Of a DNA stretch of 64,000 bases, positions 1 through 64,000 are shown one piece after another (position 1 is the first letter of the stretch; each line of letters starts with the position of its first letter). A program made the translations under genes and the position numbers. The stretch covers positions 1,116,001 through 1,180,000 of the forward strand of contig NZ_CP038498.1 in the NCBI RefSeq assembly GCF_012427845.1, given 5' to 3'. The notes under the pieces were generated by a model. It made no database searches, had not been told where the DNA came from, and saw only the letters and a program-made list of their open reading frames with translations. The DNA is from Pectobacterium punjabense. GTDB taxonomy: Bacteria > Pseudomonadota > Gammaproteobacteria > Enterobacterales > Enterobacteriaceae.

Positions 1-563
1 GCACGTTTGTCCAGATGGTTAGGGACAAGCTGCATCGTGACCGACCAGATAACGTGCATACCGGAGGTGCGTTTTTGCAGACGGTTCTGGAGCAGGTAAT
101 CCGCAAAGCTGGCGGCACGACCTTCCCAGCGGATCGGCTGTCCAGTGTTATCCAACACCTGTCCGTACAGCAGCGGTTCGCGGCTGATTTGGATATCGTT
201 AGCGTCGGAATACAGATCGGTGTTACTGGCGTCATCGCCCATCAGCAGGGTAGTGATAATCGCCTGGCGCAGGCTGGCAACGGAATTGGTGGCCGAAATG
301 GTTTCGATCGTGATTGAACCGGCATCAAAGTTGATGTGGCTACGCGTCTTATATTGATCGGTGTATTTGACGTAGTCTTTCGGGCCGGCGATCAGTACTT
401 CATTCATCCCCCAGATATTTTCGATGTTGTTGGCGAACTGGCCCATCAAAATATCGAAGGCGTTGGTATCCTTGAGAAACTCTTCGTCGTTGGCATTCCC
501 TTTGTTTCCTGAACAGGAAACCAGCAGTGGTGCAATCACCAGCAGAGCTAACATTTTCTTCAT
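1..563 (-). CDS. mltC: Membrane-bound lytic murein transglycosylase C, N-terminal part (cut by window edge)
   Basis: Only the first 187 codons are present; the gene runs off the left edge. The product starts with a lipoprotein signal peptide ([17 protein letters not shown], lipobox LVSC), so it is expected on the inner leaflet of the outer membrane, where the family cleaves the glycan strands of peptidoglycan and leaves 1,6-anhydro-muramyl ends. The visible part is the MltC-specific N-terminal region; the SLT-like catalytic domain with its glutamate lies outside the window. It is the last gene of a mutY-yggX-mltC array, the same order as in E. coli, and 52 bp separate it from yggX. Identity is from sequence recall plus synteny. 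Confidence 0.93.
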
Positions 564-615
564 ATAACAAGCCGTGTCGGAATGGGGACGTAAGCGGGCC
601 CGAAAGCCCGCAATC

Positions 616-888
616 TCAGTGGCTCGGAGGCGTATAGCCTTCGATGTGTACGTCCTTCCCTTCAAACAGGAATTTGATCATTTCCTGTTCCAGCAGCTTA
701 CGGTCGTCAACATTCATCATGCTGAGTTTTTTCTCGTTGATCAGCATGGTTTGCTTGGTTTGCCACTGCGCCCAGGCTTCTTTGGAAATTTCGTTATAGA
801 TGCGCTTGCCCAGATCGCCGGGGTAGAGCTGGAAATCCTGCCCTTCGGCGTCGCGTTGTAAAAAAGTACAAAAAATCGTTCTGCTCAT
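616..888 (-). CDS. yggX: YggX, Fe(2+)-trafficking / oxidative-stress protection protein
   Basis: A 90-residue protein of the YggX family ([20 protein letters not shown] at the start), at the usual length. Members are small cytosolic proteins linked to protection of Fe-S clusters from oxidative damage and to iron handling. The conserved Cys7 is present. Its ATG overlaps the last four bases of mutY, which indicates translational coupling. The neighbourhood fits, because MutY itself carries a [4Fe-4S] cluster. The biochemical role (iron donor versus indirect protection) is not settled by sequence. Confidence 0.95.
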
Positions 889-1988
889 GCTTCTTCCTCA
901 TCAATTTCGCAGGCTTTCAAATGTGTTGACTGCGGGTGAGCCAACTCCCTCAGCAAGCGTTCTACCGGGGCGGCCAGTCCGACAGACGGCGGCTGCGCTA
1001 AGTTATACCAGAGACCTGCACCGTCATCCATGCAGGACCGGTTTTGTGAGCGGTCGGTCTGCGATACGTCCAGCCAAAGCGGGACGATATCCAGATGAAA
1101 ATGGCTAAATGTATGGCGAAACGCGACAAGCTGTTGCAATCCATCAGGATTCAGACCGCGTTGTTGCAGCCAGAGTTCCAATTCCCGACGTTCGCTGAAC
1201 TGTGGGAAGCAAAATAGCCCGCCCCACAGGCCGACGGCAGGGCGCTGTTGCAGCCAGACCTGAGAACCCTGTTGCATCAGCAGGAACCAGCCGGTTTTCT
1301 CCGGCAGCGTCTGCTTCGGTTTCTTGCCGGGGTATTGCGCCCAGCTATGGTTGGCGTAGGCAATGCAGCCGGTGTTCAGCGGGCACAGCTCGCACTTGGG
1401 GCGACTGCGGGTGCAGACCATCGCACCGAGATCCATCATCGCCTGATTAAACTGGCTGACGCCCTCGGCTGGCGTGACGTCTTCACTCCGTGCCCACAGT
1501 TTCTTTTCGACCTCTTTCTTGCCCGGCCAGCCGTCAATGGCGTAGCAGCGTGCCAGCACGCGCTTCACGTTACCGTCGAGAATGGGATAATGCTGGCCGA
1601 GAGCGAGCGACAACACTGCGCCCGCGGTGGATCGTCCGACGCCCGGTAACGCAGCGACTTCATCAAAGGTGGTGGGGAACTCGCCGCCGTGACGTGACAC
1701 GATGGTCTGTGCCGCTTTGTGCAGGTTGCGCGCGCGGGCGTAGTAGCCCAGCCCGGTCCACAAGTGGAGCACTTCGTCCAGCGGCGCTGCCGCCAGTGCG
1801 TTTACGTTCGGAAAGCGTTCCATAAAGCGTTGGAAATAGGGAATAACCGTGGTGACCTGCGTTTGTTGCAACATCACTTCGGATAGCCATACTTTATAGG
1901 GAGTTTTCTCAAGCTGCCACGGCAGGGTTTTGCGGCCATAGCGTTGATACCAGTCCAGCACCTGATGGGCGAACTGTTGCGCTTGCAT
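885..1988 (-). CDS. mutY: A/G-specific adenine DNA glycosylase
   Basis: MutY removes adenine mispaired with 8-oxoguanine or guanine, the second line of the GO repair system. Visible features in order: the catalytic Glu in [10 protein letters not shown] (residue 37 from the chosen start), the helix-hairpin-helix [12 protein letters not shown], the catalytic Asp in [12 protein letters not shown], the iron-sulfur motif C-x6-C-x2-C-x5-C ([17 protein letters not shown]), and a C-terminal NUDIX-like 8-oxoG recognition domain ([20 protein letters not shown]). Two adjacent ATGs exist; I chose the second (1988) because it gives the conserved N terminus [14 protein letters not shown]. It is divergent from trmB and heads the mutY-yggX-mltC operon. 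Confidence 0.97.
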
Positions 1989-2156
1989 CATAAAATGGGG
2001 TCACTATCCGGCAGGTAAAAAGTTTGATAGCGATTCCAGCACAGAGTGAATGTGCTGTAAACCGGAACTTTCCGAGGCAGTGGGCTTGCTAAACCACGGT
2101 ATCCTTGCATAATGCGCGTTTCCTTAATGAAATCGGACAGCAAGTAAGCACTCTTT

Positions 2157-2876
2157 ATGATTAACAACGTCATTTCACCGGAATTTGATGAAAATGGGCG
2201 CCCGATGCGTCGTATCCGCAGTTTTGTCCGCCGTCAGGGGCGTTTGACGAACGGGCAACAGCTGGCGCTGGATAACTACTGGCCGGTGATGGGCGTGGAA
2301 TATCAGACCGAGCTGGTCGATTTTAACGCGCTATTTGGTCGTGACGCGCCAGTAGTGCTGGAAATTGGTTTTGGGATGGGTGCCTCGCTGGTGACGATGG
2401 CGGCACAGCATCCTGAGCAGAATTTCCTCGGCATCGAAGTTCACCTGCCGGGCGTGGGGGCGTGTCTCGCTGCCGCACAGGAGGCGGGAATCAGCAATCT
2501 GCGCGTCATGTGTCACGATGCTGTCGAAGTGCTGATGAATATGATCCCGGATGGCTCGCTGTCTATGGTTCAACTCTTCTTCCCAGACCCGTGGCATAAA
2601 GCCCGCCATAATAAACGCCGTATCGTCCAGGTACCTTTTGTCCAACTGGTACGGAGTAAGCTGAAAGTCGGCGGCGTGTTCCATATGGCAACAGACTGGG
2701 AACCTTATGCGCAACATATGCTCGAAGTGATGACCTCTGTCACCGAGTACCGTAATCTTTCCAATAATAATGAGTACGTTGAGCGGCCGGAGTCCCGTCC
2801 GCTGACGAAATTTGAAGCGCGCGGCCAGCGTTTGGGGCATGGCGTGTGGGATCTGATGTTTGAGAGGATAAAATAA
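2157..2876 (+). CDS. trmB: tRNA (guanine-N7-)-methyltransferase
   Basis: A 239-residue SAM-dependent methyltransferase that makes m7G46 in the variable loop of tRNAs. The SAM-binding motif [12 protein letters not shown], the acidic motif [14 protein letters not shown] and the TrmB signature [16 protein letters not shown] are all present, and the length equals the E. coli protein. The gene is divergent from mutY (168 bp between starts) and separated from yggL by one base, so the two are very likely co-transcribed. The N terminus [16 protein letters not shown] aligns with that of E. coli. Confidence 0.97.
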
Positions 2877-2877
2877 A

Positions 2878-3222
2878 ATGGCACAAGCTCGTAGCCGTCG
2901 TTTACGTAAAAAGCTTCATATCGATGAGTTTCAGGAGTTAGGTTTTTCGGTCAACTTCCGCTTTCCAGAAGGCACTAGCGTGGAAGACATCGATAAGCTG
3001 ATGGATAAGTTCGTCGACGACGTCATTGAACCACAAGGGCTGGCATTTGAAGGCAGCGGTTATTTGCACTGGGAAGGTCTGATCTGCCTGCAAAAGATCG
3101 GTCACTGCACCGAAGAGCATCGCCAGCTGGTTAGTCGCTGGTTGGAAGAACAGAAACTGACGGACGTAAAAGTTAGCAATCTGTTCGATATCTGGTGGGA
3201 TCTGCCAGAACACCTACTGTAA
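2878..3222 (+). CDS. yggL: YggL family 50S ribosome-associated protein (DUF469)
   Basis: A 114-residue basic-then-acidic protein with the DUF469 pattern (LRKKLHIDEFQELGFSV near the start, FDIWWDLPEHLL at the C terminus). YggL has been reported to bind the 50S ribosomal subunit; its physiological role is unclear. It starts one base after the trmB stop, which implies a trmB-yggL transcriptional unit as in other enterobacteria. The protein is complete and of normal length. Confidence 0.93.
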   Translation: MAQARSRRLRKKLHIDEFQELGFSVNFRFPEGTSVEDIDKLMDKFVDDVIEPQGLAFEGSGYLHWEGLICLQKIGHCTEEHRQLVSRWLEEQKLTDVKVSNLFDIWWDLPEHLL

Positions 3223-3243
3223 TCCTTGGTCTTATCAAGGTAT

Positions 3244-3267
3244 GCCTGAGCTGATTTTGGCTCAGGC
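3244..3267 (+). terminator. Stem-loop after yggL, possible terminator
   Basis: The arms GCCTGAGC (3244-3251) and GCTCAGGC (3260-3267) are perfectly complementary with an 8-base loop. No real U-tract follows (GTTATC), so it is a weak or attenuating terminator at best. Confidence 0.45.
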
Positions 3268-3336
3268 GTTATCTGCCTCATCAAAGGGCGCATTGCCGCT
3301 TTCTCGCCACTGCCGTTGTTTTCTTCAGGAGAAAAT

Positions 3337-4050
3337 ATGTCGCGTAAAATGACCTTGGGTTTATTGATGTTGCTGTCCTGGCAAGCGCAGGCGGCTTACC
3401 AGTGCAACGTGAACCCGCAGGACGACATTATTATCAGTCCGCAGCACGTACAGGTCGTGGGTGCCAGTGGTAATTTACAGCTTTCTCCGCAGGGCGATAT
3501 TGTCCGTAACGGTACGCCGCTGACCCTGAATGCCGAACAGCGCCAAAAGGCCAAAACCTATCAGGCGGATTTACGCCAGCAGCTGCCGTGGATCGATCAG
3601 GGCGCGCAGCAGCATCTTGAAAAAGCGCGGGTCGCGCTGGATAACGTCATCGTGCAGGAGCTTGGCAGCGACAGCAATGTGCGCAACCGTCTGACTACGC
3701 TGGATAAACAGCTCAAGCAGCAGATGAACCGAATTATCGAACATCGCAACGACGGTTTGACGTTCCACCATCAGGCGATTAAGCAGGTTGAGCAAGATGG
3801 CAAGCAGATCGTGCAGCAAAGCATGGGCGGCGTCTTGCAGGACAGCCTGAACGAAATGGGCGTGAAACAGATGTCCAGCGGCAGCAATCCGCTACAGGCG
3901 ATGATGGGCAACCTTGGCGGTTTGCAGAAAGCGATTCAGGCTGAGTGGAACAATCAGGAACTGGAGTTCCAGCGTTTCGGCAATGACGTATGTAGCCGCG
4001 TCACATCGCTGGAAAACCAGCGCAAGAGTCTGTTGCAGACGCTGAAGTAA
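3337..4050 (+). CDS. yggN: YggN family periplasmic protein (DUF2884)
   Basis: A protein of about 237 residues with a clear Sec signal peptide (MSRKMTLGLLMLLSWQAQA, cleavage after AQA), so it is expected in the periplasm. The body is rich in Gln and charged residues with helix-forming segments, typical of the DUF2884/YggN family; function unknown. I chose the ATG at 3337, preceded by AGGAGA at the right spacing, over an upstream in-frame start at 3316 that would put residues ahead of the signal peptide. It closes the conserved trmB-yggL-yggN order and is followed by a strong terminator. Confidence 0.9.
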   Translation: MSRKMTLGLLMLLSWQAQAAYQCNVNPQDDIIISPQHVQVVGASGNLQLSPQGDIVRNGTPLTLNAEQRQKAKTYQADLRQQLPWIDQGAQQHLEKARVALDNVIVQELGSDSNVRNRLTTLDKQLKQQMNRIIEHRNDGLTFHHQAIKQVEQDGKQIVQQSMGGVLQDSLNEMGVKQMSSGSNPLQAMMGNLGGLQKAIQAEWNNQELEFQRFGNDVCSRVTSLENQRKSLLQTLK

Positions 4051-4065
4051 ACTGGCGTCGCTTAA

Positions 4066-4091
4066 GGAAACGGGCTGAGGCCCGTTTTTTG
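4066..4091 (+). terminator. Rho-independent terminator of yggN
   Basis: The GC-rich hairpin AACGGGC-TGAG-GCCCGTT is followed directly by a run of T (4085-4090). Confidence 0.88.
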
Positions 4092-4250
4092 ATCGTCCTT
4101 TTCCTCTCACCTTCCCCGTATTTTCCTTTTCGGTCTGACCGCTTTACCTGTAACCGAATGCCTCATGAAATTCATTGCTTGTTACTTTCATACGTTATGA
4201 CTATTTGTACTAGTAACATAGAGTGACAATCACATTTATGTTCGAACAGG

Positions 4251-7200
4251 GTGTCGTTAATGCTCTCGATGTGGAAAATCCATCCTTTCAAAAATAATCC
4301 TTTTAACAACCATTTCTTTAAAAGTAATTCATTTAAAAACAATGAAATATGTATCACGGTGATGTCGCGTCATGCCAGTGTGAAAGGTGGTTGTGATGGT
4401 GCTCGTTACCGTGTGCTTGCGATGGGGTTACTGCTGTTTTGTCCTGTAACGTTATGGGGAGCGGATAATTTTCGTACGGCGGAGTATGCGCGTAATGGTG
4501 CTGCGCTGGATTCGATCAACGCGGCAGAGGCTTACAGTCTCGGCTTTTCGGGCAAAGGAGTGAGCGTTGCGGTCATTGATGCTACCGGCGAACTGAGCGG
4601 TGATGAATTTACCGGACGAGTGGATGCGGGCGCGGGGTGGATCTCATCGCCATGGAATGGGGCATTTCATGGCTACGCGGTGGCGGGTGTCATTGGTGCG
4701 GCGAAAAACGATAGCGGTATTCACGGCATCGCGTATCAGGCGACGCTACTGCCGTTAGGAACCACTTTTTCATCGGATACCTTGGTTAACGCCCAGCTTA
4801 ACGTGCTCGACCGTCCAGATATCAAGATCGTCAATAATAGCTGGGGATACCGAATATTTAACGACACGGTGCAGACGTTCAGCGCCGATCGTCAGATTGA
4901 ATTGCTGGACGGCATCATCAACAATAACATGGTGATTGGTGCGGAGATGGCAAGACTAGGGCAGTTAACGGTGTTTGCTGCCGGAAACGAAGGCCATCTG
5001 ACGCCGTCTATTATCTCTGGGTTGCCAACGCTGCTAGATGCCTATGGCATTGAGAATACAATTGCCAATAACTGGCTAAATGTCGTGGCTTACGATCCTT
5101 CCCAACGTCCTTCCAGCGCCGCGTTTATTGCATCATTCAGCAATCTGGGATTGGGATCGTCCGCGTACACGCTGCTTGCGCCGGGCGTGAACATTGTTTC
5201 TACCAGAGATGCCAACACGACTGATACATTCAGCGGTACATCATTTGCGACACCCTATGTTTCGGGCGTTGCCGCGCTGACGTCTGAGGCGTTTCCGTAT
5301 CTGAACGGTAAGCAGCTAGCCGATATTCTTTTGTCTACGGCGACGCCGCTCACGGGGAGTAACACCCCGCGTGCGGTGTTGCTCATCCACAAGAATTACG
5401 ATGACCATCAAAACTATCTCAGTAGTGAACTCAATGTTTACGCGACGGGTAATGCCGTCACGTTTAGCGATGAGGAAATGACCGTACTTCTGGCGCGGGT
5501 CAGAGAGGATGCGTTCTTCGATAATCTTACGGATGAACAGGTGCGCAGCGCGATTCGAGCCCGCGCCAGCGCGCAAAATATCAATGTGCTTACGACGGAT
5601 GATTACCAGTCACTATTTGGTCAGGGGATGGTTAATGCGTATAAAGCGGTGCAGGGGCCGGGCGCATTGAATGCCCAGAGGCTAAGCAATAGCGATCTCA
5701 GCAGTGGAACGTTTAACGGTAACTACGCGATCTACGGGGTTGATACGCAAGGCTATTCCAGCACCTGGAGCAATGATATCGCTCAGGTGAAAAATACGAC
5801 CAGCGGGAGTGCTCTGTATCAGTTGGATGTTGGTTTACGCAAACAGGGCGCAGGGGCGCTTTATCTAACGGGCAATAATACCTATCTCGGGCCGACCATT
5901 GTCGAAGGCGGCAGCGTCGTGGTGGGCAGAGTGGCGCAGGGGAGCGGCAGTTTGGCAGGGGATGTCTGGGTGCAATCTTCAGCGACGCTAGGCGGGCATG
6001 GCAAAATTGCCGGCACCGTCACGCTTGAGAACGGCTCAACGCTTTCACCCGGCGCATCCGTTGGCACATTAACGGTGGGTAATGTGGTGTTTCAGCCCGG
6101 CAGTCTTTATCACTATGAGGTTGATGAGCAGGGTAACGCCGATGGCCTGAATGTCACGCAGGATGCGACACTGGCGGGCACCGTGGTGCTGGATGCGCCT
6201 TCACAGTCATTAGGCGATCGGTTTACCCTGTTGAATGTCGGTGGCGCCCTGAGTGGCAGCTTTGATGGATTAACGTCTAACTCAACTCAGCCTTTCCTGC
6301 AAGACACGCTGAGCTATAGCAACAAACAGGCTTATCTGGACGTGGTGCGTAATAATCGCGCCTTTAACGACGTGGCCACCAGTCGTAATCAACGCGCCGT
6401 TGCGCAGACGATCGAGAGCCAGAATAGTGGGTCGGTTTTCTCTGCTATCGCGAACAGCCGCAGTGAAGGGGCCGCACGGGCTGCATTTGATAACCTCGAT
6501 GGCGAGATCTACGCCGCCTCGCGTGCCGCATTGCTCCAGCGTAGCCGGTACGTGCGAGACGCGATCAACAGCGCACTGCACGACGAAAATGCACAGTCGC
6601 TTTGGTTGAGTACGTGGGCGAACAAGGGGAAGTTCGAGGAGACCGCTGAATCCTCACGTGTTAACCACAGCGGCTATGGCTTCTTAATCGGTAACGGTAG
6701 CCCAGTCGGTGAAAGCAGCACGCTGGGGGTCGTCGTCGGTGCAGAGAAAAGCAAGATCAAAACCGATGCACGTGCCGCCAGTAACGATGTGACGGCTTAT
6801 CACGTTGGCAGCTATTGGGGAACGAGCTATAGCGGCATCGCATGGCGATCCGGTCTGGTCTACAGCTATCTGGACATGGGCAGCGAGCGAGACATTCAGG
6901 TGCCCGGACTCACGAGCCGCGCTCAGGCGGATTATCATGCGCACCTTGTTCAGGGATTTGCAGAAGGAAGTCATCGATTTGCGTTCAATGACAGCCTAAG
7001 CATTGAACCTTATGGCAATCTCTCGTATGCCTGGCTCGATCTCGCGGGTGGGCAGGAACATGGCAGCGCCGCTGCACTGCGCTGGGAACGTCAGGGGAGT
7101 GGGGCGGGGTACTCAACGCTGGGATTACGCGGCGAAGCGCGCTGGTCTTCTCTCTCGTCTGTCCGGCTCTATGCCGATGCGGGCTACCAGCGACGTCTGA

Positions 7201-7415
7201 CGTCGGACCGTACTCAGACGCGGCTGAGTTTTGTGCAAGGTGGCGACGCTTATACGATCCGCTCTGCGGCTGACGATCGTGATGCGCTGCTATTGCAGGC
7301 AGGCGTCACGTTGGCGATAAAATCGAATACGACGCTGTTGCTGGGCTACCAAGGCGTAGTGAGCGATAAAATGAGCGAAAACAGTGCGAAAATGCAGTTT
7401 GGCTTCACATTTTGA
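4251..7415 (+). CDS. Subtilisin-type (S8) autotransporter serine protease
   Basis: A large secreted protease of type V secretion. From the GTG at 4251 it has 1054 residues: an unusual Asn/Phe/Lys-rich leader (residues 11-31), a hydrophobic export segment (about 57-71, MGLLLFCPVTLWGA), and an S8 catalytic domain with the Asp in SVAVID (D110), the His in FHGYAVAGVIGA (H140) and the Ser in FSGTSFATPYVSG (S331). A passenger-associated repeat follows (about 535-620, GNNTYLGPTIVEGGS), then a C-terminal beta-barrel of roughly 270 residues ending in FGFTF, the usual outer-membrane terminus. Family knowledge (for example the Serratia SSP proteases) predicts surface display or release with extracellular proteolysis. 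The start is uncertain: ATGs at 4260 and 4362 are in frame, and 4362 gives a more ordinary signal peptide. The gene is absent from this place in E. coli, so it is an accessory insertion between yggN and tas. Confidence 0.92.
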   Translation: MSLMLSMWKIHPFKNNPFNNHFFKSNSFKNNEICITVMSRHASVKGGCDGARYRVLAMGLLLFCPVTLWGADNFRTAEYARNGAALDSINAAEAYSLGFSGKGVSVAVIDATGELSGDEFTGRVDAGAGWISSPWNGAFHGYAVAGVIGAAKNDSGIHGIAYQATLLPLGTTFSSDTLVNAQLNVLDRPDIKIVNNSWGYRIFNDTVQTFSADRQIELLDGIINNNMVIGAEMARLGQLTVFAAGNEGHLTPSIISGLPTLLDAYGIENTIANNWLNVVAYDPSQRPSSAAFIASFSNLGLGSSAYTLLAPGVNIVSTRDANTTDTFSGTSFATPYVSGVAALTSEAFPYLNGKQLADILLSTATPLTGSNTPRAVLLIHKNYDDHQNYLSSELNVYATGNAVTFSDEEMTVLLARVREDAFFDNLTDEQVRSAIRARASAQNINVLTTDDYQSLFGQGMVNAYKAVQGPGALNAQRLSNSDLSSGTFNGNYAIYGVDTQGYSSTWSNDIAQVKNTTSGSALYQLDVGLRKQGAGALYLTGNNTYLGPTIVEGGSVVVGRVAQGSGSLAGDVWVQSSATLGGHGKIAGTVTLENGSTLSPGASVGTLTVGNVVFQPGSLYHYEVDEQGNADGLNVTQDATLAGTVVLDAPSQSLGDRFTLLNVGGALSGSFDGLTSNSTQPFLQDTLSYSNKQAYLDVVRNNRAFNDVATSRNQRAVAQTIESQNSGSVFSAIANSRSEGAARAAFDNLDGEIYAASRAALLQRSRYVRDAINSALHDENAQSLWLSTWANKGKFEETAESSRVNHSGYGFLIGNGSPVGESSTLGVVVGAEKSKIKTDARAASNDVTAYHVGSYWGTSYSGIAWRSGLVYSYLDMGSERDIQVPGLTSRAQADYHAHLVQGFAEGSHRFAFNDSLSIEPYGNLSYAWLDLAGGQEHGSAAALRWERQGSGAGYSTLGLRGEARWSSLSSVRLYADAGYQRRLTSDRTQTRLSFVQGGDAYTIRSAADDRDALLLQAGVTLAIKSNTTLLLGYQGVVSDKMSENSAKMQFGFTF
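4281..4343 (+). repeat. Degenerate in-frame repeat in the autotransporter leader
   Basis: The DNA is AT-rich with an imperfect period of 4-6 codons, encoding HPFKNN / PFNN / HFFKSN / SFKNN. It sits ahead of the hydrophobic export segment. It is either a low-complexity N-terminal extension of the signal peptide or untranslated leader if translation starts at 4362. Confidence 0.6.
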
Positions 7416-7424
7416 CGTGAAGTT

Positions 7425-7465
7425 AGTAATCCCACTCGACGAGTGAAAGGTCGGGTGGGATTACT
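7425..7465. terminator. Bidirectional terminator-like hairpin between convergent genes
   Basis: Two 16-base arms, 7425-7440 (AGTAATCCCACTCGAC) and 7450-7465, pair fully with one G-U. The hairpin lies between the stop codons of the autotransporter gene and tas, which converge here. There is no long T-run on either side. Confidence 0.75.
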
Positions 7466-7478
7466 GTAGCGCTATGTA

Positions 7479-8519
7479 TTACGGCGCCGGGAACGTAAAG
7501 CGGCGGTGGATGGTTTCCAATTCGTCAAGGATCTCGCCATCCAGCGTCAGGTTCTGGCTGTCGAGGTTGATTTGTAACTGCTCCAGCGTGGTCGCACCCA
7601 GCAGCGTACTGGCGACGAACGGCTGTTGACGCACAAACGCCAATGCCATTTGTGCCGGGTTCAAACCGTGTTTGTGTGCCAGCGCGACGTACTCGGCAAC
7701 GGCTGCCTGAGCTTGCGGGCCGGTATAGCGCGTGAAGCGGCTGAATAGCGTGTTGCGCGCGTCGGCAGGTTTTGCGCCATTCAGGTACTTACCCGTCAGC
7801 GTACCGAACGCCAGCGATGAATAGGCGAGGAGTTCGACGCCTTCATGCTGGCTGATTTCCGCCAGGCCGACTTCAAAACTGCGATTCAGCAGACTGTAAG
7901 GGTTCTGGATCGATACGATACGCGGCAGATCGTGTTTTTCCGCCAAATTCAGGTAGCGCATCACGCCCCATGGGGTTTCGTTGGAAACGCCGATATAGCG
8001 AATTTTACCGGCACGCACCTGTTCATTTAACGCTTCCAGCGTTTCCAGCAGCGTCACGACGGGTTTGTCGTCAGTATATTGATAGTTAAGCTTGCCAAAG
8101 CAGTTGGTCTGGCGCTGCGGCCAATGCAACTGATAGAGGTCGATATAGTCAGTATTCAAGCGTTGCAGGCTGGCATCCAGCGCTGCGCGGATGTTTTTTC
8201 TATCCAGCGCCTGCTGTGGGCGAATGCTGTGATCGCTTCCGCGCACAGGACCTGAGACTTTACTCGCTACAATCAATTTCTCGCGTCCACCACGGGATTT
8301 CAGCCAGGAACCGATATAGCTCTCGGTTAACCCTTGCGTTTCCGGGCGTGGGGGAACGGCGTACATTTCTGCTGTGTCAATCAGGTTAACACCTGCGGCA
8401 ATGGCGTGATCTAACTGGGCATGAGCGTCTGCTTCGCTGTTCTGTTCGCCAAAGGTCATCGTACCAAGACCCAGCACGCTCACTTCTAAAGAACTATGGG
8501 GAATACGGTGATATTGCAT
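7479..8519 (-). CDS. tas: NADP(H)-dependent aldo-keto reductase Tas
   Basis: A 346-residue aldo/keto reductase, the same length as E. coli Tas. The (beta/alpha)8 family motifs are visible: LGLGTMTFGEQ, NLIDTAEMY (Asp and catalytic Tyr), LIVASKV (catalytic Lys), QLHWPQR (His) and the C-terminal cofactor region VASTLLGATTLEQLQ. E. coli Tas was named for suppressing tyrosine auxotrophy under starvation; the physiological substrate is not established. It stands alone on the minus strand downstream of the ygdR-like gene, matching the mutH-ygdQ-ygdR-tas order of E. coli apart from ygdQ. Confidence 0.95.
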   Translation of the reverse strand: MQYHRIPHSSLEVSVLGLGTMTFGEQNSEADAHAQLDHAIAAGVNLIDTAEMYAVPPRPETQGLTESYIGSWLKSRGGREKLIVASKVSGPVRGSDHSIRPQQALDRKNIRAALDASLQRLNTDYIDLYQLHWPQRQTNCFGKLNYQYTDDKPVVTLLETLEALNEQVRAGKIRYIGVSNETPWGVMRYLNLAEKHDLPRIVSIQNPYSLLNRSFEVGLAEISQHEGVELLAYSSLAFGTLTGKYLNGAKPADARNTLFSRFTRYTGPQAQAAVAEYVALAHKHGLNPAQMALAFVRQQPFVASTLLGATTLEQLQINLDSQNLTLDGEILDELETIHRRFTFPAP

Positions 8520-8724
8520 TGCCAGCTTCCTTATGTCTGAAAATAGCAGGCGTATTTCCCATCATCTCCGCATGATTTGCTGCGATTCCAATGAGTTTGG
8601 GAAGACACACCTGAATTCGACTATAAACGAAGCCGTGGCGAGTGGGGAAGTCTCTTCTGCTATCCTTTTCGGATTATTCTTGATGGTGCAGCCCGATGTG
8701 CGGCGTTTCGGGCTGACAGCGATC

Positions 8725-8943
8725 TTAGCGCTGTACGATCTGAGAAATTTGATCGCTGTTGATTTGTTTCTGATTGCCTTGCTCATCGGTATAGCTAAGC
8801 AGCCCGGTATCTTTATCTAACACGGGTTTCCCCTGTGTCAGGAGCATTTGCCCCTCTTTTGTTGCCATCACATAGTCACTGGAACAGCCCGCAAGGGTGA
8901 ATAGTAAGGCCAGTGTTATCGCCATTTTCATCTGTATTTTCAT
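8725..8943 (-). CDS. ygdR: Small YgdI/YgdR-type lipoprotein (DUF903)
   Basis: A 72-residue protein with a lipoprotein signal peptide ([15 protein letters not shown], lipobox LAGC) and a short SH3-like body. The DUF903 hallmark is present: an N-terminal [11 protein letters not shown] strand and the C-terminal [15 protein letters not shown]. It is expected to be lipid-anchored in the envelope; function unknown. Position between mutH and tas matches E. coli ygdR; ygdQ, which lies between ygdR and mutH in E. coli, is missing here. A paralogue with the same architecture is at 50770-50991. A second in-frame ATG (8928) is possible. Confidence 0.88.
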
Positions 8944-9052
8944 CGTATTAATCCATAAAGAAATCTAACGCTTAAGGTGAGTCTAGCAAAGGGGCGCGGG
9001 GGATAACGTAGGAATAATGGAAAAAATGCGTTTGGAAGGCATTAATTATGTA

Positions 9053-9745
9053 TCACTCGACCTGCATAAAATGACGAGCCAGTAATGGCGCAGTAAAGGT
9101 TTTCTTCAGATAGAACCCGCGCGGTAAGGTCAAAATCGGCTGACCAAATTCGCCAATCGCTTCTGTTAATGCCCTGCTATTTGCCGCTTTGGGGCGGAGT
9201 TGCAGCACTTCACCATGCCGGGCGGTGATACTTTCTACCCTGCCAAGCACGATCAAATCCATCAATTCTTCCCAATCACAGCGCAGTTGCTCTTCTTCTT
9301 CTTCACTGGGGCTCCATATCAACGGTGTACCGATTCGACGTTCCCCAAGAGGGATGTGACGCGAACCTTCTACCGGAATCCACAAAACTCGGGCGAGCTT
9401 ATGCCGCACATGGCTGCTTTCCCAGGTTACGCCGCTATTACCTGTTAACGGTGCGACGCAAACGAAGGTGGTTTCCAGCGGTTTGCCTTGTTCATCAATA
9501 GGGATAGTTTTTAGCTCAATGCCAATATCTGGGAAATCCTGCTCGGGCTTGCTGCCTGCGCTTGCACCCAGAAAACGTTCCAGCAACACGCCAATCCAGC
9601 CTTTATCACGTTTTAGGTTGGCAGGAAGGGGCAGACGAGCGAGGTTGGCCAATTCCGCGAGGTTATAACCTGCGAGGGACTGCGCACGTTCCTGCAAGGC
9701 TTGCTCATTTTGCGGCGCTGTTGTGTGAACTGAGGGTGAATTCAT
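9053..9745 (-). CDS. mutH: DNA mismatch repair endonuclease MutH
   Basis: A 230-residue type II restriction-like nuclease that nicks the unmethylated strand at hemimethylated GATC sites when activated by MutS-MutL. The catalytic D-E-K set is intact: D70, E77 and K79 ([14 protein letters not shown]). Other conserved blocks include [34 protein letters not shown] and the C-terminal [11 protein letters not shown]. An open frame continues upstream to 9922, but the homology begins at the ATG at 9745 and gives the family length, so I start there. Divergent from rppH across a long non-coding stretch. Confidence 0.96.
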
Positions 9746-10441
9746 AGGATATCGCTCGATATTTTTTCGCTCAAAAAAAATACAACAAATGGAAAAGACA
9801 AACACACAGCCCATAAGATTGTGGAGAAAAGCAATAATAGCATGATTCGTAGCGTTTTTTTTCAGTGTGATGGCGATCACTGAATGCAGCTTTGCAAACT
9901 GTGCACGTATAACCACCGACAATAAACAGGATTTTACACTAGGTTATCCACAGATATCTTGGATAACCCACATAAACATGAATTACTGGTTCCATTTACA
10001 GCCTTGACTCCCGGCATTTTTACTGTGTTTGCCTATTTATTGCCTGAGTTTGAGGCATTCCCTGTGGATAAAATCGGCATAGTGCGATCTTTCACCAATC
10101 TTGCATTGGACGCCATTTGAACAAACAGCAAGGGGGCGTGCTTTGGGCTTGGGTTGCTTTTAATTTAATGAATAAAAAGAACTATTTTTAAATTTCTAGT
10201 AATTTTATTTCTTCATGAAAAATGAGTTTTACTCACTTCTTCATGGGTTCTGCACAAAGATGTCCACAGAAAAAGTGAATAAATTGCAGGTTATGGTCTT
10301 CACATGTTTATAACTTTGATCTTATCTGTGGGTTATCTTAATTTTATTAGTGTCACATGCTTTCTAAGCAGTGGTTTACCGCCTGACGGGAGTGTGAAAC
10401 AATCAGGTCATCTTTGCATTGATGTTTATTGAGGTAGTCCG
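9746..10441. other. Long mutH-rppH intergenic region; probable DARS2 (DnaA-reactivating sequence)
   Basis: About 0.7 kb without a gene, locally very AT-rich. Two perfect DnaA boxes are present: TTATCCACA at 9944-9952 on the plus strand and at 10063-10071 on the minus strand (TGTGGATAA). Weaker matches lie at 9958-9966, 9964-9972, 10260-10268 and 10327-10335; the variant TAACCCACA occurs twice. In E. coli DARS2, which exchanges ADP for ATP on DnaA and promotes initiation, lies exactly between mutH and rppH (ygdP). Box presence is directly seen; function is inferred from synteny and the box cluster. IHF and Fis sites, needed for DARS2, I could not identify with confidence. Confidence 0.72.
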
Positions 10442-10975
10442 GTGATCGATGATGATGGCTACCGCCCAAACGTTGGTATTGTAATTTGTAATCGGCAGGG
10501 GCAGGTGATGTGGGCCCGGCGCTATGGTCAGCACTCCTGGCAGTTTCCGCAGGGGGGAATTAACCCCGGTGAAAGTGCCGAGCAGGCGATGTACCGCGAA
10601 CTGTTTGAAGAAGTCGGGTTAAGAAAAAAGGATGTGCGCGTATTGGCATCTACCCGTAACTGGTTACGCTATAAATTACCAAAGCGTTTGGTGCGTTGGG
10701 ATACAAAACCGGTCTGTATCGGCCAAAAGCAAAAATGGTTTTTGCTACAGTTGATGTGTAATGAGTCGGATATCAATATGCAGAGCAGCGGCACACCTGA
10801 GTTTGATGGTTGGCGCTGGGTGAGTTACTGGTATCCGGTACGTCAGGTCGTCTCTTTTAAGCGAGATGTGTATCGTCGCGTGATGAAGGAATTTATCAAC
10901 CCGGTGATCCTGCTTCAGGAGAGTGCTGCGGTTCGGATGGCACCCCCACCCGGTCCCCGGCGAAAAAGAGGGTAA
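10442..10975 (+). CDS. rppH: RNA pyrophosphohydrolase
   Basis: A 177-residue Nudix hydrolase that removes pyrophosphate from 5'-triphosphorylated mRNAs and so triggers RNase E-dependent decay. The Nudix box is exact at residues 38-60 (G38, E44, R52, E53, E56, E57, G59), within [14 protein letters not shown]...RELFEEVGL. The start is GTG (10442), giving [14 protein letters not shown], the conserved N terminus. It lies 12 bp upstream of ptsP, the same pair as in other gamma-proteobacteria, so the two are probably co-transcribed. Confidence 0.96.
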
Positions 10976-10987
10976 TTCAGGCACATT

Positions 10988-13234
10988 ATGCTCACGCGCT
11001 TGCGAGAAATTGTCGAAAATGTTGCGGCAACGGCCCGCCTTAGTGATGCGCTGGACATTCTGGTCAATGAGACCTGTCAGGCTATGGACACGGAAGTCTG
11101 TTCCATTTATCTGGCCGATCACGATCGTCAATGCTATTACCTGATGGCGACGCGCGGGTTGAAGAAACCGCGCGGACGCACGGTTACGCTAGCATTTGGG
11201 CAAGGTATTGTTGGGCTGGTCGGGCAACGCGCTGAACCCATCAATCTGGCCGACGCGCGTGCGCACCCCAGCTTTAAATTCATCCCCGCGGTGAAAGAGC
11301 AACATTTTCGCTCTTTTCTTGGCGTTCCCATTATTTATCGTCGTCATCTGTTGGGCGTGCTGGTGGTTCAACAGCGCGAACATCGTCAATTTGATAAAAA
11401 CGAAGAATCATTCATGGTAACGCTGGCCACGCAGATGGCCGCGATTCTTTCCCTTTCACAGATAAAAACGCTCTTTGGTCAATACCGCCAGACGCGCGTC
11501 AAAGCGCTGGTGGCTGCACCCGGCGTGGCGATTGCTCCCGGCTGGCAGGATTGTACCCAGCCTTCTCTGGAACAGGTTTTTCCCGCATCGAGTTTGGACA
11601 GCGAACGCGAGCGTTCTCGTTTAACGCAGGCGTTAGAAGAGGCGACGGCGGAATTCCGTCGTTTTAGCAAACGCTTCAGCGCCAGCGCGCAAAAAGAGAG
11701 CGCGGCGATTTTCGACTTGTACTCACACTTGCTGAATGATGCGCGGCTCAAACGGGAACTGTTTCTGGAAGTGGACGCGGGGAACGCCGCTGAGTGGGCC
11801 GTTAAACTGGTGATTGAACGCTTCGCTGCGCAATTCACCAATTTGCAGGATACCTACTTACGCGAGCGTGCGGGCGATCTGCGCGCGTTAGGGCAACGAC
11901 TGCTGTTTCACCTCGACGATAATGCGCAAATCATGGGGCAATGGCCTGAGCGTTTCATCCTCGTGGCGGACGAGTTAACGGCTACGCTGCTGGCAGAATT
12001 GCCGCCGGAGCGGTTAGCGGGCGTCGTTGTTTATGATGGTGCCGCCAATTCGCATGCGGCGATCTTGGTGCGGGCCATGGGTATTCCGACGCTGGTTGGC
12101 GCGGACATTCAGCCAGACTTACTGCATCAGCGACAGTTGATCATTGACGGCTATCGCGGCGAGCTGCTGGTCGATCCTGAGCCTGTTCTGGTTCAGGAAT
12201 ACCAGCGTTTGCTGACGGAAGAAAATGAGCTGACTCGTCTGGCTGAAGGTGAAATGGAGCAGCCTGCGGTGCTGAAAAGCGGTGAACGCATTCAGGTCAT
12301 GTTGAATGCGGGATTAAGCGCCGAACATGAAAAACGCTTTATCAATCAGGTTGATGGTGTTGGGCTGTACCGTACTGAAATCCCTTTTATGCTACAAAGC
12401 GGGTTTCCGTCTGAAGATGAGCAGATGGCGCAATACCAAAGCATGCTGGCGCTTTATCCTACACGCCCTGTGATGCTGCGCACGCTGGATATTGGTGCGG
12501 ATAAGCCACTGCCTTATTTGCCGATCAGCGAAGAAAACCCGTGTCTCGGCTGGCGCGGCATTCGTATTACGCTCGATCAGCCTGAAATCTTTCTGATCCA
12601 AGTACGTGCCATGCTGCGTGCTAATGCGCATATTGGCAATCTCAATATCCTGCTGCCGATGATCAGCAGCCTGGATGAAATCAGTGAAGCGCGCCGCCTG
12701 ATCGATCAGGCTACAGGCGAGGTAGAGGAACTATTGGGCTTCCCGCAGCCTAAACCGCGTATTGGGATCATGATTGAAGTACCGTCGATGCTATTCCTGC
12801 TTCCTCACCTAGCTTCCCGTATCGATTTTGTTTCGGTTGGCACCAACGATCTGACGCAGTATTTGCTGGCGGTGGATCGTAACAATGCCCACGTCGCGTC
12901 GCTCTATGACAGCTTGCACCCTTCTATGTTGCAGGCGATGAAGATGATCGCCGTTGAGTGCGAACGACATAACATTCCGCTTTCCGTGTGCGGCGAAATG
13001 GCGGGGGAAGCCCTTGGTGCACTGCTGTTGACCGGGCTGGGTTATCGTTCGCTCAGTATGAACGGACGCAGCGTGGCGCGAATTAAATACCTGCTGCGCC
13101 AAATTACCTTGTCTGAATCGCAGGCGTTAGTGAAGCAGTTACTGAGCGCGCAAAGCGCAACGGAGGTCCGACAGTGGGCGGCGATTTTCATGGAAGAACG
13201 CGGGTTGGGGGGGCTGATTCGTGGCGGGCGCTAA
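10988..13234 (+). CDS. ptsP: Phosphoenolpyruvate-protein phosphotransferase of the nitrogen PTS (EI-Ntr)
   Basis: A 748-residue enzyme I paralogue that autophosphorylates from PEP and passes phosphate to NPr (PtsO) in the regulatory nitrogen PTS, which responds to glutamine and 2-oxoglutarate. Visible: an N-terminal GAF domain (about 1-165), an EI N-terminal domain, the phospho-histidine swivel motif GAANSHAAILVRAMG with His at residue 356, and the PEP-binding barrel (VDGVGLYRTEIPFML, NPCLGWRGIRI, FVSVGTNDLTQYLLAVDRN, LSVCGEMAGE with the catalytic Cys). In Pectobacterium the PTS-Ntr branch also influences virulence regulation in some reports; nothing in this sequence shows that directly. Confidence 0.96.
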   Translation: MLTRLREIVENVAATARLSDALDILVNETCQAMDTEVCSIYLADHDRQCYYLMATRGLKKPRGRTVTLAFGQGIVGLVGQRAEPINLADARAHPSFKFIPAVKEQHFRSFLGVPIIYRRHLLGVLVVQQREHRQFDKNEESFMVTLATQMAAILSLSQIKTLFGQYRQTRVKALVAAPGVAIAPGWQDCTQPSLEQVFPASSLDSERERSRLTQALEEATAEFRRFSKRFSASAQKESAAIFDLYSHLLNDARLKRELFLEVDAGNAAEWAVKLVIERFAAQFTNLQDTYLRERAGDLRALGQRLLFHLDDNAQIMGQWPERFILVADELTATLLAELPPERLAGVVVYDGAANSHAAILVRAMGIPTLVGADIQPDLLHQRQLIIDGYRGELLVDPEPVLVQEYQRLLTEENELTRLAEGEMEQPAVLKSGERIQVMLNAGLSAEHEKRFINQVDGVGLYRTEIPFMLQSGFPSEDEQMAQYQSMLALYPTRPVMLRTLDIGADKPLPYLPISEENPCLGWRGIRITLDQPEIFLIQVRAMLRANAHIGNLNILLPMISSLDEISEARRLIDQATGEVEELLGFPQPKPRIGIMIEVPSMLFLLPHLASRIDFVSVGTNDLTQYLLAVDRNNAHVASLYDSLHPSMLQAMKMIAVECERHNIPLSVCGEMAGEALGALLLTGLGYRSLSMNGRSVARIKYLLRQITLSESQALVKQLLSAQSATEVRQWAAIFMEERGLGGLIRGGR

Positions 13235-13457
13235 TTCGTCGCGAGACGAACTCTACGGATACATCGCTATTTAATTGCGAATAAATGTTTAACGACGCAT
13301 AAATGTTTTACAGAACTTTTCCCGTGTGAAGTCAACGAGCGCGGGTGCGTATGCTATGATTCGCCACCGCGGTTCGCAGGAACGAATTCATTCTCCTGCC
13401 TTTTGCCTATCAATGACGATCCCGCAAGCGGGCATAACACAATAAAATATGTGGTGA

Positions 13458-14327
13458 ATGATGACGACAAGCTATCTGGCGTTTCCTCAGTTTGATCCAG
13501 TGATTTTCTCAATTGGCCCGCTGGCGCTGCACTGGTATGGGCTGATGTATCTGGTGGGTTTTGTATTTGCCATGTGGTTAGCGGTGCGCCGGGCGAATAA
13601 ACCGGGTAGCGGTTGGACCAAGGACGAAGTCGAAAACCTGCTGTATATGGGGTTCCTTGGGGTCTTCGTCGGTGGGCGTCTGGGCTATGTCCTGTTTTAT
13701 GCTTTCCCGTCATTTCTTGAAAACCCGCTCTATCTGTTCAAAGTCTGGGATGGCGGCATGTCGTTCCACGGTGGCTTAATGGGCGTTATCTGCGTCATGC
13801 TGTGGTTCGCTCACCGGAGCAAACGCCATTTCTTCCAGGTCGCTGATTTTATTGCACCTCTGATTCCTTTCGGACTCGGTGCTGGCCGTTTGGGCAACTT
13901 TATCAACGGTGAACTGTGGGGGCGTGTCACAACGGATACCCCGTGGGCCATGCTGTTTCCTGGCTCGCGCAGCGAAGATATGATGCTGGCCGTTAGCAAC
14001 CCGCAATGGCAGACGATTTTCAACCAGTACGGTATGCTACCGCGTCATCCTTCTCAGCTGTATCAAATGATGCTGGAAGGCGTGGCTCTGTTTATCATTT
14101 TGAATCTCTTTATTCGTAAACCTCGGCCGATGGGCAGCGTGTCAGGGCTTTTCCTGATTGGTTACGGTACGTTCAGAATTATTACCGAATTCTTCCGTCA
14201 GCCGGATGCGCAGTTGGGGCTATTCGGCGACCTTTTCAGCATGGGGCAAATCCTGTCGCTGCCGATGGTGATCGCTGGTGTTCTGATGATGGTCTGGGCT
14301 TATCGCCGTCAGCCTGCACAGCAATAA
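13458..14327 (+). CDS. lgt: Prolipoprotein diacylglyceryl transferase
   Basis: Lgt transfers a diacylglyceryl group from phosphatidylglycerol to the lipobox cysteine of prolipoproteins, the first step of lipoprotein maturation; it would act on MltC, MltA and the two DUF903 lipoproteins in this window. The protein has 289 residues, several membrane segments and the signature [14 protein letters not shown] with the essential Arg, plus the HGG motif ([10 protein letters not shown]). Two consecutive ATGs (13458, 13461) are possible starts; a GGTG just upstream serves either. The gene precedes thyA, the usual enterobacterial pair, 36 bp apart. Confidence 0.97.
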
Positions 14328-14363
14328 TCCGTCGTCCTTCTTTAATTTTTGTGGTGAGGTAGT

Positions 14364-15158
14364 ATGAAACAGTATCTGGATCTGATGAAAAAAGTGCTTG
14401 AAGAGGGCACGCCGAAGGCCGACCGTACCGGTACGGGCACGCGTTCTATTTTCGGCCATCAGATGCGTTTCAACTTGCAGGACGGATTTCCGCTGGTTAC
14501 CACCAAAAAATGCCACCTGCGTTCGATTATCCATGAACTGCTCTGGTTCCTGAATGGCGATACTAACGTTGCTTATCTGCATGAAAACAAAGTCAGCATT
14601 TGGGACGAATGGGCAGATGAGAACGGTGATTTGGGGCCGGTTTATGGTAAACAATGGCGTTCTTGGGGAGCCGCAGACGGCCGCCAGATCGACCAGTTGA
14701 AGAATGTCCTCACCCAATTGAGACAAGATCCAGATTCTCGCCGTATTATTGTGTCTGCCTGGAACGTAGGTGAATTGGACAAAATGGCGTTGGCACCATG
14801 CCACGCGTTTTTCCAGTTCTACGTGGCAGATGGCAAGCTCTCTTGCCAGCTTTATCAGCGTTCATGCGATATCTTCCTCGGCTTGCCGTTCAACATCGCT
14901 AGCTATGCGCTGCTGGTACATATGGTGGCGCAGCAATGCGATCTGGAGGTCGGCGATTTCGTCTGGACAGGGGGTGACACGCATCTGTACAACAACCATA
15001 TGGAGCAGACTCACTTGCAGTTGAGCCGTGAACCGCGCGCGCTGCCTAAACTGGTGATTAAGCGCCGCCCGGATACGCTGTTCGACTACCGCTTCGAAGA
15101 CTTTGAAATCGAGGGATACGATCCGCATCCCGCCATCAAAGCCCCTGTTGCTATCTAA
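14364..15158 (+). CDS. thyA: Thymidylate synthase
   Basis: A 264-residue enzyme converting dUMP to dTMP with 5,10-methylenetetrahydrofolate as methyl donor. The catalytic cysteine is Cys146 in [14 protein letters not shown]; the dUMP phosphate-binding arginines ([11 protein letters not shown]) and the substrate motif [18 protein letters not shown] are all present, and length matches E. coli. A Shine-Dalgarno GTGAGG lies just before the ATG. It is followed by a strong terminator, so lgt-thyA form one unit. Confidence 0.98.
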
Positions 15159-15177
15159 AGTCTCCCACCATTTCTTC

Positions 15178-15203
15178 AGGGCCGCATAATGCGGCCCTTT
15201 TTG
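15178..15203 (+). terminator. Rho-independent terminator of thyA
   Basis: Perfect 9-bp stem AGGGCCGCA / TGCGGCCCT with a TAA loop, then TTTTG. Confidence 0.92.
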
Positions 15204-15336
15204 TTATTGCTCTTCACTTCCTACCTCCCCGCACGTTTTTTCTGTTGTTACATCGTTGCAATAAAACATTGCGAGCTGCCGCGAGTAACGCCGTTAACAC
15301 ACTGTTTTTATTGAAAGGGTTCACTATCCTGACGCC

Positions 15337-15840
15337 ATGAAAACAGGGAATAGACAACCGCGGGGATTTACCTTGCTCGAATTATTGGTGGTGCTGACGA
15401 TTGTGGCGCTGATGGCGGGCGGTGGCCTGCATGGCTGGGTTCAGTATCAGCAGGCAATCCGTCTGGAGCAGAGTGCGCAGCAGTTACTGGACTTCTTGAG
15501 TCGGGTTCAGGCGAATGCCTATTGGCATAACGAAACCCAGACGGTGAAGCTTCAACAGCATGGGGTGCTGTGGTGCATCGTGATTGGGCAGAGTGAAAAA
15601 CAGGTTGAGGATGTGTGCCACGAGAACCACCCTAGGCAGTTTGTTCGTCGTTCACAGGATGTGGTGTTGGCAACGTTCACAAGCCATGTTTTTACGTTCT
15701 TTGGCTTGCGTAACGCCGCACAGGCTGGGCACATTTCGTTGTCGAACGCGGCAGGGCGACTACGTCTTGTTATTTCGGTGAGGGGACGCATGCGCCTGTG
15801 CAGCGAGTCGCAAGCTGTCTTGGCGATTCCCTTATGTTGA
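15337..15840 (+). CDS. ppdA: Prepilin peptidase-dependent pilin-like protein PpdA
   Basis: A 167-residue type IV pilin-like (pseudopilin) protein. The prepilin peptidase site is visible as RG|FTLLELLVVL (cleavage after Gly10, Glu at mature position 5), followed by the hydrophobic N-terminal helix. First gene of the four-gene ppdA-ppdB-ygdB-ppdC minor-pilin operon that lies between thyA and recC in enterobacteria. Family role: initiation complex of type IV pilus-like fibres. No pilin or assembly ATPase is in this window, so whether fibres are made cannot be judged here. Confidence 0.9.
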   Translation: MKTGNRQPRGFTLLELLVVLTIVALMAGGGLHGWVQYQQAIRLEQSAQQLLDFLSRVQANAYWHNETQTVKLQQHGVLWCIVIGQSEKQVEDVCHENHPRQFVRRSQDVVLATFTSHVFTFFGLRNAAQAGHISLSNAAGRLRLVISVRGRMRLCSESQAVLAIPLC

Positions 15841-16475
15841 AACAGATCATGTTGCAACAGATCGTGTTAAGGGAAGCAGCGTTGAAGCCTGCTGGGAGAA
15901 GGTGTGAACAGCGCGGTTTCACACTGCCGGAAGTCCTATTAGCGCTGAGCTTAGGGAGTCTGATTATGCTATCGGCAGCACAGTTGTACCCGCTGCTGCG
16001 TAGCCAAAGTCAGGATAGCGCACAGCGTTTTCGGCTGGAGCAGTTGTTCAGTCAGGTGGCGATGGGAATTGAGAAAGACATCCGTCGGGCAGGTTTTTGT
16101 GCGGGTTCGTGCCAAGGAAAAGCGATAAGCATTGGGAATTATCCAGGGGAGGCGGAAAATAGCTGTCTGAATGTCTCTTACGATCTGAACCGGAATGGGG
16201 CTTGGGATGGCGGGGAACAACAGGATGCGGAATCTTTTGGCTATCGCCTGCGTAGTCGGTCATTGGAGATTCAGAGTGGTGCGCATAACTGTCAGGGAGA
16301 CAGGTGGGAGAAGCTGTTTGATCCGCAGGAGGTGGCGCTGACGGTGTTCCAGCTACGGCGTCTGGCTGCACAAAACGGAGTGGCGTTGTATGAACTGCAA
16401 CTGGCCGGTTATTGGATCAAGCGTCCTGCTGTTCGACAACATATTACCCGCCTGATACTGAGGCGTAACCAATGA
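15834..16475 (+). CDS. ppdB: Prepilin peptidase-dependent pilin-like protein PpdB
   Basis: A minor pseudopilin of about 213 residues with cleavage site RG|FTLPEVLLAL (Gly28, Glu33). The ATG at 15834 overlaps the last codons of ppdA. The N terminus contains a 15-bp near-perfect tandem duplication (15834-15863) encoding MLKQI-MLQQI, so the second ATG (15849) is an alternative start; either way the pilin leader is retained. The rest has the large C-terminal domain with several cysteines expected for the PilW/PpdB group. The stop overlaps the ygdB start (ATGA). Confidence 0.88.
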   Translation: MLKQIMLQQIVLREAALKPAGRRCEQRGFTLPEVLLALSLGSLIMLSAAQLYPLLRSQSQDSAQRFRLEQLFSQVAMGIEKDIRRAGFCAGSCQGKAISIGNYPGEAENSCLNVSYDLNRNGAWDGGEQQDAESFGYRLRSRSLEIQSGAHNCQGDRWEKLFDPQEVALTVFQLRRLAAQNGVALYELQLAGYWIKRPAVRQHITRLILRRNQ

Positions 16476-16927
16476 AGAAAGGATCGCAAAAGGGAAGCGG
16501 TACACTGGCTATGGTGATGTTGATCGCTATTATTGGCCTGCTGTTGATGTCCGGTTTGCAGCGTCAGCTCGATGCAGCCATTCAAACGGGAAACGATGAG
16601 AGACATTATCTGCGAGCCTTCAATCAGGCATTGTCTTCGTTGAACTGGGGAAGAGGGCAGCATTGGAATACGATAACGGAAAGCTGGCAGTGTCAGCAAT
16701 TATCGGCAGAGCAACTTGTGGTGTGCTTGCGTATGGCCTCTGATGGGGAGCAAGGGTTATTGCGTGGTGAAGGGACATTCCCCACTTTGGCACGGCCGTT
16801 GAGGTTATACCAACGTGTGTCATTCTCGGCACTGTCGTCGGGTAAGATTGCGATTCAACCATGGGGTAACGGCTGGCTGGACTTTTGCCCTGATAAGGAG
16901 GTGACACGCTGTGATGCAACGGAATAG
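16472..16927 (+). CDS. ygdB: YgdB, PilX/GspK-like minor pseudopilin (DUF2509)
   Basis: A 151-residue protein with a short basic N terminus (MKKGSQKGSG) and a single long hydrophobic helix (TLAMVMLIAIIGLLLMSG). The Glu5 typical of pilins is absent, as in PilX/GspK-type minor pseudopilins that cap the fibre. Position between ppdB and ppdC matches E. coli ygdB. Its start overlaps the ppdB stop by four bases and its stop overlaps the ppdC start, so the operon is tightly coupled. Confidence 0.85.
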   Translation: MKKGSQKGSGTLAMVMLIAIIGLLLMSGLQRQLDAAIQTGNDERHYLRAFNQALSSLNWGRGQHWNTITESWQCQQLSAEQLVVCLRMASDGEQGLLRGEGTFPTLARPLRLYQRVSFSALSSGKIAIQPWGNGWLDFCPDKEVTRCDATE

Positions 16928-17306
16928 TGCAGTTAACAACAGATTCGTGAATCATCAAACCGGTTTTAGCCTGCCGGAGACGCTTGTGGCGGCGCTGCTG
17001 TTTGCCGTTTCGCTGATGGGATTATTGCAATATCACCAGATCTTGCAGCAGTCATTTCAGCATCAGTGGCAGCAGCGTCAGGCCTGGCGGTTTGCGATGC
17101 AGCAACTGGAGGCTTATGAAGCGGGCGTACCGTATCATCCATCCGATCCAGGTAATACGACGTCTTTCTCAAGTAAAAACTGGCAAATTAGCCTGTCAGA
17201 GCAGTTACAGTACGGTGAGTGCCGCCAGGTAACCGTAAGGGTCATGACGCCACGTCGCTATCAGGCTACACTGAACCGTTGGTTTTGCCCGCTATCGCCC
17301 GTTTAG
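16911..17306 (+). CDS. ppdC: Prepilin peptidase-dependent pilin-like protein PpdC
   Basis: A minor pilin-like protein (131 residues) with cleavage site TG|FSLPETLVAALLF (Gly18, Glu23) and one N-terminal membrane helix, of the PilV/GspI type. The ribosome-binding sequence AAGGAGG (16895-16901) lies inside ygdB and suits the GTG at 16911, with the ATG at 16914 as alternative. Last gene of the ppd operon; recC begins 60 bp downstream, and in E. coli the two are transcribed in the same direction. Confidence 0.87.
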   Translation: MMQRNSAVNNRFVNHQTGFSLPETLVAALLFAVSLMGLLQYHQILQQSFQHQWQQRQAWRFAMQQLEAYEAGVPYHPSDPGNTTSFSSKNWQISLSEQLQYGECRQVTVRVMTPRRYQATLNRWFCPLSPV

Positions 17307-17366
17307 TCGGCGCGTGTGAGTAAACTATGAATTATAAATCGTAAGTCGCGGCGAGCAGGAGCCAGA

Positions 17367-20300
17367 ATGTTTAGAATCTATCACTCCAACCAGTTGGATA
17401 TCTTGAAAGAACTGATGGTTGAGCTGATAAAACGTCAGCCGCTTGCGGACCCTTTCCAACAGGAAGTGATTTTGGTGCAAAGCCCAGGGATGGCGCAGTG
17501 GCTGCAAATTGAACTGGCTGGGGATTTTGGTATTGCTGCCAATATCCAATTCCCATTGCCCGGCGTTTTCTTGTGGAATATGTGTCGCCATGTGCTGTCA
17601 GATATTCCAAAAGAAAGTGCCTTCAGCAAGGATGCGATGACGTGGAAGCTCATGCATTTGCTGCCTGATTTACTGGCACAGCCTGATTTTGCGGCGCTTA
17701 ATCACTATTTGCAGGATGATGATAACCAGCGCAAGCTGCATCAACTGGCCGGGCGCGTGGCGGACCTTTTCGATCAATACCTGATTTATCGCCCTGAGTG
17801 GATCAAAGCATGGCAAGAGGGGAAACAGGTTGACGATCTCGGTGGTAACCAACTTTGGCAGTCGGCGCTGTGGCGTGCGCTGGTGGACTACACACGTGAT
17901 CTAGCTCAGCCTGAATGGCACCATGCGATTCTGTACCAACGCTTTATCAACGCGTTAGATCGGGCAAAAGTGTGTCCGAAGGGTCTGCCGCCACGCGTTT
18001 TTATCTGCGGTATTTCAGCGCTCCCCCCTATCTATCTACAGGCGTTGAACGCTCTGGCACGACACATTGATGTGCACCTATTGTTTACCAATCCCTGCCG
18101 CCATTATTGGAGTGACATTCAGGATTATAAATTTCTGGCGAAGCTAAAAGCCCGCAACCGGCGCTTACATCGCTTTGACGGCGAGCAGACGGATGAAACT
18201 CGTCCACTATTTCGCGATCTCTCACAGGCAGAAACATTGTTCAATGACGACGGTAAACAGTCGATTAATAACCCGTTGCTGGCATCGTGGGGCAAACTGG
18301 GGCGCGATAACCTTTATCTGCTGGCTGAGCTGGATAACGTGCAGGAGATCGATGCTTTTGTTGAGTCGGATGGCAAAAATCTGCTGCAAACGTTGCAGCG
18401 CGATATTCTTGAACTGGAAGACCACGCGGTCGTAGCCGTTAGTCACGAAACACAAAACAGCAGCACGAAAAAGCGTCGGTTGGCGCTTGACGATCGTTCG
18501 GTTGATTTTCACACCTGCCATAGTCCGCAGCGTGAGGTTGAAGTGCTGCACGATCGGCTGTTGGCTATGATGGCGGACGATCCTGAGCTGATGCCGCGTG
18601 ATGTCATTGTGATGATGGCGGACATTGATGGCTATACGCCGTTCATTCAGGCGGTGTTTGGCAACGCGCCGGATAATCGCTACCTGCCTTTTGCCATCTC
18701 TGATCAGCGCGCGCGACATGCGCATCCCGCATTGCAAGCGGTGATCAGCTTGCTGGATTTACCCACAAGCCGTTTTACGGCAGAGCAGGTTCTGGCATTG
18801 CTTGAAGTGCCCGCACTGGCCGCTCGTTTCGGTATTCAGGAAGAAGGGTTGCGGCGCTTGCGCCTGTGGGTGGTGGAGTCGGGCGTCCGTTGGGGGTTGG
18901 ATGACGACAACGTGCGCGATCTGATGCTGCCACCAACGGGTCAGCATACGTGGCGTTTTGGCCTGACGAGAATGCTGTTGGGCTATGCGATGGACAGTCA
19001 GGTCGGTGATTGGCAGGGGGTACTGCCTTACGATGAGTCTAGCGGTCTGATTGCGGAGCTGGCCGGCCAACTGGCTGAACTGCTGATGCAGATCCATCAA
19101 TGGCGCCAGCGTCTGTCTCAATCGCGCGTACTTGTCGATTGGTTACCGCTTTGTCGAGAGCTGATCGAAACCTTCTTTGATGCTGACAGCGAGACCGAAG
19201 CGGCGCTGGCATTGGTTGAAAAGCAGTGGCAATACGTCATTAGCATGGGCACGATGGCGCATTATCCGCAGCAAGTGTCGATTTCCCGATTGCGTGATGA
19301 ACTGTCACGGCGTCTCGATCAGGAGCGACTTAGCCAGCGCTTTTTGGCCGGATCTATCAATTTCTGTACGCTGATGCCGATGCGTTCCATCCCGTTTAAG
19401 GTCGTGTGTTTATTGGGCATGAACGATGGTGTTTACCCACGAACGCTCCCGCCGCTTGGGTTCGATCTGATGGGGCGAAAAATCAAACGTGGTGATCGTA
19501 GCCGACGTGACGACGATCGCTATCTGTTTCTTGAGGCGCTCTTGTCGGCGCAGAACAAGCTTTATATCAGCTATATCGGGCGATCGATTCAGGATAATAC
19601 GCGCCGCTATCCTTCAGTATTGGTCAGTGAACTGACGGAATATATTGCACAGAGTTATGTCCTGCCGGGTGATGAAGCATTGGATATCGATAGCAGTGCA
19701 GAACGTGTCGTGAAGCACCTCTGCCGTGAACATACCCGTATGCCTTTTGATGCGAATAATTTCCTGTCGGCACCGCAGCCGTTGAGCTTTGCGGCAGAAT
19801 GGTTGGCGGCGGCGAACCGAAAAGGAGAAGCTCAGCCTGATTTTGATCGCGAAGCGCTCTCTGAAAGAGCGGGCGATAACCATGTCAGTTTGGACGATCT
19901 GAAACGTTTCTATCGTCACCCTGTTCGAGCCTTCTTTCAACTGCGACTTGGTGTGAGTTTTATGCTGCACAGTGACGAACTGTTGGATGAAGAGCCCTTT
20001 GTGGTTGATAGCCTTAACCGCTACCAATTGAATAGCGAGCTGCTTAATACCTTGATTAATGAAGGTGATACGGAAAAACTGTATCGTCGTGCCAGAGCCG
20101 CGGGTGAACTACCCTATGGCGCATTCGGTGAAATATACTGGCAGGAACAACAGCAGGATATGGCACAACTGGCTGCGCGCGTGCGTGATGAGTTAACGCC
20201 AATGCTGTCGGGGAGCCGGGAAGTCGACATTATCCTTGACGGTGTACGCATCAGCGGCTGGCTGAATCAGGTGCAGCCGGATGGTTTGTTGCGCTGGCGT

Positions 20301-20765
20301 CCAGGTACGCTTTCCATGAAAGATGGTATTACGCTGTGGCTGGAACATCTGGCTTACTGTGCGGCGGGCGGGCAGGGAGAAAGTCGACTGTATGGGCGTG
20401 AAGACACTGCGTGGCGCTTTGCTGCCTTATCGGAAGCGCAAGCCAGAGAACAGCTGGCCGTCATGTTGGATGGCTATCGTCAGGGAATGAGTAAGCCGCT
20501 ATTACTGCTCAATAAAGCAGGGAGTGCGTGGTTAGCTGAATGCTATGATCGTGAAAGTGATAGCCTACGGTCGGATGAAGAGGTGCAGAACAAAGCACGT
20601 GCCCGTTTGCTGCAAGCCTGGCAGGGCAATATGGGAATGCGGGGAGAAGGCGAAGATTATTACCTACAACGCATTGTTCGTGAATTGGATGAAAAACGAA
20701 TGAATGAAGTGGTTGAAGCGGCACAAATCTGGCTACTGCCACCGTTCCGCTCTAATCTGGCTTGA
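17367..20765 (+). CDS. recC: Exodeoxyribonuclease V subunit gamma (RecC)
   Basis: A 1132-residue subunit of RecBCD, which resects double-strand breaks until Chi and loads RecA. RecC holds the complex together and recognises Chi; its inactive helicase-like and nuclease-like folds explain the lack of Walker motifs. Recognisable blocks include the N-terminal MFRIYHSNQLDILKELM, ILVQSPGMAQWLQIELA-type helicase remnant, and LCLLGMNDGVYPR-type block (VVCLLGMNDGVYPRTLPP). A CAGGAG ribosome-binding site precedes the ATG. It is followed by ptrA, recB and recD in the conserved order, with ptrA only 85 bp away. Confidence 0.96.
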   Translation: MFRIYHSNQLDILKELMVELIKRQPLADPFQQEVILVQSPGMAQWLQIELAGDFGIAANIQFPLPGVFLWNMCRHVLSDIPKESAFSKDAMTWKLMHLLPDLLAQPDFAALNHYLQDDDNQRKLHQLAGRVADLFDQYLIYRPEWIKAWQEGKQVDDLGGNQLWQSALWRALVDYTRDLAQPEWHHAILYQRFINALDRAKVCPKGLPPRVFICGISALPPIYLQALNALARHIDVHLLFTNPCRHYWSDIQDYKFLAKLKARNRRLHRFDGEQTDETRPLFRDLSQAETLFNDDGKQSINNPLLASWGKLGRDNLYLLAELDNVQEIDAFVESDGKNLLQTLQRDILELEDHAVVAVSHETQNSSTKKRRLALDDRSVDFHTCHSPQREVEVLHDRLLAMMADDPELMPRDVIVMMADIDGYTPFIQAVFGNAPDNRYLPFAISDQRARHAHPALQAVISLLDLPTSRFTAEQVLALLEVPALAARFGIQEEGLRRLRLWVVESGVRWGLDDDNVRDLMLPPTGQHTWRFGLTRMLLGYAMDSQVGDWQGVLPYDESSGLIAELAGQLAELLMQIHQWRQRLSQSRVLVDWLPLCRELIETFFDADSETEAALALVEKQWQYVISMGTMAHYPQQVSISRLRDELSRRLDQERLSQRFLAGSINFCTLMPMRSIPFKVVCLLGMNDGVYPRTLPPLGFDLMGRKIKRGDRSRRDDDRYLFLEALLSAQNKLYISYIGRSIQDNTRRYPSVLVSELTEYIAQSYVLPGDEALDIDSSAERVVKHLCREHTRMPFDANNFLSAPQPLSFAAEWLAAANRKGEAQPDFDREALSERAGDNHVSLDDLKRFYRHPVRAFFQLRLGVSFMLHSDELLDEEPFVVDSLNRYQLNSELLNTLINEGDTEKLYRRARAAGELPYGAFGEIYWQEQQQDMAQLAARVRDELTPMLSGSREVDIILDGVRISGWLNQVQPDGLLRWRPGTLSMKDGITLWLEHLAYCAAGGQGESRLYGREDTAWRFAALSEAQAREQLAVMLDGYRQGMSKPLLLLNKAGSAWLAECYDRESDSLRSDEEVQNKARARLLQAWQGNMGMRGEGEDYYLQRIVRELDEKRMNEVVEAAQIWLLPPFRSNLA

Positions 20766-20850
20766 TAGGCTGGTTTGGAAGAGATTTCGAGGTGCGAGAA
20801 GATAACGCACTGCAACGTGAAAAGTGATGGATATGAGGTTGGAGAATTGC

Positions 20851-23799
20851 ATGCGTAAACAGTGGGTCTGGATTACCGGGTGGTTTCTTTTATTCACATT
20901 CTGGCTTCCGGCGAGTTGGGCTGAAACGGGCTGGCAGCCGCTGGCTCAGACCATTCGAAAAAGCGAAAAAGATCCGCGGCAATATCAGGCGATCAAACTG
21001 GATAACGGCATGACCGTTCTGCTGGTTTCCGATCCACAGGCACCCAAATCGTTGGCATCACTGGCACTGCCTATTGGCTCGTTGGACGATCCCAATAATC
21101 AACTGGGCTTAGCGCACTACCTCGAACATATGGTGCTGATGGGATCGAAACGTTATCCAGAGCCAGAGGCTCTCTCCGAGTTTTTGAAAAAGCATGGCGG
21201 TAGTCACAACGCCAGCACGGCCTCTTACCGCACGGCATTTTATCTGGAAGTGGAAAACGATGCGCTGCGGCCTGCTGTGGATCGGATGGCTGACGCGATT
21301 GCAGAACCGCTGCTTGATCCGGTGAATGCCGATCGCGAGCGTAATGCGGTTAATGCGGAATTAACGATGGCGCGTTCGCGTGACGGTCACCGCATGGCAC
21401 AGGTCGGAGCGGAAACGTTGAATCCGGCGCACCCGAGTGCGCGCTTCTCGGGGGGCAATCTTGAAACCCTGAGCGATAAACCCGGCAGCAAACTGCATGA
21501 TGAGCTGGTGAAGTTCTACCAGAAATACTACTCAGCTAATCTGATGAAGGGGGTGATTTACAGCAATCAGCCTTTGCCTGAGTTGGCGAAACTGGCGACC
21601 GACACATTCGGGCGTATTGCCAATCACAACGCGAGTGTTCCAGCCGTTACCGTACCCGTGACGACGGAAAAGCAGCGTGGGGTGATGATTCACTATGTTC
21701 CGGCTCAACCGAGAAAACAGCTGCGTATTGAGTTTCGCGTCAGCGATATTAGCCAGGAATTCCGTAGCAAGACGGATACCTATATCAGTTATCTGCTTGG
21801 CAACCGTAGCCAGAATACGCTTTCCGACTGGTTGCAAAAAGAAGGGCTGGTTGAGTCTATCGGCGCAGGTTCTTCACCGATAATCGACCGCAACGGTGGC
21901 ATGTTTGCGATTTCTGCCTCGCTGACGGATAAAGGCTTAGCGCAGCGTGACGAGGTGATCGCTGCAATATTCCGTTATCTGCAACAAATCCGTACCGAGG
22001 GGATTCAGCAGCGCTATTTTGATGAGATCGCACATGTTCTGGATCTGGATTTCCGCTATCCGTCCATCAGTCGGGATATGGATTACATCGAATGGTTGGT
22101 GGATACCATGCTGCGCGTGCCAGTTGAGCATACGCTGGATGCGCAATATGTGGCGGATCGCTACGATCCGAAGGCTATCGCTGCACGACTGGACGAGATG
22201 ACGCCGCAGAATGCGCGCGTTTGGGTCATCAGCCCGAATGAACCGCATAATAAAGTGGCCTATTTTGTCGATGCGCCATACGAGATGGATAAAATCCCGT
22301 CAGCTACCTTTGCTAAATGGAAAGCGCTGGGGCAGAAAATGTCGCTGTCGTTGCCGACGATCAACCCTTATATCCCAGATGATTTCTCCCTGATCAACGC
22401 GGATAAGGCGATGACTAAACCGACACTCCTGCTGAATCAGCCGGGGTTGCGCGTGCTGTATATGCCAAGTCACTATTTTGCCGATGAGCCGAAAGCAGAA
22501 ATCACGCTGTTTCTGCGTAATCAGGAAGCGCGCAGTACCGCACGTAATCAGGTGTTGTTCGCGTTAAACGATTACCTGGCCGGTTTGGCGTTGGATGAAC
22601 TGAGTTATCAGGCATCGATTGGCGGCATCAGTTTTTCCACCCGCAGCAATGATGGTCTGGTGATTAGCGCAGATGGCTATACCCAGCATTTGCCACAGTT
22701 GCTACTGACGTTGGCAGATGGCTATGCCTCCTTTACCTCCACGGAAGCGCAGTTGGAGCAGGCTAAATCCTGGTACTTGCAGCAGTTGGATGCCGTTGAG
22801 AAATCAAAAGCCTTTGAACAAGCGCTACAGCCGGTTCAGGCGATATCGCAGTTGCCTTATTTCGAGCGCGGTGAACGCCGTAAGCTGCTGAAGGATATTC
22901 GCTTGCAGGATGTGGTTAACTACCGCAACGATCTGCTGCAAAAAGCTACGCCGGAAATGCTGGTCGTCGGCAATCTGGCTCCAGAACGCGTCACCGAGCT
23001 GGCGAGAACGCTGAAAGCGCATTTGAAGGCCGATGGTGAAAATCTGTCGCGCAGTGATGATGTTAAAGTCAGTAAGCCGCAGCTTGCCAATCTACAGCGT
23101 CCGGGCAGCAGCACGGATTCTGCGTTAGCAGCGGTGTATGTACCAACTGGCTACTCGGAAACGCAGAGCATGGCCTATGGCTCAGTTCTGGGACAGATCG
23201 TCCAGCCTTGGTTCTACAGCCAACTAAGAACGGAAGAGCAATTGGGCTACGCAGTCTTTGCTTTCCCGACGTCCGTGGGCAGACAGATGGGTATCGGCTT
23301 CCTGCTGCAAAGCAATAGCAAACAACCTGCTTATTTGTATCAGCGTTATGAAGACTTTTTCCTAAAAGCGCAAAAAAGACTGCGTGACATGAGTGAAGAA
23401 GAGTTCACGCAGTATAAACAAGGCGTGATGAATGAACTAAGCCAGCGCCCACAAACATTGGGTGAAGAGGCCAGCCGACTGCGCCGCGATCTGGATCGTG
23501 AAAACTTTGCTTTTGATTCGCGTGAGAAACTGCTCGAACAAATCAAGCCGCTGACGGTGAAGCAACTGGCGGATTTCTTCCAACAGGCGCTGAAGCCTGA
23601 AGGGCTGGCGGTACTGTCGCAGGTTTCCGGTAGCCATCATGGTAAAGCCGATTACGCTGCTCCGAAAGGGTGGCATACCTATGCGGATGCGTCGTCATTG
23701 CAGAAAACGTTACCGCGTGAGAAAGCCCCCGCGATGATTCCAGCTCCTGCCGCACAGCCAGCGGTATCGGAAGCTGTCGATAAGGTTTCAGCAGAATGA
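20851..23799 (+). CDS. ptrA: Pitrilysin (protease III), periplasmic M16 zinc metalloprotease
   Basis: A protein of about 982 residues of the insulinase family that degrades small peptides in the periplasm. The inverted zinc motif H89-x-x-E92-H93 (HYLEHMVLMG) is intact, with the distal zinc-ligand Glu in ERNAVNAELTMA. A signal peptide (MRKQWVWITGWFLLFTFWL, cleavage after SWA) sets the start at the ATG at 20851, preceded by TTGGAGA; an upstream in-frame start at 20824 would break the signal. It sits between recC and recB as in E. coli and its stop overlaps the recB ATG by four bases. Its presence inside the recombinase operon has no known functional reason. Confidence 0.96.
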   Translation: MRKQWVWITGWFLLFTFWLPASWAETGWQPLAQTIRKSEKDPRQYQAIKLDNGMTVLLVSDPQAPKSLASLALPIGSLDDPNNQLGLAHYLEHMVLMGSKRYPEPEALSEFLKKHGGSHNASTASYRTAFYLEVENDALRPAVDRMADAIAEPLLDPVNADRERNAVNAELTMARSRDGHRMAQVGAETLNPAHPSARFSGGNLETLSDKPGSKLHDELVKFYQKYYSANLMKGVIYSNQPLPELAKLATDTFGRIANHNASVPAVTVPVTTEKQRGVMIHYVPAQPRKQLRIEFRVSDISQEFRSKTDTYISYLLGNRSQNTLSDWLQKEGLVESIGAGSSPIIDRNGGMFAISASLTDKGLAQRDEVIAAIFRYLQQIRTEGIQQRYFDEIAHVLDLDFRYPSISRDMDYIEWLVDTMLRVPVEHTLDAQYVADRYDPKAIAARLDEMTPQNARVWVISPNEPHNKVAYFVDAPYEMDKIPSATFAKWKALGQKMSLSLPTINPYIPDDFSLINADKAMTKPTLLLNQPGLRVLYMPSHYFADEPKAEITLFLRNQEARSTARNQVLFALNDYLAGLALDELSYQASIGGISFSTRSNDGLVISADGYTQHLPQLLLTLADGYASFTSTEAQLEQAKSWYLQQLDAVEKSKAFEQALQPVQAISQLPYFERGERRKLLKDIRLQDVVNYRNDLLQKATPEMLVVGNLAPERVTELARTLKAHLKADGENLSRSDDVKVSKPQLANLQRPGSSTDSALAAVYVPTGYSETQSMAYGSVLGQIVQPWFYSQLRTEEQLGYAVFAFPTSVGRQMGIGFLLQSNSKQPAYLYQRYEDFFLKAQKRLRDMSEEEFTQYKQGVMNELSQRPQTLGEEASRLRRDLDRENFAFDSREKLLEQIKPLTVKQLADFFQQALKPEGLAVLSQVSGSHHGKADYAAPKGWHTYADASSLQKTLPREKAPAMIPAPAAQPAVSEAVDKVSAE

Positions 23800-26700
23800 A
23801 AAACATCGCGCCGCAATCATTAGACGTCATGACGTTGCCGCTCTTGGGGGAGCGGTTGATTGAGGCGTCGGCTGGAACGGGTAAAACCTATACGCTGGCT
23901 GCGCTTTACCTGCGCCTGTTGCTGGGGCTAGGTAAGCAAGCCGCGTATCCGCGCCCGTTACTGGTCGAGGAGATTCTGGTTGTGACCTTTACGGAGGCCG
24001 CAACCGAAGAGCTGCGTGAGCGCATTCGTGCAAGAATCCATGCGTTGCGCATCGCCTGCCTGCGTAAAAGTGCCCAAGGTGAGGAGGCGGGAAAACATAA
24101 GGATACGTCACTAGCGCAACTGCTGGCGGAGATTGTGGATCATCGAGAGGCTGCCGATGTGTTGTTGGCTGCCGAACGACAAATGGACGACGCAGCGATC
24201 TACACGATCCATGGCTTTTGCCAGCGCATGCTCAGCACCAATGCATTTGAATCCGGTGTGCTGTTTGAACAGATGCTGATAGAGGATGAGCAACCGCTGC
24301 GCCGTCAGGCCTGCGCTGATTTTTGGCGTCGTTATTGTTATCCGTTGCCGGTAGAGGTCGCACGTATCGTCGGCCTGGAGTGGAAAGGGCCAGAGAATTT
24401 GCTGGCTGACCTGGCTCCTTATCTGCACGGCGAGGCCCCCGTGTTTCGCTTACCGCCAGAAGAGGGAGAAACGCTGCTGAGTCGACATGAGAGAATCGTG
24501 GCGACAATTGATTCTTATAAACAGCACTGGCTGGCGTCAGCAGCGGAACTGGAAGCGCTGATCGTGGCATCTGGTGTGGATAAACGCAGCTATAGCAGTA
24601 AGCATCTCCCCAATTGGCTACAGAAAGTCACGCTGTGGGCGGAGCAGCTAACGCTGGATTATCAACTGCCGAAAGATCTGGTGAGATTTGCCCAACAAAC
24701 GTTAATCGAGAAAACGAAGAAAGGTGATCCACCGGTTCATTCCGTGTTTGAAGCGACGGAGCAACTGCTTGCAGCACCGCTGTCGCTGCGTGATTTGGTC
24801 ATTGTACGTGCACTGTCGGCAATTCGAGATTCTGTGCGTGAAGAAAAACGGCAGCGTGCGGAGCTGGGGTTTGACGATCTGCTGAGCCGTTTGGATGATG
24901 CATTGCAACAGCCGGCAGGAGAAAGGCTTGCTGACGCCATTCGTGAACGCTATCCGGTGGCGATGATCGATGAGTTTCAGGATACCGATCCTCAACAATA
25001 CCGTATTTTCCGCACGCTTTATGTCGGGCAACCGCAGTGCGGACTATTGTTGATCGGCGATCCTAAGCAGGCTATTTATGCATTTCGCGGTGCGGATATT
25101 TTTACCTATATGCACGCGCGTGGAGAAGTTGCTGCTCATTATACGCTGGGTACGAACTGGCGCTCGTCTCATCAGATGGTACGTGGCGTGAATCGCTTGT
25201 TCGAACGTCTCGAGCATCCTTTTATTTTTCAAAATATCCCTTTCCTGCCGGTTAGCCCTGCTGAATCTAAGCGCGGTTTGGTGTTTGAAGTTGCCGGGCA
25301 GCCTCAGCCTGCACTGCAATTCTGGCTAACGGGCGCGGAACCGATTGGCGTGGGAGATTATCAGCAACAGATGGCGCGTCAGTGTGCGGCGCAGATTCGT
25401 GACTGGCTGGTTGCCAGCCAGCGCAATGAAGCCTGGTTGGTAACCGACGATTCCCGGCGTTTGGTCAAAGCATCTGACATGAGCGTGCTGGTGCGTAGTC
25501 GACGTGAAGCGTCGCTGATTCGCGATGCGCTGAGCCGTTTGTCCATTCCCTCGGTCTACCTGTCCAATCGTGATAGCGTGTTTAGCACGCCAGAAGCCAG
25601 CGATCTCTTGTGGTTGTTACAGGCGGTGTTGGCACCGGAGCAGGAGCGCACCTTACGCAGCGCAATGGCGACGGCTCTAATGGGGTTGGATGCCGCGCAG
25701 GTCGATGCGCTAGGGCAAAGTGAATCAGCGTGGGATGCGCTGGTGGATGAGTTTGCTGGCTACCGTGCTTTGTGGCGTCAGCGGGGCGTTTTACCGATGT
25801 TGCGAGCGTTGATGAGCCAGCATCAACTGGCTGAGAATTTGCTGGCAAGTACAGAGGGCGAACGCCGCATTACCGATATTCTGCATATCGGTGAATTATT
25901 GCAGGATGCCTCGGCAACGCTTGATAGCGAGCATGCGCTGGTGCGCTGGCTATCGCAACAGATTGTCCAGCCTAATCCGCAGGCAGAGAGTCAGCAGTTA
26001 CGTCTGGAAAGCGACCGCCATCTGGTGCAAATCGTGACGATCCATAAATCGAAAGGACTGGAATATCCGCTGGTATGGCTGCCTTTCATCAGTAATTTCC
26101 GTGTGCAGGATCAGGGGATTTATCACGATCGTGATAGCTACCAGGCTGTGTTGGATTTGCAAAATAATGAGGAAAGCCAGACGCTGGCGGAAGAAGAGCG
26201 GTTGGCGGAAGATTTACGTCTGTTGTATGTCGCATTAACCCGTTCTATTTACCATTGTAGCGTTGGTGTTGCGCCCGTTCAGCGGTCGCGTAAGAAAGAT
26301 GGCAGCAGCGATATGCACCACAGCGCACTGGGCTACTTGCTCCAGCGGGGTAAAGAAGCTGAGGCCGCCACGTTAGTCAGCGAGCTGGAAGGGATGGAGG
26401 GGGACGGCATCATGTTGACGCGGCTACAGGCGACGGAAGCGCTGCGTTGGCTACCTGATAGCCCGGAATTGACAGCGTTGCGGGCTCGACACATTGAACG
26501 CCAACTGCGTGACAGTTGGCGAGTGACCAGTTATTCGGGGCTTCAGCAACATGGCAGCACAAACACGCAGGATCTGGTGCCACGTCTGGATATTGAAGCG
26601 ATAGGTGAACGTCAGGAAGTGGGGGAAACCCAGTTGACGCCGCATACGTTCCCGCGCGGCGCGAGTCCGGGGACGTTTTTGCATAGCCTGTTTGAAACGC

Positions 26701-27407
26701 TGGACTTTACTCAACCGGTTGATGATGACTGGCTGGCCGAGCAGTTGCAGCTACAGGGGTTTGAAGCGCACTGGCATCCGGTGTTGAAGACGTGGATGGA
26801 TGCGCTTTTGACCACGCCGCTTGACGGGCAAGGGACGACACTATCGGCGCTGGAGAATCAGGATAAGCAGGCTGAACTACAGTTCTATATCCCGATTAAG
26901 GCACCGATACAGGCGATGCAGCTCGATCGGTTGGCAAAGCGCTACGACCCGCTATCCGCACGCTGTCCCGCGCTGTCTTTTCAGCAGGTTAAAGGCATGC
27001 TGAAAGGGTTTATCGATCTGGTATTCCGCTGGGAAGGACGCTATTACCTGTTGGACTATAAATCCAACTGGCTCGGCCCTGATGCCAGTGCCTATACCCA
27101 GACAGCGATGGCGCAGTCGATGGCCGAGCACCGTTATGACTTGCAATACCAGCTCTACACGCTGGCTTTGCACCGCTATCTACGCCACCGGATCGCAGAT
27201 TATGACTATGAGCGCCATTTTGGCGGCGTGTTTTATCTGTTTTTACGCGGCGTAGAGGAATCTCACCCTGGTAATGGCATTTTTGCTTGTCGCCCCTCCG
27301 CCGAATTTGTTTTCGGGCTTGATGCGCTGTTCAAAGGTGAGTTGTTCAAAGGTGATGAGTTTGAGGGAAAGACGCCTGATGATGCTGACACAGGAATTTC
27401 ATCATGA
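23796..27407 (+). CDS. recB: Exodeoxyribonuclease V subunit beta (RecB helicase-nuclease)
   Basis: A 1203-residue UvrD-type 3'-5' helicase fused to the only nuclease domain of RecBCD. Walker A ASAGTGKT at residues 24-31, motif II DEFQDTDPQQYRIF, motif VI region LLYVALTRS, and the nuclease motif LLDYKSNWLG (Asp and Lys of the D-E-K centre) are visible. It is slightly longer than the E. coli protein; the extra C-terminal tail contains a 15-bp repeat (27330-27359) encoding FKGEL-FKGDE. Translationally coupled to ptrA (upstream ATGA overlap) and recD (downstream ATGA overlap). Confidence 0.97.
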   Translation: MKNIAPQSLDVMTLPLLGERLIEASAGTGKTYTLAALYLRLLLGLGKQAAYPRPLLVEEILVVTFTEAATEELRERIRARIHALRIACLRKSAQGEEAGKHKDTSLAQLLAEIVDHREAADVLLAAERQMDDAAIYTIHGFCQRMLSTNAFESGVLFEQMLIEDEQPLRRQACADFWRRYCYPLPVEVARIVGLEWKGPENLLADLAPYLHGEAPVFRLPPEEGETLLSRHERIVATIDSYKQHWLASAAELEALIVASGVDKRSYSSKHLPNWLQKVTLWAEQLTLDYQLPKDLVRFAQQTLIEKTKKGDPPVHSVFEATEQLLAAPLSLRDLVIVRALSAIRDSVREEKRQRAELGFDDLLSRLDDALQQPAGERLADAIRERYPVAMIDEFQDTDPQQYRIFRTLYVGQPQCGLLLIGDPKQAIYAFRGADIFTYMHARGEVAAHYTLGTNWRSSHQMVRGVNRLFERLEHPFIFQNIPFLPVSPAESKRGLVFEVAGQPQPALQFWLTGAEPIGVGDYQQQMARQCAAQIRDWLVASQRNEAWLVTDDSRRLVKASDMSVLVRSRREASLIRDALSRLSIPSVYLSNRDSVFSTPEASDLLWLLQAVLAPEQERTLRSAMATALMGLDAAQVDALGQSESAWDALVDEFAGYRALWRQRGVLPMLRALMSQHQLAENLLASTEGERRITDILHIGELLQDASATLDSEHALVRWLSQQIVQPNPQAESQQLRLESDRHLVQIVTIHKSKGLEYPLVWLPFISNFRVQDQGIYHDRDSYQAVLDLQNNEESQTLAEEERLAEDLRLLYVALTRSIYHCSVGVAPVQRSRKKDGSSDMHHSALGYLLQRGKEAEAATLVSELEGMEGDGIMLTRLQATEALRWLPDSPELTALRARHIERQLRDSWRVTSYSGLQQHGSTNTQDLVPRLDIEAIGERQEVGETQLTPHTFPRGASPGTFLHSLFETLDFTQPVDDDWLAEQLQLQGFEAHWHPVLKTWMDALLTTPLDGQGTTLSALENQDKQAELQFYIPIKAPIQAMQLDRLAKRYDPLSARCPALSFQQVKGMLKGFIDLVFRWEGRYYLLDYKSNWLGPDASAYTQTAMAQSMAEHRYDLQYQLYTLALHRYLRHRIADYDYERHFGGVFYLFLRGVEESHPGNGIFACRPSAEFVFGLDALFKGELFKGDEFEGKTPDDADTGISS
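27330..27374 (+). repeat. 15-bp tandem repeat in the recB 3' end
   Basis: Two near-identical units TTCAAAGGTGAGTTG and TTCAAAGGTGATGAG plus a degenerate third (27360-27374). Each is five codons, so the frame is preserved and it only lengthens the RecB tail, outside the nuclease core. Confidence 0.75.
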
Positions 27408-29269
27408 TTGCCTTACTTGAAATGGCGCAGGCGCGGCGGTTACTGCGCCCGCTGGATATACAGTTTGCCAGAATGTTGGCGGATGAGGCGCAGCCCGACC
27501 TGCTGCTGGCTGCCGCCTGCCTGAGTGCGCATTCGGGGGCGGGACACGTGTGTTTACCGCTGGAAAATTTGCAGGCACAGACGCTGTTTGATGGTCGCGA
27601 TCCTGACTTAGCGCAGCAGTTGCTCGCAGGAATTGGGCTAAACACGGTTGCTGCTTGGCAACAGCGTTTGCTGGCGTCCAATGCCGTTAGCGACGGTAGC
27701 AAACCCACGCCGCTGGTGCTGCAAGGCGAAAAGCTTTATTTACAGCGTAGTTGGCAGAGTGAGGGGCATGTAGCGCAGTTTGTTGCCAGCGAGCGTGATG
27801 CGGTACCCGTCGATGAACCTGCGGTCCGCTCTGTTCTGGATCGGCTGTTTCCTGACTCGGGCGAAGAGATTGACTGGCAGAAGGTAGCCGCTGCTGTTGC
27901 CTTGACGCGCCGTATTGCGATTATTTCTGGTGGTCCGGGAACGGGGAAAACCACGACGGTTGCCAAGCTATTGGCGGCGCTGATTGAGCTGAATACGGGA
28001 GATGCGTTACGTATTCAGTTGGCTGCGCCTACCGGAAAAGCGGCTGCACGGCTAACGGAGTCTCTGGGGCTGGCATTGCACCGTCTGGCGGTAGATCAGC
28101 AGCAGCGAGAGGCGTTTCCGCAAGAGGCGACAACACTGCATCGGCTTTTAGGCGCGGTGACGGATAGCCAGCGCCTGCGTCACCATCAGGGAAATCCGCT
28201 GCATCTGGATGTACTGATTGTGGATGAGGCGTCAATGGTTGATCTGCCGATGATGGCGAATGTGATCGCCGCGCTTCCGGTGCCGGCCAGAATTATCTTT
28301 CTGGGTGACCGCGATCAACTCGCGTCCGTCGAAGCGGGGGCGGTGTTAGGTGACATCTGCCGTTTCGCCGAGGCTGGCTATAGTCGTGCGCGTGCGCAGC
28401 AGTTGCAACGCCTGACAGGCTGTATATTGGATGACAGTGGTCCCGAAGGGCAGACGACGGTCGGTGACAGCATCTGCCTGTTACGCCGGAGCTACCGCTT
28501 CGATCTGAATTCTGGTATTGGGCAACTGGCGCTAGCGGTGAACGGTGGTGATGATGCTCGCGTACGTGCGGTGCTGAACGGTGAGTTTGCCGATGTAGCC
28601 TGTAGCGCATTAGCCGAGGGCGAAGAGTATCAGACGATGTTGGCACAGTGCGTCGAAGGATATCGTGATTATCTACAGCTTATCGCTTCAGGAGCGACAC
28701 CGGATGTCGTGTTGCTTGCCTTCCAGCGCTATCGCCAGCTGTGCGCGTTGCGCGAAGGGCCATTTGGTGTAGCAGGTCTGAATCAACGTATCGAGCAGGC
28801 TTTGCATCAGTCTGGGCTGATTCAGCGCAGTCGTAATCCGCTTAATCGCTGGTATCCTGGCCGACCGGTAATGATTGAACGTAATGATGCCGCATTGGGT
28901 TTGTTCAATGGTGATATCGGTATCGCTATGATGGGGGAAAATGGGGAACTGCGCGTATTTTTCCCCTTGCCGAATGGCGAAACCAAGGATGTTACGCCAA
29001 GTCGCCTGCCGCCACATGAAACGGCCTATGCGATGACGGTGCATAAATCGCAGGGATCTGAGTTCGATCATACTGCGCTGGTGCTGCCTAACCATTACTT
29101 ACCCGTGCTGACGCGGGAGCTGGTGTATACCGCCATCACGCGTGCGCGCCAGCGTTTGTCACTCTATACCGATGTTCGTATTCTCTGTCGGGCGGTGAAA
29201 ACGCCAACGCAGCGCTATAGCGGCTTGAAAGAGAGAATTAGCGCACTGATGAATGGCGACACACCTTAA
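27404..29269 (+). CDS. recD: Exodeoxyribonuclease V subunit alpha (RecD helicase)
   Basis: A 621-residue SF1B 5'-3' helicase, the faster motor of RecBCD. Walker A GGPGTGKTTTVAK (about residues 179-191), motif II VLIVDEASMVDLPM, the sensor GDRDQLASVEAG and the C-terminal motifs AMTVHKSQGSEFDH and YTAITRARQ are all present. Its ATG overlaps the recB stop. Four copies of a 16-bp repeat lie just downstream, followed by a convergent LacI-type gene; no strong terminator with a T-run is seen in the 141 bp between the stop codons. Confidence 0.97.
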   Translation: MIALLEMAQARRLLRPLDIQFARMLADEAQPDLLLAAACLSAHSGAGHVCLPLENLQAQTLFDGRDPDLAQQLLAGIGLNTVAAWQQRLLASNAVSDGSKPTPLVLQGEKLYLQRSWQSEGHVAQFVASERDAVPVDEPAVRSVLDRLFPDSGEEIDWQKVAAAVALTRRIAIISGGPGTGKTTTVAKLLAALIELNTGDALRIQLAAPTGKAAARLTESLGLALHRLAVDQQQREAFPQEATTLHRLLGAVTDSQRLRHHQGNPLHLDVLIVDEASMVDLPMMANVIAALPVPARIIFLGDRDQLASVEAGAVLGDICRFAEAGYSRARAQQLQRLTGCILDDSGPEGQTTVGDSICLLRRSYRFDLNSGIGQLALAVNGGDDARVRAVLNGEFADVACSALAEGEEYQTMLAQCVEGYRDYLQLIASGATPDVVLLAFQRYRQLCALREGPFGVAGLNQRIEQALHQSGLIQRSRNPLNRWYPGRPVMIERNDAALGLFNGDIGIAMMGENGELRVFFPLPNGETKDVTPSRLPPHETAYAMTVHKSQGSEFDHTALVLPNHYLPVLTRELVYTAITRARQRLSLYTDVRILCRAVKTPTQRYSGLKERISALMNGDTP

Positions 29270-29352
29270 CGCATTTGCGTTGCAGACTGACGAGGCCCAC
29301 GGCGGGCCGAGTCGATAAAGGCAGCCAACGTACATGCAGTTTGACGTGTGGC

Positions 29353-29416
29353 GGATAGAGCGTCAGGTGGATAGAACGTCAAATGAATAGAGCGTCAAAT
29401 GAATAGAACGTCAGGC
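29353..29416. repeat. Four-copy 16-bp tandem repeat at the end of the LacI-type gene
   Basis: Consecutive units at 29353, 29369, 29385 and 29401 follow the consensus GRATAGARCGTCARRY (for example GGATAGAGCGTCAGGT). The fourth unit covers the stop codon of the convergent regulator gene. No spacers, so not CRISPR; it looks like a small minisatellite created by slippage. Confidence 0.85.
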
Positions 29417-30433
29417 GGATTCCCGCTCAATCAGTGAAAAACCGATATCGATGATGGGGGCTCGCACGTCTTTCCCCTCAATCTTTTCCGCTAACATTGC
29501 TGCTGCATCGGTACCGATTTTCCAGCGGTCGATCCTGACCGTGGTTATACTCGGCGTGTTGTGTGCGGCGAAATCAAGATCGCCAAATCCCATGACTGCC
29601 AGCGTCTTCGGCACCGTGAACCCTCGGGATACAGCTTCGATCATCGCCCCCTGCGCCAGCGTATCGGAACTGCAAATAATGGCATCAAAATCCTCTCCAT
29701 CGGCGAGTAGATCGCTCAGCCCTTGTCGCCCTAGCGCCAGCGTGGCAGGCCATGGGGCAATGGCTTCACGCACATCGCTTCCCGGCTGTTTTTGTATCAC
29801 GTCATAGATGCCTTTTTTACGCAATCCGGCACGGGCGTCTTCGGTCCAGATAAGGCCGAAGCGTAGATGTCCTTTGCCGAGCAAATAGTCTCCGATGGCG
29901 TTCCCGATGTTTTCATGGGAAAAGCCGACCAGCATATCGAGCGGTGTTGGGGTGAGATCCCAGATTTCGACAACGGGGATTGCGGCGTTGAGGAGGAGGC
30001 GTTTGAGTTCGGGGGTGTGGTGAATACCGGTGAGGACGATGCCGTCTGGGCGACGAGAAAGCAAAGTGGTTACAAGATCCGCCTCGGACTCATTAGTATA
30101 GCCAGCGACACACAGCAGCATGTGGTAACCGCGCGTGGCCAGCTCATCACTGATCGCCTGAACGGTATCAACAAACATGTTGTTATTGATTTGCGGCACC
30201 ACGACGGCAATGAGCTTGCTACGCCGAGAAGCAAGCCCGCCCGCTAACATATTGGGGATGTAGCCCGTGGCGCGGACCGCTGCCATCACCTTGTTCACCG
30301 TTTCTGCACGAACAATTTTTGGGTTGTTCAGCGCGCGGCTGACAGTCATCGGTGAAATGCCCGCGGCGCGTGCCACATCTTCCAGCGTGGGCGCGCGCGG
30401 TGGCGTAATGTTGGCATTCTTATCGCGTTTCAA
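29411..30433 (-). CDS. LacI-family transcriptional regulator, GntR-like
   Basis: A 340-residue repressor: N-terminal helix-turn-helix at about residues 16-37 (TLEDVARAAGISPMTVSRAL) with the hinge region that inserts into the operator minor groove, then a periplasmic-binding-protein-like effector domain (IAVVVPQINNNMFVDTV, DAIICSSDTLAQGA, LAVMGFGDLDFAAHNTPSITTV). It most resembles the gluconate repressor branch. The start must be TTG at 30433, because a stop codon lies immediately upstream in frame and no ATG precedes the HTH; AAGGG sits upstream. It is divergent from the galactarate/talarate dehydratase gene, so the likely effector is an aldarate or a related sugar acid (inference). This pair is absent between recD and argA in E. 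coli. Confidence 0.9.
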   Translation of the reverse strand: MKRDKNANITPPRAPTLEDVARAAGISPMTVSRALNNPKIVRAETVNKVMAAVRATGYIPNMLAGGLASRRSKLIAVVVPQINNNMFVDTVQAISDELATRGYHMLLCVAGYTNESEADLVTTLLSRRPDGIVLTGIHHTPELKRLLLNAAIPVVEIWDLTPTPLDMLVGFSHENIGNAIGDYLLGKGHLRFGLIWTEDARAGLRKKGIYDVIQKQPGSDVREAIAPWPATLALGRQGLSDLLADGEDFDAIICSSDTLAQGAMIEAVSRGFTVPKTLAVMGFGDLDFAAHNTPSITTVRIDRWKIGTDAAAMLAEKIEGKDVRAPIIDIGFSLIERESA

Positions 30434-30759
30434 TCACGGGTTCCCTTCTGAGGTTGCGCGCACATTCACATGTTTTGGGATTATCGTTGATGACATATCT
30501 GTTTTCCAGTCGCCTGTGTTTCTGACAACCTGCCGAATTGTCTCGCTTTTTCGGGCTGGCGCCAGAGCTGGCCAGGCTGTATTTCCGCTGTATCCTCTTA
30601 CTTTTTGTGGTGATTGCGCAATCATTAATTTTGCCTCTCGATGCACGGGTTTATCGTGGCAATGATTATTATGTGATCTGCATTGCATGTTTTTTCTTCG
30701 TTTACCGCTATCTTCCTTCTGTTTATGAATGTTATCGCAATCATTTTACGAGGTGGGAT
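30434..30759. promoter_or_regulatory. Divergent control region with candidate GntR-type operator
   Basis: The 326-bp gap between the repressor and the dehydratase. At 30728-30745 an imperfect palindrome AATGTTATCGCAATCATT with a central CG pair matches the GntR operator pattern ATGTTACCGGTAACAT at 12 of 16 positions. It ends six bases before the AGGTGGG ribosome-binding site of the dehydratase gene, where a repressor would block transcription or elongation. The in-frame open stretch upstream of the dehydratase ATG has no homology that I recognise. Confidence 0.5.
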
Positions 30760-31956
30760 ATGACCATTAGTGCAAATTCAGCGGCGGTTAGCTATGCAAA
30801 AGTCACGAACGTCAGAACGGCTGCCGAGTCGGGCGATCGAATCGAGTGGGTAAAACTCTCTCTGGCGTTTTTGCCGCTGGCAACGCCAGTCAGCGATGCG
30901 AAAGTACTAACGGGAAGGCAGAAACCGCTGACCGAAGTCGCCATTATTTTTGCGGAAATCCGCAGTCGTGATGGGTTTGAAGGGGTGGGGTTCAGCTACT
31001 CCAAGCGGGCGGGTGGACAGGGCATTTATGCTCATGCGAAAGAGATTGCCGATAATCTGCTGGGCGAAGATCCAAACGATATCGATAAGATCTATACCAA
31101 ACTGCTGTGGGCAGGGGCATCGGTTGGCCGCAGCGGAATGGCAGTACAGGCGATTTCTCCGCTCGATATCGCGCTGTGGGACATGAAAGCCAAGCGTGCG
31201 AGCCTGCCTCTGTCTAAGCTGCTCGGCTCACACCGTGATTCCGTGCAGTGTTACAACACCTCCGGCGGTTTCCTGCATACACCATTGGATCAGGTATTAA
31301 AAAATGTCGTGATCTCCCGTGAAAGCGGTATCGGTGGGATCAAATTGAAGGTCGGGCAGCCGAATACGGCTGAGGATATCCGTCGTCTCACGGCAGTGCG
31401 AGAAGCGTTGGGAGAGGATTTCCCGCTGATGGTGGATGCCAATCAGCAGTGGGATCGCGAAACGGCGATTCGGATGGGGAGAAAGATGGAGGCCTTTAAT
31501 CTGGTCTGGATTGAGGAGCCGCTGGATGCCTACGATGTGGAAGGTCATGCGGCGCTGACGGCCGCGCTGGATACGCCGATTGCCACGGGCGAGATGTTGA
31601 CCAGTTTCCGCGAGCATGAACAGCTGATTCTCGGTAACGCCAGTGACTTTGTGCAGCCGGATGCGCCGCGAGTAGGTGGGATTTCTCCTTTCCTGAAAAT
31701 TATGGATTTGGCAGCGAAGCACGGTCGTAAGCTGGCACCGCATTTTGCGATGGAAGTGCATTTGCATCTGGCGGCGGCCTACCCGATTGAACCCTGGCTG
31801 GAACATTTCGAGTGGCTGAATCCACTCTTCAACGAGCAGCTAGAGTTGCGCGATGGGCGCATGTGGGTCTCCGATCGTCTGGGGCTAGGGTTCACGCTGA
31901 GTGAGCAGGCAAGGAAGTGGACGACGCTGAGCTGTGAATTTGGCAAGCAGCCATAA
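30760..31956 (+). CDS. L-talarate/galactarate dehydratase (enolase superfamily)
   Basis: A 398-residue member of the mandelate racemase subgroup, very close to the characterised Salmonella L-talarate/galactarate dehydratase and of identical length. All active-site residues are in register: K195 and K197 (GIKLKVG), metal ligands D226, E252 and E278, general base H328 (APHFAMEVH) and E348. It dehydrates galactarate or L-talarate to 5-keto-4-deoxy-glucarate and can epimerise the two. I chose the ATG at 30760, after AGGTGGG, over an upstream in-frame start. Galactarate arises from oxidation of galacturonate, the main pectin sugar, so the enzyme fits a pectinolytic lifestyle (inference). No aldarate transporter, aldolase or reductase lies alongside. 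Confidence 0.93.
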   Translation: MTISANSAAVSYAKVTNVRTAAESGDRIEWVKLSLAFLPLATPVSDAKVLTGRQKPLTEVAIIFAEIRSRDGFEGVGFSYSKRAGGQGIYAHAKEIADNLLGEDPNDIDKIYTKLLWAGASVGRSGMAVQAISPLDIALWDMKAKRASLPLSKLLGSHRDSVQCYNTSGGFLHTPLDQVLKNVVISRESGIGGIKLKVGQPNTAEDIRRLTAVREALGEDFPLMVDANQQWDRETAIRMGRKMEAFNLVWIEEPLDAYDVEGHAALTAALDTPIATGEMLTSFREHEQLILGNASDFVQPDAPRVGGISPFLKIMDLAAKHGRKLAPHFAMEVHLHLAAAYPIEPWLEHFEWLNPLFNEQLELRDGRMWVSDRLGLGFTLSEQARKWTTLSCEFGKQP

Positions 31957-32019
31957 ATTGATAAACGATCGTGGCCGATTTTACGGTCGGCCACGAGAAG
32001 CGTTATCGAATGAAGTCGT

Positions 32020-33345
32020 TCAGAGATCCAGCACCAGAATCTTCGAGCGCCGCTGGTAGTTGTACAGCGCTTGTTTTTTCTTCGGCAGCATTTCTACTTC
32101 GGCGGGCAAGAATCCGCGTTCCTGGAACCAGTGAATGCTGTGTGTCGTCAGTACGAACAGCTTTTGCAGGCCCTGCTGACGTGCCTGAGTGGCAACGCGT
32201 TGTAACAGCATATCGCCACGTGATGAACTGCGGTAGTCCGGGTGAACCGCGACGCAGGCCATTTCACCGATGCTTTCTTCCGGGAACGGGTAAAGTGCAG
32301 CGCAGGCGATGGTCAGATTATCGCGTGCGACGACGGTGAATTTGTCGATCTCCATTTCTAACTGCTCGCGCGAGCGTCTGACCAGAATGCCTTGTTCTTC
32401 CAGTGGGCGGATCAGTTCCAGAATGCCGCCAATGTCATTGATGGTCGCACGGCGAACCTGCTCGGCGCTTTCCATCACGATCTGTGTGCCGATGCCATCG
32501 CGTGAGAACAGCTCTTGCAACAGGGCTCCGTCGTCCTGATAGCTGATCAGGTGGCTGCGACGCACGCCGCTCCGACAGGCTTTGACTGCGCCGCGTAGAA
32601 ATCTGACCGTCCCCGAGTGGTAATCGCCAGACTGTTCCAGTGCATCAATACGCTGCTGCGCATCGTCCGGGAACAGTTCAGAAATGATGCTGCCTTCTTC
32701 GTTAGTGACACCCTGTGATGAGCAGAAGCCGATCATCTTCTCTGCTTTCAGCTTAATCGCTAACTGGGTCGCGACCTCTTCTGAGGTTAAATTGAAACTT
32801 TCACCCGTGACGGAAACCGCAACCGGCCCGAGCAGCACAATCGCGCCGCTATTCAACTGGCGGTGAACGGCTTCTTCATCAATGCGGCGAATGCGGCCGC
32901 TGTGGCAATAGTCCACGCCGTCATCAACGCCAAGCGGCTGCGCGATAATAAAATTACCGCTGACGACATTAATGTGGGCACCTTGCAGCGGCGTGTTGTT
33001 CAGGCTCATCGACAGCCGAGCGGTGATATCCAGTTGCAGCATACCCGCCGCCTGTTTGACCAGCTCCAGCGTGGCGCTGTCGGTGATACGGGTATTTTTA
33101 TGGTAGTGAGGCTCGTAGTGGTGCGTTGTCAGGTTGGCATCGATCTGGGGGCGAGCGCCATAAACCACCACCAGCTTGATTCCCAGGCTGTGTAGCAGCC
33201 CGATATCATTTACGATGCTAGAGAAGTTGGCATGTTCAATGGCTTCGCCACCTAACATGATGACAAACGTTTTGCCACGGTGGGCATTGATATAGGGAAC
33301 TGAATGGCGGAAGCCCTGAACCAGTTCTGTACTCCGTTCCTTCAC
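32020..33345 (-). CDS. argA: N-acetylglutamate synthase (amino-acid acetyltransferase)
   Basis: A 441-residue enzyme acetylating glutamate with acetyl-CoA, the first step of arginine synthesis and the point of arginine feedback inhibition. An N-terminal amino-acid-kinase domain ([28 protein letters not shown]) that binds arginine is followed by a C-terminal GNAT domain ([27 protein letters not shown]). I chose the GTG at 33345: it has AGAGG at correct spacing and gives the E. coli N terminus, whereas the ATG at 33363 has no ribosome-binding site and lies inside an ARG box. It is divergent from amiC, as in E. coli. Confidence 0.96.
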
Positions 33346-33356
33346 TGCGAGCCCTC

Positions 33357-33395
33357 TTTGCATTTTTATTCGTAATTTCTGTATTTTTATTCTTT
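33357..33395 (-). promoter_or_regulatory. Two ARG boxes (ArgR operator) of argA
   Basis: Two 18-bp boxes at 33357-33374 and 33378-33395, separated by the canonical 3 bp (21 bp centre to centre). Each matches wnTGAATwwwwATTCAnw at 16 of 18 positions; the core GAATAAAAAT occurs in both. ArgR hexamers with arginine bind such pairs and repress. The proximal box overlaps the ATG at 33363, further support for the GTG start. Confidence 0.85.
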
Positions 33396-33622
33396 ATGAC
33401 ATAAAACGCAAGAGGAAGTATTAATCAAAAAAGCGAGGTTAATGCTTCAAATTTATGATATCCGCCTGTTATAAGGCATGAATAGGATTTTTGCATGACA
33501 GGGCGGAGCTGATTCGTTAAAGTTTTTGACAATTTTTACCTTTATTCATTTTTTGATGGCATATCCAGCACTGTGGCACCACGATAATGCAGGATAGCGC
33601 ACAGCAATAAGATCGGAGTGGC

Positions 33623-34867
33623 ATGTCTCATTCGAATCATCATCTGACTCGGCGGCGTCTATTACAAAGCGCAGCAGCCACCTGGCTGTTAAGCGTAAGC
33701 GGTGTAGGAATGGCTGCGACCACACAGGTCATCGCCGTACGCGTCTGGCCCTCCTCCGCCTACACCCGCGTCACGTTAGAATCCAACCACCTGCTGAAAT
33801 ATAAACAGTTTAGTTTGAGTAATCCTGAACGCATCGTGGTGGATATCGAGAATGTTCATCTAAACAGCGTACTGAAGGAGATAGCCAGCCAGTTTCAGCA
33901 GGATAACGATCCGCTGATTAAAGAGGCACGCATCGGCCAGTTTGATAAAAGTACGGTGCGTTTGGTGCTGGAGCTTAAGCAACAGGCGACGGCTAAAGTC
34001 TTTACGCTGGGACCGGTGGCCGAATTTAAGCACCGTCTGGTATTGGATTTGTATCCTGCGGCAGGGCGCTATGACAACGAAGAAGATCCGCTGCTGGCGC
34101 TGTTAGAGGATTATAACAAAGGCGAACTGGAGCGCACGCTGCCAGCAGAAGCGCCGAAAGCCGGGAAAGCGGGGCGGGATCGCCCGCTGATTATTATGCT
34201 CGATCCCGGTCACGGTGGTGAAGATCCCGGCGCGATTGGCAAGAACAAAACGCGCGAGAAAGACATCGTGTTGCAAATTGCCCGTCGCCTGCGCAAGTTG
34301 ATCGATAATGAATCCAACATGAAAGCGTATATGACGCGCAATGAAGATGTGTTCATTCCGCTACGTGTGCGTGTGGCAAAAGCGCGTAAGCAACGTGCCG
34401 ATCTGTTTATTTCGATTCATGCGGATGCCTTTACCAATCGATCGGCAAGAGGCTCGTCGGTTTTTGCACTCTCGAAGAAAGGGGCAACCAGCACTGCTGC
34501 CAGATTTCTTGCGGAGACCCAGAATGAATCGGATTTGATCGGTGGGGTAAGCATGAGTGGCGATCGCTATTTAGATCACACCATGTTCGATCTGGTGCAG
34601 ACCGTGACGATTGGCGACAGCCTGAAGTTTGGTAAAGAGATCCTGACTCGACTGGGCAAGGTGAATCGTCTGCATAAAAATAGCGTCGATCAGGCCGGGT
34701 TTGCAGTACTTAAAGCCCCGGATATCCCTTCTGTTCTGGTTGAGACGGCATTTATCAGTAATTTGGAAGAGGAACGCAAGCTGCGCACCAGCCATTTTCA
34801 GCAGCAGATCGCCGAATCCATTTTTTCAGGAATTAAAGCCTATTTTGCCAGCCAGGCTGAACGGTAG
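33623..34867 (+). CDS. amiC: N-acetylmuramoyl-L-alanine amidase AmiC
   Basis: A 414-residue periplasmic zinc amidase that cleaves the amide bond between muramic acid and the stem peptide to separate daughter cells; NlpD activates it in E. coli. The N terminus has a twin-arginine signal ([20 protein letters not shown], cleavage near GMAA), then an AMIN domain (about 40-150) that targets it to the septum, and an Amidase_3 domain with the zinc motifs [23 protein letters not shown] and [11 protein letters not shown]. Divergent from argA, upstream of the initiator tRNA cluster, as in E. coli. Confidence 0.96.
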
Positions 34868-34899
34868 TCGGTATGGTGGGATCGTAACTGTTACGTAAT

Positions 34900-34922
34900 A
34901 ACCGCGCGTTGGCGGCGCGGTT
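34900..34922 (+). terminator. Hairpin after amiC, possible terminator
   Basis: Arms AACCGCGC (34900-34907) and GCGCGGTT (34915-34922) pair perfectly; the following sequence is only partly T-rich. Confidence 0.5.
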
Positions 34923-34985
34923 CAGACACATTTTCTCTGAACGTTGTGTGCTGAAGTAAAATAGGTAGAAAAATCTGGCTTATAA

Positions 34986-35016
34986 AACAAAAAAGCACCC
35001 GTTAAGGTGCTTTATC
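34986..35016 (-). terminator. Rho-independent terminator of the initiator tRNA operon
   Basis: On the minus strand the stem AAAGCACC / GGTGCTTT with a 6-base loop is followed by a T-run (complement of 34986-34994). It lies 31 bp beyond the third tRNA gene. Confidence 0.88.
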
Positions 35017-35046
35017 GCTTGGTTCTTAATTAGACGTAGTCTTAGT

Positions 35047-35123
<77 letters not shown>

Positions 35124-35170
35124 TCCGTCATAACTAATCTTCACTGCTTTGATGGACGACCCACATCAAT

Positions 35171-35247
<77 letters not shown>

Positions 35248-35295
35248 TCCGTACTGACTTATCTTCACTATTTTTGATGGACGACTCACATCAAT

Positions 35296-35372
<77 letters not shown>

Positions 35373-35385
35373 TCCGTGGATGCGC

Positions 35386-35413
35386 ACTATACTCTCCATG
35401 AACATTGATGCAA
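35386..35413 (-). promoter_or_regulatory. Promoter of the initiator tRNA operon
   Basis: On the minus strand, -35 TTGCAT (35408-35413) and -10 TATAGT (35386-35391) are separated by 16 bp. The discriminator after the -10 is GC-rich (GCGC), typical of stable-RNA promoters under stringent control. Confidence 0.82.
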
Positions 35414-35640
35414 CCTATTTCTGTAAAAAGCGCTGAATTTGTCTATTAGGTGATTGATTTACCGCCTGATGGGTCGTTTTGTGAGCGCGGTGGGCGATTT
35501 ACAGAAAATAGCTTTTTGCGATGCCGTATGCTGAACCTCTTTCCTTACCTTATTGATTTATGCGCTATCCCATTCCTTTCTCGATAGGCGTTTGTTATCG
35601 TTCGACGGTAAATTTTTGATGTAAAAAGCGAGCGCAAAAG

Positions 35641-36771
35641 ATGAAGGGACGGTGGGGAAGATATGTGCTGACCGCAGTGGTCATTGCCATTCTGGCGGGG
35701 TGCCAATCCAGGCCAACCGATCGCGGGCAGCAATATAAAGATGGTCACCTCAACCAGCCTTTGGAATTGGTGAATGAGCCGAATGCCAAAGGGAAACCTG
35801 TCAACGCGCGGGATTTCATGACCCAGGTTGCGGAAATTCGGTCGGCGTCACCGAATCTTTATGCGCGCAACAACACCATCTTTCAGGCGATCGAAAACTG
35901 GATGATGTCAGGGGCGGATACTCGCGAGTTGAGTAAATTTGGTCTGAACGCCTGGCAGATGGAAGGCGTTGATAATTTTGGTAACGTGCAGTTCACCGGT
36001 TACTACACGCCAGTATTGCAGGCGCGCCACACCCGTCAGGGAGAATTTCGCCATCCTTTATATGCCATGCCATCAAAGGGTAAAAATAATCGCCGCCTGC
36101 CTGATCGTGCCGGAATTTATTCCGGTGCGCTGGATGAGCGTCTGGTGCTCGCGTGGACCAATTCGCTGGTTGATAACTTCATGATGGAAGTGCAGGGCAG
36201 CGCTTATATTGATTTTGGCGATGGACGCCCGTTGACGTTCTTTGGCTATGCAGGCAAAAACGGTCATGCCTACCGCAGTATTGGTAAGGTGCTTATCGAT
36301 CGTGGAGAAGTGCCACGTGAAGAGATGTCTATGCAGGCCATTCGCAAATGGGCAGAGCAGCATTCCGAATATGAAGTGCGTGAGCTGTTTGAGCAGAACC
36401 CGTCTTTTGTGTTCTTTAAACCGATGATGTCTGCACCTGTGAAAGGAGCAAGCGCTGTACCGCTGGTGGCGAAGGCTTCCGTCGCGTCCGATCGCTCGCT
36501 GATTCCGGCAGGCACGGCGTTGTTAATGGAAGTGCCGCTGCTGGATAACGTTGGCAAATTTACCGGCAAGTATGAAATGCGCCTGATGGTTGCGTTGGAT
36601 GTCGGGGGCGCGATTAAAGGTCAGCACTTCGATATGTATCAGGGCATTGGGCCGGATGCGGGGCACTCGGCGGGTTTCTATAACCACTATGGTCGGGTCT
36701 GGGTGTTGAAGAATGGGCAAACCAGTATGGTGAACGGTTCAGGTTCGCTGTTAGTCAGTAACCCGCAGTAG
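35641..36771 (+). CDS. mltA: Membrane-bound lytic murein transglycosylase A
   Basis: A 376-residue outer-membrane lipoprotein (signal MKGRWGRYVLTAVVIAILAGC, lipobox LAGC) that cleaves peptidoglycan glycan strands. The two parts of the MltA fold are visible: the body with QFTGYYTPVLQAR and VQGSAYIDFGDGRPLTFF, then the 3D domain with the catalytic Asp region ALDVGGAIKGQHFDMYQG. Length agrees with the family. It is divergent from the tRNA operon. The short spacing upstream (35414-35640) contains no other gene. Confidence 0.95.
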   Translation: MKGRWGRYVLTAVVIAILAGCQSRPTDRGQQYKDGHLNQPLELVNEPNAKGKPVNARDFMTQVAEIRSASPNLYARNNTIFQAIENWMMSGADTRELSKFGLNAWQMEGVDNFGNVQFTGYYTPVLQARHTRQGEFRHPLYAMPSKGKNNRRLPDRAGIYSGALDERLVLAWTNSLVDNFMMEVQGSAYIDFGDGRPLTFFGYAGKNGHAYRSIGKVLIDRGEVPREEMSMQAIRKWAEQHSEYEVRELFEQNPSFVFFKPMMSAPVKGASAVPLVAKASVASDRSLIPAGTALLMEVPLLDNVGKFTGKYEMRLMVALDVGGAIKGQHFDMYQGIGPDAGHSAGFYNHYGRVWVLKNGQTSMVNGSGSLLVSNPQ

Positions 36772-36790
36772 CGATCCCTTTCGTTTGACA

Positions 36791-36827
36791 TCTCAGAAGT
36801 GGCTCTCTATTGACGCCACTTCTGAGA
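36791..36827. terminator. Long perfect hairpin between mltA and the DapA-like gene
   Basis: The 13-bp arms TCTCAGAAGTGGC (36791-36803) and GCCACTTCTGAGA (36815-36827) are perfectly complementary. The flanking genes converge, so it probably terminates both directions, although T-runs are short. Confidence 0.75.
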
Positions 36828-36867
36828 TAAACGCCTCGCGTTCTACACGCTAATGCCCAGAAGAGAA

Positions 36868-37785
36868 TCAGCTTTTAAAGCCATATTTGCTGCTCAGCCC
36901 TAATTCGTTCACGATGCGAACACCTGAATCCAACGCCTCACCCTGTAATCCTCGCAGTGGACGACGCAGGCTACCTGCCGGTAAACCTACCGCCTTCATC
37001 AATGATTTCACTGCCACTGGATTGATAGCCGAGTAGGTGTAATGCAGCAGAGGCAATAAATGCTGATAGGCCTTACGGAAGCGTTCCGCATCCTCGCCGT
37101 TTTTCCACGGACGAGAAATTTCGGCCAGTTCTGCCGGTGCAATATTGCCCGTCATATTGGCGGTCCCATGGCCTCCCAGCGACATCGTTGGCACCACCAG
37201 ACCCAGGTTGGGCGAGTCGCAGCACATCACTGAAACATCAGGATTCCCCGCCAGAACCTGTGCGACCTGACCTACGCGAGTCGTGGATTCTTTATGAATG
37301 ACGTAGTTCGGATGTTTGAAAATACGCAGCAGCGACGTCCAGTGCAGATCCGTTTTCACGCGTGGTGGGTTGTTATAGATCCCCAATGGCAAATCGGTCG
37401 CGTCTGCAATTTCCAGAAAGTAGCTTTCGATATCGCTCTCGCTGGCACAGATATAAGCGGGTGCGGCGATAATGGCACCGTCTGCACCGTTGTCATGCGC
37501 ATAGCGAACATAGTCAATGGTGGTGTCGGTATTGTTACCGGTGCAACCGTAGAACAGCTTCATTTTGCTGCTGCTGTATTGTGCGGTACGGTGGATGATC
37601 GCTTTTCTCTCGTCTGGGGACAGCATAGAAACTTCCCCGGTTGAGCCCATAATCAAAACGGCAGCCGTACCGTTGTCTTCCTGGAATTTTAATAACGCCT
37701 CAAATGCGCCGAAATCCACACTACCATCGTCATTAAAAGGCGTGATGAGGGCAACAAATGACCCTTCAATTTTTTCTCTGCTCAT
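36868..37785 (-). CDS. Dihydrodipicolinate synthase / N-acetylneuraminate lyase family protein
   Basis: A 305-residue class I aldolase-type (beta/alpha)8 protein. The family features are present: GSTGEVSML (the Thr pair region), the catalytic Tyr in GIYNNPPR and the Schiff-base Lys in VIHKESTTRVGQV. It is probably not the housekeeping DapA: it sits in a catabolic-looking cluster with a TetR regulator, an M20 amidohydrolase and a peptide-type transporter. The substrate (a 2-keto acid or its precursor) cannot be read from sequence; pyruvate-dependent aldol cleavage is the general chemistry. It lies 73 bp downstream of the TetR gene on the same strand. Confidence 0.85.
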   Translation of the reverse strand: MSREKIEGSFVALITPFNDDGSVDFGAFEALLKFQEDNGTAAVLIMGSTGEVSMLSPDERKAIIHRTAQYSSSKMKLFYGCTGNNTDTTIDYVRYAHDNGADGAIIAAPAYICASESDIESYFLEIADATDLPLGIYNNPPRVKTDLHWTSLLRIFKHPNYVIHKESTTRVGQVAQVLAGNPDVSVMCCDSPNLGLVVPTMSLGGHGTANMTGNIAPAELAEISRPWKNGEDAERFRKAYQHLLPLLHYTYSAINPVAVKSLMKAVGLPAGSLRRPLRGLQGEALDSGVRIVNELGLSSKYGFKS

Positions 37786-37858
37786 ATCTGTTTCCTGTCG
37801 GTTTATGCGTACTACGGATAAATAAAGATCAGAACGATGACTCGCTATCAGTGCGGAG

Positions 37859-38551
37859 TTAGGAGGCCTCAGTCAGCGGTTCGGCGGTAAAGCCGGCCTC
37901 GACAAAACGTAATAAGTGCGACAGCACGCGGTCGTCATCGCGGTTGTCACATAGCCCTTTAGAGAGCAGCGCCAGACGGCCAGAACGCGGATCGGCATCG
38001 GTTAGCACGTGCATGGCGGCTCCGCGGGCAAATTCATAGCGCCAGATTACCTCTGAGCGTGACAACGCGGGCAACGCACGCGTAAAGGCATCGATAAAAC
38101 GGTGGGCGACCTGATCGAACTGCGCCGAAAGCAGGGCGGTGACTTCCAGACCCGGCGTCGCGCGCAGGTGCTGTAATAGGCGCACGACGATGCGACCCCC
38201 ATCGGGTGTGCGCGCTGTTTTAACCAGCGGGCGCAGTAGCGCATCCAGCAGCGCGGCAACGGGAAGATCATCACCCTGATTGGTTTTCTCTACCTCATCC
38301 AGCAGTCGCGTTCTTTCGTCATTTAGCGGGCCGAGAACATGGTCCAGCACGGCACGCAGCAATCCTTCTTTCGAACCAAAGTAATAATTCACCGATGCCA
38401 CGTTTACGTTGGTGGCTTCGGTGATTTCACGAATAGTCGTCAGTTCACTCCCTTTGCAGGCGAAGATTGTGATGGCTTCACGCAGGATGCGCTGTTTGAT
38501 GTCCGCTTCTTTTTCTTTGCTTTGCGCTTTGGTTTTCAATAACTCCACCAT
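37859..38551 (-). CDS. TetR-family transcriptional regulator
   Basis: A 230-residue regulator with an N-terminal TetR helix-turn-helix (TTIREITEATNVNVASVNYY, then FGSKEGLLRAVLDHVLG) and a long C-terminal ligand domain. It lies between the DapA-like gene and the M20/transporter operon, all on the minus strand, and is the only regulator in this block. A perfect TetR-like inverted repeat at 45613-45630 in front of the transporter operon is a candidate operator (inference). The ligand is unknown. Confidence 0.87.
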   Translation of the reverse strand: MVELLKTKAQSKEKEADIKQRILREAITIFACKGSELTTIREITEATNVNVASVNYYFGSKEGLLRAVLDHVLGPLNDERTRLLDEVEKTNQGDDLPVAALLDALLRPLVKTARTPDGGRIVVRLLQHLRATPGLEVTALLSAQFDQVAHRFIDAFTRALPALSRSEVIWRYEFARGAAMHVLTDADPRSGRLALLSKGLCDNRDDDRVLSHLLRFVEAGFTAEPLTEAS

Positions 38552-38654
38552 GATTCATCCTTTTGACTCTCGCTCGACGTCGGGTGCGCAGCCGCCATGC
38601 GTTGTTATGTTTAGATCGTGGGGTAATGCGCTGTCGTTCTTGCCTATACCCTGC

Positions 38655-38718
38655 CTTGATAACCCTAGCTCTTGATAAACCCAGTTCTTGATAAACCCAG
38701 TTCTTGATAAACCAGGGT
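38655..38718. repeat. Four-copy 16-bp tandem repeat at the M20 gene 3' end
   Basis: Units at 38655, 38671, 38687 and 38703; the two middle copies are identical (CTTGATAAACCCAGTT), the outer ones degenerate. It spans the stop codon of the M20 gene and encodes its last residues; since 16 is not a multiple of three, the array shifts frame and probably created the present C terminus (GLSRTGFIKS). Confidence 0.87.
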
Positions 38719-39924
38719 TGCCCAATAGCGGATACCTAATGGGATCAGAGCATCATTAAAGTCGTAGTGTGGGGTATGTAGGTGATGCACGTTGGCCGCA
38801 CCTTTGTTGCTGTTTCCCAGCATCATGAAGGCGCCGGGGCGCTGCTCCAGCATGTAGGCAAAGTCTTCTGCGCCCAGCAGCGGCGTCATGGCGGTTTCCA
38901 CCTGTTCGAGTCCAACCACCTGCGCGGCAGCATTAACGGCGAGCTGCGTGGCGTGTGTATCGTTAACTAGCGCGGGATATTGCCGTTCGTAGTGCACGTC
39001 GGCCGTGGCACCAAAACCCTGTGCGGTGCTGTGCGCCAGTTCTCGCAGGCGTGTTTCCAGTAGATCGCGAACGCTCGGCGAGTAGCTCCGTCCGGTTCCT
39101 TTAAGGATGACGCTATCGGGGATAACGTTCGGGGCATGGATATCGCCGCCCTGAACATGGCCGATGCTGAGCACCGCCGCGTCCATGGCAGGGACATTGC
39201 GACTGACGATGGTTTGCAGACCTAGCATAAATTGTGCGGCGGGCAACGTTGGATCGATAGAAAGGTGAACGCCTGAACCGCCGTGTCCGCCGGTGCCGTG
39301 AAACGTGACCTGCCAGGTGTCGCTGGCCGCCAGCATCGGGCCGCTGCGAATCGCGAACTTACCGACCTCGATACCGGGCTTGTTATGCAGGCCAAACAGT
39401 CGATTGCAGGGGAACGCGGTCAGCAGGCCATCATTTAACATTGCAAGCCCGCCGCCTAATCCTTCTTCTGCCGGTTGGAAAATAAAGTGCACGGTACCTG
39501 CGAAATCGGGGTGTAGAGACAAATAGCGTGCGGCACCCAGTAGCATGGTGGTGTGTCCATCATGTCCACAGGCGTGCATTTTTCCAGCATGCACCGAGGC
39601 ATACGGCAGACCCGTTTTTTCACTGATATACAGCGCATCCATATCTGCCCGCAGGCCGATGCTATCTTCACCGGGATAACGGCCGCGTAAGGTCGCGACC
39701 ACGCCCGTACCGCCGATGCCTGTAGTGACAGCAAGCCCCCATGCCGTCAGTTTTTCTGCCACCAATTGCGCGGTAGCAAATTCTTCGAAGCCGATTTCTG
39801 GGTGTTGATGAATATGGTGACGAATCGCAACCAGCTCAGGTAAAAAATCCTGAATGACCGATTCCATTACCGTTTGGTCAATAAAGGTCGAGGTACTCAC
39901 TTGTCGTTCACTGTGCTTATCCAT
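38665..39924 (-). CDS. M20-family (M20D) amidohydrolase / metallopeptidase
   Basis: A 419-residue zinc-type hydrolase of the hippurate hydrolase / N-acyl-amino-acid amidohydrolase group. Metal-site motifs are visible: HQHPEIGFEE, HACGHDGHTTMLLGAA, the catalytic-glutamate block FQPAEEGLGGG, the inserted dimerisation domain starting near HGTGGHGGSG, and the C-terminal ligand MTPLLGAEDFAYML. It has no signal peptide, so it acts in the cytoplasm, probably on a conjugate imported by the adjoining ABC transporter. Its start overlaps the ATPase gene by 8 bp, so it is part of that operon. The C terminus is encoded by a tandem repeat. Confidence 0.9.
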   Translation of the reverse strand: MDKHSERQVSTSTFIDQTVMESVIQDFLPELVAIRHHIHQHPEIGFEEFATAQLVAEKLTAWGLAVTTGIGGTGVVATLRGRYPGEDSIGLRADMDALYISEKTGLPYASVHAGKMHACGHDGHTTMLLGAARYLSLHPDFAGTVHFIFQPAEEGLGGGLAMLNDGLLTAFPCNRLFGLHNKPGIEVGKFAIRSGPMLAASDTWQVTFHGTGGHGGSGVHLSIDPTLPAAQFMLGLQTIVSRNVPAMDAAVLSIGHVQGGDIHAPNVIPDSVILKGTGRSYSPSVRDLLETRLRELAHSTAQGFGATADVHYERQYPALVNDTHATQLAVNAAAQVVGLEQVETAMTPLLGAEDFAYMLEQRPGAFMMLGNSNKGAANVHHLHTPHYDFNDALIPLGIRYWATLVYQELGLSRTGFIKS

Positions 39925-41644
39925 GCGCCTGCCTGCTCATCGGCTGTGGGGACACAGACGCTTCGCGCTGCCCGCCGCCGGGGACGGCATCGATCAGTTT
40001 GCGGGTATACGGATGCTGTGGCTGATGCCAGATGCTGTGGTGATCGCCGCTTTCCACGCAGCGCCCGTTTTGCATCACCATGACCCGGTCGGCGATATAA
40101 CGCACCACTGCAAGGTCGTGGGAAATAAACAGCAGCGACAGACCCATTTCGTTTTTTAACTCCACCAGCAGATTGAGAATTTGTGCCTGAATAGAGACAT
40201 CGAGTGCAGATACGGGTTCGTCGCAAATCACCAATGAAGGACGCACCACCAGCGCACGGGCAATGCCGATACGCTGACGCTGCCCACCGGAAAACTCATG
40301 GGGATAGCGATTCAGGCTGCTTTGCGGCAGACCGACGCGATCGATGATCGTGTTGATCGCCTGCTGTCGCTGCGGACGATCGCCAAGGCCGTGCACAATC
40401 AGCGCTGTTTCAAGAATATGCTGAATACTGTGGCGTGGGTTCAGCGAGGCGTAGGGGTCCTGAAATATCATCTGTACCCGCTGACGTAACGCTTTCAACC
40501 GTGATTCTTTTAGCGTGGTGATGTCTTGCCCATCAAAAACGATCTGCCCGTGTGACGGTGGTAACAGACGCAGAATGGTTTTGGACAGGGTCGATTTGCC
40601 ACAGCCGGATTCGCCCACCAGACCGAGCGTTTCACCGGGTAAAATAGTCAGTGAAACATCGTCAACCGCCAGCACCTTGCCCTGTGGTGTTGAATAGCGG
40701 GTCTGAATATTTTTCAGCGAGAGCAGCGGCTGCTGATTCGTGTCGGTAGCTCGGTGAATCAAGCTGGGTGGCGTCAGCAGTGTAAAATCGGCGCCTCCGT
40801 CCGTCGGTGCGTGATGGATTTCCGCCAGCCGATGCGTACGGTAATGCCTGTCCTGATCCATGTGCAGCGATGTTGCTAACAGCCCGTGCGTGTAGCTGTG
40901 CTTGGGGGCGAAACGGTGTGTGGATGACTGAAACAGGTCAACTGCCTGTGCTTCTTCTACCTTTTGCCCGGCATACATCACTGCCACACGATCGGCCCAT
41001 TGTGCAACCAGTCCAAGATCGTGGGTAATCAGCAGCAGGCTCATCGAGAATTCACGCCGCAAATTATCCAGCAGCGCCAGAATTTGTGCCTGAATAGTGA
41101 CGTCCAGCGCGGTGGTTGGTTCATCGGCAATCAGCAAGCGCGGACGGCACGCCACCGCCATGGCAATCATGACGCGCTGACGCTGGCCGCCAGACAGGTT
41201 ATGTGGATAGTCATCTACTCGTCTGGCCGGTTCTGGGATCTTGACCAGATCTAACAGTTCGATAGTGCGAGCCCTTGCCTGTGCAGGTGTTAGCGCTTCA
41301 TGCAGCCGTAGGGTTTCACTAATTTGTTGCCCGATAGAGAGCACCGGATTGAGCGAGGTCATCGGTTCCTGAAAAATCATCGACAGCGCGCTGCCACGCA
41401 GTTGACGCATCTTGCGATCCGGCAGGGTAAGCAGATCGTGTCCGTCAAACAGAATGTGACCACTGATTTTTCCCGGTTCGGCGACCAGTCGCATCAGGGA
41501 CAGCGCCGTTGCGGATTTACCACAGCCGGATTCACCGACCAGCGCCAGCGTTTCTCCGGCGTTAATCGTCAGGTTTAGCCCTCGAACGGCCTGATGGCCG
41601 GGAAAATCGACGCGTAAATCTTGAATATCGACCAGCGGCTTCAT
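39917..41644 (-). CDS. Peptide-type ABC transporter, fused double ATP-binding protein
   Basis: A 575-residue protein with two complete nucleotide-binding domains, like GsiA or YejF. Domain 1: Walker A GESGCGKSATALSL, signature LSGGQRQRVMIAMA, Walker B LLIADEPTTALD. Domain 2: Walker A GESGCGKSTLSKTIL, signature FSGGQRQRIGIARAL, Walker B LVICDEPVSALD. Each is followed by an oligopeptide/dipeptide transporter C-terminal extension. It energises the two permeases encoded upstream; the start overlaps the DppC-like stop (ATGA). Substrate class: peptides or amide conjugates, from family and neighbours. Confidence 0.92.
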   Translation of the reverse strand: MKPLVDIQDLRVDFPGHQAVRGLNLTINAGETLALVGESGCGKSATALSLMRLVAEPGKISGHILFDGHDLLTLPDRKMRQLRGSALSMIFQEPMTSLNPVLSIGQQISETLRLHEALTPAQARARTIELLDLVKIPEPARRVDDYPHNLSGGQRQRVMIAMAVACRPRLLIADEPTTALDVTIQAQILALLDNLRREFSMSLLLITHDLGLVAQWADRVAVMYAGQKVEEAQAVDLFQSSTHRFAPKHSYTHGLLATSLHMDQDRHYRTHRLAEIHHAPTDGGADFTLLTPPSLIHRATDTNQQPLLSLKNIQTRYSTPQGKVLAVDDVSLTILPGETLGLVGESGCGKSTLSKTILRLLPPSHGQIVFDGQDITTLKESRLKALRQRVQMIFQDPYASLNPRHSIQHILETALIVHGLGDRPQRQQAINTIIDRVGLPQSSLNRYPHEFSGGQRQRIGIARALVVRPSLVICDEPVSALDVSIQAQILNLLVELKNEMGLSLLFISHDLAVVRYIADRVMVMQNGRCVESGDHHSIWHQPQHPYTRKLIDAVPGGGQREASVSPQPMSRQAHG

Positions 41645-42576
41645 GCGCTTCTCCCTCGTAAGCGTGGATTCAGGGCATCGTTCAGCGCATCACCCACCAG
41701 ATTCAGTGACAGTACGGTTAAGACCAGCGCGGTGCCGGGTAGGGCAGTAAGAAACCAAGCGGTACGCAGCGATTCTCGGCCAGCACCGATCATGCTGCCC
41801 CAGCTCACGCGGTTCGGATCGCCAAACCCTAAGAAAGATAAAGCGGATTCAATCAAAATGGCCGAGGCGACCATGACTGACGTGGTGACGATGATCGACG
41901 GCAGCGCGTTCGGCAGCATTTCCTGAAAGATGATACGCAGGCTGGAAAATCCCTGACTGCGTGCGGCTAACACAAAATCACTTTCACGCAGCGAGCGAAA
42001 CTCGGCCCGTACCAGACGTGCAATCGTCGGCCAAGCGGCGATACCGATGGCCAGAGAAATCAGCGTTACCGAAGGGGAACCGATGGCGACCAATACCACG
42101 ACTAGCAAAAAGGTCGGGAAGGTCTGGAATAGCTCGGTGATGTGAACCAGCAGGTCATCCACCCGACCGCCAAAATAGCCCGCCAGCGCACCGACGACGG
42201 TGCCAATTAACAGGCTGACCATCACGGCCGAGAAACCGATTTGCAAGGAAACCTGTGAACCATGGACGATGCCAGCAGCAACATCTCGGCCCATCGAATC
42301 GGTTCCCAATGGGAAATCAGGATTCTCACCCGGCCACAAGAAAGGCTGGGCGACCATATCCAGCGGATCGCCGGGATACAGTAACGGCGCGAATGTCGCC
42401 ATCAGAAATACCGTAATCAGCAGCAGCAGACCAGCCATCCCCGCGGGATTACGGATAAATGCACGCACCTCCGGTGACAGGCGAAAAGGCGCTTTTAACG
42501 GACGCGTTGATGTTGAACGAGCGCTATCTGCTGCGGCTTTCTTCGGCACCAGGTTTTCAGGAGAAAGGTTATTCAT
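41641..42576 (-). CDS. Peptide-type ABC transporter permease, DppC-like
   Basis: A 311-residue inner-membrane permease with an N-terminal cytoplasmic extension, a first membrane segment (AGMAGLLLLITVFLMATFA), the OppC-type N-terminal domain and the EAA loop that contacts the ATPase (FVLAARSQGFSSLRIIFQEM). The start is one base after the DppB-like stop, so translation is coupled. Pairs with the DppB-like permease. Confidence 0.92.
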   Translation of the reverse strand: MNNLSPENLVPKKAAADSARSTSTRPLKAPFRLSPEVRAFIRNPAGMAGLLLLITVFLMATFAPLLYPGDPLDMVAQPFLWPGENPDFPLGTDSMGRDVAAGIVHGSQVSLQIGFSAVMVSLLIGTVVGALAGYFGGRVDDLLVHITELFQTFPTFLLVVVLVAIGSPSVTLISLAIGIAAWPTIARLVRAEFRSLRESDFVLAARSQGFSSLRIIFQEMLPNALPSIIVTTSVMVASAILIESALSFLGFGDPNRVSWGSMIGAGRESLRTAWFLTALPGTALVLTVLSLNLVGDALNDALNPRLRGRSA

Positions 42577-42577
42577 A

Positions 42578-43567
42578 TCAGCGAGCCTTAATTCGGGGAT
42601 CGAGCCAGGATTGCAATAAGTCCACCAGCACGTTAGCCAAAATGACTAAGAAGGCGGAAAGCAGCAGGACGCCTAACAAGACGTTGAAGTCGCGAGCCAT
42701 TACCGCTTCCAGCGCCAGACGACCCAGTCCCGGCCAGCTAAAGACCGTCTCGACCACCGCCGCGCCGCCCAGCAGATTGCCGAAGTGCATACCCGCAACG
42801 GTCGTGATAGGCAGCAGCGCACAGCGCAGAATGTGCCTGACGGTAACCCACAGCGGCGACAGTCCTTTGGCATGTGCGGTGCGCACGAAATCCTGCTGGG
42901 CGATTTCCAGCATGGCCGCGCGGGTCAGACGGGCGTAAATGGCGATAAAAAAACTGCTCAGCGCCAGTACCGGGAGAATGGCATGCTGCAACATATCCTT
43001 GAAATACGCCCAGCCAGTCAGGCTTGCGCCGATGGTGATGTTGCCGCCGCTTGGTAACCAATCAAGATGAACAGAAAACAGAATCAGCGTCATCAGGCCG
43101 ATCCAAAATCCCGGAGTGGAATAGAGCAGCAGCGCGATCAGTGAAAGCAGCCGATCGGGCCATTTGCCCGCCCATACCGCCATTATTGTCCCCAACGTTA
43201 TGCCGATAACAATGGCGAATACCTGTGATAGCAGCATCAGGAATAGCGTGCCCGGTAGCCGTGATAGGATTAGATCCATCACCGGTGCGTTGTAGCGGGG
43301 AGAAAAACCGAGGCTGAACTGCGCCAAGTTACTCAAATAAACCGAGAGTTGTTGCAGTATGGGCTGATCGAGACCGAATTGGGCGCGCAGGTGTGCCATG
43401 GTCGCTTCGGTTGCATTGCCTGACTCGCCGGCCAGCACATCAACAGCGTCTCCCGGCACCAACTGCAACAGGAAAAACACCAGAATGATAATGCCAATCG
43501 CTGTTGGCAGCGCATGAAGCAGGGTACGCCACAGTACGCGCCCGATTCGTTCTACTTTATTCATCAC
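42578..43567 (-). CDS. Peptide-type ABC transporter permease, DppB-like
   Basis: A 329-residue permease with the DppB/OppB N-terminal segment (ALPTAIGIIILVFFLLQLVPGD), about six membrane helices and the EAA loop FVRTAHAKGLSPLWVTVRH. Second gene of the operon, 50 bp after the binding-protein gene. Confidence 0.92.
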   Translation of the reverse strand: MMNKVERIGRVLWRTLLHALPTAIGIIILVFFLLQLVPGDAVDVLAGESGNATEATMAHLRAQFGLDQPILQQLSVYLSNLAQFSLGFSPRYNAPVMDLILSRLPGTLFLMLLSQVFAIVIGITLGTIMAVWAGKWPDRLLSLIALLLYSTPGFWIGLMTLILFSVHLDWLPSGGNITIGASLTGWAYFKDMLQHAILPVLALSSFFIAIYARLTRAAMLEIAQQDFVRTAHAKGLSPLWVTVRHILRCALLPITTVAGMHFGNLLGGAAVVETVFSWPGLGRLALEAVMARDFNVLLGVLLLSAFLVILANVLVDLLQSWLDPRIKAR

Positions 43568-43617
43568 ATACCTTCATGAGAGTCCCCCTGCCAGCGCAGG
43601 GGAATGCTGTATTACGA

Positions 43618-45204
43618 TTACTGATCCAGCCACACGTCGGCCAGGCTTCCGTTAACGCCCTGAATATCCGTGACGACGTTATGCACACGCTTGTTGTAAA
43701 TGGTCTGGCGCTTAATCTGGAGCAGGTTCAAATCAGGAATATCCGTGGCGATGATGCGTTGGAACTGTTTGTATAATTCCACGCGTTTTTCAGGATCGGT
43801 TTCCACCGCAGCCTGCTCAAGCAGACGGTCGACTTCCGGGTTGCTGTAATGTGAGCCGTTGCCGAAAGGCACGCCCGGTTGATAGGTTTTTGACCAGTAC
43901 AGGCGCTGGACACCCACGGCTGGGTCGAACAGGTTCGAGATGGAACCATTGTTGAAGTCAAAGTCGCGGTCGGTATAAACGCGCTTAACGAAGGTGGCGA
44001 AATCCTGAGAGCGAATGGTGACGTCAATACCGACTTTAGCCAGCGACGATTTGAGGTATTCCGCGACGCGTTTGAAGCTGTCGCCATAAGGCATGAAATC
44101 ATGTACCAGCGTGAAGCGGATACCGTTTGCCTGACGTGGGAAGCCTGCTTCGTCCAGCAGCTTGTTCGCTTTGGCAATATCGAAACTGTAAGGTGACGGT
44201 GTTGTATCGTGGAACTGTGCCAACTCCGGCGTAATCGGCGTTGGTGAGCTTACCGCATAGCCGTACCACACCACGTTTTTCAACACATCGATATTGATGC
44301 TGTGCGCAATGGCCTGGCGAACCTTCAGATTCTTCAGATAAGGGTTATCCAGATTGAATTCGATGCGCGTTTGCGTTGGGCTGTAGCCATAGCCAGCCGT
44401 TTCAATACCCAACTTGGGGTTCTTCTTGATGCGTTCAATTTCACTCAGCGGAACGGGAGAGTCACTTCCCAGATCCAATGCGCCGGTTTCAAGCGCAATC
44501 GTGCGAGTGGCGGCATCAGGGATGATTTTCACCACCAGTTTATCGACGTATGGCTTGGGGCTGTCCCAGTAGTTCGGGTTGCGTTCATAAAGGATATGGC
44601 TGCCACGCACCCATTCCTTGAACACAAACGGGCCAGTACCAATCGGCGCGGTATTGTGAGGATTAGACAGAATGTCTGTACCTTCGTATAAGTGCTTCGG
44701 CACGATAGGCGCTTCGTTGGCGGAGAACGCGCTCAGCAGATAAGGCGCGGGTTTTGACAGTTCCAGGATCGCGGTATACGGATCGGGTGTCTTCACTTCG
44801 GTGACGTTGGCAAAGGTGCCCTGACCGCGTGAATTGTATTTTTTGACGGTCAGAATGGAAAACGCAACGTCCGCAGACGTGAAGTCTTGCCCATCATGCC
44901 ATTTCACGCCTTTACGCAAATGGAACGTATATTGTTTACCATCCGGGCTAACTGACCAACTGGTCGCAAGTTGCGGGGTCGGTTTCATATCAAAATCGTA
45001 ATTCAGTAGCCCTTCAATCACTTTGGCGTTGATCTTCATTACCGCGCCGCTGGTGCTAACCAGACTGGTTAAGACCGGTGGCTCAGGCTCGGCCAGAAAA
45101 TTCAGCGTGCCGCCGCGCTTGGGCGTCAACGTTTCCGCCTGTGCGGCAAGGCCGAAGAGCGAAGAGGTCAGAATCAGCGCTGACAAGAAGAAATTTTTTT
45201 TCAT
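43618..45204 (-). CDS. Periplasmic substrate-binding protein of a peptide-type ABC transporter
   Basis: A protein of about 528 residues of the SBP_bac_5 (DppA/OppA) family. It has a Sec signal (MKKNFFLSALILTSSLFGLAA, cleavage after AQA) and family motifs such as YTFHLRKGVKWHDGQDFTSA and NKLLDEAGFP. I chose the ATG at 45204, after GGATGGGA, instead of the in-frame ATG at 45213. First gene of the SBP-permease-permease-ATPase-M20 operon and divergent from the molybdoenzyme gene. The ligand cannot be told from sequence; the downstream amidohydrolase suggests an N-acylated or peptide-bonded compound. Confidence 0.9.
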   Translation of the reverse strand: MKKNFFLSALILTSSLFGLAAQAETLTPKRGGTLNFLAEPEPPVLTSLVSTSGAVMKINAKVIEGLLNYDFDMKPTPQLATSWSVSPDGKQYTFHLRKGVKWHDGQDFTSADVAFSILTVKKYNSRGQGTFANVTEVKTPDPYTAILELSKPAPYLLSAFSANEAPIVPKHLYEGTDILSNPHNTAPIGTGPFVFKEWVRGSHILYERNPNYWDSPKPYVDKLVVKIIPDAATRTIALETGALDLGSDSPVPLSEIERIKKNPKLGIETAGYGYSPTQTRIEFNLDNPYLKNLKVRQAIAHSINIDVLKNVVWYGYAVSSPTPITPELAQFHDTTPSPYSFDIAKANKLLDEAGFPRQANGIRFTLVHDFMPYGDSFKRVAEYLKSSLAKVGIDVTIRSQDFATFVKRVYTDRDFDFNNGSISNLFDPAVGVQRLYWSKTYQPGVPFGNGSHYSNPEVDRLLEQAAVETDPEKRVELYKQFQRIIATDIPDLNLLQIKRQTIYNKRVHNVVTDIQGVNGSLADVWLDQ

Positions 45205-45741
45205 ATTTCCCATCCGTATGCAGAGGGCAGAGGTGTGCGCTCCGCCTTTATTTTTTTAATGGCGTGTTTTGAATGATGTGTTTTGGGTGACAAAAAACCG
45301 TTCTCTTCAGGAGGAAGAGAAATCAGGCTGAATTAAGTCAACATCGGGGCAGTAATGAAATAACGTCATTACCGTTGCTGTGTGGCGTAATGGTTTTCAT
45401 GCTGTGTTCCTGGTTTGAATAACGAACAAAGAATAAAATTGCCTGAATTTTAAAGCGGGTCACTTAAGCCTCATTTTAGGAGAAACACGGGGATGGGATT
45501 CCCGCAGGGACACCTCGCCCCGTGGTCGCTCCGTGTATCTCGGTTCTTAAACGATCGGCATTATCCTGAACCACCTCTTTATTTTCTGGTTAAACCCTAG
45601 CCCAACATGCGTTTTAAACGAACGTTTAAATATGGATAACGAATGCCGAATTATGCATAAGCTATTCACGCTTCTTGCTGTTGGGGAGGTGGATAATTCA
45701 GGTTATTATCCACCCTGCTAATTACTTATCCTGAGGTTGTC
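45205..45741. promoter_or_regulatory. Divergent 0.5-kb control region with TetR-like operator and hairpin
   Basis: No gene. It contains a GC-rich structured element (45485-45536) and, at 45613-45630, the perfect inverted repeat TTTAAACG-AA-CGTTTAAA. The repeat lies 111 bp before the molybdoenzyme ATG and about 410 bp before the binding-protein gene, so it could control either or both. Promoters were not confidently located. Confidence 0.55.
45613..45630. promoter_or_regulatory. Perfect inverted repeat, candidate TetR-family operator
   Basis: Arms TTTAAACG and CGTTTAAA with a 2-bp spacer. Symmetry and size fit a TetR-family dimer site; the TetR gene at 37859-38551 is the only regulator nearby. 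No second copy was seen in front of the TetR or DapA-like genes. Confidence 0.55.
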
Positions 45742-48000
45742 ATGGCGATTAAACGTTATCCACATCTTGCGCATTGGGGCGCGTTTACCGCTGTGGTTGA
45801 AGACGGAAGGCTGATTCGATGCGAGCCGTTTGCGGGCGATCCGGCCCCTTCCCCCATGCTTGATTCCATCGTGCCGCTGGTGTATTCCGACCGACGTATT
45901 CGTCGTCCGTCTGTACGCCGTTCCTGGCTCCAGAAGCGAGAAAACAGCGATAAAACGCTGCGCGGTCGGGAGGATTTTGTTGAGGTGGATTGGGACGTGG
46001 CGCTCGATTTGGTCGCGCAGGAAAATCGCCGTATTCGCGATCGCTATGGTGCAGACGGCCTGTTTGCCGGTTCCTACGGCTGGTCGTCAGCCGGGCGTTA
46101 TCACCACGCGCGATCTCAGGTGCGCCGCTTCTATTTCTCCGGCGGCGGCGCGGTCGACCAACAGGGAAATTACAGCTGGGGTGCCGCACAGTTCTTCCTG
46201 CCTTATGTGATAGGCACCTTCCATCCGCTGACGGGCAAGGTGACTGAATGGCGTAGCGTTGCTGAACACTGTGATATTTTCCTCGCGTTTGGCGGCTTGG
46301 CGCTGAAAAACGCGCAGGTAGCCTCCGGCGGTGCCGGGCACCATACGTTGAAGCCTGCATTGGAAGCGCTGGTGGCGAAAGGCATTCCGGTTATTAACAT
46401 CAGCCCGATGCGCGACGACTGCCCTGAATTTGTGAATGCCGAGTGGATTCCCATCCGCCCGAATACTGATGTCGCACTGATGCTGGCGCTGGGCTATGAA
46501 ATTCAGCGTTTGGGCGCTGACGATAAGGACTTCCTGCAACGTTACTGCGTCGGTTATGAGCAGTTGAGTGACTATTTGCACGGCCAAGGCGATGGCGTGG
46601 TGAAAACCCCCGAATGGGCCAGCGACATCACGGGCATTCCTGCCGATCGTATCCGGCGTCTGGCGCAACAGCTGATTGGCGTACGCAGCTTTATTACCTG
46701 TTCTTACTCCGTGCAGCGTGCGCACCGTGGTGAACAGCCGTACTGGATGATGATCGCGTTGTCTTCCATGCTGGGGCAGGTGGGGCTACCGGGCGGTGGC
46801 TTCTCCTTTGGACACGGTTCGATGAACAGCGTTGGTAACGAACGGATTTCAACGCCTGCGCCCGCTTCGCCGTCCACGCCGAACGCAGGACGGGCTATCC
46901 CCGTGGCGCGTATCGCGGATATGTTACTGCATCCGGGAACGCCTTATACCTTTCAGGGTGAAACCCATACTTATCCCGATGTTCACCTGATTCACTGGGC
47001 GGGCGGTAACCCGTTCCACCATCATCAGCAACTGAACCGTTTGGTGGACGGTTGGCGTAAGCCGGATACGGTGATTGTGCAAGATATCGTTTGGACGCCA
47101 GCCGCGCAGATGGCCGATATCGTGCTGCCCGTTACCACCACGCTGGAGCGTAATGATATCGGTGGGTCGTCCCGCGATCGTTTTATTTTTGCCATGCATC
47201 AGGCGATTGCGCCGCAGCATCAGGCGCGTAACGACGTGGATATCTTCAGCGAGCTGGCGGAGCGCTTGGGATATAACGCCGCGTTCACGCAAAACCGCAG
47301 CGAGCAGCAGTGGCTGGAACATCTCTATGACGAATGTCGCTCAAAGCAGCGAGATATCGCTGACAGTTGGCCGTCATTTGAGGCGTTCTGGCAGCAGGGT
47401 TATGTGGAAATCCCGATGGATGAAAAGCCGTTTGTATTCTTTGAGGATTTCCGTCGCGATCCGCAGCAGCATGCTTTGAGCACGCCAAGTGGTAAAATTG
47501 AACTGTTCAGCTCAGCCATCGCCAGCTATGGATACGCCGACTTTGCGCCGCATCCTGAGTGGCAACCTCCCGTTGAATGGCTGGGAGCAAAAAGTACGGA
47601 AGAGTGGCCGCTGCACTTTATTTCCATTCAGCCATCTGACCGTTTGCACAGCCAGTTAGCTGCTACACCGCAGGTTGCCGCGAATAAGACCGCAGGAAAA
47701 GAGACGTTGTACATGCATCCGCAGGACGCTGCCGCGCGAGATATCGTCGACCGTTCACAGGTGGAAGTCAGAAATGCGCGTGGTCGTATTCTGGCTGGCG
47801 TACAGATTACCGATGGCGTAAAACCGGGTGTAGTGATCATGTCCACCGGTGCCTGGTTTGAGCCCGGTTTCGGCCAGAAAACGTGGCATCCGGTTGAACA
47901 ATCAGGTAATGCGAATGTACTGACGCTGGATATTGGCACATCGCCGCTGACGCAGGGGCCGAATGCCATGAGCTGTCTGGTGGATGTGGTGCGGGTTTAG
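45742..48000 (+). CDS. BisC/DMSO-reductase-family molybdopterin oxidoreductase (cytosolic)
   Basis: A 752-residue member of the biotin sulfoxide / S- and N-oxide reductase group. Visible: an N-terminal start directly in the Mo-bisPGD domain with no Tat signal and no Cys Fe-S motif, the likely molybdenum-ligand Ser in YGWSSAGRYHH, cofactor-binding VHLIHWAGGNPFHHHQQLN and the C-terminal cap domain with MHPQDAAARDI and GPNAMSCLVDVVRV. These traits match cytosolic BisC (methionine or biotin sulfoxide reduction) rather than periplasmic TorA/DmsA. It is preceded by GAGG and stands divergent to the peptide transporter operon. The specific substrate is unknown. Confidence 0.88.
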   Translation: MAIKRYPHLAHWGAFTAVVEDGRLIRCEPFAGDPAPSPMLDSIVPLVYSDRRIRRPSVRRSWLQKRENSDKTLRGREDFVEVDWDVALDLVAQENRRIRDRYGADGLFAGSYGWSSAGRYHHARSQVRRFYFSGGGAVDQQGNYSWGAAQFFLPYVIGTFHPLTGKVTEWRSVAEHCDIFLAFGGLALKNAQVASGGAGHHTLKPALEALVAKGIPVINISPMRDDCPEFVNAEWIPIRPNTDVALMLALGYEIQRLGADDKDFLQRYCVGYEQLSDYLHGQGDGVVKTPEWASDITGIPADRIRRLAQQLIGVRSFITCSYSVQRAHRGEQPYWMMIALSSMLGQVGLPGGGFSFGHGSMNSVGNERISTPAPASPSTPNAGRAIPVARIADMLLHPGTPYTFQGETHTYPDVHLIHWAGGNPFHHHQQLNRLVDGWRKPDTVIVQDIVWTPAAQMADIVLPVTTTLERNDIGGSSRDRFIFAMHQAIAPQHQARNDVDIFSELAERLGYNAAFTQNRSEQQWLEHLYDECRSKQRDIADSWPSFEAFWQQGYVEIPMDEKPFVFFEDFRRDPQQHALSTPSGKIELFSSAIASYGYADFAPHPEWQPPVEWLGAKSTEEWPLHFISIQPSDRLHSQLAATPQVAANKTAGKETLYMHPQDAAARDIVDRSQVEVRNARGRILAGVQITDGVKPGVVIMSTGAWFEPGFGQKTWHPVEQSGNANVLTLDIGTSPLTQGPNAMSCLVDVVRV

Positions 48001-48066
48001 CGCTATCCTGAGCCGCTTTTTCGCTGTGTTATTTTCCTGTGATTTTGTTTTCGTAAGGTTGGTTGA

Positions 48067-48879
48067 ATGAATACGCAATTATCCGAAGCCTATTTGCAAC
48101 GCTTCGGCGGCACCGCGCGGTTATATGGTCAACAGGCGCTGGCGCTGTTTTCTCAAGCTCACGTTTGTGTCATTGGCATTGGTGGCGTCGGTTCCTGGGC
48201 GGCTGAGGCACTGGCGCGTACCGGCATCGGTGCGATCACGCTGATCGATATGGATGATGTGTGTGTCAGTAATACCAACCGCCAGATTCATGCCTTGCGT
48301 CAACATACCGGGCAGTCAAAAACGGAAGTGATGGCGGAACGTATTCTGGCGATCAACCCGGAATGCAACGTCACCTGCGTGGATGATTTCATCAGTGCGG
48401 AAAACGTGGCGGAACTGCTCGACCAAAACTTTAGCTATGTGATTGACGCCATCGATAGCGTGCGCCCGAAGGCGGCGCTGCTGTCATACTGTCGCCGCTA
48501 TAAGATCCCAGTCGTGACAACCGGTGGGGCGGGTGGGCAGATCGACCCAACTCGGATTGAGGTCGTCGATCTGGCCAAAACGATCCAGGACCCGCTCGCC
48601 GCTAAGCTGCGTGAACGGCTGAAGCACGATTTTAACGTGGTGAAAAACAGCAAAGGAAAACTGGGAATCGACTGTGTGTTTTCCAGTGAACCGCTGGTTT
48701 ATCCGCAGCCTGACGGTTCCGTCTGCGCATCTCGCAGTACGGCTGATGGCGTGATGCGTATGGACTGTGCGTCTGGCTTTGGTGCCGCAACGATGGTTAC
48801 CGCAACCTTCGGGTTTGTTGCGGTATCCCATGCGCTGAAGAAGATGATCGCGAAAATGGACAGGACAGCTGCGGCGTAA
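48067..48879 (+). CDS. tcdA: tRNA threonylcarbamoyladenosine dehydratase
   Basis: A 270-residue ThiF/E1-like ATP-dependent enzyme (TcdA, formerly CsdL) that cyclises t6A37 to ct6A37 in ANN-decoding tRNAs. Nucleotide-binding GIGGVGSWAAEALARTG, the catalytic block VIDAIDSVRPKAAL and the conserved VVTTGGAGGQIDPT and DCASGFGAATMVTATFG segments are present. It converges with csdE-csdA, which supply sulfur-transfer activity linked to TcdA in E. coli; the same three genes neighbour each other there. Confidence 0.96.
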   Translation: MNTQLSEAYLQRFGGTARLYGQQALALFSQAHVCVIGIGGVGSWAAEALARTGIGAITLIDMDDVCVSNTNRQIHALRQHTGQSKTEVMAERILAINPECNVTCVDDFISAENVAELLDQNFSYVIDAIDSVRPKAALLSYCRRYKIPVVTTGGAGGQIDPTRIEVVDLAKTIQDPLAAKLRERLKHDFNVVKNSKGKLGIDCVFSSEPLVYPQPDGSVCASRSTADGVMRMDCASGFGAATMVTATFGFVAVSHALKKMIAKMDRTAAA

Positions 48880-48921
48880 GTGCTAAAGAGCCTCTGCTAT
48901 GTAGAAATAGCCTGAATGCTT

Positions 48922-49377
48922 CTACTTGGCGGCGGCCTCTTGTGCTGCAATGTCTCTGATTCTGGCGGCCATCGCTGTCAGCCCGCTTGAACGCGAAGCG
49001 CTGAGCTGAGCACGTAACCCCAGCGTATCAAACAGCGCCAATGGATCGTGCTGTAATAGCGTTTCTGGCGTTTTTCCCTCAGCGGCGGTTAATAATACTG
49101 CCAGTAATCCCCGCACAATGCGCCCGTCGCTGTCGCCGTAAAAATGTAGCTTGCCATCCTCTTGACGTTGATAACCCAGCCAGACACGATTTTCACAACC
49201 GGATAACGCAATATCCTCGGTTTTTAGTGCATCCGGCAGCGCTGGCAGCGCTTTTGCCAGCAAAATGAGCTGCCGATAGCGATCTTCCCATGCGCGGCAG
49301 GTATCGAAGCGCGCCTGCAACTCGGCAACGGAGATGTGGTGGCCAAAAGGATGCGTCGTGTTAGTTGATTTGGTCAT
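48922..49377 (-). CDS. csdE: Cysteine desulfuration protein CsdE
   Basis: A 151-residue SufE-family sulfur acceptor that takes persulfide from CsdA. The acceptor Cys61 is conserved in [14 protein letters not shown]. It begins three bases after the csdA stop, an operon as in E. coli, and converges on tcdA. Family knowledge: CsdA-CsdE deliver sulfur to TcdA and other partners. Confidence 0.95.
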
Positions 49378-49380
49378 GGT

Positions 49381-50586
49381 TTAGTCGATCAGTAATTCAA
49401 GGGCGTTGCCCACCGCAGCGATCAGCGCAGCAACATCTTGTTGGTTATTATACGGGGCAAACGAGGCGCGGAGCGTACCGCTGACGCCGAGTGCGTCCAT
49501 TAGCGGCTGTGCACAGTGGTGTCCGGCGCGCAGTGCGATGCCGCTTTCGGCGAGTAGTGTCACCAGATCGCTGTGGTGTACATCGGCAATGTCAAAGGAC
49601 AATACGCTGGAATGCGGGTTACGGAAACTGCGAAAACCGGGAAACTGCGCCAGATGTGTTTCGGCAATCTCTGCCAACTGCCGACTGTGCTGCTCTGCGG
49701 TGTGCCAATCCAGCGTGGTCAGCCAGTCTAAGGCCGCAGACAGACCGAGCACGCCAGCAATATGCGGCGTTCCCGCTTCAAATCGCTGCGGGATCGCCTG
49801 TGGCACGAAGCCGTCAAAGGACACTTGCGTCATCATCTTCCCGCCGCCCTGCCACGGCATCATGCTTTCCAGCAAGGCGGTTTTGCCGTACAGCACGCCG
49901 ATTCCGGTGGGCGCATAAAGCTTGTGCCCGGAAAACGCGTAGAAATCGATATCCAGCGCCTGTACATCAGGTGGACAGTGGACGATACCTTGTGCACCGT
50001 CAACCACCACTACCGCGCCATAGCGATGAGCCAACGTAATTGCGCGCGCCAGATCGGGCTGACCACCCGTCACATTTGACATTTGGCCCAGCGCCAACAG
50101 GCGAGTTCTTGGCGTGATCAACGTGGTTAGCAGCTCAATATCCGGTAAGAAGTCTGAACCGATCGGTAACTTCACCACGTTCGCGCCTGTTTGCTGTGCC
50201 ACCATGAGCCACGGAATAAGGTTAGCGTGATGCTCCGCTTCGCTAACGATAATCTCATCGCCCGGTTGAAGGCGAGGGCGGGCATAGCTCTGTGCGACAA
50301 GGTTGATTGCTTCCGTTGTGCCTCTGGTCCAGACAATTGAACGTGGATCGTTTGCATGGAGTAAGGCTGCGACGTGTTCACGAGCGCCTTCAAAACGCTG
50401 GGTCAGCGCCTGCGCGCCGCGATGCTGGCTGCGATGCACCGTGCCACTCTCGCTGCAATAAAACTGCTGCACTGCATCAATAACAGGCTGCGGTTTCAGC
50501 GCGGTCGCGGCGCTATCAAGATAGACCGTCGAATGTTGGAGTGCGGGAAACTGTTGGCGAAAAGTAGCAGGGTTAAACGGTGTCAT
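49381..50586 (-). CDS. csdA: Cysteine desulfurase CsdA
   Basis: A 401-residue PLP-dependent class V aminotransferase-fold enzyme, releasing sulfur from cysteine to give alanine and a persulfide. The PLP Lys lies in FYAFSGHKLYAPTGIGV and the catalytic Cys in LRAGHHCAQPLM; HHANLIPW carries the PLP-stacking His. I chose the ATG at 50586 rather than 50592 because the ribosome-binding sequence AGAGGA abuts the upstream ATG with no spacing. Operon with csdE. Confidence 0.95.
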   Translation of the reverse strand: MTPFNPATFRQQFPALQHSTVYLDSAATALKPQPVIDAVQQFYCSESGTVHRSQHRGAQALTQRFEGAREHVAALLHANDPRSIVWTRGTTEAINLVAQSYARPRLQPGDEIIVSEAEHHANLIPWLMVAQQTGANVVKLPIGSDFLPDIELLTTLITPRTRLLALGQMSNVTGGQPDLARAITLAHRYGAVVVVDGAQGIVHCPPDVQALDIDFYAFSGHKLYAPTGIGVLYGKTALLESMMPWQGGGKMMTQVSFDGFVPQAIPQRFEAGTPHIAGVLGLSAALDWLTTLDWHTAEQHSRQLAEIAETHLAQFPGFRSFRNPHSSVLSFDIADVHHSDLVTLLAESGIALRAGHHCAQPLMDALGVSGTLRASFAPYNNQQDVAALIAAVGNALELLID

Positions 50587-50769
50587 TTGCATCCTCTTTT
50601 GGAGGGCAGATCCTGTCCCATTTTGTCAGGAGAGACAAGTTTAGGACTATGCCTAATCCGATTTTATGGAAAAAAAAGCAACTATTGCTACGCTTTAAAG
50701 TGTTAATTTTCAGGATTTCCTGATGCATAGGGTTAACTAGAAAACATTTAAATTCATTGGGAGCTAACT

Positions 50770-50991
50770 ATGAAGAATAAAATTTCTATTTTTGCCGCCA
50801 TCGTGATGGCGTTTTCTCTGGCAGCCTGTTCGAGTAATTACGTCATGCATACCAATGACGGACGTACCATCGTCGCAGAGGGGAAACCGAAGGTTGACGA
50901 TGAGACGGGTATGATCAGCTATACCGACGCTTACGGTCAGCAGCAGCAAATTAACCGAGATAATGTGAAAGAAATGGCGAAAGGGAAGTAG
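50770..50991 (+). CDS. ygdI: Small YgdI-type lipoprotein (DUF903)
   Basis: A 73-residue lipoprotein with signal and lipobox (FSLAACSSNYVMH) and the DUF903 body (TIVAEGKPKVDDETG, MISYTDAYGQQQQIN). It is a paralogue of the gene at 8725-8943, sharing CSS-[ND]-YVM near the N terminus. Position between csdA and gcvB matches E. coli ygdI. Function unknown; expected to be membrane anchored. Confidence 0.9.
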   Translation: MKNKISIFAAIVMAFSLAACSSNYVMHTNDGRTIVAEGKPKVDDETGMISYTDAYGQQQQINRDNVKEMAKGK

Positions 50992-51068
50992 TACTGTTTG
51001 CCCGTCACCTGCCAAGCCGAGCCAGATTTAAATAAGGCTATCGTGGCGTTAAGGTGTGAAACGTAAGC

Positions 51069-51266
51069 AAAAAAAGCACCGCAATTTGCGGTGCTACACA
51101 AAAAATCACTTTGGACAGACAGGGTAAATGTACAGGAAGTGAATAGGGTAGACTCGCTACCACATCTGCAAAAGGCAGACAAACAAATAGCAAACACAAC
51201 ATCACAACCACAAGCCAAAAGCACCTCAGGTCACCCATCCGCACTTTTCGTTCCGGCTCAGGAAGT
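51069..51266 (-). ncRNA. gcvB: GcvB small regulatory RNA
   Basis: About 198 nt on the minus strand, starting ACTTCCTGAGCCGGAACGAA like E. coli GcvB. The G/U-rich R1 segment (GTGGTTGTGATGTTGTG, plus-strand about 51190-51215) that base-pairs with amino acid and peptide transporter mRNAs is present, as is the CACTTCCTGTACATTTACCC block (R3) and a terminator (GCACCGC / GCGGTGC plus a T-run). Hfq-dependent. It is divergent from gcvA and next to ygdI, as in E. coli. GcvA activates it when glycine is high. The central part differs in sequence from E. coli. Confidence 0.95.
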
Positions 51267-51272
51267 TGCGCT

Positions 51273-51301
51273 AATATAGGTATTTGCTGGTACATCCTCA
51301 A
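51273..51301 (-). promoter_or_regulatory. Promoter of gcvB
   Basis: On the minus strand, -10 TATATT (51273-51278) lies 6 bp before the RNA 5' end and -35 TTGAGG (51296-51301) 17 bp further upstream. Confidence 0.75.
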
Positions 51302-51516
51302 TGGACAAATTATAATGTCTCGGATTACAAAAACTAATAGATGTACCCGTCATCTTTTTGTTGCAGAGAGTCTGGTTGTTGCTGATGGTATTCATCGCTT
51401 AGCCAGCTAATTGGCTGGCGATCTTTCCCGTCATCGCCTTTCTGCATCTTAAGATTTAATGGGTACGAATGTGCCTGATAAATCGCTGACCTAGCGTAAA
51501 CAAAAAGATTTCATTC

Positions 51517-52440
51517 ATGTCAAAACGTCTACCTCCGCTCAACGCATTGCGCGTTTTTGATGCGGCGGCTCGCCATTTAAGTTTTACCAAAGCGGCAGAG
51601 GAATTGTTTGTCACGCAGGCTGCCGTCAGCCACCAAATTAAATCCCTGGAAGATTTCCTGGGGCTTAAATTATTCCGCCGTCGTAATCGTTCCCTGTTAC
51701 TGACGGAAGAAGGGCAAAGTTATTACCTTGATATCAAAGAGATCTTCTCATCGTTGAATGACGCCACTCGTAAGCTGCAATCTCGCAGCGCGAAAGGGGC
51801 ATTAACGGTGAGCCTGTTGCCCAGTTTTGCTATCCATTGGCTGGTGCCGCGTCTTTCGAGCTTTAACTCCGACTATCCGGGAATCGATGTTCGTATTCAG
51901 GCGGTGGATCGCGATGAAGATCGTTTGGCGGACGATGTGGATGTCGCCATTTTTTATGGTCGAGGAAACTGGCCTGGGTTGCGGGTGGAGAAACTCTACG
52001 CTGAGTATCTCTTGCCGGTTTGCTCACCGGTATTACTGACAGGGGATCACCCGTTGAAGACGCCGGACGACTTGGCGGCACACACACTGCTGCACGATGC
52101 GTCGCGCCGTGACTGGCAATCCTACACGCGCCAGCTTGGCGTGCAAATTAATGTGCAGCAAGGGCCAATTTTCAGCCATAGCGCGATGGTGTTGCAGGCG
52201 GCGATTCACGGACAGGGCGTGGCGCTGGCGAATAATGTGATGGCGCAGACGGAACTCGAAGCCGGGCGACTGGTGTGTCCGTTTAACGATGTATTGGTGA
52301 GCCGGAATGCTTTTTATCTGGTATGTCATGACAGTCAGGCAGAACTGGGTAAAATAGCCGCCTTTCGCCACTGGATTCTGGCGCGGGCGGCCAGCGAGCA
52401 GGAAAAATTTCGCTTCCGCTATGACAGCGGTACGCGCTGA
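51517..52440 (+). CDS. gcvA: Glycine cleavage system LysR-type activator GcvA
   Basis: A 307-residue LysR-type regulator nearly identical to E. coli GcvA at the N terminus (MSKRLPPLNALRVFDAAARH) and with the HTH LSFTKAAEELFVTQAAVSHQ. The substrate-binding domain includes VSLLPSFAIHWLVPRL and ISIP-like FSHSAMVLQAAIHGQGVAL. GcvA activates gcvTHP with glycine, represses with GcvR, and drives gcvB from the divergent promoter region (51279-51516). Confidence 0.96.
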   Translation: MSKRLPPLNALRVFDAAARHLSFTKAAEELFVTQAAVSHQIKSLEDFLGLKLFRRRNRSLLLTEEGQSYYLDIKEIFSSLNDATRKLQSRSAKGALTVSLLPSFAIHWLVPRLSSFNSDYPGIDVRIQAVDRDEDRLADDVDVAIFYGRGNWPGLRVEKLYAEYLLPVCSPVLLTGDHPLKTPDDLAAHTLLHDASRRDWQSYTRQLGVQINVQQGPIFSHSAMVLQAAIHGQGVALANNVMAQTELEAGRLVCPFNDVLVSRNAFYLVCHDSQAELGKIAAFRHWILARAASEQEKFRFRYDSGTR

Positions 52441-52514
52441 GGTCGCATCGTTGACTATCGAAAATTGATGGATCGAATAATTTACGCAGGTCACTACGAT
52501 AATAGGTAACTACG

Positions 52515-52910
52515 ATGAATAGTCGTTTCATGCTGATGTTTGCCGCTATCAGCGGGTTTATTTTTGTCGCGCTAGGCGCGTTTGGTTCCCATGTCCTCAG
52601 CAAAACGCTGGGCGTTACGGAACTAGGGTGGTTGAAAACCGGCCTTGAGTATCAAGCATTTCACACGCTAGCGATTTTGGCGCTGGCGGTTGCGATGCAA
52701 CAGCGAACCAATCTGTGGTTTTACTGGAGCAGCGTGTTTCTGGCGTTGGGAACGGTACTCTTCAGTGGAAGTTTGTACTGCCTGGCGCTTTCTCATCTGA
52801 AACTGTGGGTTTATGTGACGCCGATTGGCGGAGCCTGTTTTCTGGTGGGATGGATATTAATGTTGATTGGCGCACTGCGTCTGAAGATAAAGGCTGAACG
52901 CCATGAATAA
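52515..52910 (+). CDS. ygdD: YgdD, inner-membrane protein (DUF423)
   Basis: A 131-residue protein with four predicted membrane helices ([20 protein letters not shown], then three more), same length as E. coli YgdD. Function unknown. It overlaps the rlmM start by 8 bp and lies downstream of gcvA, the conserved order. Confidence 0.92.
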
Positions 52911-54003
52911 AGTCATTTTGTATTGCCGCCCTGGATTTGAGAAAGAGTGTGCGGCAGAGATAACCGAAAAAGCCACGCAGCATAATGCCTTCGGCTTTGC
53001 GCGGGTAAAAGAAAACAGCGGTTACGTCGTATTCGAATGCTATCAGCATGAAGACGCCGACCGTCTGGTAAAAACGCTGCCGTTCCATGAGCTGATTTTT
53101 GTCCGTCAGATGTTTGTCAGCGGTGAACTGTTGCGCGACCTGCCGCCGGAAGACCGTATTACACCGATCGTGGGTATGTTGACCGGAGCCATTGAACGTG
53201 CCGGGGAGCTGCGTGTTGAAGTCCCTGACACCAATGAAAGCAAAGAGCTGATGAAGTTCTGCCGCAAATTCACCGTGCCATTGCGCGCCGCGTTACGCGA
53301 ACATAACATTCTGTTGGGCTATGAAAAAGCCGATCGGCCGGTACTACATGTACTGTTTATTGCGCCAGGCTGCTGCTATGTCGGTTACTCTTATAGCAAT
53401 AACCATTCACCGTTTTATATGGGCATTCCACGACTGAAGTTCCCTTCTGATGCGCCAAGCCGTTCGACACTTAAGCTAGAAGAGGCGTTTCACGTCTTTA
53501 TTCCTGCTGATGAGTGGGATGAGCGTCTGGGCAGCGGAATGTACGCAGTGGATTTAGGTGCATGCCCCGGCGGTTGGACTTATCAGTTGGTCAAACGCAG
53601 CATGATGGTTTATGCGGTAGACAACGGCCCAATGGCACCAAGCCTGATGGAGACAGGGCAGGTAATGCACCATCAGGCGGATGGCTTCCGTTTCGAACCA
53701 CCGCGCAACAATGTGTACTGGCTGGTGTGCGATATGGTGGAAAAACCCGCCAAAGTCACGAGCCTGATGAGTGATTGGTTAATTAAAGGCTGGTGTCGTG
53801 AAGCGATATTCAACCTGAAGTTACCGATGAAGAAGCGTTACGAAGAAGTGTCGCAGAATCTGGCGCTGCTGCGTGAACGCCTGAGCGAAAATGGGATTAA
53901 TGCGGAAGTGCGTGCTAAGCATTTATACCATGACCGCGAAGAAGTCACTGTGCATGTGCGTCGTTTTTGGAGCGCGGTGCCAGGCCGTCGCGACGAGCGA
54001 TAG
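52903..54003 (+). CDS. rlmM: 23S rRNA (cytidine-2498-2'-O)-methyltransferase
   Basis: A 366-residue SAM-dependent methyltransferase acting on C2498 of 23S rRNA. A THUMP-like N-terminal domain is followed by a Rossmann domain with [19 protein letters not shown] and the catalytic-Lys region [16 protein letters not shown]. It is translationally coupled to ygdD and convergent with xni. Confidence 0.96.
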
Positions 54004-54012
54004 TCGTGTGCT

Positions 54013-54044
54013 GATGCGTACCTGGAGCTATTCAGGTGCGCATC
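54013..54044. terminator. Bidirectional terminator-like hairpin rlmM / xni
   Basis: 12-base arms GATGCGTACCTG and CAGGTGCGCATC pair with a single G-U; loop of 8. Lies between convergent stop codons. Confidence 0.7.
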
Positions 54045-54048
54045 CGTA

Positions 54049-54843
54049 TTAATCCTGCCGTGAGTAGGAGTGTGGTTGAGCGTTATTCTGCACAGGTAAC
54101 CTCAACTGTTGCAGATTACCATTAAGCGTTAAATCGGTACGCAGTGTGGCAACCTGACGGCTGATTAACGCCATTTCTTTATGTTGCTCCAGCTTCTTAC
54201 GCCACTTCTCTGGCACCGTATCTAACTGCTGATATAGCGACTCCAGACTTCCTGCCTGTTGTAAGAGCTGTGTGGCACTTTTAGGGCCGATACCCGCAAC
54301 GCCCGGAATCTTGCTGCTGCTAATACCTGCCAGCCCCCAGTAGTCTGTGAGCTGCTGCGGTGAAACACCAAATTCCTGTTCGATAAACGGCAGATCCAGC
54401 CAGCGTTTCTGAAAGTAATCTCTGATCTGAATGTGTGGTGCCAATAACTGGCAGTAGCCTTTATCGGTCGACACAATCGTTGCCTGATGACCCGCGGATG
54501 ACAGCTTGACGGCCAGTGTAGCGGCGAGATCGTCGGCTTCATTACCGGGGCTATGCCAGCTTGCTACACCAATGGTGGCAAATGCCGCTTTAATCTGCGG
54601 GAGTTCCTGTTTCAGATTATCCGGCATTGGCGTGCGTCCCGCCTTGTAGTCCGGCAAAAGTTGGTGACGCCAACTGGTATCGCGATCTTCATCATCAAAG
54701 ACGGCCACCGCGTGGGTAGGCTGGCTATTTTGTATGAGCTGATGCAGCGCATGTTGGCACGCTGTGATACAGGGCGAACCTTGTACCGCATGAATGCGAC
54801 GTATCAGATTGAGCGCGTCGACAATCAGCAAATGGACGGGCAT
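54049..54843 (-). CDS. xni: Flap endonuclease Xni (ExoIX)
   Basis: A 264-residue PIN/5'-3' exonuclease-family protein related to the Pol I 5' nuclease domain. Acidic metal-site motifs: [41 protein letters not shown] and the helix-hairpin-helix with K+-binding [15 protein letters not shown] start at 54843 ([11 protein letters not shown]), which has CAGGAA upstream and the family length; the longer frame to 54885 adds unrelated residues. ExoIX lacks one aspartate present in Pol I, consistent with the family's weak activity. Confidence 0.93.
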
Positions 54844-54908
54844 CGCATCATTCCTGAAAGAAGGGGGGAAGCTAAGCTTCCCCACGTAGGTGTTGGTTGA
54901 GCGAACGG

Positions 54909-56273
54909 TTATGAGCAGATTTCGTAGCAGGGAATATAGGCGCTGCCGGGCAGCTTCATGCGCTGCTGTGCGACAAAGCCCTGTAGCAGGGTATCCATGC
55001 TTTTCATCATCTGTGGGTCGCCATGAATTTTGTACGGCCCGCGTTGCTCTATCGCCTGAATACCGACTTCCTTCACATTACCGGCCACAATGCCGGAGAA
55101 TGCCCGACGTAGCGCGGCAGCAAGCTCTTCTGCGGGCTGATTCGGATGCAGGTTGAGATCGGCCATGTTTTCGTGGCTAGGCTCAAAGGGCAGTTGCAGA
55201 TCGGGTGCAATCCGCAGTGACCAGTTAAAGCTGTAAGCGTCACCTGTGTGACGACGGCTCTCTTTCACCAGCGGCATGGCTTTCTTCATCTGACGGGCGA
55301 CTTCTGCGGCGTCATTAATGATGATCGAATAGTAGCGACGTGCCTGACGGCCTAGTGTGCCAACGATGAATTCATCCAACACGCGGAAATAGTCGGCGCT
55401 TTCTTCCGGCCCGGTCAGGATAATCGGCAACACCTGCTCGCTGTTTTCTGGGTTCATCATGATGCCCAGTAGATAGAGGAACTCTTCCGCTGTTCCAACG
55501 CCGCCAGGGAAAATAATGATGCCATGCCCGATGCGAACAAAAGCTTCCAGGCGCTTTTCGATGTCCGGCATGATGATCAGTTCATTGACCAGCGGGTTCG
55601 GCGGTTCGGCGGCGATGATGGAGGGTTCGGTCATGCCGATGAAGCGCCCTTCTTTGTAGCGCTGCTGTGCGTGGCCGACGGCGGCACCTTTCATGGGGGC
55701 TTCCATCGCGCCCGGACCGCAGCCCGTACAGATATTCAGTTCACGCAGACCGAGTTGGCTACCCACCTTGCGGGCATACAGATATTCGATCTCATTAATC
55801 GAATGCCCCCCCCAGCAGACCACCATGTTCGGCTCTTCGCCGACGTGCAGCGCCTTGGCATTACGCAGGATAGAAAATACCAGATTGGTGATATGGGCGG
55901 AATTTTCCAGATTCAGATTCTGATAGCGACCTGCGCTGGCGATTTGGCCGTTGACGAACAAAATGTCGCGCAATACGGCGAATAGGTTAGCTTGCAAGGC
56001 TCGAATGATATTGCCATCAACAAAAGCGTCTTCCGGTGGGTTCACCAGTTCCAGTTTAACGCCGCGTTCACGGCGTAGCACGTTGATATCAAAGTCTTCA
56101 TAACGAGACAGCAGCTCTTTGCTGTTATCTGTCTGGCTACCGGAATTCAGTACGGCGAGGGAACAGTTGCGAAACAAACGGTAGAGGTCGCTGCTGGCCG
56201 TGCTTTTCAGCATGTCGACTTCCAACTGCGATAACAAATCCATCGATCCCAATGGGCTGATATGTGTAATCAA
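54909..56273 (-). CDS. ppnN: Pyrimidine/purine nucleotide 5'-monophosphate nucleosidase PpnN
   Basis: A 454-residue LOG-family nucleosidase (formerly YgdH) splitting nucleotide monophosphates into base and ribose 5-phosphate; (p)ppGpp activates the E. coli enzyme. Motifs: [19 protein letters not shown] and [19 protein letters not shown]. The start is TTG (56273), preceded by AAGGAG at 5-base spacing; this gives the 454-residue length of E. coli, whereas the open frame to 56381 adds 36 residues without homology. Nearby downstream gene: xni. Confidence 0.95.
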
Positions 56274-56782
<509 letters not shown>

Positions 56783-57631
56783 TTACTGGCGCGGCAGGCG
56801 GCCATTTGGTGCATTAAACGGGTAGTTACTGCGCCACGGGTTGATATCCAGCCCGCCGCGTCGGGTATAGCGCGCGTAGACGCTGAGTTTTTCCGGCTGG
56901 TAGTAGCGCATGATGTCGTTAAAAATTCGTTCCACACACTGTTCGTGAAATTCGTTATGATGGCGAAATGAAACAATGTAGCGCAGCAGCGCTTCACGAT
57001 TAATGCGGTTGCCGCGATAGTGAATTTGTACTGAACCCCAGTCGGGCTGATGGGTGATCAAGCAGTTGGATTTCAGTAGGTGGCTGACCAGCGTTTCTTC
57101 AACGACAGGGGCATCCTGTTCGTTTGTTGCCAGGTAGTCTGCGCTGAAGTCGTAACTGTCGATCTGAATGTCTTGATCGTCGATGCACTCCCCCGTGAAC
57201 CCGGCTAACGGTTGGCCTTCAAGCTCACTGAGTTTGAAAAGCGTAACGCTGACGTCACCCTGTGCACAATGTGCCAGATCGTTGGCTAACGTTGTGCGTA
57301 CACTTTCCCAACTGTCGAATGTCGTCTGGTTAAAGCTGTTCAGATACAGTTTAAAACTTTTTGACTCAATCAAATTCAGGCTTTCTGCATTAAGGTGCAT
57401 TTCACCAACGGCTACCTGAGGCACGCCGCGGTTGTTCAGCCAGGAGAGCTCGTAGAGTGTCCAGATATCCTCGCCATGAAAAGGCAGGCTATCAGGGTAA
57501 ATGCCGAGTGGATCGCGGTTCAGGCTACGTGGCACGGGTTGCAGAAGTGCAGCATCATAGTGGTCGTGATAAGGCGTGGGTTTGCCCAGTGTTAGCCCGC
57601 TTAGGGCCTGGTGCTTGTCATAAACGGACAT
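56783..57631 (-). CDS. queF: NADPH-dependent 7-cyano-7-deazaguanine reductase QueF
   Basis: A 282-residue long-form QueF (two tandem T-fold halves) reducing preQ0 to preQ1 for queuosine in tRNA. Catalytic Cys190 ([15 protein letters not shown]) and Asp197 are present, and the QueF motif [14 protein letters not shown] lies at about 89-102. Divergent from syd, as in E. coli. Nothing unusual in length. Confidence 0.96.
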
Positions 57632-57705
57632 GCTGTTACCTTGATGTGATAAGTAAGCGTGATGGCGAATAGTGTAACCTGACTAAAAGAGTGATGAGAA
57701 AAATT

Positions 57706-58254
57706 ATGGATCATGAAGTTGTTTCGGCGCTAGCGGCGTTTACCCAGCGTTATGTTGACTGTTGGCAGCAGGAGAAGGGGCATCTGCCTGCCAGTGAAGC
57801 ACTTTACGGTGTCCCTTCCCCGTGTATTGTCGAAAATCATGAAGATACGGTTTACTGGTCGCCGCAGCCTTTTGTTCCTTCAGCCGCATTGGATGGGGTG
57901 GAGCGTGCGCTGGAAATCAGTCTGCATCCAGATGTTCACGCTTTCTACACCGCGCAGTATGCCGGGGATATGGCGGCGCAGTTTGATTCACTATCTTGCC
58001 AACTACTGCAAGTGTGGAGTGAAGAGGATTTCACCCGTATGCAGGAGAACCTGATTGGTCATTTGTTAACGCAGAAGCGCCTTAAACTCACGCCGACGCT
58101 GTTTTTGGCAACGACGGATTCTGAGATGACAATGGTGTCGTTGTGTAATGTTTCAGGGGAGATCGTTCTGGAAGCGTTCGGCACGAAAAAGCGTCAAATC
58201 TTAGCCCCGACGCTGTCGGCCTTCCTTTCAAGCCTTAACCCGTTAGCAGTCTAA
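57706..58254 (+). CDS. syd: SecY-interacting protein Syd
   Basis: A 182-residue cytosolic protein that binds SecY and can disassemble faulty translocons in E. coli. The family block [12 protein letters not shown], the region [17 protein letters not shown] and [15 protein letters not shown] are clearly visible. I chose the ATG at 57706, matching the E. coli N terminus, over an upstream ATG at 57691. Downstream is the rsmB control region. Confidence 0.93.
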
Positions 58255-58281
58255 TGGTTAATCGAATTTCACTTTCTGCTT

Positions 58282-58322
58282 TGTAAGAGATCTCTTACAT
58301 TTGCTGTAAGAAATGTCTTATC
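58282..58322 (+). promoter_or_regulatory. Two UvrY/ExpA (GacA-type) response-regulator boxes upstream of rsmB
   Basis: A perfect TGTAAG-N6-CTTACA palindrome at 58282-58299 is followed 5 bp later by a half-conserved TGTAAG-N6-CTTATC at 58305-58322. This is the known binding pattern of GacA-family regulators at CsrB/RsmB-type genes. They sit about 75-100 bp upstream of the predicted start. Confidence 0.88.
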
Positions 58323-58328
58323 TTTAAT

Positions 58329-58347
58329 GTTGGAAATACGTTTCATT
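58329..58347 (+). promoter_or_regulatory. Possible KdgR-like box
   Basis: GTTGGAAATACGTTTCATT matches the KdgR pattern AATGAAACnnTGTTTCATT at 12 of 17 defined positions, perfect in the right half. KdgR has been reported to repress rsmB in Pectobacterium; this site itself is only a candidate. Confidence 0.35.
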
Positions 58348-58375
58348 TTTATTTTTCCATTATTAATTAGCGAAT

Positions 58376-58381
58376 TATAAT
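58376..58381 (+). promoter_or_regulatory. -10 element of rsmB
   Basis: Consensus TATAAT with no good -35 (TTTTCC at 17 bp), as expected for an activator-dependent promoter. Predicts a start near 58388. Confidence 0.65.
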
Positions 58382-58387
58382 AAAAAA

Positions 58388-58875
58388 TAGCAGTATTGCT
58401 TAGGGTGTGATGAGAAAGATTGTCACTTACCCCTTGCCGAAAGCTGACAATTAATACATCTTATTACTTAAGTTAGTAACCGGTTACAGTGTGTGTAACA
58501 GTGACTATCGGTAACAAAATACTGTTACCGCAATCAGATTGTTTTAGGAAGAGACATTGTTTTAGGAAGAAACAGTCGTTTCAGGAAGAAGCACAGTTTT
58601 CAGGAAGAAACACGATTTCAGGATGAAATCAGGGACACCTCCAGGAAGGAGACCGAGAGCCGATTAGGAATGTCGGTGGGGCAGGAGCCTAAAGGGATTG
58701 AATCACGGAAGATACAGGATGGAAACGTCAGGACGAAAGTGGGACGCCAGCAAGGATTGTGGGTCAGGAAGACCAAAAAGGAAAAGTTTTCACGGATGAG
58801 CAGGGATGCAAATGTGTAGCGGGATAGCTATAAAACGAACGGGGGGTACTGAGCAATCAGTACCCCCAATTTTTT
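58388..58875 (+). ncRNA. rsmB: RsmB (CsrB-type) RsmA-sequestering regulatory RNA
   Basis: A long RNA that binds many copies of RsmA/CsrA and so relieves repression of exoenzymes, quorum sensing and motility genes. From about 58546 it carries 22 GGA motifs, many as AGGAAG or AGGATG. The 5' third has none but forms hairpins (for example CGGTAACA / TGTTACCG at 58509-58530). It ends in the strong terminator GGGGGTACTGA / TCAGTACCCCC (58842-58867) plus a T-run. The length of about 488 nt agrees with the roughly 480-nt primary RNA reported for Pectobacterium; the 5' end is predicted. Located after syd like csrB in E. coli. Confidence 0.93.
58842..58875 (+). terminator. Rho-independent terminator of rsmB
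   Basis: Perfect 11-bp stem with GCAA tetraloop, followed by AATTTTTTG. Confidence 0.95.
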
Positions 58876-59070
58876 GCCTGTAAGACAAGTCTTTCCCTCC
58901 CTGAACGCATTGATGCTGCACCCATGCTACGAAGAAAAAATGTTTAAAACGTCATGCCTGAAGGACTGCTGAAGGTTGAGCCTGCGTCCAGAATTTGCAA
59001 TTAGTCTGAAAATTTACTAATTTAGCTTTTTAGTAATTTATCGGACTATTTAGCAAAGGAAAACGCAGTG

Positions 59071-60747
59071 ATGAAATTCAATGTAAAAATGCTGTCAGTC
59101 ACGCTTGGCTTGTTTACCAGCCATGCTTTCGCACACACCGTCTATGAAAATGCACGGATTTATACCGTTAACGATCAACAGCCAACGGCCTCAGTTCTGG
59201 TCGTGGATCAGGGAAAAATTATCTATGTCGGTGGACGTGATGGTGCGAAGCCATTTAAAGCGACCGCTGCTGAGTCGGTTGATTTAGAAGGAAAAACCGT
59301 ACTGCCTGGTTTTATTGAGAGTCACGCTCATCCAGCAACGGTAGCTGTGATGGAGGCGGGCGATTTTGTGTATGTTGACGGTGCGGCAACGCTGACGCAG
59401 ATTCTTAGCCAATTAAAAGATTATTTAACCGCACATCCGAACGCGAACTATTTGTTGGCACAAGGATTTAACGTTGCTTCACTTGGTTTACCACAAGGAG
59501 TGCTGCCGACGACTGCTGATTTAGATACGGTGTCCACGCGTGTTCCGATCGTAGTTTATGACAGCGGCATGCATGCGGGGTGGGCGAATAGTGCAGCGTT
59601 GAAGGTTGCCCACGTCGATGCGACTACGCCTGACCCTATTCCTGGGAAACACTATTTTGAGCGCGATAACAAAGGTAATCCTACAGGCTTCATGCATGAA
59701 AGCGCGATGCACCTTGTTGTCGACGCGCAGCAATTTAACGTGGTAGAAAACGTTGCTGAGAAACTTCAACCAATTCTAAAGACCTACCACTCGCTGGGGT
59801 TTACGGCGATTACTGACGTTGGCGATACGTTTAGCACGACAGTGGCTGCCATTGCCCGCTTAAACGAGCAGGGGAAACTGAAGGTCTATTATCAGCGCGG
59901 CTATTTTTATGATGCTGCCAAATCGACCGAACAAAATATTGCCAGTCTTAACGTCCTGCGTGAAAAATATCACCAGGGCAATTTGTCGATGAATCTGTAT
60001 AAGCTATTTATGGATGGCACGATTGAAATGGATTCGGGGGCGATGTACCTGCCTTATCCCAACGGCAAGGTCGTCGAACCCTTTTTAAGCCAGAAACAGA
60101 TTAACGACAATGTCGCCGCGGCGTTGAAAGCGGGTTTCTCAGTGCATGTACACGCGATAGGCGATAAAGCGCAGCAGTCGATTTTAGACGCCTTTGAGGC
60201 TAACAAAAAAATTAACCCGCATTTGGCTCGCGTGATTGCCCATAACCAAGTGTTTGAGCCACAGGGTGTGCAGAAATTTGCCGCAATGAAGGACAACCTA
60301 TTCCTGCAAACGACACCAAACTGGACGGTGGTCAATGAAAAAGATGAGACCAAATCCAAAATTGGTAATGACGCTTATCACCACCAATATCTGCTCGGGC
60401 AAGCTGCGCGTGAGGGTGTCGCGGTAACCTTCGGTTCAGATTATCCCGCCAATACCTTTGATGCAGTGAACCCGTTCAGCCAGATGTATCATGCCATCAA
60501 ACGCGGCCAGCCAAATGCTGGCTATCTCCCCCCAACTGAGGCGGCAATGACATTCGCTCAAAGCTTGCAGGCTTATACGATTAATGGGGCGAAGCAGCTT
60601 GGTATCAGTGAGATAACTGGGAGTCTTGAGAAAGGGAAAAACGCGGACTTTATTATTGTGGATACCGATATTGGCGGTGCAGACTTGGAAAAATTGAAAA
60701 ATACCAAGGTGTTGGCAACCTATTTCAAAGGGGAAAAAGTGTACTAA
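59071..60747 (+). CDS. aepA: AepA-like exported amidohydrolase (exoenzyme regulatory protein)
   Basis: A 558-residue protein with a Sec signal (MKFNVKMLSVTLGLFTSHAF, cleavage after AFA) and an amidohydrolase_3 (YtcJ-like) metal-dependent hydrolase domain: FIESHAHP with H85 and H87, HVHAIGDKA, FGSDYPANTFDAVNPF and the C-terminal GSLEKGKNADFIIVD. It corresponds to AepA, known in Pectobacterium as an activator of extracellular enzyme production and encoded next to aepH (= rsmB). Product likely periplasmic. Its enzymatic substrate is unknown. The start is ATG 59071 or GTG 59068, both served by AAAGGAAA. rsmB terminates before it, so it has its own promoter in 58876-59060. Confidence 0.85.
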   Translation: MKFNVKMLSVTLGLFTSHAFAHTVYENARIYTVNDQQPTASVLVVDQGKIIYVGGRDGAKPFKATAAESVDLEGKTVLPGFIESHAHPATVAVMEAGDFVYVDGAATLTQILSQLKDYLTAHPNANYLLAQGFNVASLGLPQGVLPTTADLDTVSTRVPIVVYDSGMHAGWANSAALKVAHVDATTPDPIPGKHYFERDNKGNPTGFMHESAMHLVVDAQQFNVVENVAEKLQPILKTYHSLGFTAITDVGDTFSTTVAAIARLNEQGKLKVYYQRGYFYDAAKSTEQNIASLNVLREKYHQGNLSMNLYKLFMDGTIEMDSGAMYLPYPNGKVVEPFLSQKQINDNVAAALKAGFSVHVHAIGDKAQQSILDAFEANKKINPHLARVIAHNQVFEPQGVQKFAAMKDNLFLQTTPNWTVVNEKDETKSKIGNDAYHHQYLLGQAAREGVAVTFGSDYPANTFDAVNPFSQMYHAIKRGQPNAGYLPPTEAAMTFAQSLQAYTINGAKQLGISEITGSLEKGKNADFIIVDTDIGGADLEKLKNTKVLATYFKGEKVY

Positions 60748-60969
60748 GGCACACGGTATCCAATATACTTTGGCCGCGTGGAAAGGCAGCAACCGCATGA
60801 ATTCCCCGGAAGCTGCCATTTCCCCAATAGCACGAAGCCTATGGATGGGCCGGATAATCATATCAACGCACCTGTAACCCGAAATGTGTCGGGTAGGTCG
60901 TGTATGCGGTGATTGGATTTCATTGCCTTGGCGATTGTGAACGATTAGCCCATTTGTAGGATATTTCAC
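60748..60969. other. Intergenic aepA-marR with decayed repeat
   Basis: No gene. The stretch at about 60779-60815 (GGAAAGGCAGCAACCGCATG, then AATTCCCCGGAAGCT) resembles the reverse complement of the right part of the 56551-56750 repeat and is probably a degenerate copy. The remainder shows no clear signal. Confidence 0.45.
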
Positions 60970-61416
60970 ATGCATCGATTAGATGAATTAGGCAGACAGC
61001 TCAATCACCTCGATAACTTGTTTCAACAATGGATGAAGAAGCTGGGTTTTAATCAGAATGCCTTTGCGGTTCTGCATTCTTTGGCTGTATCTCCAGATGG
61101 AAAATGTACGCAAAAATATATTTGTGAGCGATGGAGCTTGCCTAAGCAAACGGTGTTTAGCATCTGCAAGTTATTCAAAGAACAAGGTCTGATTGACATC
61201 GCTGAAAGTGAACACGACAAGCGAGAAAAGGTCCTGACGTTAACTGAACTGGGGAAAAAACGCACTCAGCCGATTTTGACGCAATCGCAGATATTAAGTG
61301 AACGTGCTTTCGGGGCTTTGGGCCAGGAACAAACGCAGCAGCTTTTCGCCAATTTAGAGGGATTCTGCAGGGTGTTTGAACAAGAAATGGATAATGTTTC
61401 AGGGGCTAGTGAGTAG
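60970..61416 (+). CDS. MarR-family transcriptional regulator
   Basis: A 148-residue winged-helix protein. The recognition region CERWSLPKQTVFSICKLFKE and the wing IAESEHDKREKVLTLTELGK are typical of MarR proteins. It follows aepA on the same strand, 222 bp downstream, and is absent at this site in E. coli. It might control aepA or sense the same compound (inference only). Which MarR subgroup is not clear. Confidence 0.85.
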   Translation: MHRLDELGRQLNHLDNLFQQWMKKLGFNQNAFAVLHSLAVSPDGKCTQKYICERWSLPKQTVFSICKLFKEQGLIDIAESEHDKREKVLTLTELGKKRTQPILTQSQILSERAFGALGQEQTQQLFANLEGFCRVFEQEMDNVSGASE

Positions 61417-61508
61417 TCGAGCGGCCTTCTTTTACTGGCGATTGGGTCAGCTTGATATCAATGCTATGCTTGCCGCCATTATTGTTGGCTTCAAGGGCGA
61501 GAAACCGC

Positions 61509-61859
61509 ATGAGTAGAGAGAATCAGGTTCGTCAGTCATTATTCGATATTGAGCGCGCATTGAGGGAAAGCCCTTTCTGGCAGGTTGTTCCACCGGAAGA
61601 TGAGGCGTTTAACAGCACTGAGCCCTTCAGCCTTGATACCATGCGTCCTGAAGAATGGTTGCAGTGGGTTTTTTTGCCGCGTATGCACGCTTTGTTGGAC
61701 AGCGATTTAGCGCTGCCTGCCGAGCTGGCGCTGCTTCCCTATTTTGAAGACGCATTAGAAGGCACCCCAGAACAGACCGCAGCGGTTTTTTTGCGTCTCA
61801 AGCAGCTCGATGAGCTATTCAATCCCGATGTACAGGATGGCGCAGTGCACGATGCTTGA
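61509..61859 (+). CDS. yqcC: YqcC family protein
   Basis: A 116-residue acidic cytosolic protein of the YqcC family (RPEEWLQWVFLPRMHALLD is characteristic); function unknown. I chose the ATG at 61509, which gives the family length, over upstream in-frame 61452. Its last codons overlap the truC start by 8 bases, and yqcC-truC-yqcA is the conserved order. Confidence 0.9.
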   Translation: MSRENQVRQSLFDIERALRESPFWQVVPPEDEAFNSTEPFSLDTMRPEEWLQWVFLPRMHALLDSDLALPAELALLPYFEDALEGTPEQTAAVFLRLKQLDELFNPDVQDGAVHDA

Positions 61860-62637
61860 GATTATTTATCAGGATGAGCATCTGGTTGCCGTCAACAAAC
61901 CCAGCGGTTGGCTCGTCCACCGCAGTTGGTTGGATCGCAAAGAGAAGGTCGTGGTGATGCAGACCGTGCGCGATCAGATTGGTCAGCATGTGTATACCAT
62001 TCATCGCCTCGATAGGCCAACATCCGGCGTGTTGTTGCTCGCGCTGTCCAGCGACGTGGCACGAGCGCTATCTCAGCAGTTTGAATCGCACCAGATGCAG
62101 AAAATGTACCATGCTGTTGTGCGCGGCTATGTGATGGATGATGGCGTAATCGACTATGCGCTTACCGAAGAGTTGGACAAGATTGCCGACAAGTTTGCCA
62201 ATCCTGATAAAGCGCCACAGCCTGCCGTCACGCATTATCGTTCTTTAGCGCAGGCGGAGATGCCGGTTGCCATCGGCCGTTACCCTACGGCGCGTTACAG
62301 TTTGATGGAACTGAAGCCGCAGACTGGGCGTAAACACCAGCTACGCCGTCATATGTCACATCTCCACCATCCGATTATCGGTGATACTGCACACGGCGAC
62401 CTGCGACACAATCGAGGTATGGATACGCACTTCTCCTGCGGCAGGCTCATGCTGCATGCCAGCGAATTACAGTTGAATCATCCCGTGAGCGGACAGCCAT
62501 TGACGTTGCAGGCACGCTGGGATGCGCCGTGGCAGGGGGTGATGAGGCAGTTTGGCTGGCAAGGGATTCTCCCTGAGTTTGAAGGGGTTGAGTTTCCTGC
62601 CGAGTCAGGTCAGGATAGCGAGCATTTTGTTGAGTAA
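61852..62637 (+). CDS. truC: tRNA pseudouridine(65) synthase TruC
   Basis: A 261-residue RluA-family synthase forming pseudouridine 65 in tRNA-Ile and tRNA-Asp. The catalytic Asp54 is in IHRLDRPTSGVLLLA, and the conserved LKPQTGRKHQLRRHMSH is present. Start at ATG 61852 rather than 61810, because this gives MLEIIYQDEHLVAVNKPSG. Translationally coupled to yqcC. Confidence 0.96.
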   Translation: MLEIIYQDEHLVAVNKPSGWLVHRSWLDRKEKVVVMQTVRDQIGQHVYTIHRLDRPTSGVLLLALSSDVARALSQQFESHQMQKMYHAVVRGYVMDDGVIDYALTEELDKIADKFANPDKAPQPAVTHYRSLAQAEMPVAIGRYPTARYSLMELKPQTGRKHQLRRHMSHLHHPIIGDTAHGDLRHNRGMDTHFSCGRLMLHASELQLNHPVSGQPLTLQARWDAPWQGVMRQFGWQGILPEFEGVEFPAESGQDSEHFVE

Positions 62638-62699
62638 TCTCTGTCGAATTACTCTTACTGCCGTATTAAATACATCGAATTAAAAAGGGAGTCAGAAGC

Positions 62700-63155
62700 A
62701 TGGCGCAGATTGGTATTTTTGTTGGTACGGTCTACGGGAATGCATTGCTGGTGGCCGAAGAAGCCGAAAATATTCTTAAGGATCGTGGCCATGAGGTTAA
62801 GGTCTTTGAGGATGCGACGCTGGAATCCTGGCTGGACTACCGTGAACATGCAGTGTTAGTTGTGACGTCGACGACGGGGCAAGGCCAACTGCCAGATTCT
62901 ATTGTTCCGCTTTACGCGGCTCTGCGGGACAAAGGCGGCTATCAGCCCACGTTGCGCTATGGCGTCATTGCGTTGGGCGACAGCAGCTACCCGAATTTCT
63001 GTGCGGGCGGCCATCTTTTCGATACGTTATTGCAGGAAATAGGTGCTAAGCGCCTGGGCGATGTTTTGGACATTGATGCCGTCGAACATCCTGAACCAGA
63101 AGTGATTTCATGCCCGTGGGTCGAAGAATGGGCTGATTTGGTTGATGCACAGTGA
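62700..63155 (+). CDS. yqcA: YqcA flavodoxin
   Basis: A 151-residue short-chain flavodoxin. FMN phosphate loop [14 protein letters not shown] and the isoalloxazine loops [12 protein letters not shown] and [14 protein letters not shown] are visible. Third gene of the yqcC-truC-yqcA unit, with GGGAGT as ribosome-binding site, followed by a terminator. Physiological partner unknown. Confidence 0.94.
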
Positions 63156-63171
63156 TGTCACGCTGAGATAA

Positions 63172-63202
63172 GAAACGGGAGCTAACAAGGCTCCCGTTTT
63201 CG
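63172..63202 (+). terminator. Rho-independent terminator of yqcA
   Basis: Stem AACGGGAGC / GCTCCCGTT (63174-63182, 63190-63198) and following T-run. Confidence 0.85.
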
Positions 63203-63259
63203 TTGCAGCCCATCATCGCAGTGTGTTCTCGCGGCGGTGGAATTTAGAAATGACCGCGC

Positions 63260-63649
63260 TTAGCGATTCTTGGTCAATTTCTCTAAATCTGCTTCGATTT
63301 CGGTGATCTTGTTGGACACGACGCTTTCCAGATGACGCAGATCGTCGAGGATTTTACGTTTCAGATCGACTTCAACTTGCTCCTGCTGACAAATCTTGTC
63401 TAGTTCATCAATCACATAGCGCAGGTTTGGGCTGATTTCGTTGATCTCTTTATAGCCCTGTCCGCTGTTGTCGGCCACGATAGTCTTGCGCTGGCGTGGA
63501 TATTTGAACTTCACGCTTTTAGCAAAAAACTCGCCCTTATCCTTACGGAAATAGATCTTCAGGATGTCGTTGTTGGCTTCCTGACGCAGGCTATAGCGAT
63601 CGATATCATCGGGATTGGTAATGCCCAGGCTTTTTAGATTGTCATACAT
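63260..63649 (-). CDS. yaeH: YaeH family protein (DUF3461)
   Basis: A 129-residue protein of the UPF0325/YaeH family ([20 protein letters not shown]), with a charged, probably coiled-coil C terminus (from about 85 on, [20 protein letters not shown]). Function unknown. It lies downstream of dapD on the same strand, as in E. coli, behind a strong terminator. Confidence 0.93.
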
Positions 63650-63665
63650 AGCGTCACCTTCTCGG

Positions 63666-63700
63666 TAAAAAAACGGCGGGTTAATTAGCCCGCCGTTTCT
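63666..63700 (-). terminator. Rho-independent terminator of dapD
   Basis: On the minus strand, stem AAACGGCGGG / CCCGCCGTTT with a long T-run (complement of 63667-63673). Confidence 0.92.
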
Positions 63701-63703
63701 AGT

Positions 63704-64000
63704 TTAGTCGATGGAGCGTAATAACTCATTGATACCCACTTTACCGCGGGTTTTTGCATCCACTTTCTTCACAATGATGGCACAGTACATGCTGTGACTA
63801 CCATCTTTGGATGGCAGGTTGCCGGAAACCACAACGGAACCCGCTGGTACACGGCCATAGTGAATTTCGCCCGTTTCACGATCGTAAATACGGGTGCTTT
63901 GGCTGATGAATACGCCCATGGAGATAACAGAACCTTCCTCAACGACAACACCTTCTACCACTTCAGAACGCGCACCGATGAAGCAGTTGTCTTCAATGAT
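63704..64000 (-). CDS. dapD: Tetrahydrodipicolinate N-succinyltransferase, C-terminal part (cut by window edge)
   Basis: The last 98 codons of DapD, which succinylates tetrahydrodipicolinate with succinyl-CoA in lysine and peptidoglycan precursor synthesis. Left-handed beta-helix hexapeptide repeats are visible ([19 protein letters not shown]), followed by the conserved [20 protein letters not shown] and C terminus [13 protein letters not shown]. The frame continues without stop to the window end, so the N terminus is outside. Confidence 0.95.

What the first reader, a model, noticed from the sequence alone, without database searches (positions are those of the whole stretch)
58282..58875. 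Complete RsmB locus with 22 GGA motifs and an unusually structured GGA-free 5' third
The sequence shows an activator-box region, a consensus -10, a 5' stretch of roughly 155 nt with no GGA motif but several hairpins, then 22 GGA motifs and a very strong terminator. Published knowledge says the Pectobacterium RNA is processed to a 3' part of about 260 nt; the boundary here would fall near 58617, just after the first five evenly spaced AGGAA/AGGAT units. This suggests the GGA-rich region has two modules that might sequester RsmA differently (inference).
Basis: partly seen in the sequence, partly recalled or inferred. Interest (0 to 1): 0.7.

Follow-up and report, generated by a model that had tools for sequence, protein, structure and literature searches.

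The report
Pectobacterium RsmB RNA, start site corrected

Summary
The locus is a real rsmB gene: Rfam CsrB/RsmB 254 bits, syd upstream, GacA/UvrY box at 58282, 22 GGA, strong terminator. The "unusually structured GGA-free 5' third" is mostly a misplaced start. In 70 of 99 CsrB-family rows with a GacA box, the core promoter reads TTG[TC]NN-17-[GC]AT[TC][CT]T, 152-158 nt from the box, aligning with E. coli csrB, whose start is annotated. All 51 soft-rot rows (26 of them selected for likeness; 25 unselected Pectobacterium genomes) have TTGC[CT]G-17-CATCTT at 151-152. Here that is 58434-58462, giving a start near 58470 and an RNA of about 406 nt, not 488. The GGA-free leader is then 76 nt; 35% of 76-nt stretches of the window lack GGA. 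The two-module idea gains another kind of support: the evenly spaced units form an 18-19-nt tandem array, about 4 to 11 units long in Pectobacterium, while the 3' module is 233-234 nt in 24 of 24 distinct sequences. Its function is untested.

The parts
57691..58254 (+). syd (SecY-interacting protein), upstream neighbour as in E. coli
   Evidence: Pfam PF07348 245.5 bits; E. coli MG1655 order queF-syd-csrB-yqcC
58282..58299 (+). GacA/UvrY 18-bp palindrome TGTAAGAGATCTCTTACA
   Evidence: fits the consensus TGTAAGNNNNNNCTTACA quoted in PMC4682653 (passages); 0 or 1 mismatch in 25 of 25 Pectobacterium genomes
58305..58322 (+). second, weaker box-like copy TGTAAGAAATGTCTTATC
   Evidence: recognisable, with changes, in the relatives printed
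58365..58377 (+). possible IHF site: 2 mismatches to WATCAANNNNTTR here; perfect in Samsonia at this offset and in E. coli 3 nt further
   Evidence: For the window itself the scan printed another 2-mismatch place (box+26), so the window alone does not single this one out
58376..58381 (+).
   Evidence: 8 of 24 distinct Pectobacterium, 0 of 10 other distinct sequences at this offset
58434..58439 (+). -35 element TTGCCG of the conserved csrB/rsmB core promoter
   Evidence: TTGC[CT]G at box+151/152 in 51 of 51 soft-rot rows
58449..58466 (+). block AATTAATACATCTTATTA holding the -10
   Evidence: no mismatch in 25 of 25 Pectobacterium genomes, at 167 nt (24) or 166 nt (1) from the box
58457..58462 (+). 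-10 element CATCTT, 17 nt from the -35
   Evidence: aligns with GATTCT of E. coli csrB
58470..58875 (+). predicted RsmB RNA, about 406 nt, 22 GGA
   Evidence: start inferred by alignment with E. coli csrB; fold z-score -4.54, 0 of 100 shuffles as good
58470..58545 (+). GGA-free leader with two predicted hairpins (58474-58507 and 58510-58529)
   Evidence: pairs kept in 99.1% of 432 cells, no change on both sides of any pair
58539..58630 (+). tandem array of five 18-19-nt AGGA units
58631..58841 (+). 3' GGA module of nearly fixed length
   Evidence: GACACC (58634) to end of terminator stem (58867) is 234 nt in 23 and 233 nt in 1 of 24 distinct Pectobacterium sequences
58842..58875 (+). intrinsic terminator

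Best explanation
This is rsmB, the CsrB-type RsmA-sequestering RNA of a Pectobacterium species. GacA-P binds the box at 58282, an IHF-type bend brings it to a weak core promoter (TTGCCG-17-CATCTT, 58434-58462), and transcription starts at about 58469-58471 and ends at the terminator near 58875. The RNA has a short leader without GGA, a tandem array of five small AGGA units whose number differs among species, and a 3' GGA module of nearly constant length. It binds RsmA and so frees RsmA's mRNA targets. Shown here by computation: identity, parts, conservation, array variation. Inferred from homologues: the start site, the IHF role, GacA and RsmA binding.
For: RF00018 254.2 bits; one RF00018 match in the own genome; 25 of 25 Pectobacterium genomes with a match over the cut-off; one CsrA/RsmA gene found in the genome. 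Core promoter: 70 of 99 family rows with a box of at most 3 mismatches carry TTG[TC]NN, a spacer, [GC]AT[TC][CT]T within box+120 to +200; all 70 have spacer 17 although 16-18 was allowed, and the -35 is at box+152 to +158; letter-shuffled control 0.25%. E. coli MG1655 csrB: box start to annotated start 191 nt, GATTCT ending 7 nt before it; the same rule gives 58469 here. E. coli box centre -183/-182 (PMC4682653, passages), against -180/-179 here for a start at 58470. Box-to-block spacing 167 in 24 and 166 in 1 of 25 Pectobacterium genomes, while little between the AT-rich stretch and the -35 is conserved as far as Dickeya.
Against: No transcript was mapped here. In the matrix scan of 57700-58900 a site inside syd (58102, -8.3) scores marginally above 58434 (-8.7). 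29 of the 99 family rows lack the strict promoter pattern; 4 of those 29 are two loci listed twice. 26 of the 51 soft-rot rows were found through likeness to this leader or block. The -10 is weak. For Erwinia amylovora a GacA box 165 bases from the start is reported (PMC5109040, passage), shorter than the 188-191 used here. The leader pairs show no two-sided covariation and shuffles do as well. The promoter stretch 58388-58469 itself folds better than shuffles as RNA (z -2.23).
Confidence: 0.85

Rival explanations
1. The start is where the first reader put it: TATAAT at 58376 is the -10, the RNA begins near 58388 and has a long structured GGA-free 5' third.
For: TTTCCA-16-TATAAT passes a sigma-70 scan, 10 of 12; 14 of 24 distinct Pectobacterium sequences read TAYAAT there. 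RNA of 58388-58537 folds better than shuffles, z -2.35, and 58388-58469 alone z -2.23.
Against: At that offset TATAAT is in 8 of 24 distinct Pectobacterium and 0 of 10 other distinct sequences. It would put the GacA box centre at -98, far from -183 in E. coli. The scan found 2 promoter-like sites where shuffles give 1.9. The stretch 58388-58433 diverges to Dickeya while box-to-block length stays 166-167 nt in all 51 rows, as a DNA spacer would.
Confidence: 0.08
2. Two promoters: the family-wide one at 58434-58462 and a Pectobacterium-only upstream one at 58376 that adds about 80 nt under some conditions.
For: TAYAAT in 14 of 24 distinct Pectobacterium sequences; many bacterial sRNAs have more than one start (general knowledge).
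Against: TATAAT overlaps the IHF-like stretch; letter shuffles of this AT-rich stretch give TATAAT 22% of the time; no experiment seen.
Confidence: 0.1
3. The variable array is neutral slippage in a tolerant part of the RNA, with no effect on RsmA titration.
For: Tandem 18-19-nt units gain and lose copies easily; this part is recalled to be removed by processing. The minimum-energy fold of the array here does not make five separate hairpins: units 1 and 3 pair around unit 2.
Against: The unit hairpin is kept: the inner four pairs form in 92-97% of 71 distinct units and 0 of 2000 shuffles score as high over all six pairs, though the two outer pairs form in only 69% and 37%. Units were picked by AGGA, so its presence is no evidence, and related units are not independent.
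Confidence: 0.45

Closest known systems
RsmB RNA of Pectobacterium (Erwinia) carotovorum Ecc71 and relatives
   Same: Same gene by family, genus and role: GGA-rich RNA activated by GacA that sequesters RsmA (PMC5442451, PMC6418279, passages)
   Different: Five array units here. Ecc71 RsmB is recalled as 479 nt; no held paper found gives that number. Four of 34 distinct sequences come out at 479 nt by the script, which gives 405 for the 406 nt of this window, so 479-480
CsrB of Escherichia coli (RF00018)
   Same: Same Rfam family, same syd neighbour, same box-promoter geometry
   Different: -10 GATTCT against CATCTT; a different series of GGA stretches before GGACACCTCC, read by eye and not tested for repeats
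csrB/rsmB of Erwinia amylovora (PMC5109040, passages)
   Same: GacA box, reported IHF site, many GGA
   Different: Reported as 455 nt with 31 GGA, box 165 bases from the start

Membership tests
CsrB/RsmB (RF00018) | Covariance-model match above gathering score 71 | tested here: met
   254.2 bits, full model 1-356
CsrB/RsmB (RF00018) | Many GGA motifs, a good part in hairpin loops | tested here: met
   22 GGA; hairpins of the family model and of array units; the single-sequence fold pairs units 1 and 3 differently
CsrB/RsmB (RF00018) | Intrinsic terminator at the 3' end | tested here: met
   11-pair stem and T-run
CsrB/RsmB (RF00018) | GacA/UvrY box upstream at csrB-like spacing | tested here: met
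   box 58282; -35 at box+152, family range 152-158
CsrB/RsmB (RF00018) | CsrA/RsmA encoded in the same genome | tested here: met
   PF02599 92.4 bits at G000:C1:3562863-3563018
CsrB/RsmB (RF00018) | Binds and titrates RsmA | not testable with these tools
   needs a binding assay
CsrB/RsmB (RF00018) | Mapped transcription start | not testable with these tools
   predicted 58469-58471 by homology only

The most novel reading that the evidence does not exclude
The 5' part of Pectobacterium RsmB is an expandable RsmA sponge: a tandem hairpin array that grew from two units or fewer, as in Samsonia, Brenneria and Dickeya, to between about 4 and 11, with repeated gains and a steep loss (or an assembly collapse) in P. 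versatile KC01, while the 3' module stays fixed, so that species tune early or unstable RsmA titration by repeat number.
Probability: 0.3. Interest if true: 0.55.

Novelty: already known. Interest (0 to 1): 0.32.

Why it matters
RsmB controls the plant-cell-wall-degrading enzymes of soft-rot bacteria. A correct start site matters for reporter fusions, mutants and probes, and for any claim about a structured 5' third. The species-specific repeat number gives natural variants of one RNA that differ mainly in one feature, a ready series for asking how the number of binding sites sets RsmA titration.

Tried and rejected
Regulon test of the palindrome GTAACCGGTTAC (58476-58487, just after the predicted start): in the own genome one exact copy, at rsmB, and 6 forward matches with up to one mismatch against 18 for the reversed control. 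In ten relatives 13 exact copies against 7 for the reversed control; 9 of the 10 genomes have one at rsmB, G121 has its copy on another contig. No sign of a regulon; it may be part of an RNA hairpin or a single operator.

Leader covariation: pairs kept, but only one-sided changes, no better than shuffles; counted as weak.

Unit identity within genomes 0.76 against 0.78 between genomes: no concerted evolution seen.

Papers: in the listings and the passages I opened I saw neither the Ecc71 RNA length nor a mapped Pectobacterium rsmB start; supplements were not open to me. No title or abstract start listed describes array variation (listing only). Liu 1998 and Chatterjee 2002 are not held.

Rows dropped: L026-L029 (below the cut-off; two lie on the opposite strand of the terminator), L100 and L101 (weak BLAST hits), L105 (pattern hit in an unrelated organism). 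L119 is cut at its locus end; L024, with the same leader, was used. Of the 124 family genomes with a match not every one was fetched; searches took 80 stretches chosen from its list, and one search used these plus L030-L063, 114 rows, in which L062/L166 and L063/L169 are the same loci twice.

Full report
What is there. The window carries a CsrB/RsmB RNA at 58522-58877 by the Rfam model (254.2 bits), preceded by syd, as in E. coli, where syd, csrB and yqcC are neighbours. The own genome has one such RNA and one CsrA/RsmA gene. 25 of 25 Pectobacterium genomes have one match over the cut-off. The GacA/UvrY palindrome is at 58282-58299 with a weaker copy at 58305-58322; 22 GGA follow, the densest 330-nt stretch of the plus strand; a strong terminator closes it.

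The start site. I compared the upstream DNA of relatives. One search lists 114 CsrB-family rows, taken from matches (not every genome with a match; two loci occur twice). 99 rows have a GacA box with at most 3 mismatches. In 70 of these 99 the pattern TTG[TC]NN, 16-18 nt, [GC]AT[TC][CT]T occurs within box+120 to +200, in all 70 with a 17-nt gap and with the -35 at box+152 to +158; letter-shuffled sequence gives it in 0.25% of trials. In E. coli MG1655 this is the csrB promoter: TTGTAA-17-GATTCT, with the annotated csrB start 7 nt after GATTCT and 191 nt from the box start. In all 51 soft-rot rows the same place reads TTGC[CT]G-17-CATCTT (26 TTGCCG and 25 TTGCTG). Those 51 rows hold 34 distinct sequences; 18 rows were found by the block itself and 8 by likeness to the leader, so the unselected part is the 25 Pectobacterium genomes. 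There the 18-nt block around the -10 has no mismatch in 25 of 25, at 167 nt (24) or 166 nt (1) from the box.

In the window the promoter is therefore 58434-58462 and the start near 58469-58471. The box centre would be at -180/-179, against -183/-182 reported for E. coli (PMC4682653, passages). Within 57700-58900 it is second, just behind a site inside syd, so the matrix supports but does not decide. Against it, a report on E. amylovora puts the GacA box 165 bases from the start (PMC5109040, passage); how that start was set I did not see.

The TATAAT itself is at that offset in 8 of 24 distinct Pectobacterium sequences, with TACAAT in 6 more, and in none of the 10 others; Samsonia has one 3 nt further. 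It overlaps an AT-rich stretch where Samsonia has a perfect IHF consensus at box+83 and E. coli at box+86; the window's copy at box+83 has two mismatches, no better than another place at box+26. In E. coli IHF is needed for optimal UvrY binding at csrB (PMC4682653, passages), and rsmB goes down in an ihfA mutant of Dickeya dadantii (PMC7826290, passages). A possible lux box upstream of rsmB has been reported in P. wasabiae (PMC5442451, passage); its place is in a supplement I could not open.

The 5' part. With a start at 58470 the RNA is about 406 nt and folds better than shuffles (z -4.54). Its GGA-free leader is 76 nt, with two predicted hairpins. The pairs are kept in 99.1% of 432 cells over 24 distinct sequences (23 or so Pectobacterium and Samsonia; the alignment holds 25 rows), but no pair changes on both sides and shuffles do as well, so the structure is plausible, not proven. 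GGA-free stretches of this length are common (35% of the window). Dickeya and some Brenneria have GGA in the leader.

The two modules. The evenly spaced AGGA units are an 18-19-nt tandem repeat. From the block to GACACC the distance varies mostly in whole units: about 4 to 11 (3.9 to 10.8, one sequence at 8.5) in the 24 distinct Pectobacterium sequences, 2.0 to 2.6 in Samsonia and three Brenneria-type sequences. Counted as AGGA units it is 4 to 10 in those 24 and 0 to 2 in the 10 others. From GACACC to the end of the terminator stem the length is 234 nt in 23 and 233 nt in 1 of the 24, and 234-241 in the 10 others. GGA totals run from 21 to 28 in Pectobacterium. On a tree of the syd side the window and its nearest relatives have 5 units (L021 has 4), the carotovorum-brasiliense group 9-10, the aroidearum group 7-11, and P. 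versatile KC01 has 4 although it sits among 9-10-unit relatives; branching there is weakly supported and KC01 is a draft assembly. Neighbouring units are near-copies in P. carotovorum and CFBP8739, as recent duplication would leave, though over all genomes units are no more alike within than between genomes (0.76 and 0.78). The unit hairpin is kept: the four inner pairs form in 92-97% of 71 distinct units and 0 of 2000 shuffles score as high, but the two outer pairs form in 69% and 37%, and the best fold of the array here pairs units 1 and 3 around unit 2.

Published sizes. A 259-nt form would start at 58617 here, inside the last array unit, so most of the array would be lost on processing. 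With the start proposed here four distinct sequences, P. brasiliense among them, give 479 nt in the script, or 480 counted like the window's 406. Ecc71 is now called P. versatile (PMC10384996, passages), whose KC01 genome predicts 387 nt, so the agreement needs Ecc71 to have nine units. This is a lead, not evidence.

Verdict. A known RNA, correctly recognised; its start was very probably misplaced; the modular view is right in outline and gains an unexpected feature, the variable array. The listing showed no paper on that variation, which is a narrow search.

Noticed in passing
59068-61416: An amidohydrolase gene and a MarR-type regulator sit between rsmB and yqcC; in E. coli yqcC follows csrB directly. 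Among the named relatives an amidohydrolase hit lies beside rsmB in P. carotovorum (L106, cut at the locus end) and a MarR hit in P. polonicum (L111); in 14 other named loci yqcC was found with neither.
   Followed up: partly
58476-58487: Perfect palindrome GTAACCGGTTAC just after the predicted start, one exact copy in the genome; exact in 23 of 24 distinct Pectobacterium leaders, Samsonia and some Brenneria, and beside the -10 in another genus (L179, L200).
   Followed up: partly
L118 (P. versatile KC01): About four array units although relatives on the tree have nine or ten; loss or assembly collapse.
   Followed up: no
L023:1368-1453: A 9-nt insertion in the leader beside a similar AGTAACAA sequence.
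   Followed up: no
51068-51266: GcvB RNA on the minus strand, 136 bits.
   Followed up: no
35050-35372: Three tRNA matches in a row on the minus strand, two of them shown and near-identical.
   Followed up: no
15999-16328: Second densest GGA stretch of the plus strand, 16 in 330 nt; not examined.
   Followed up: no
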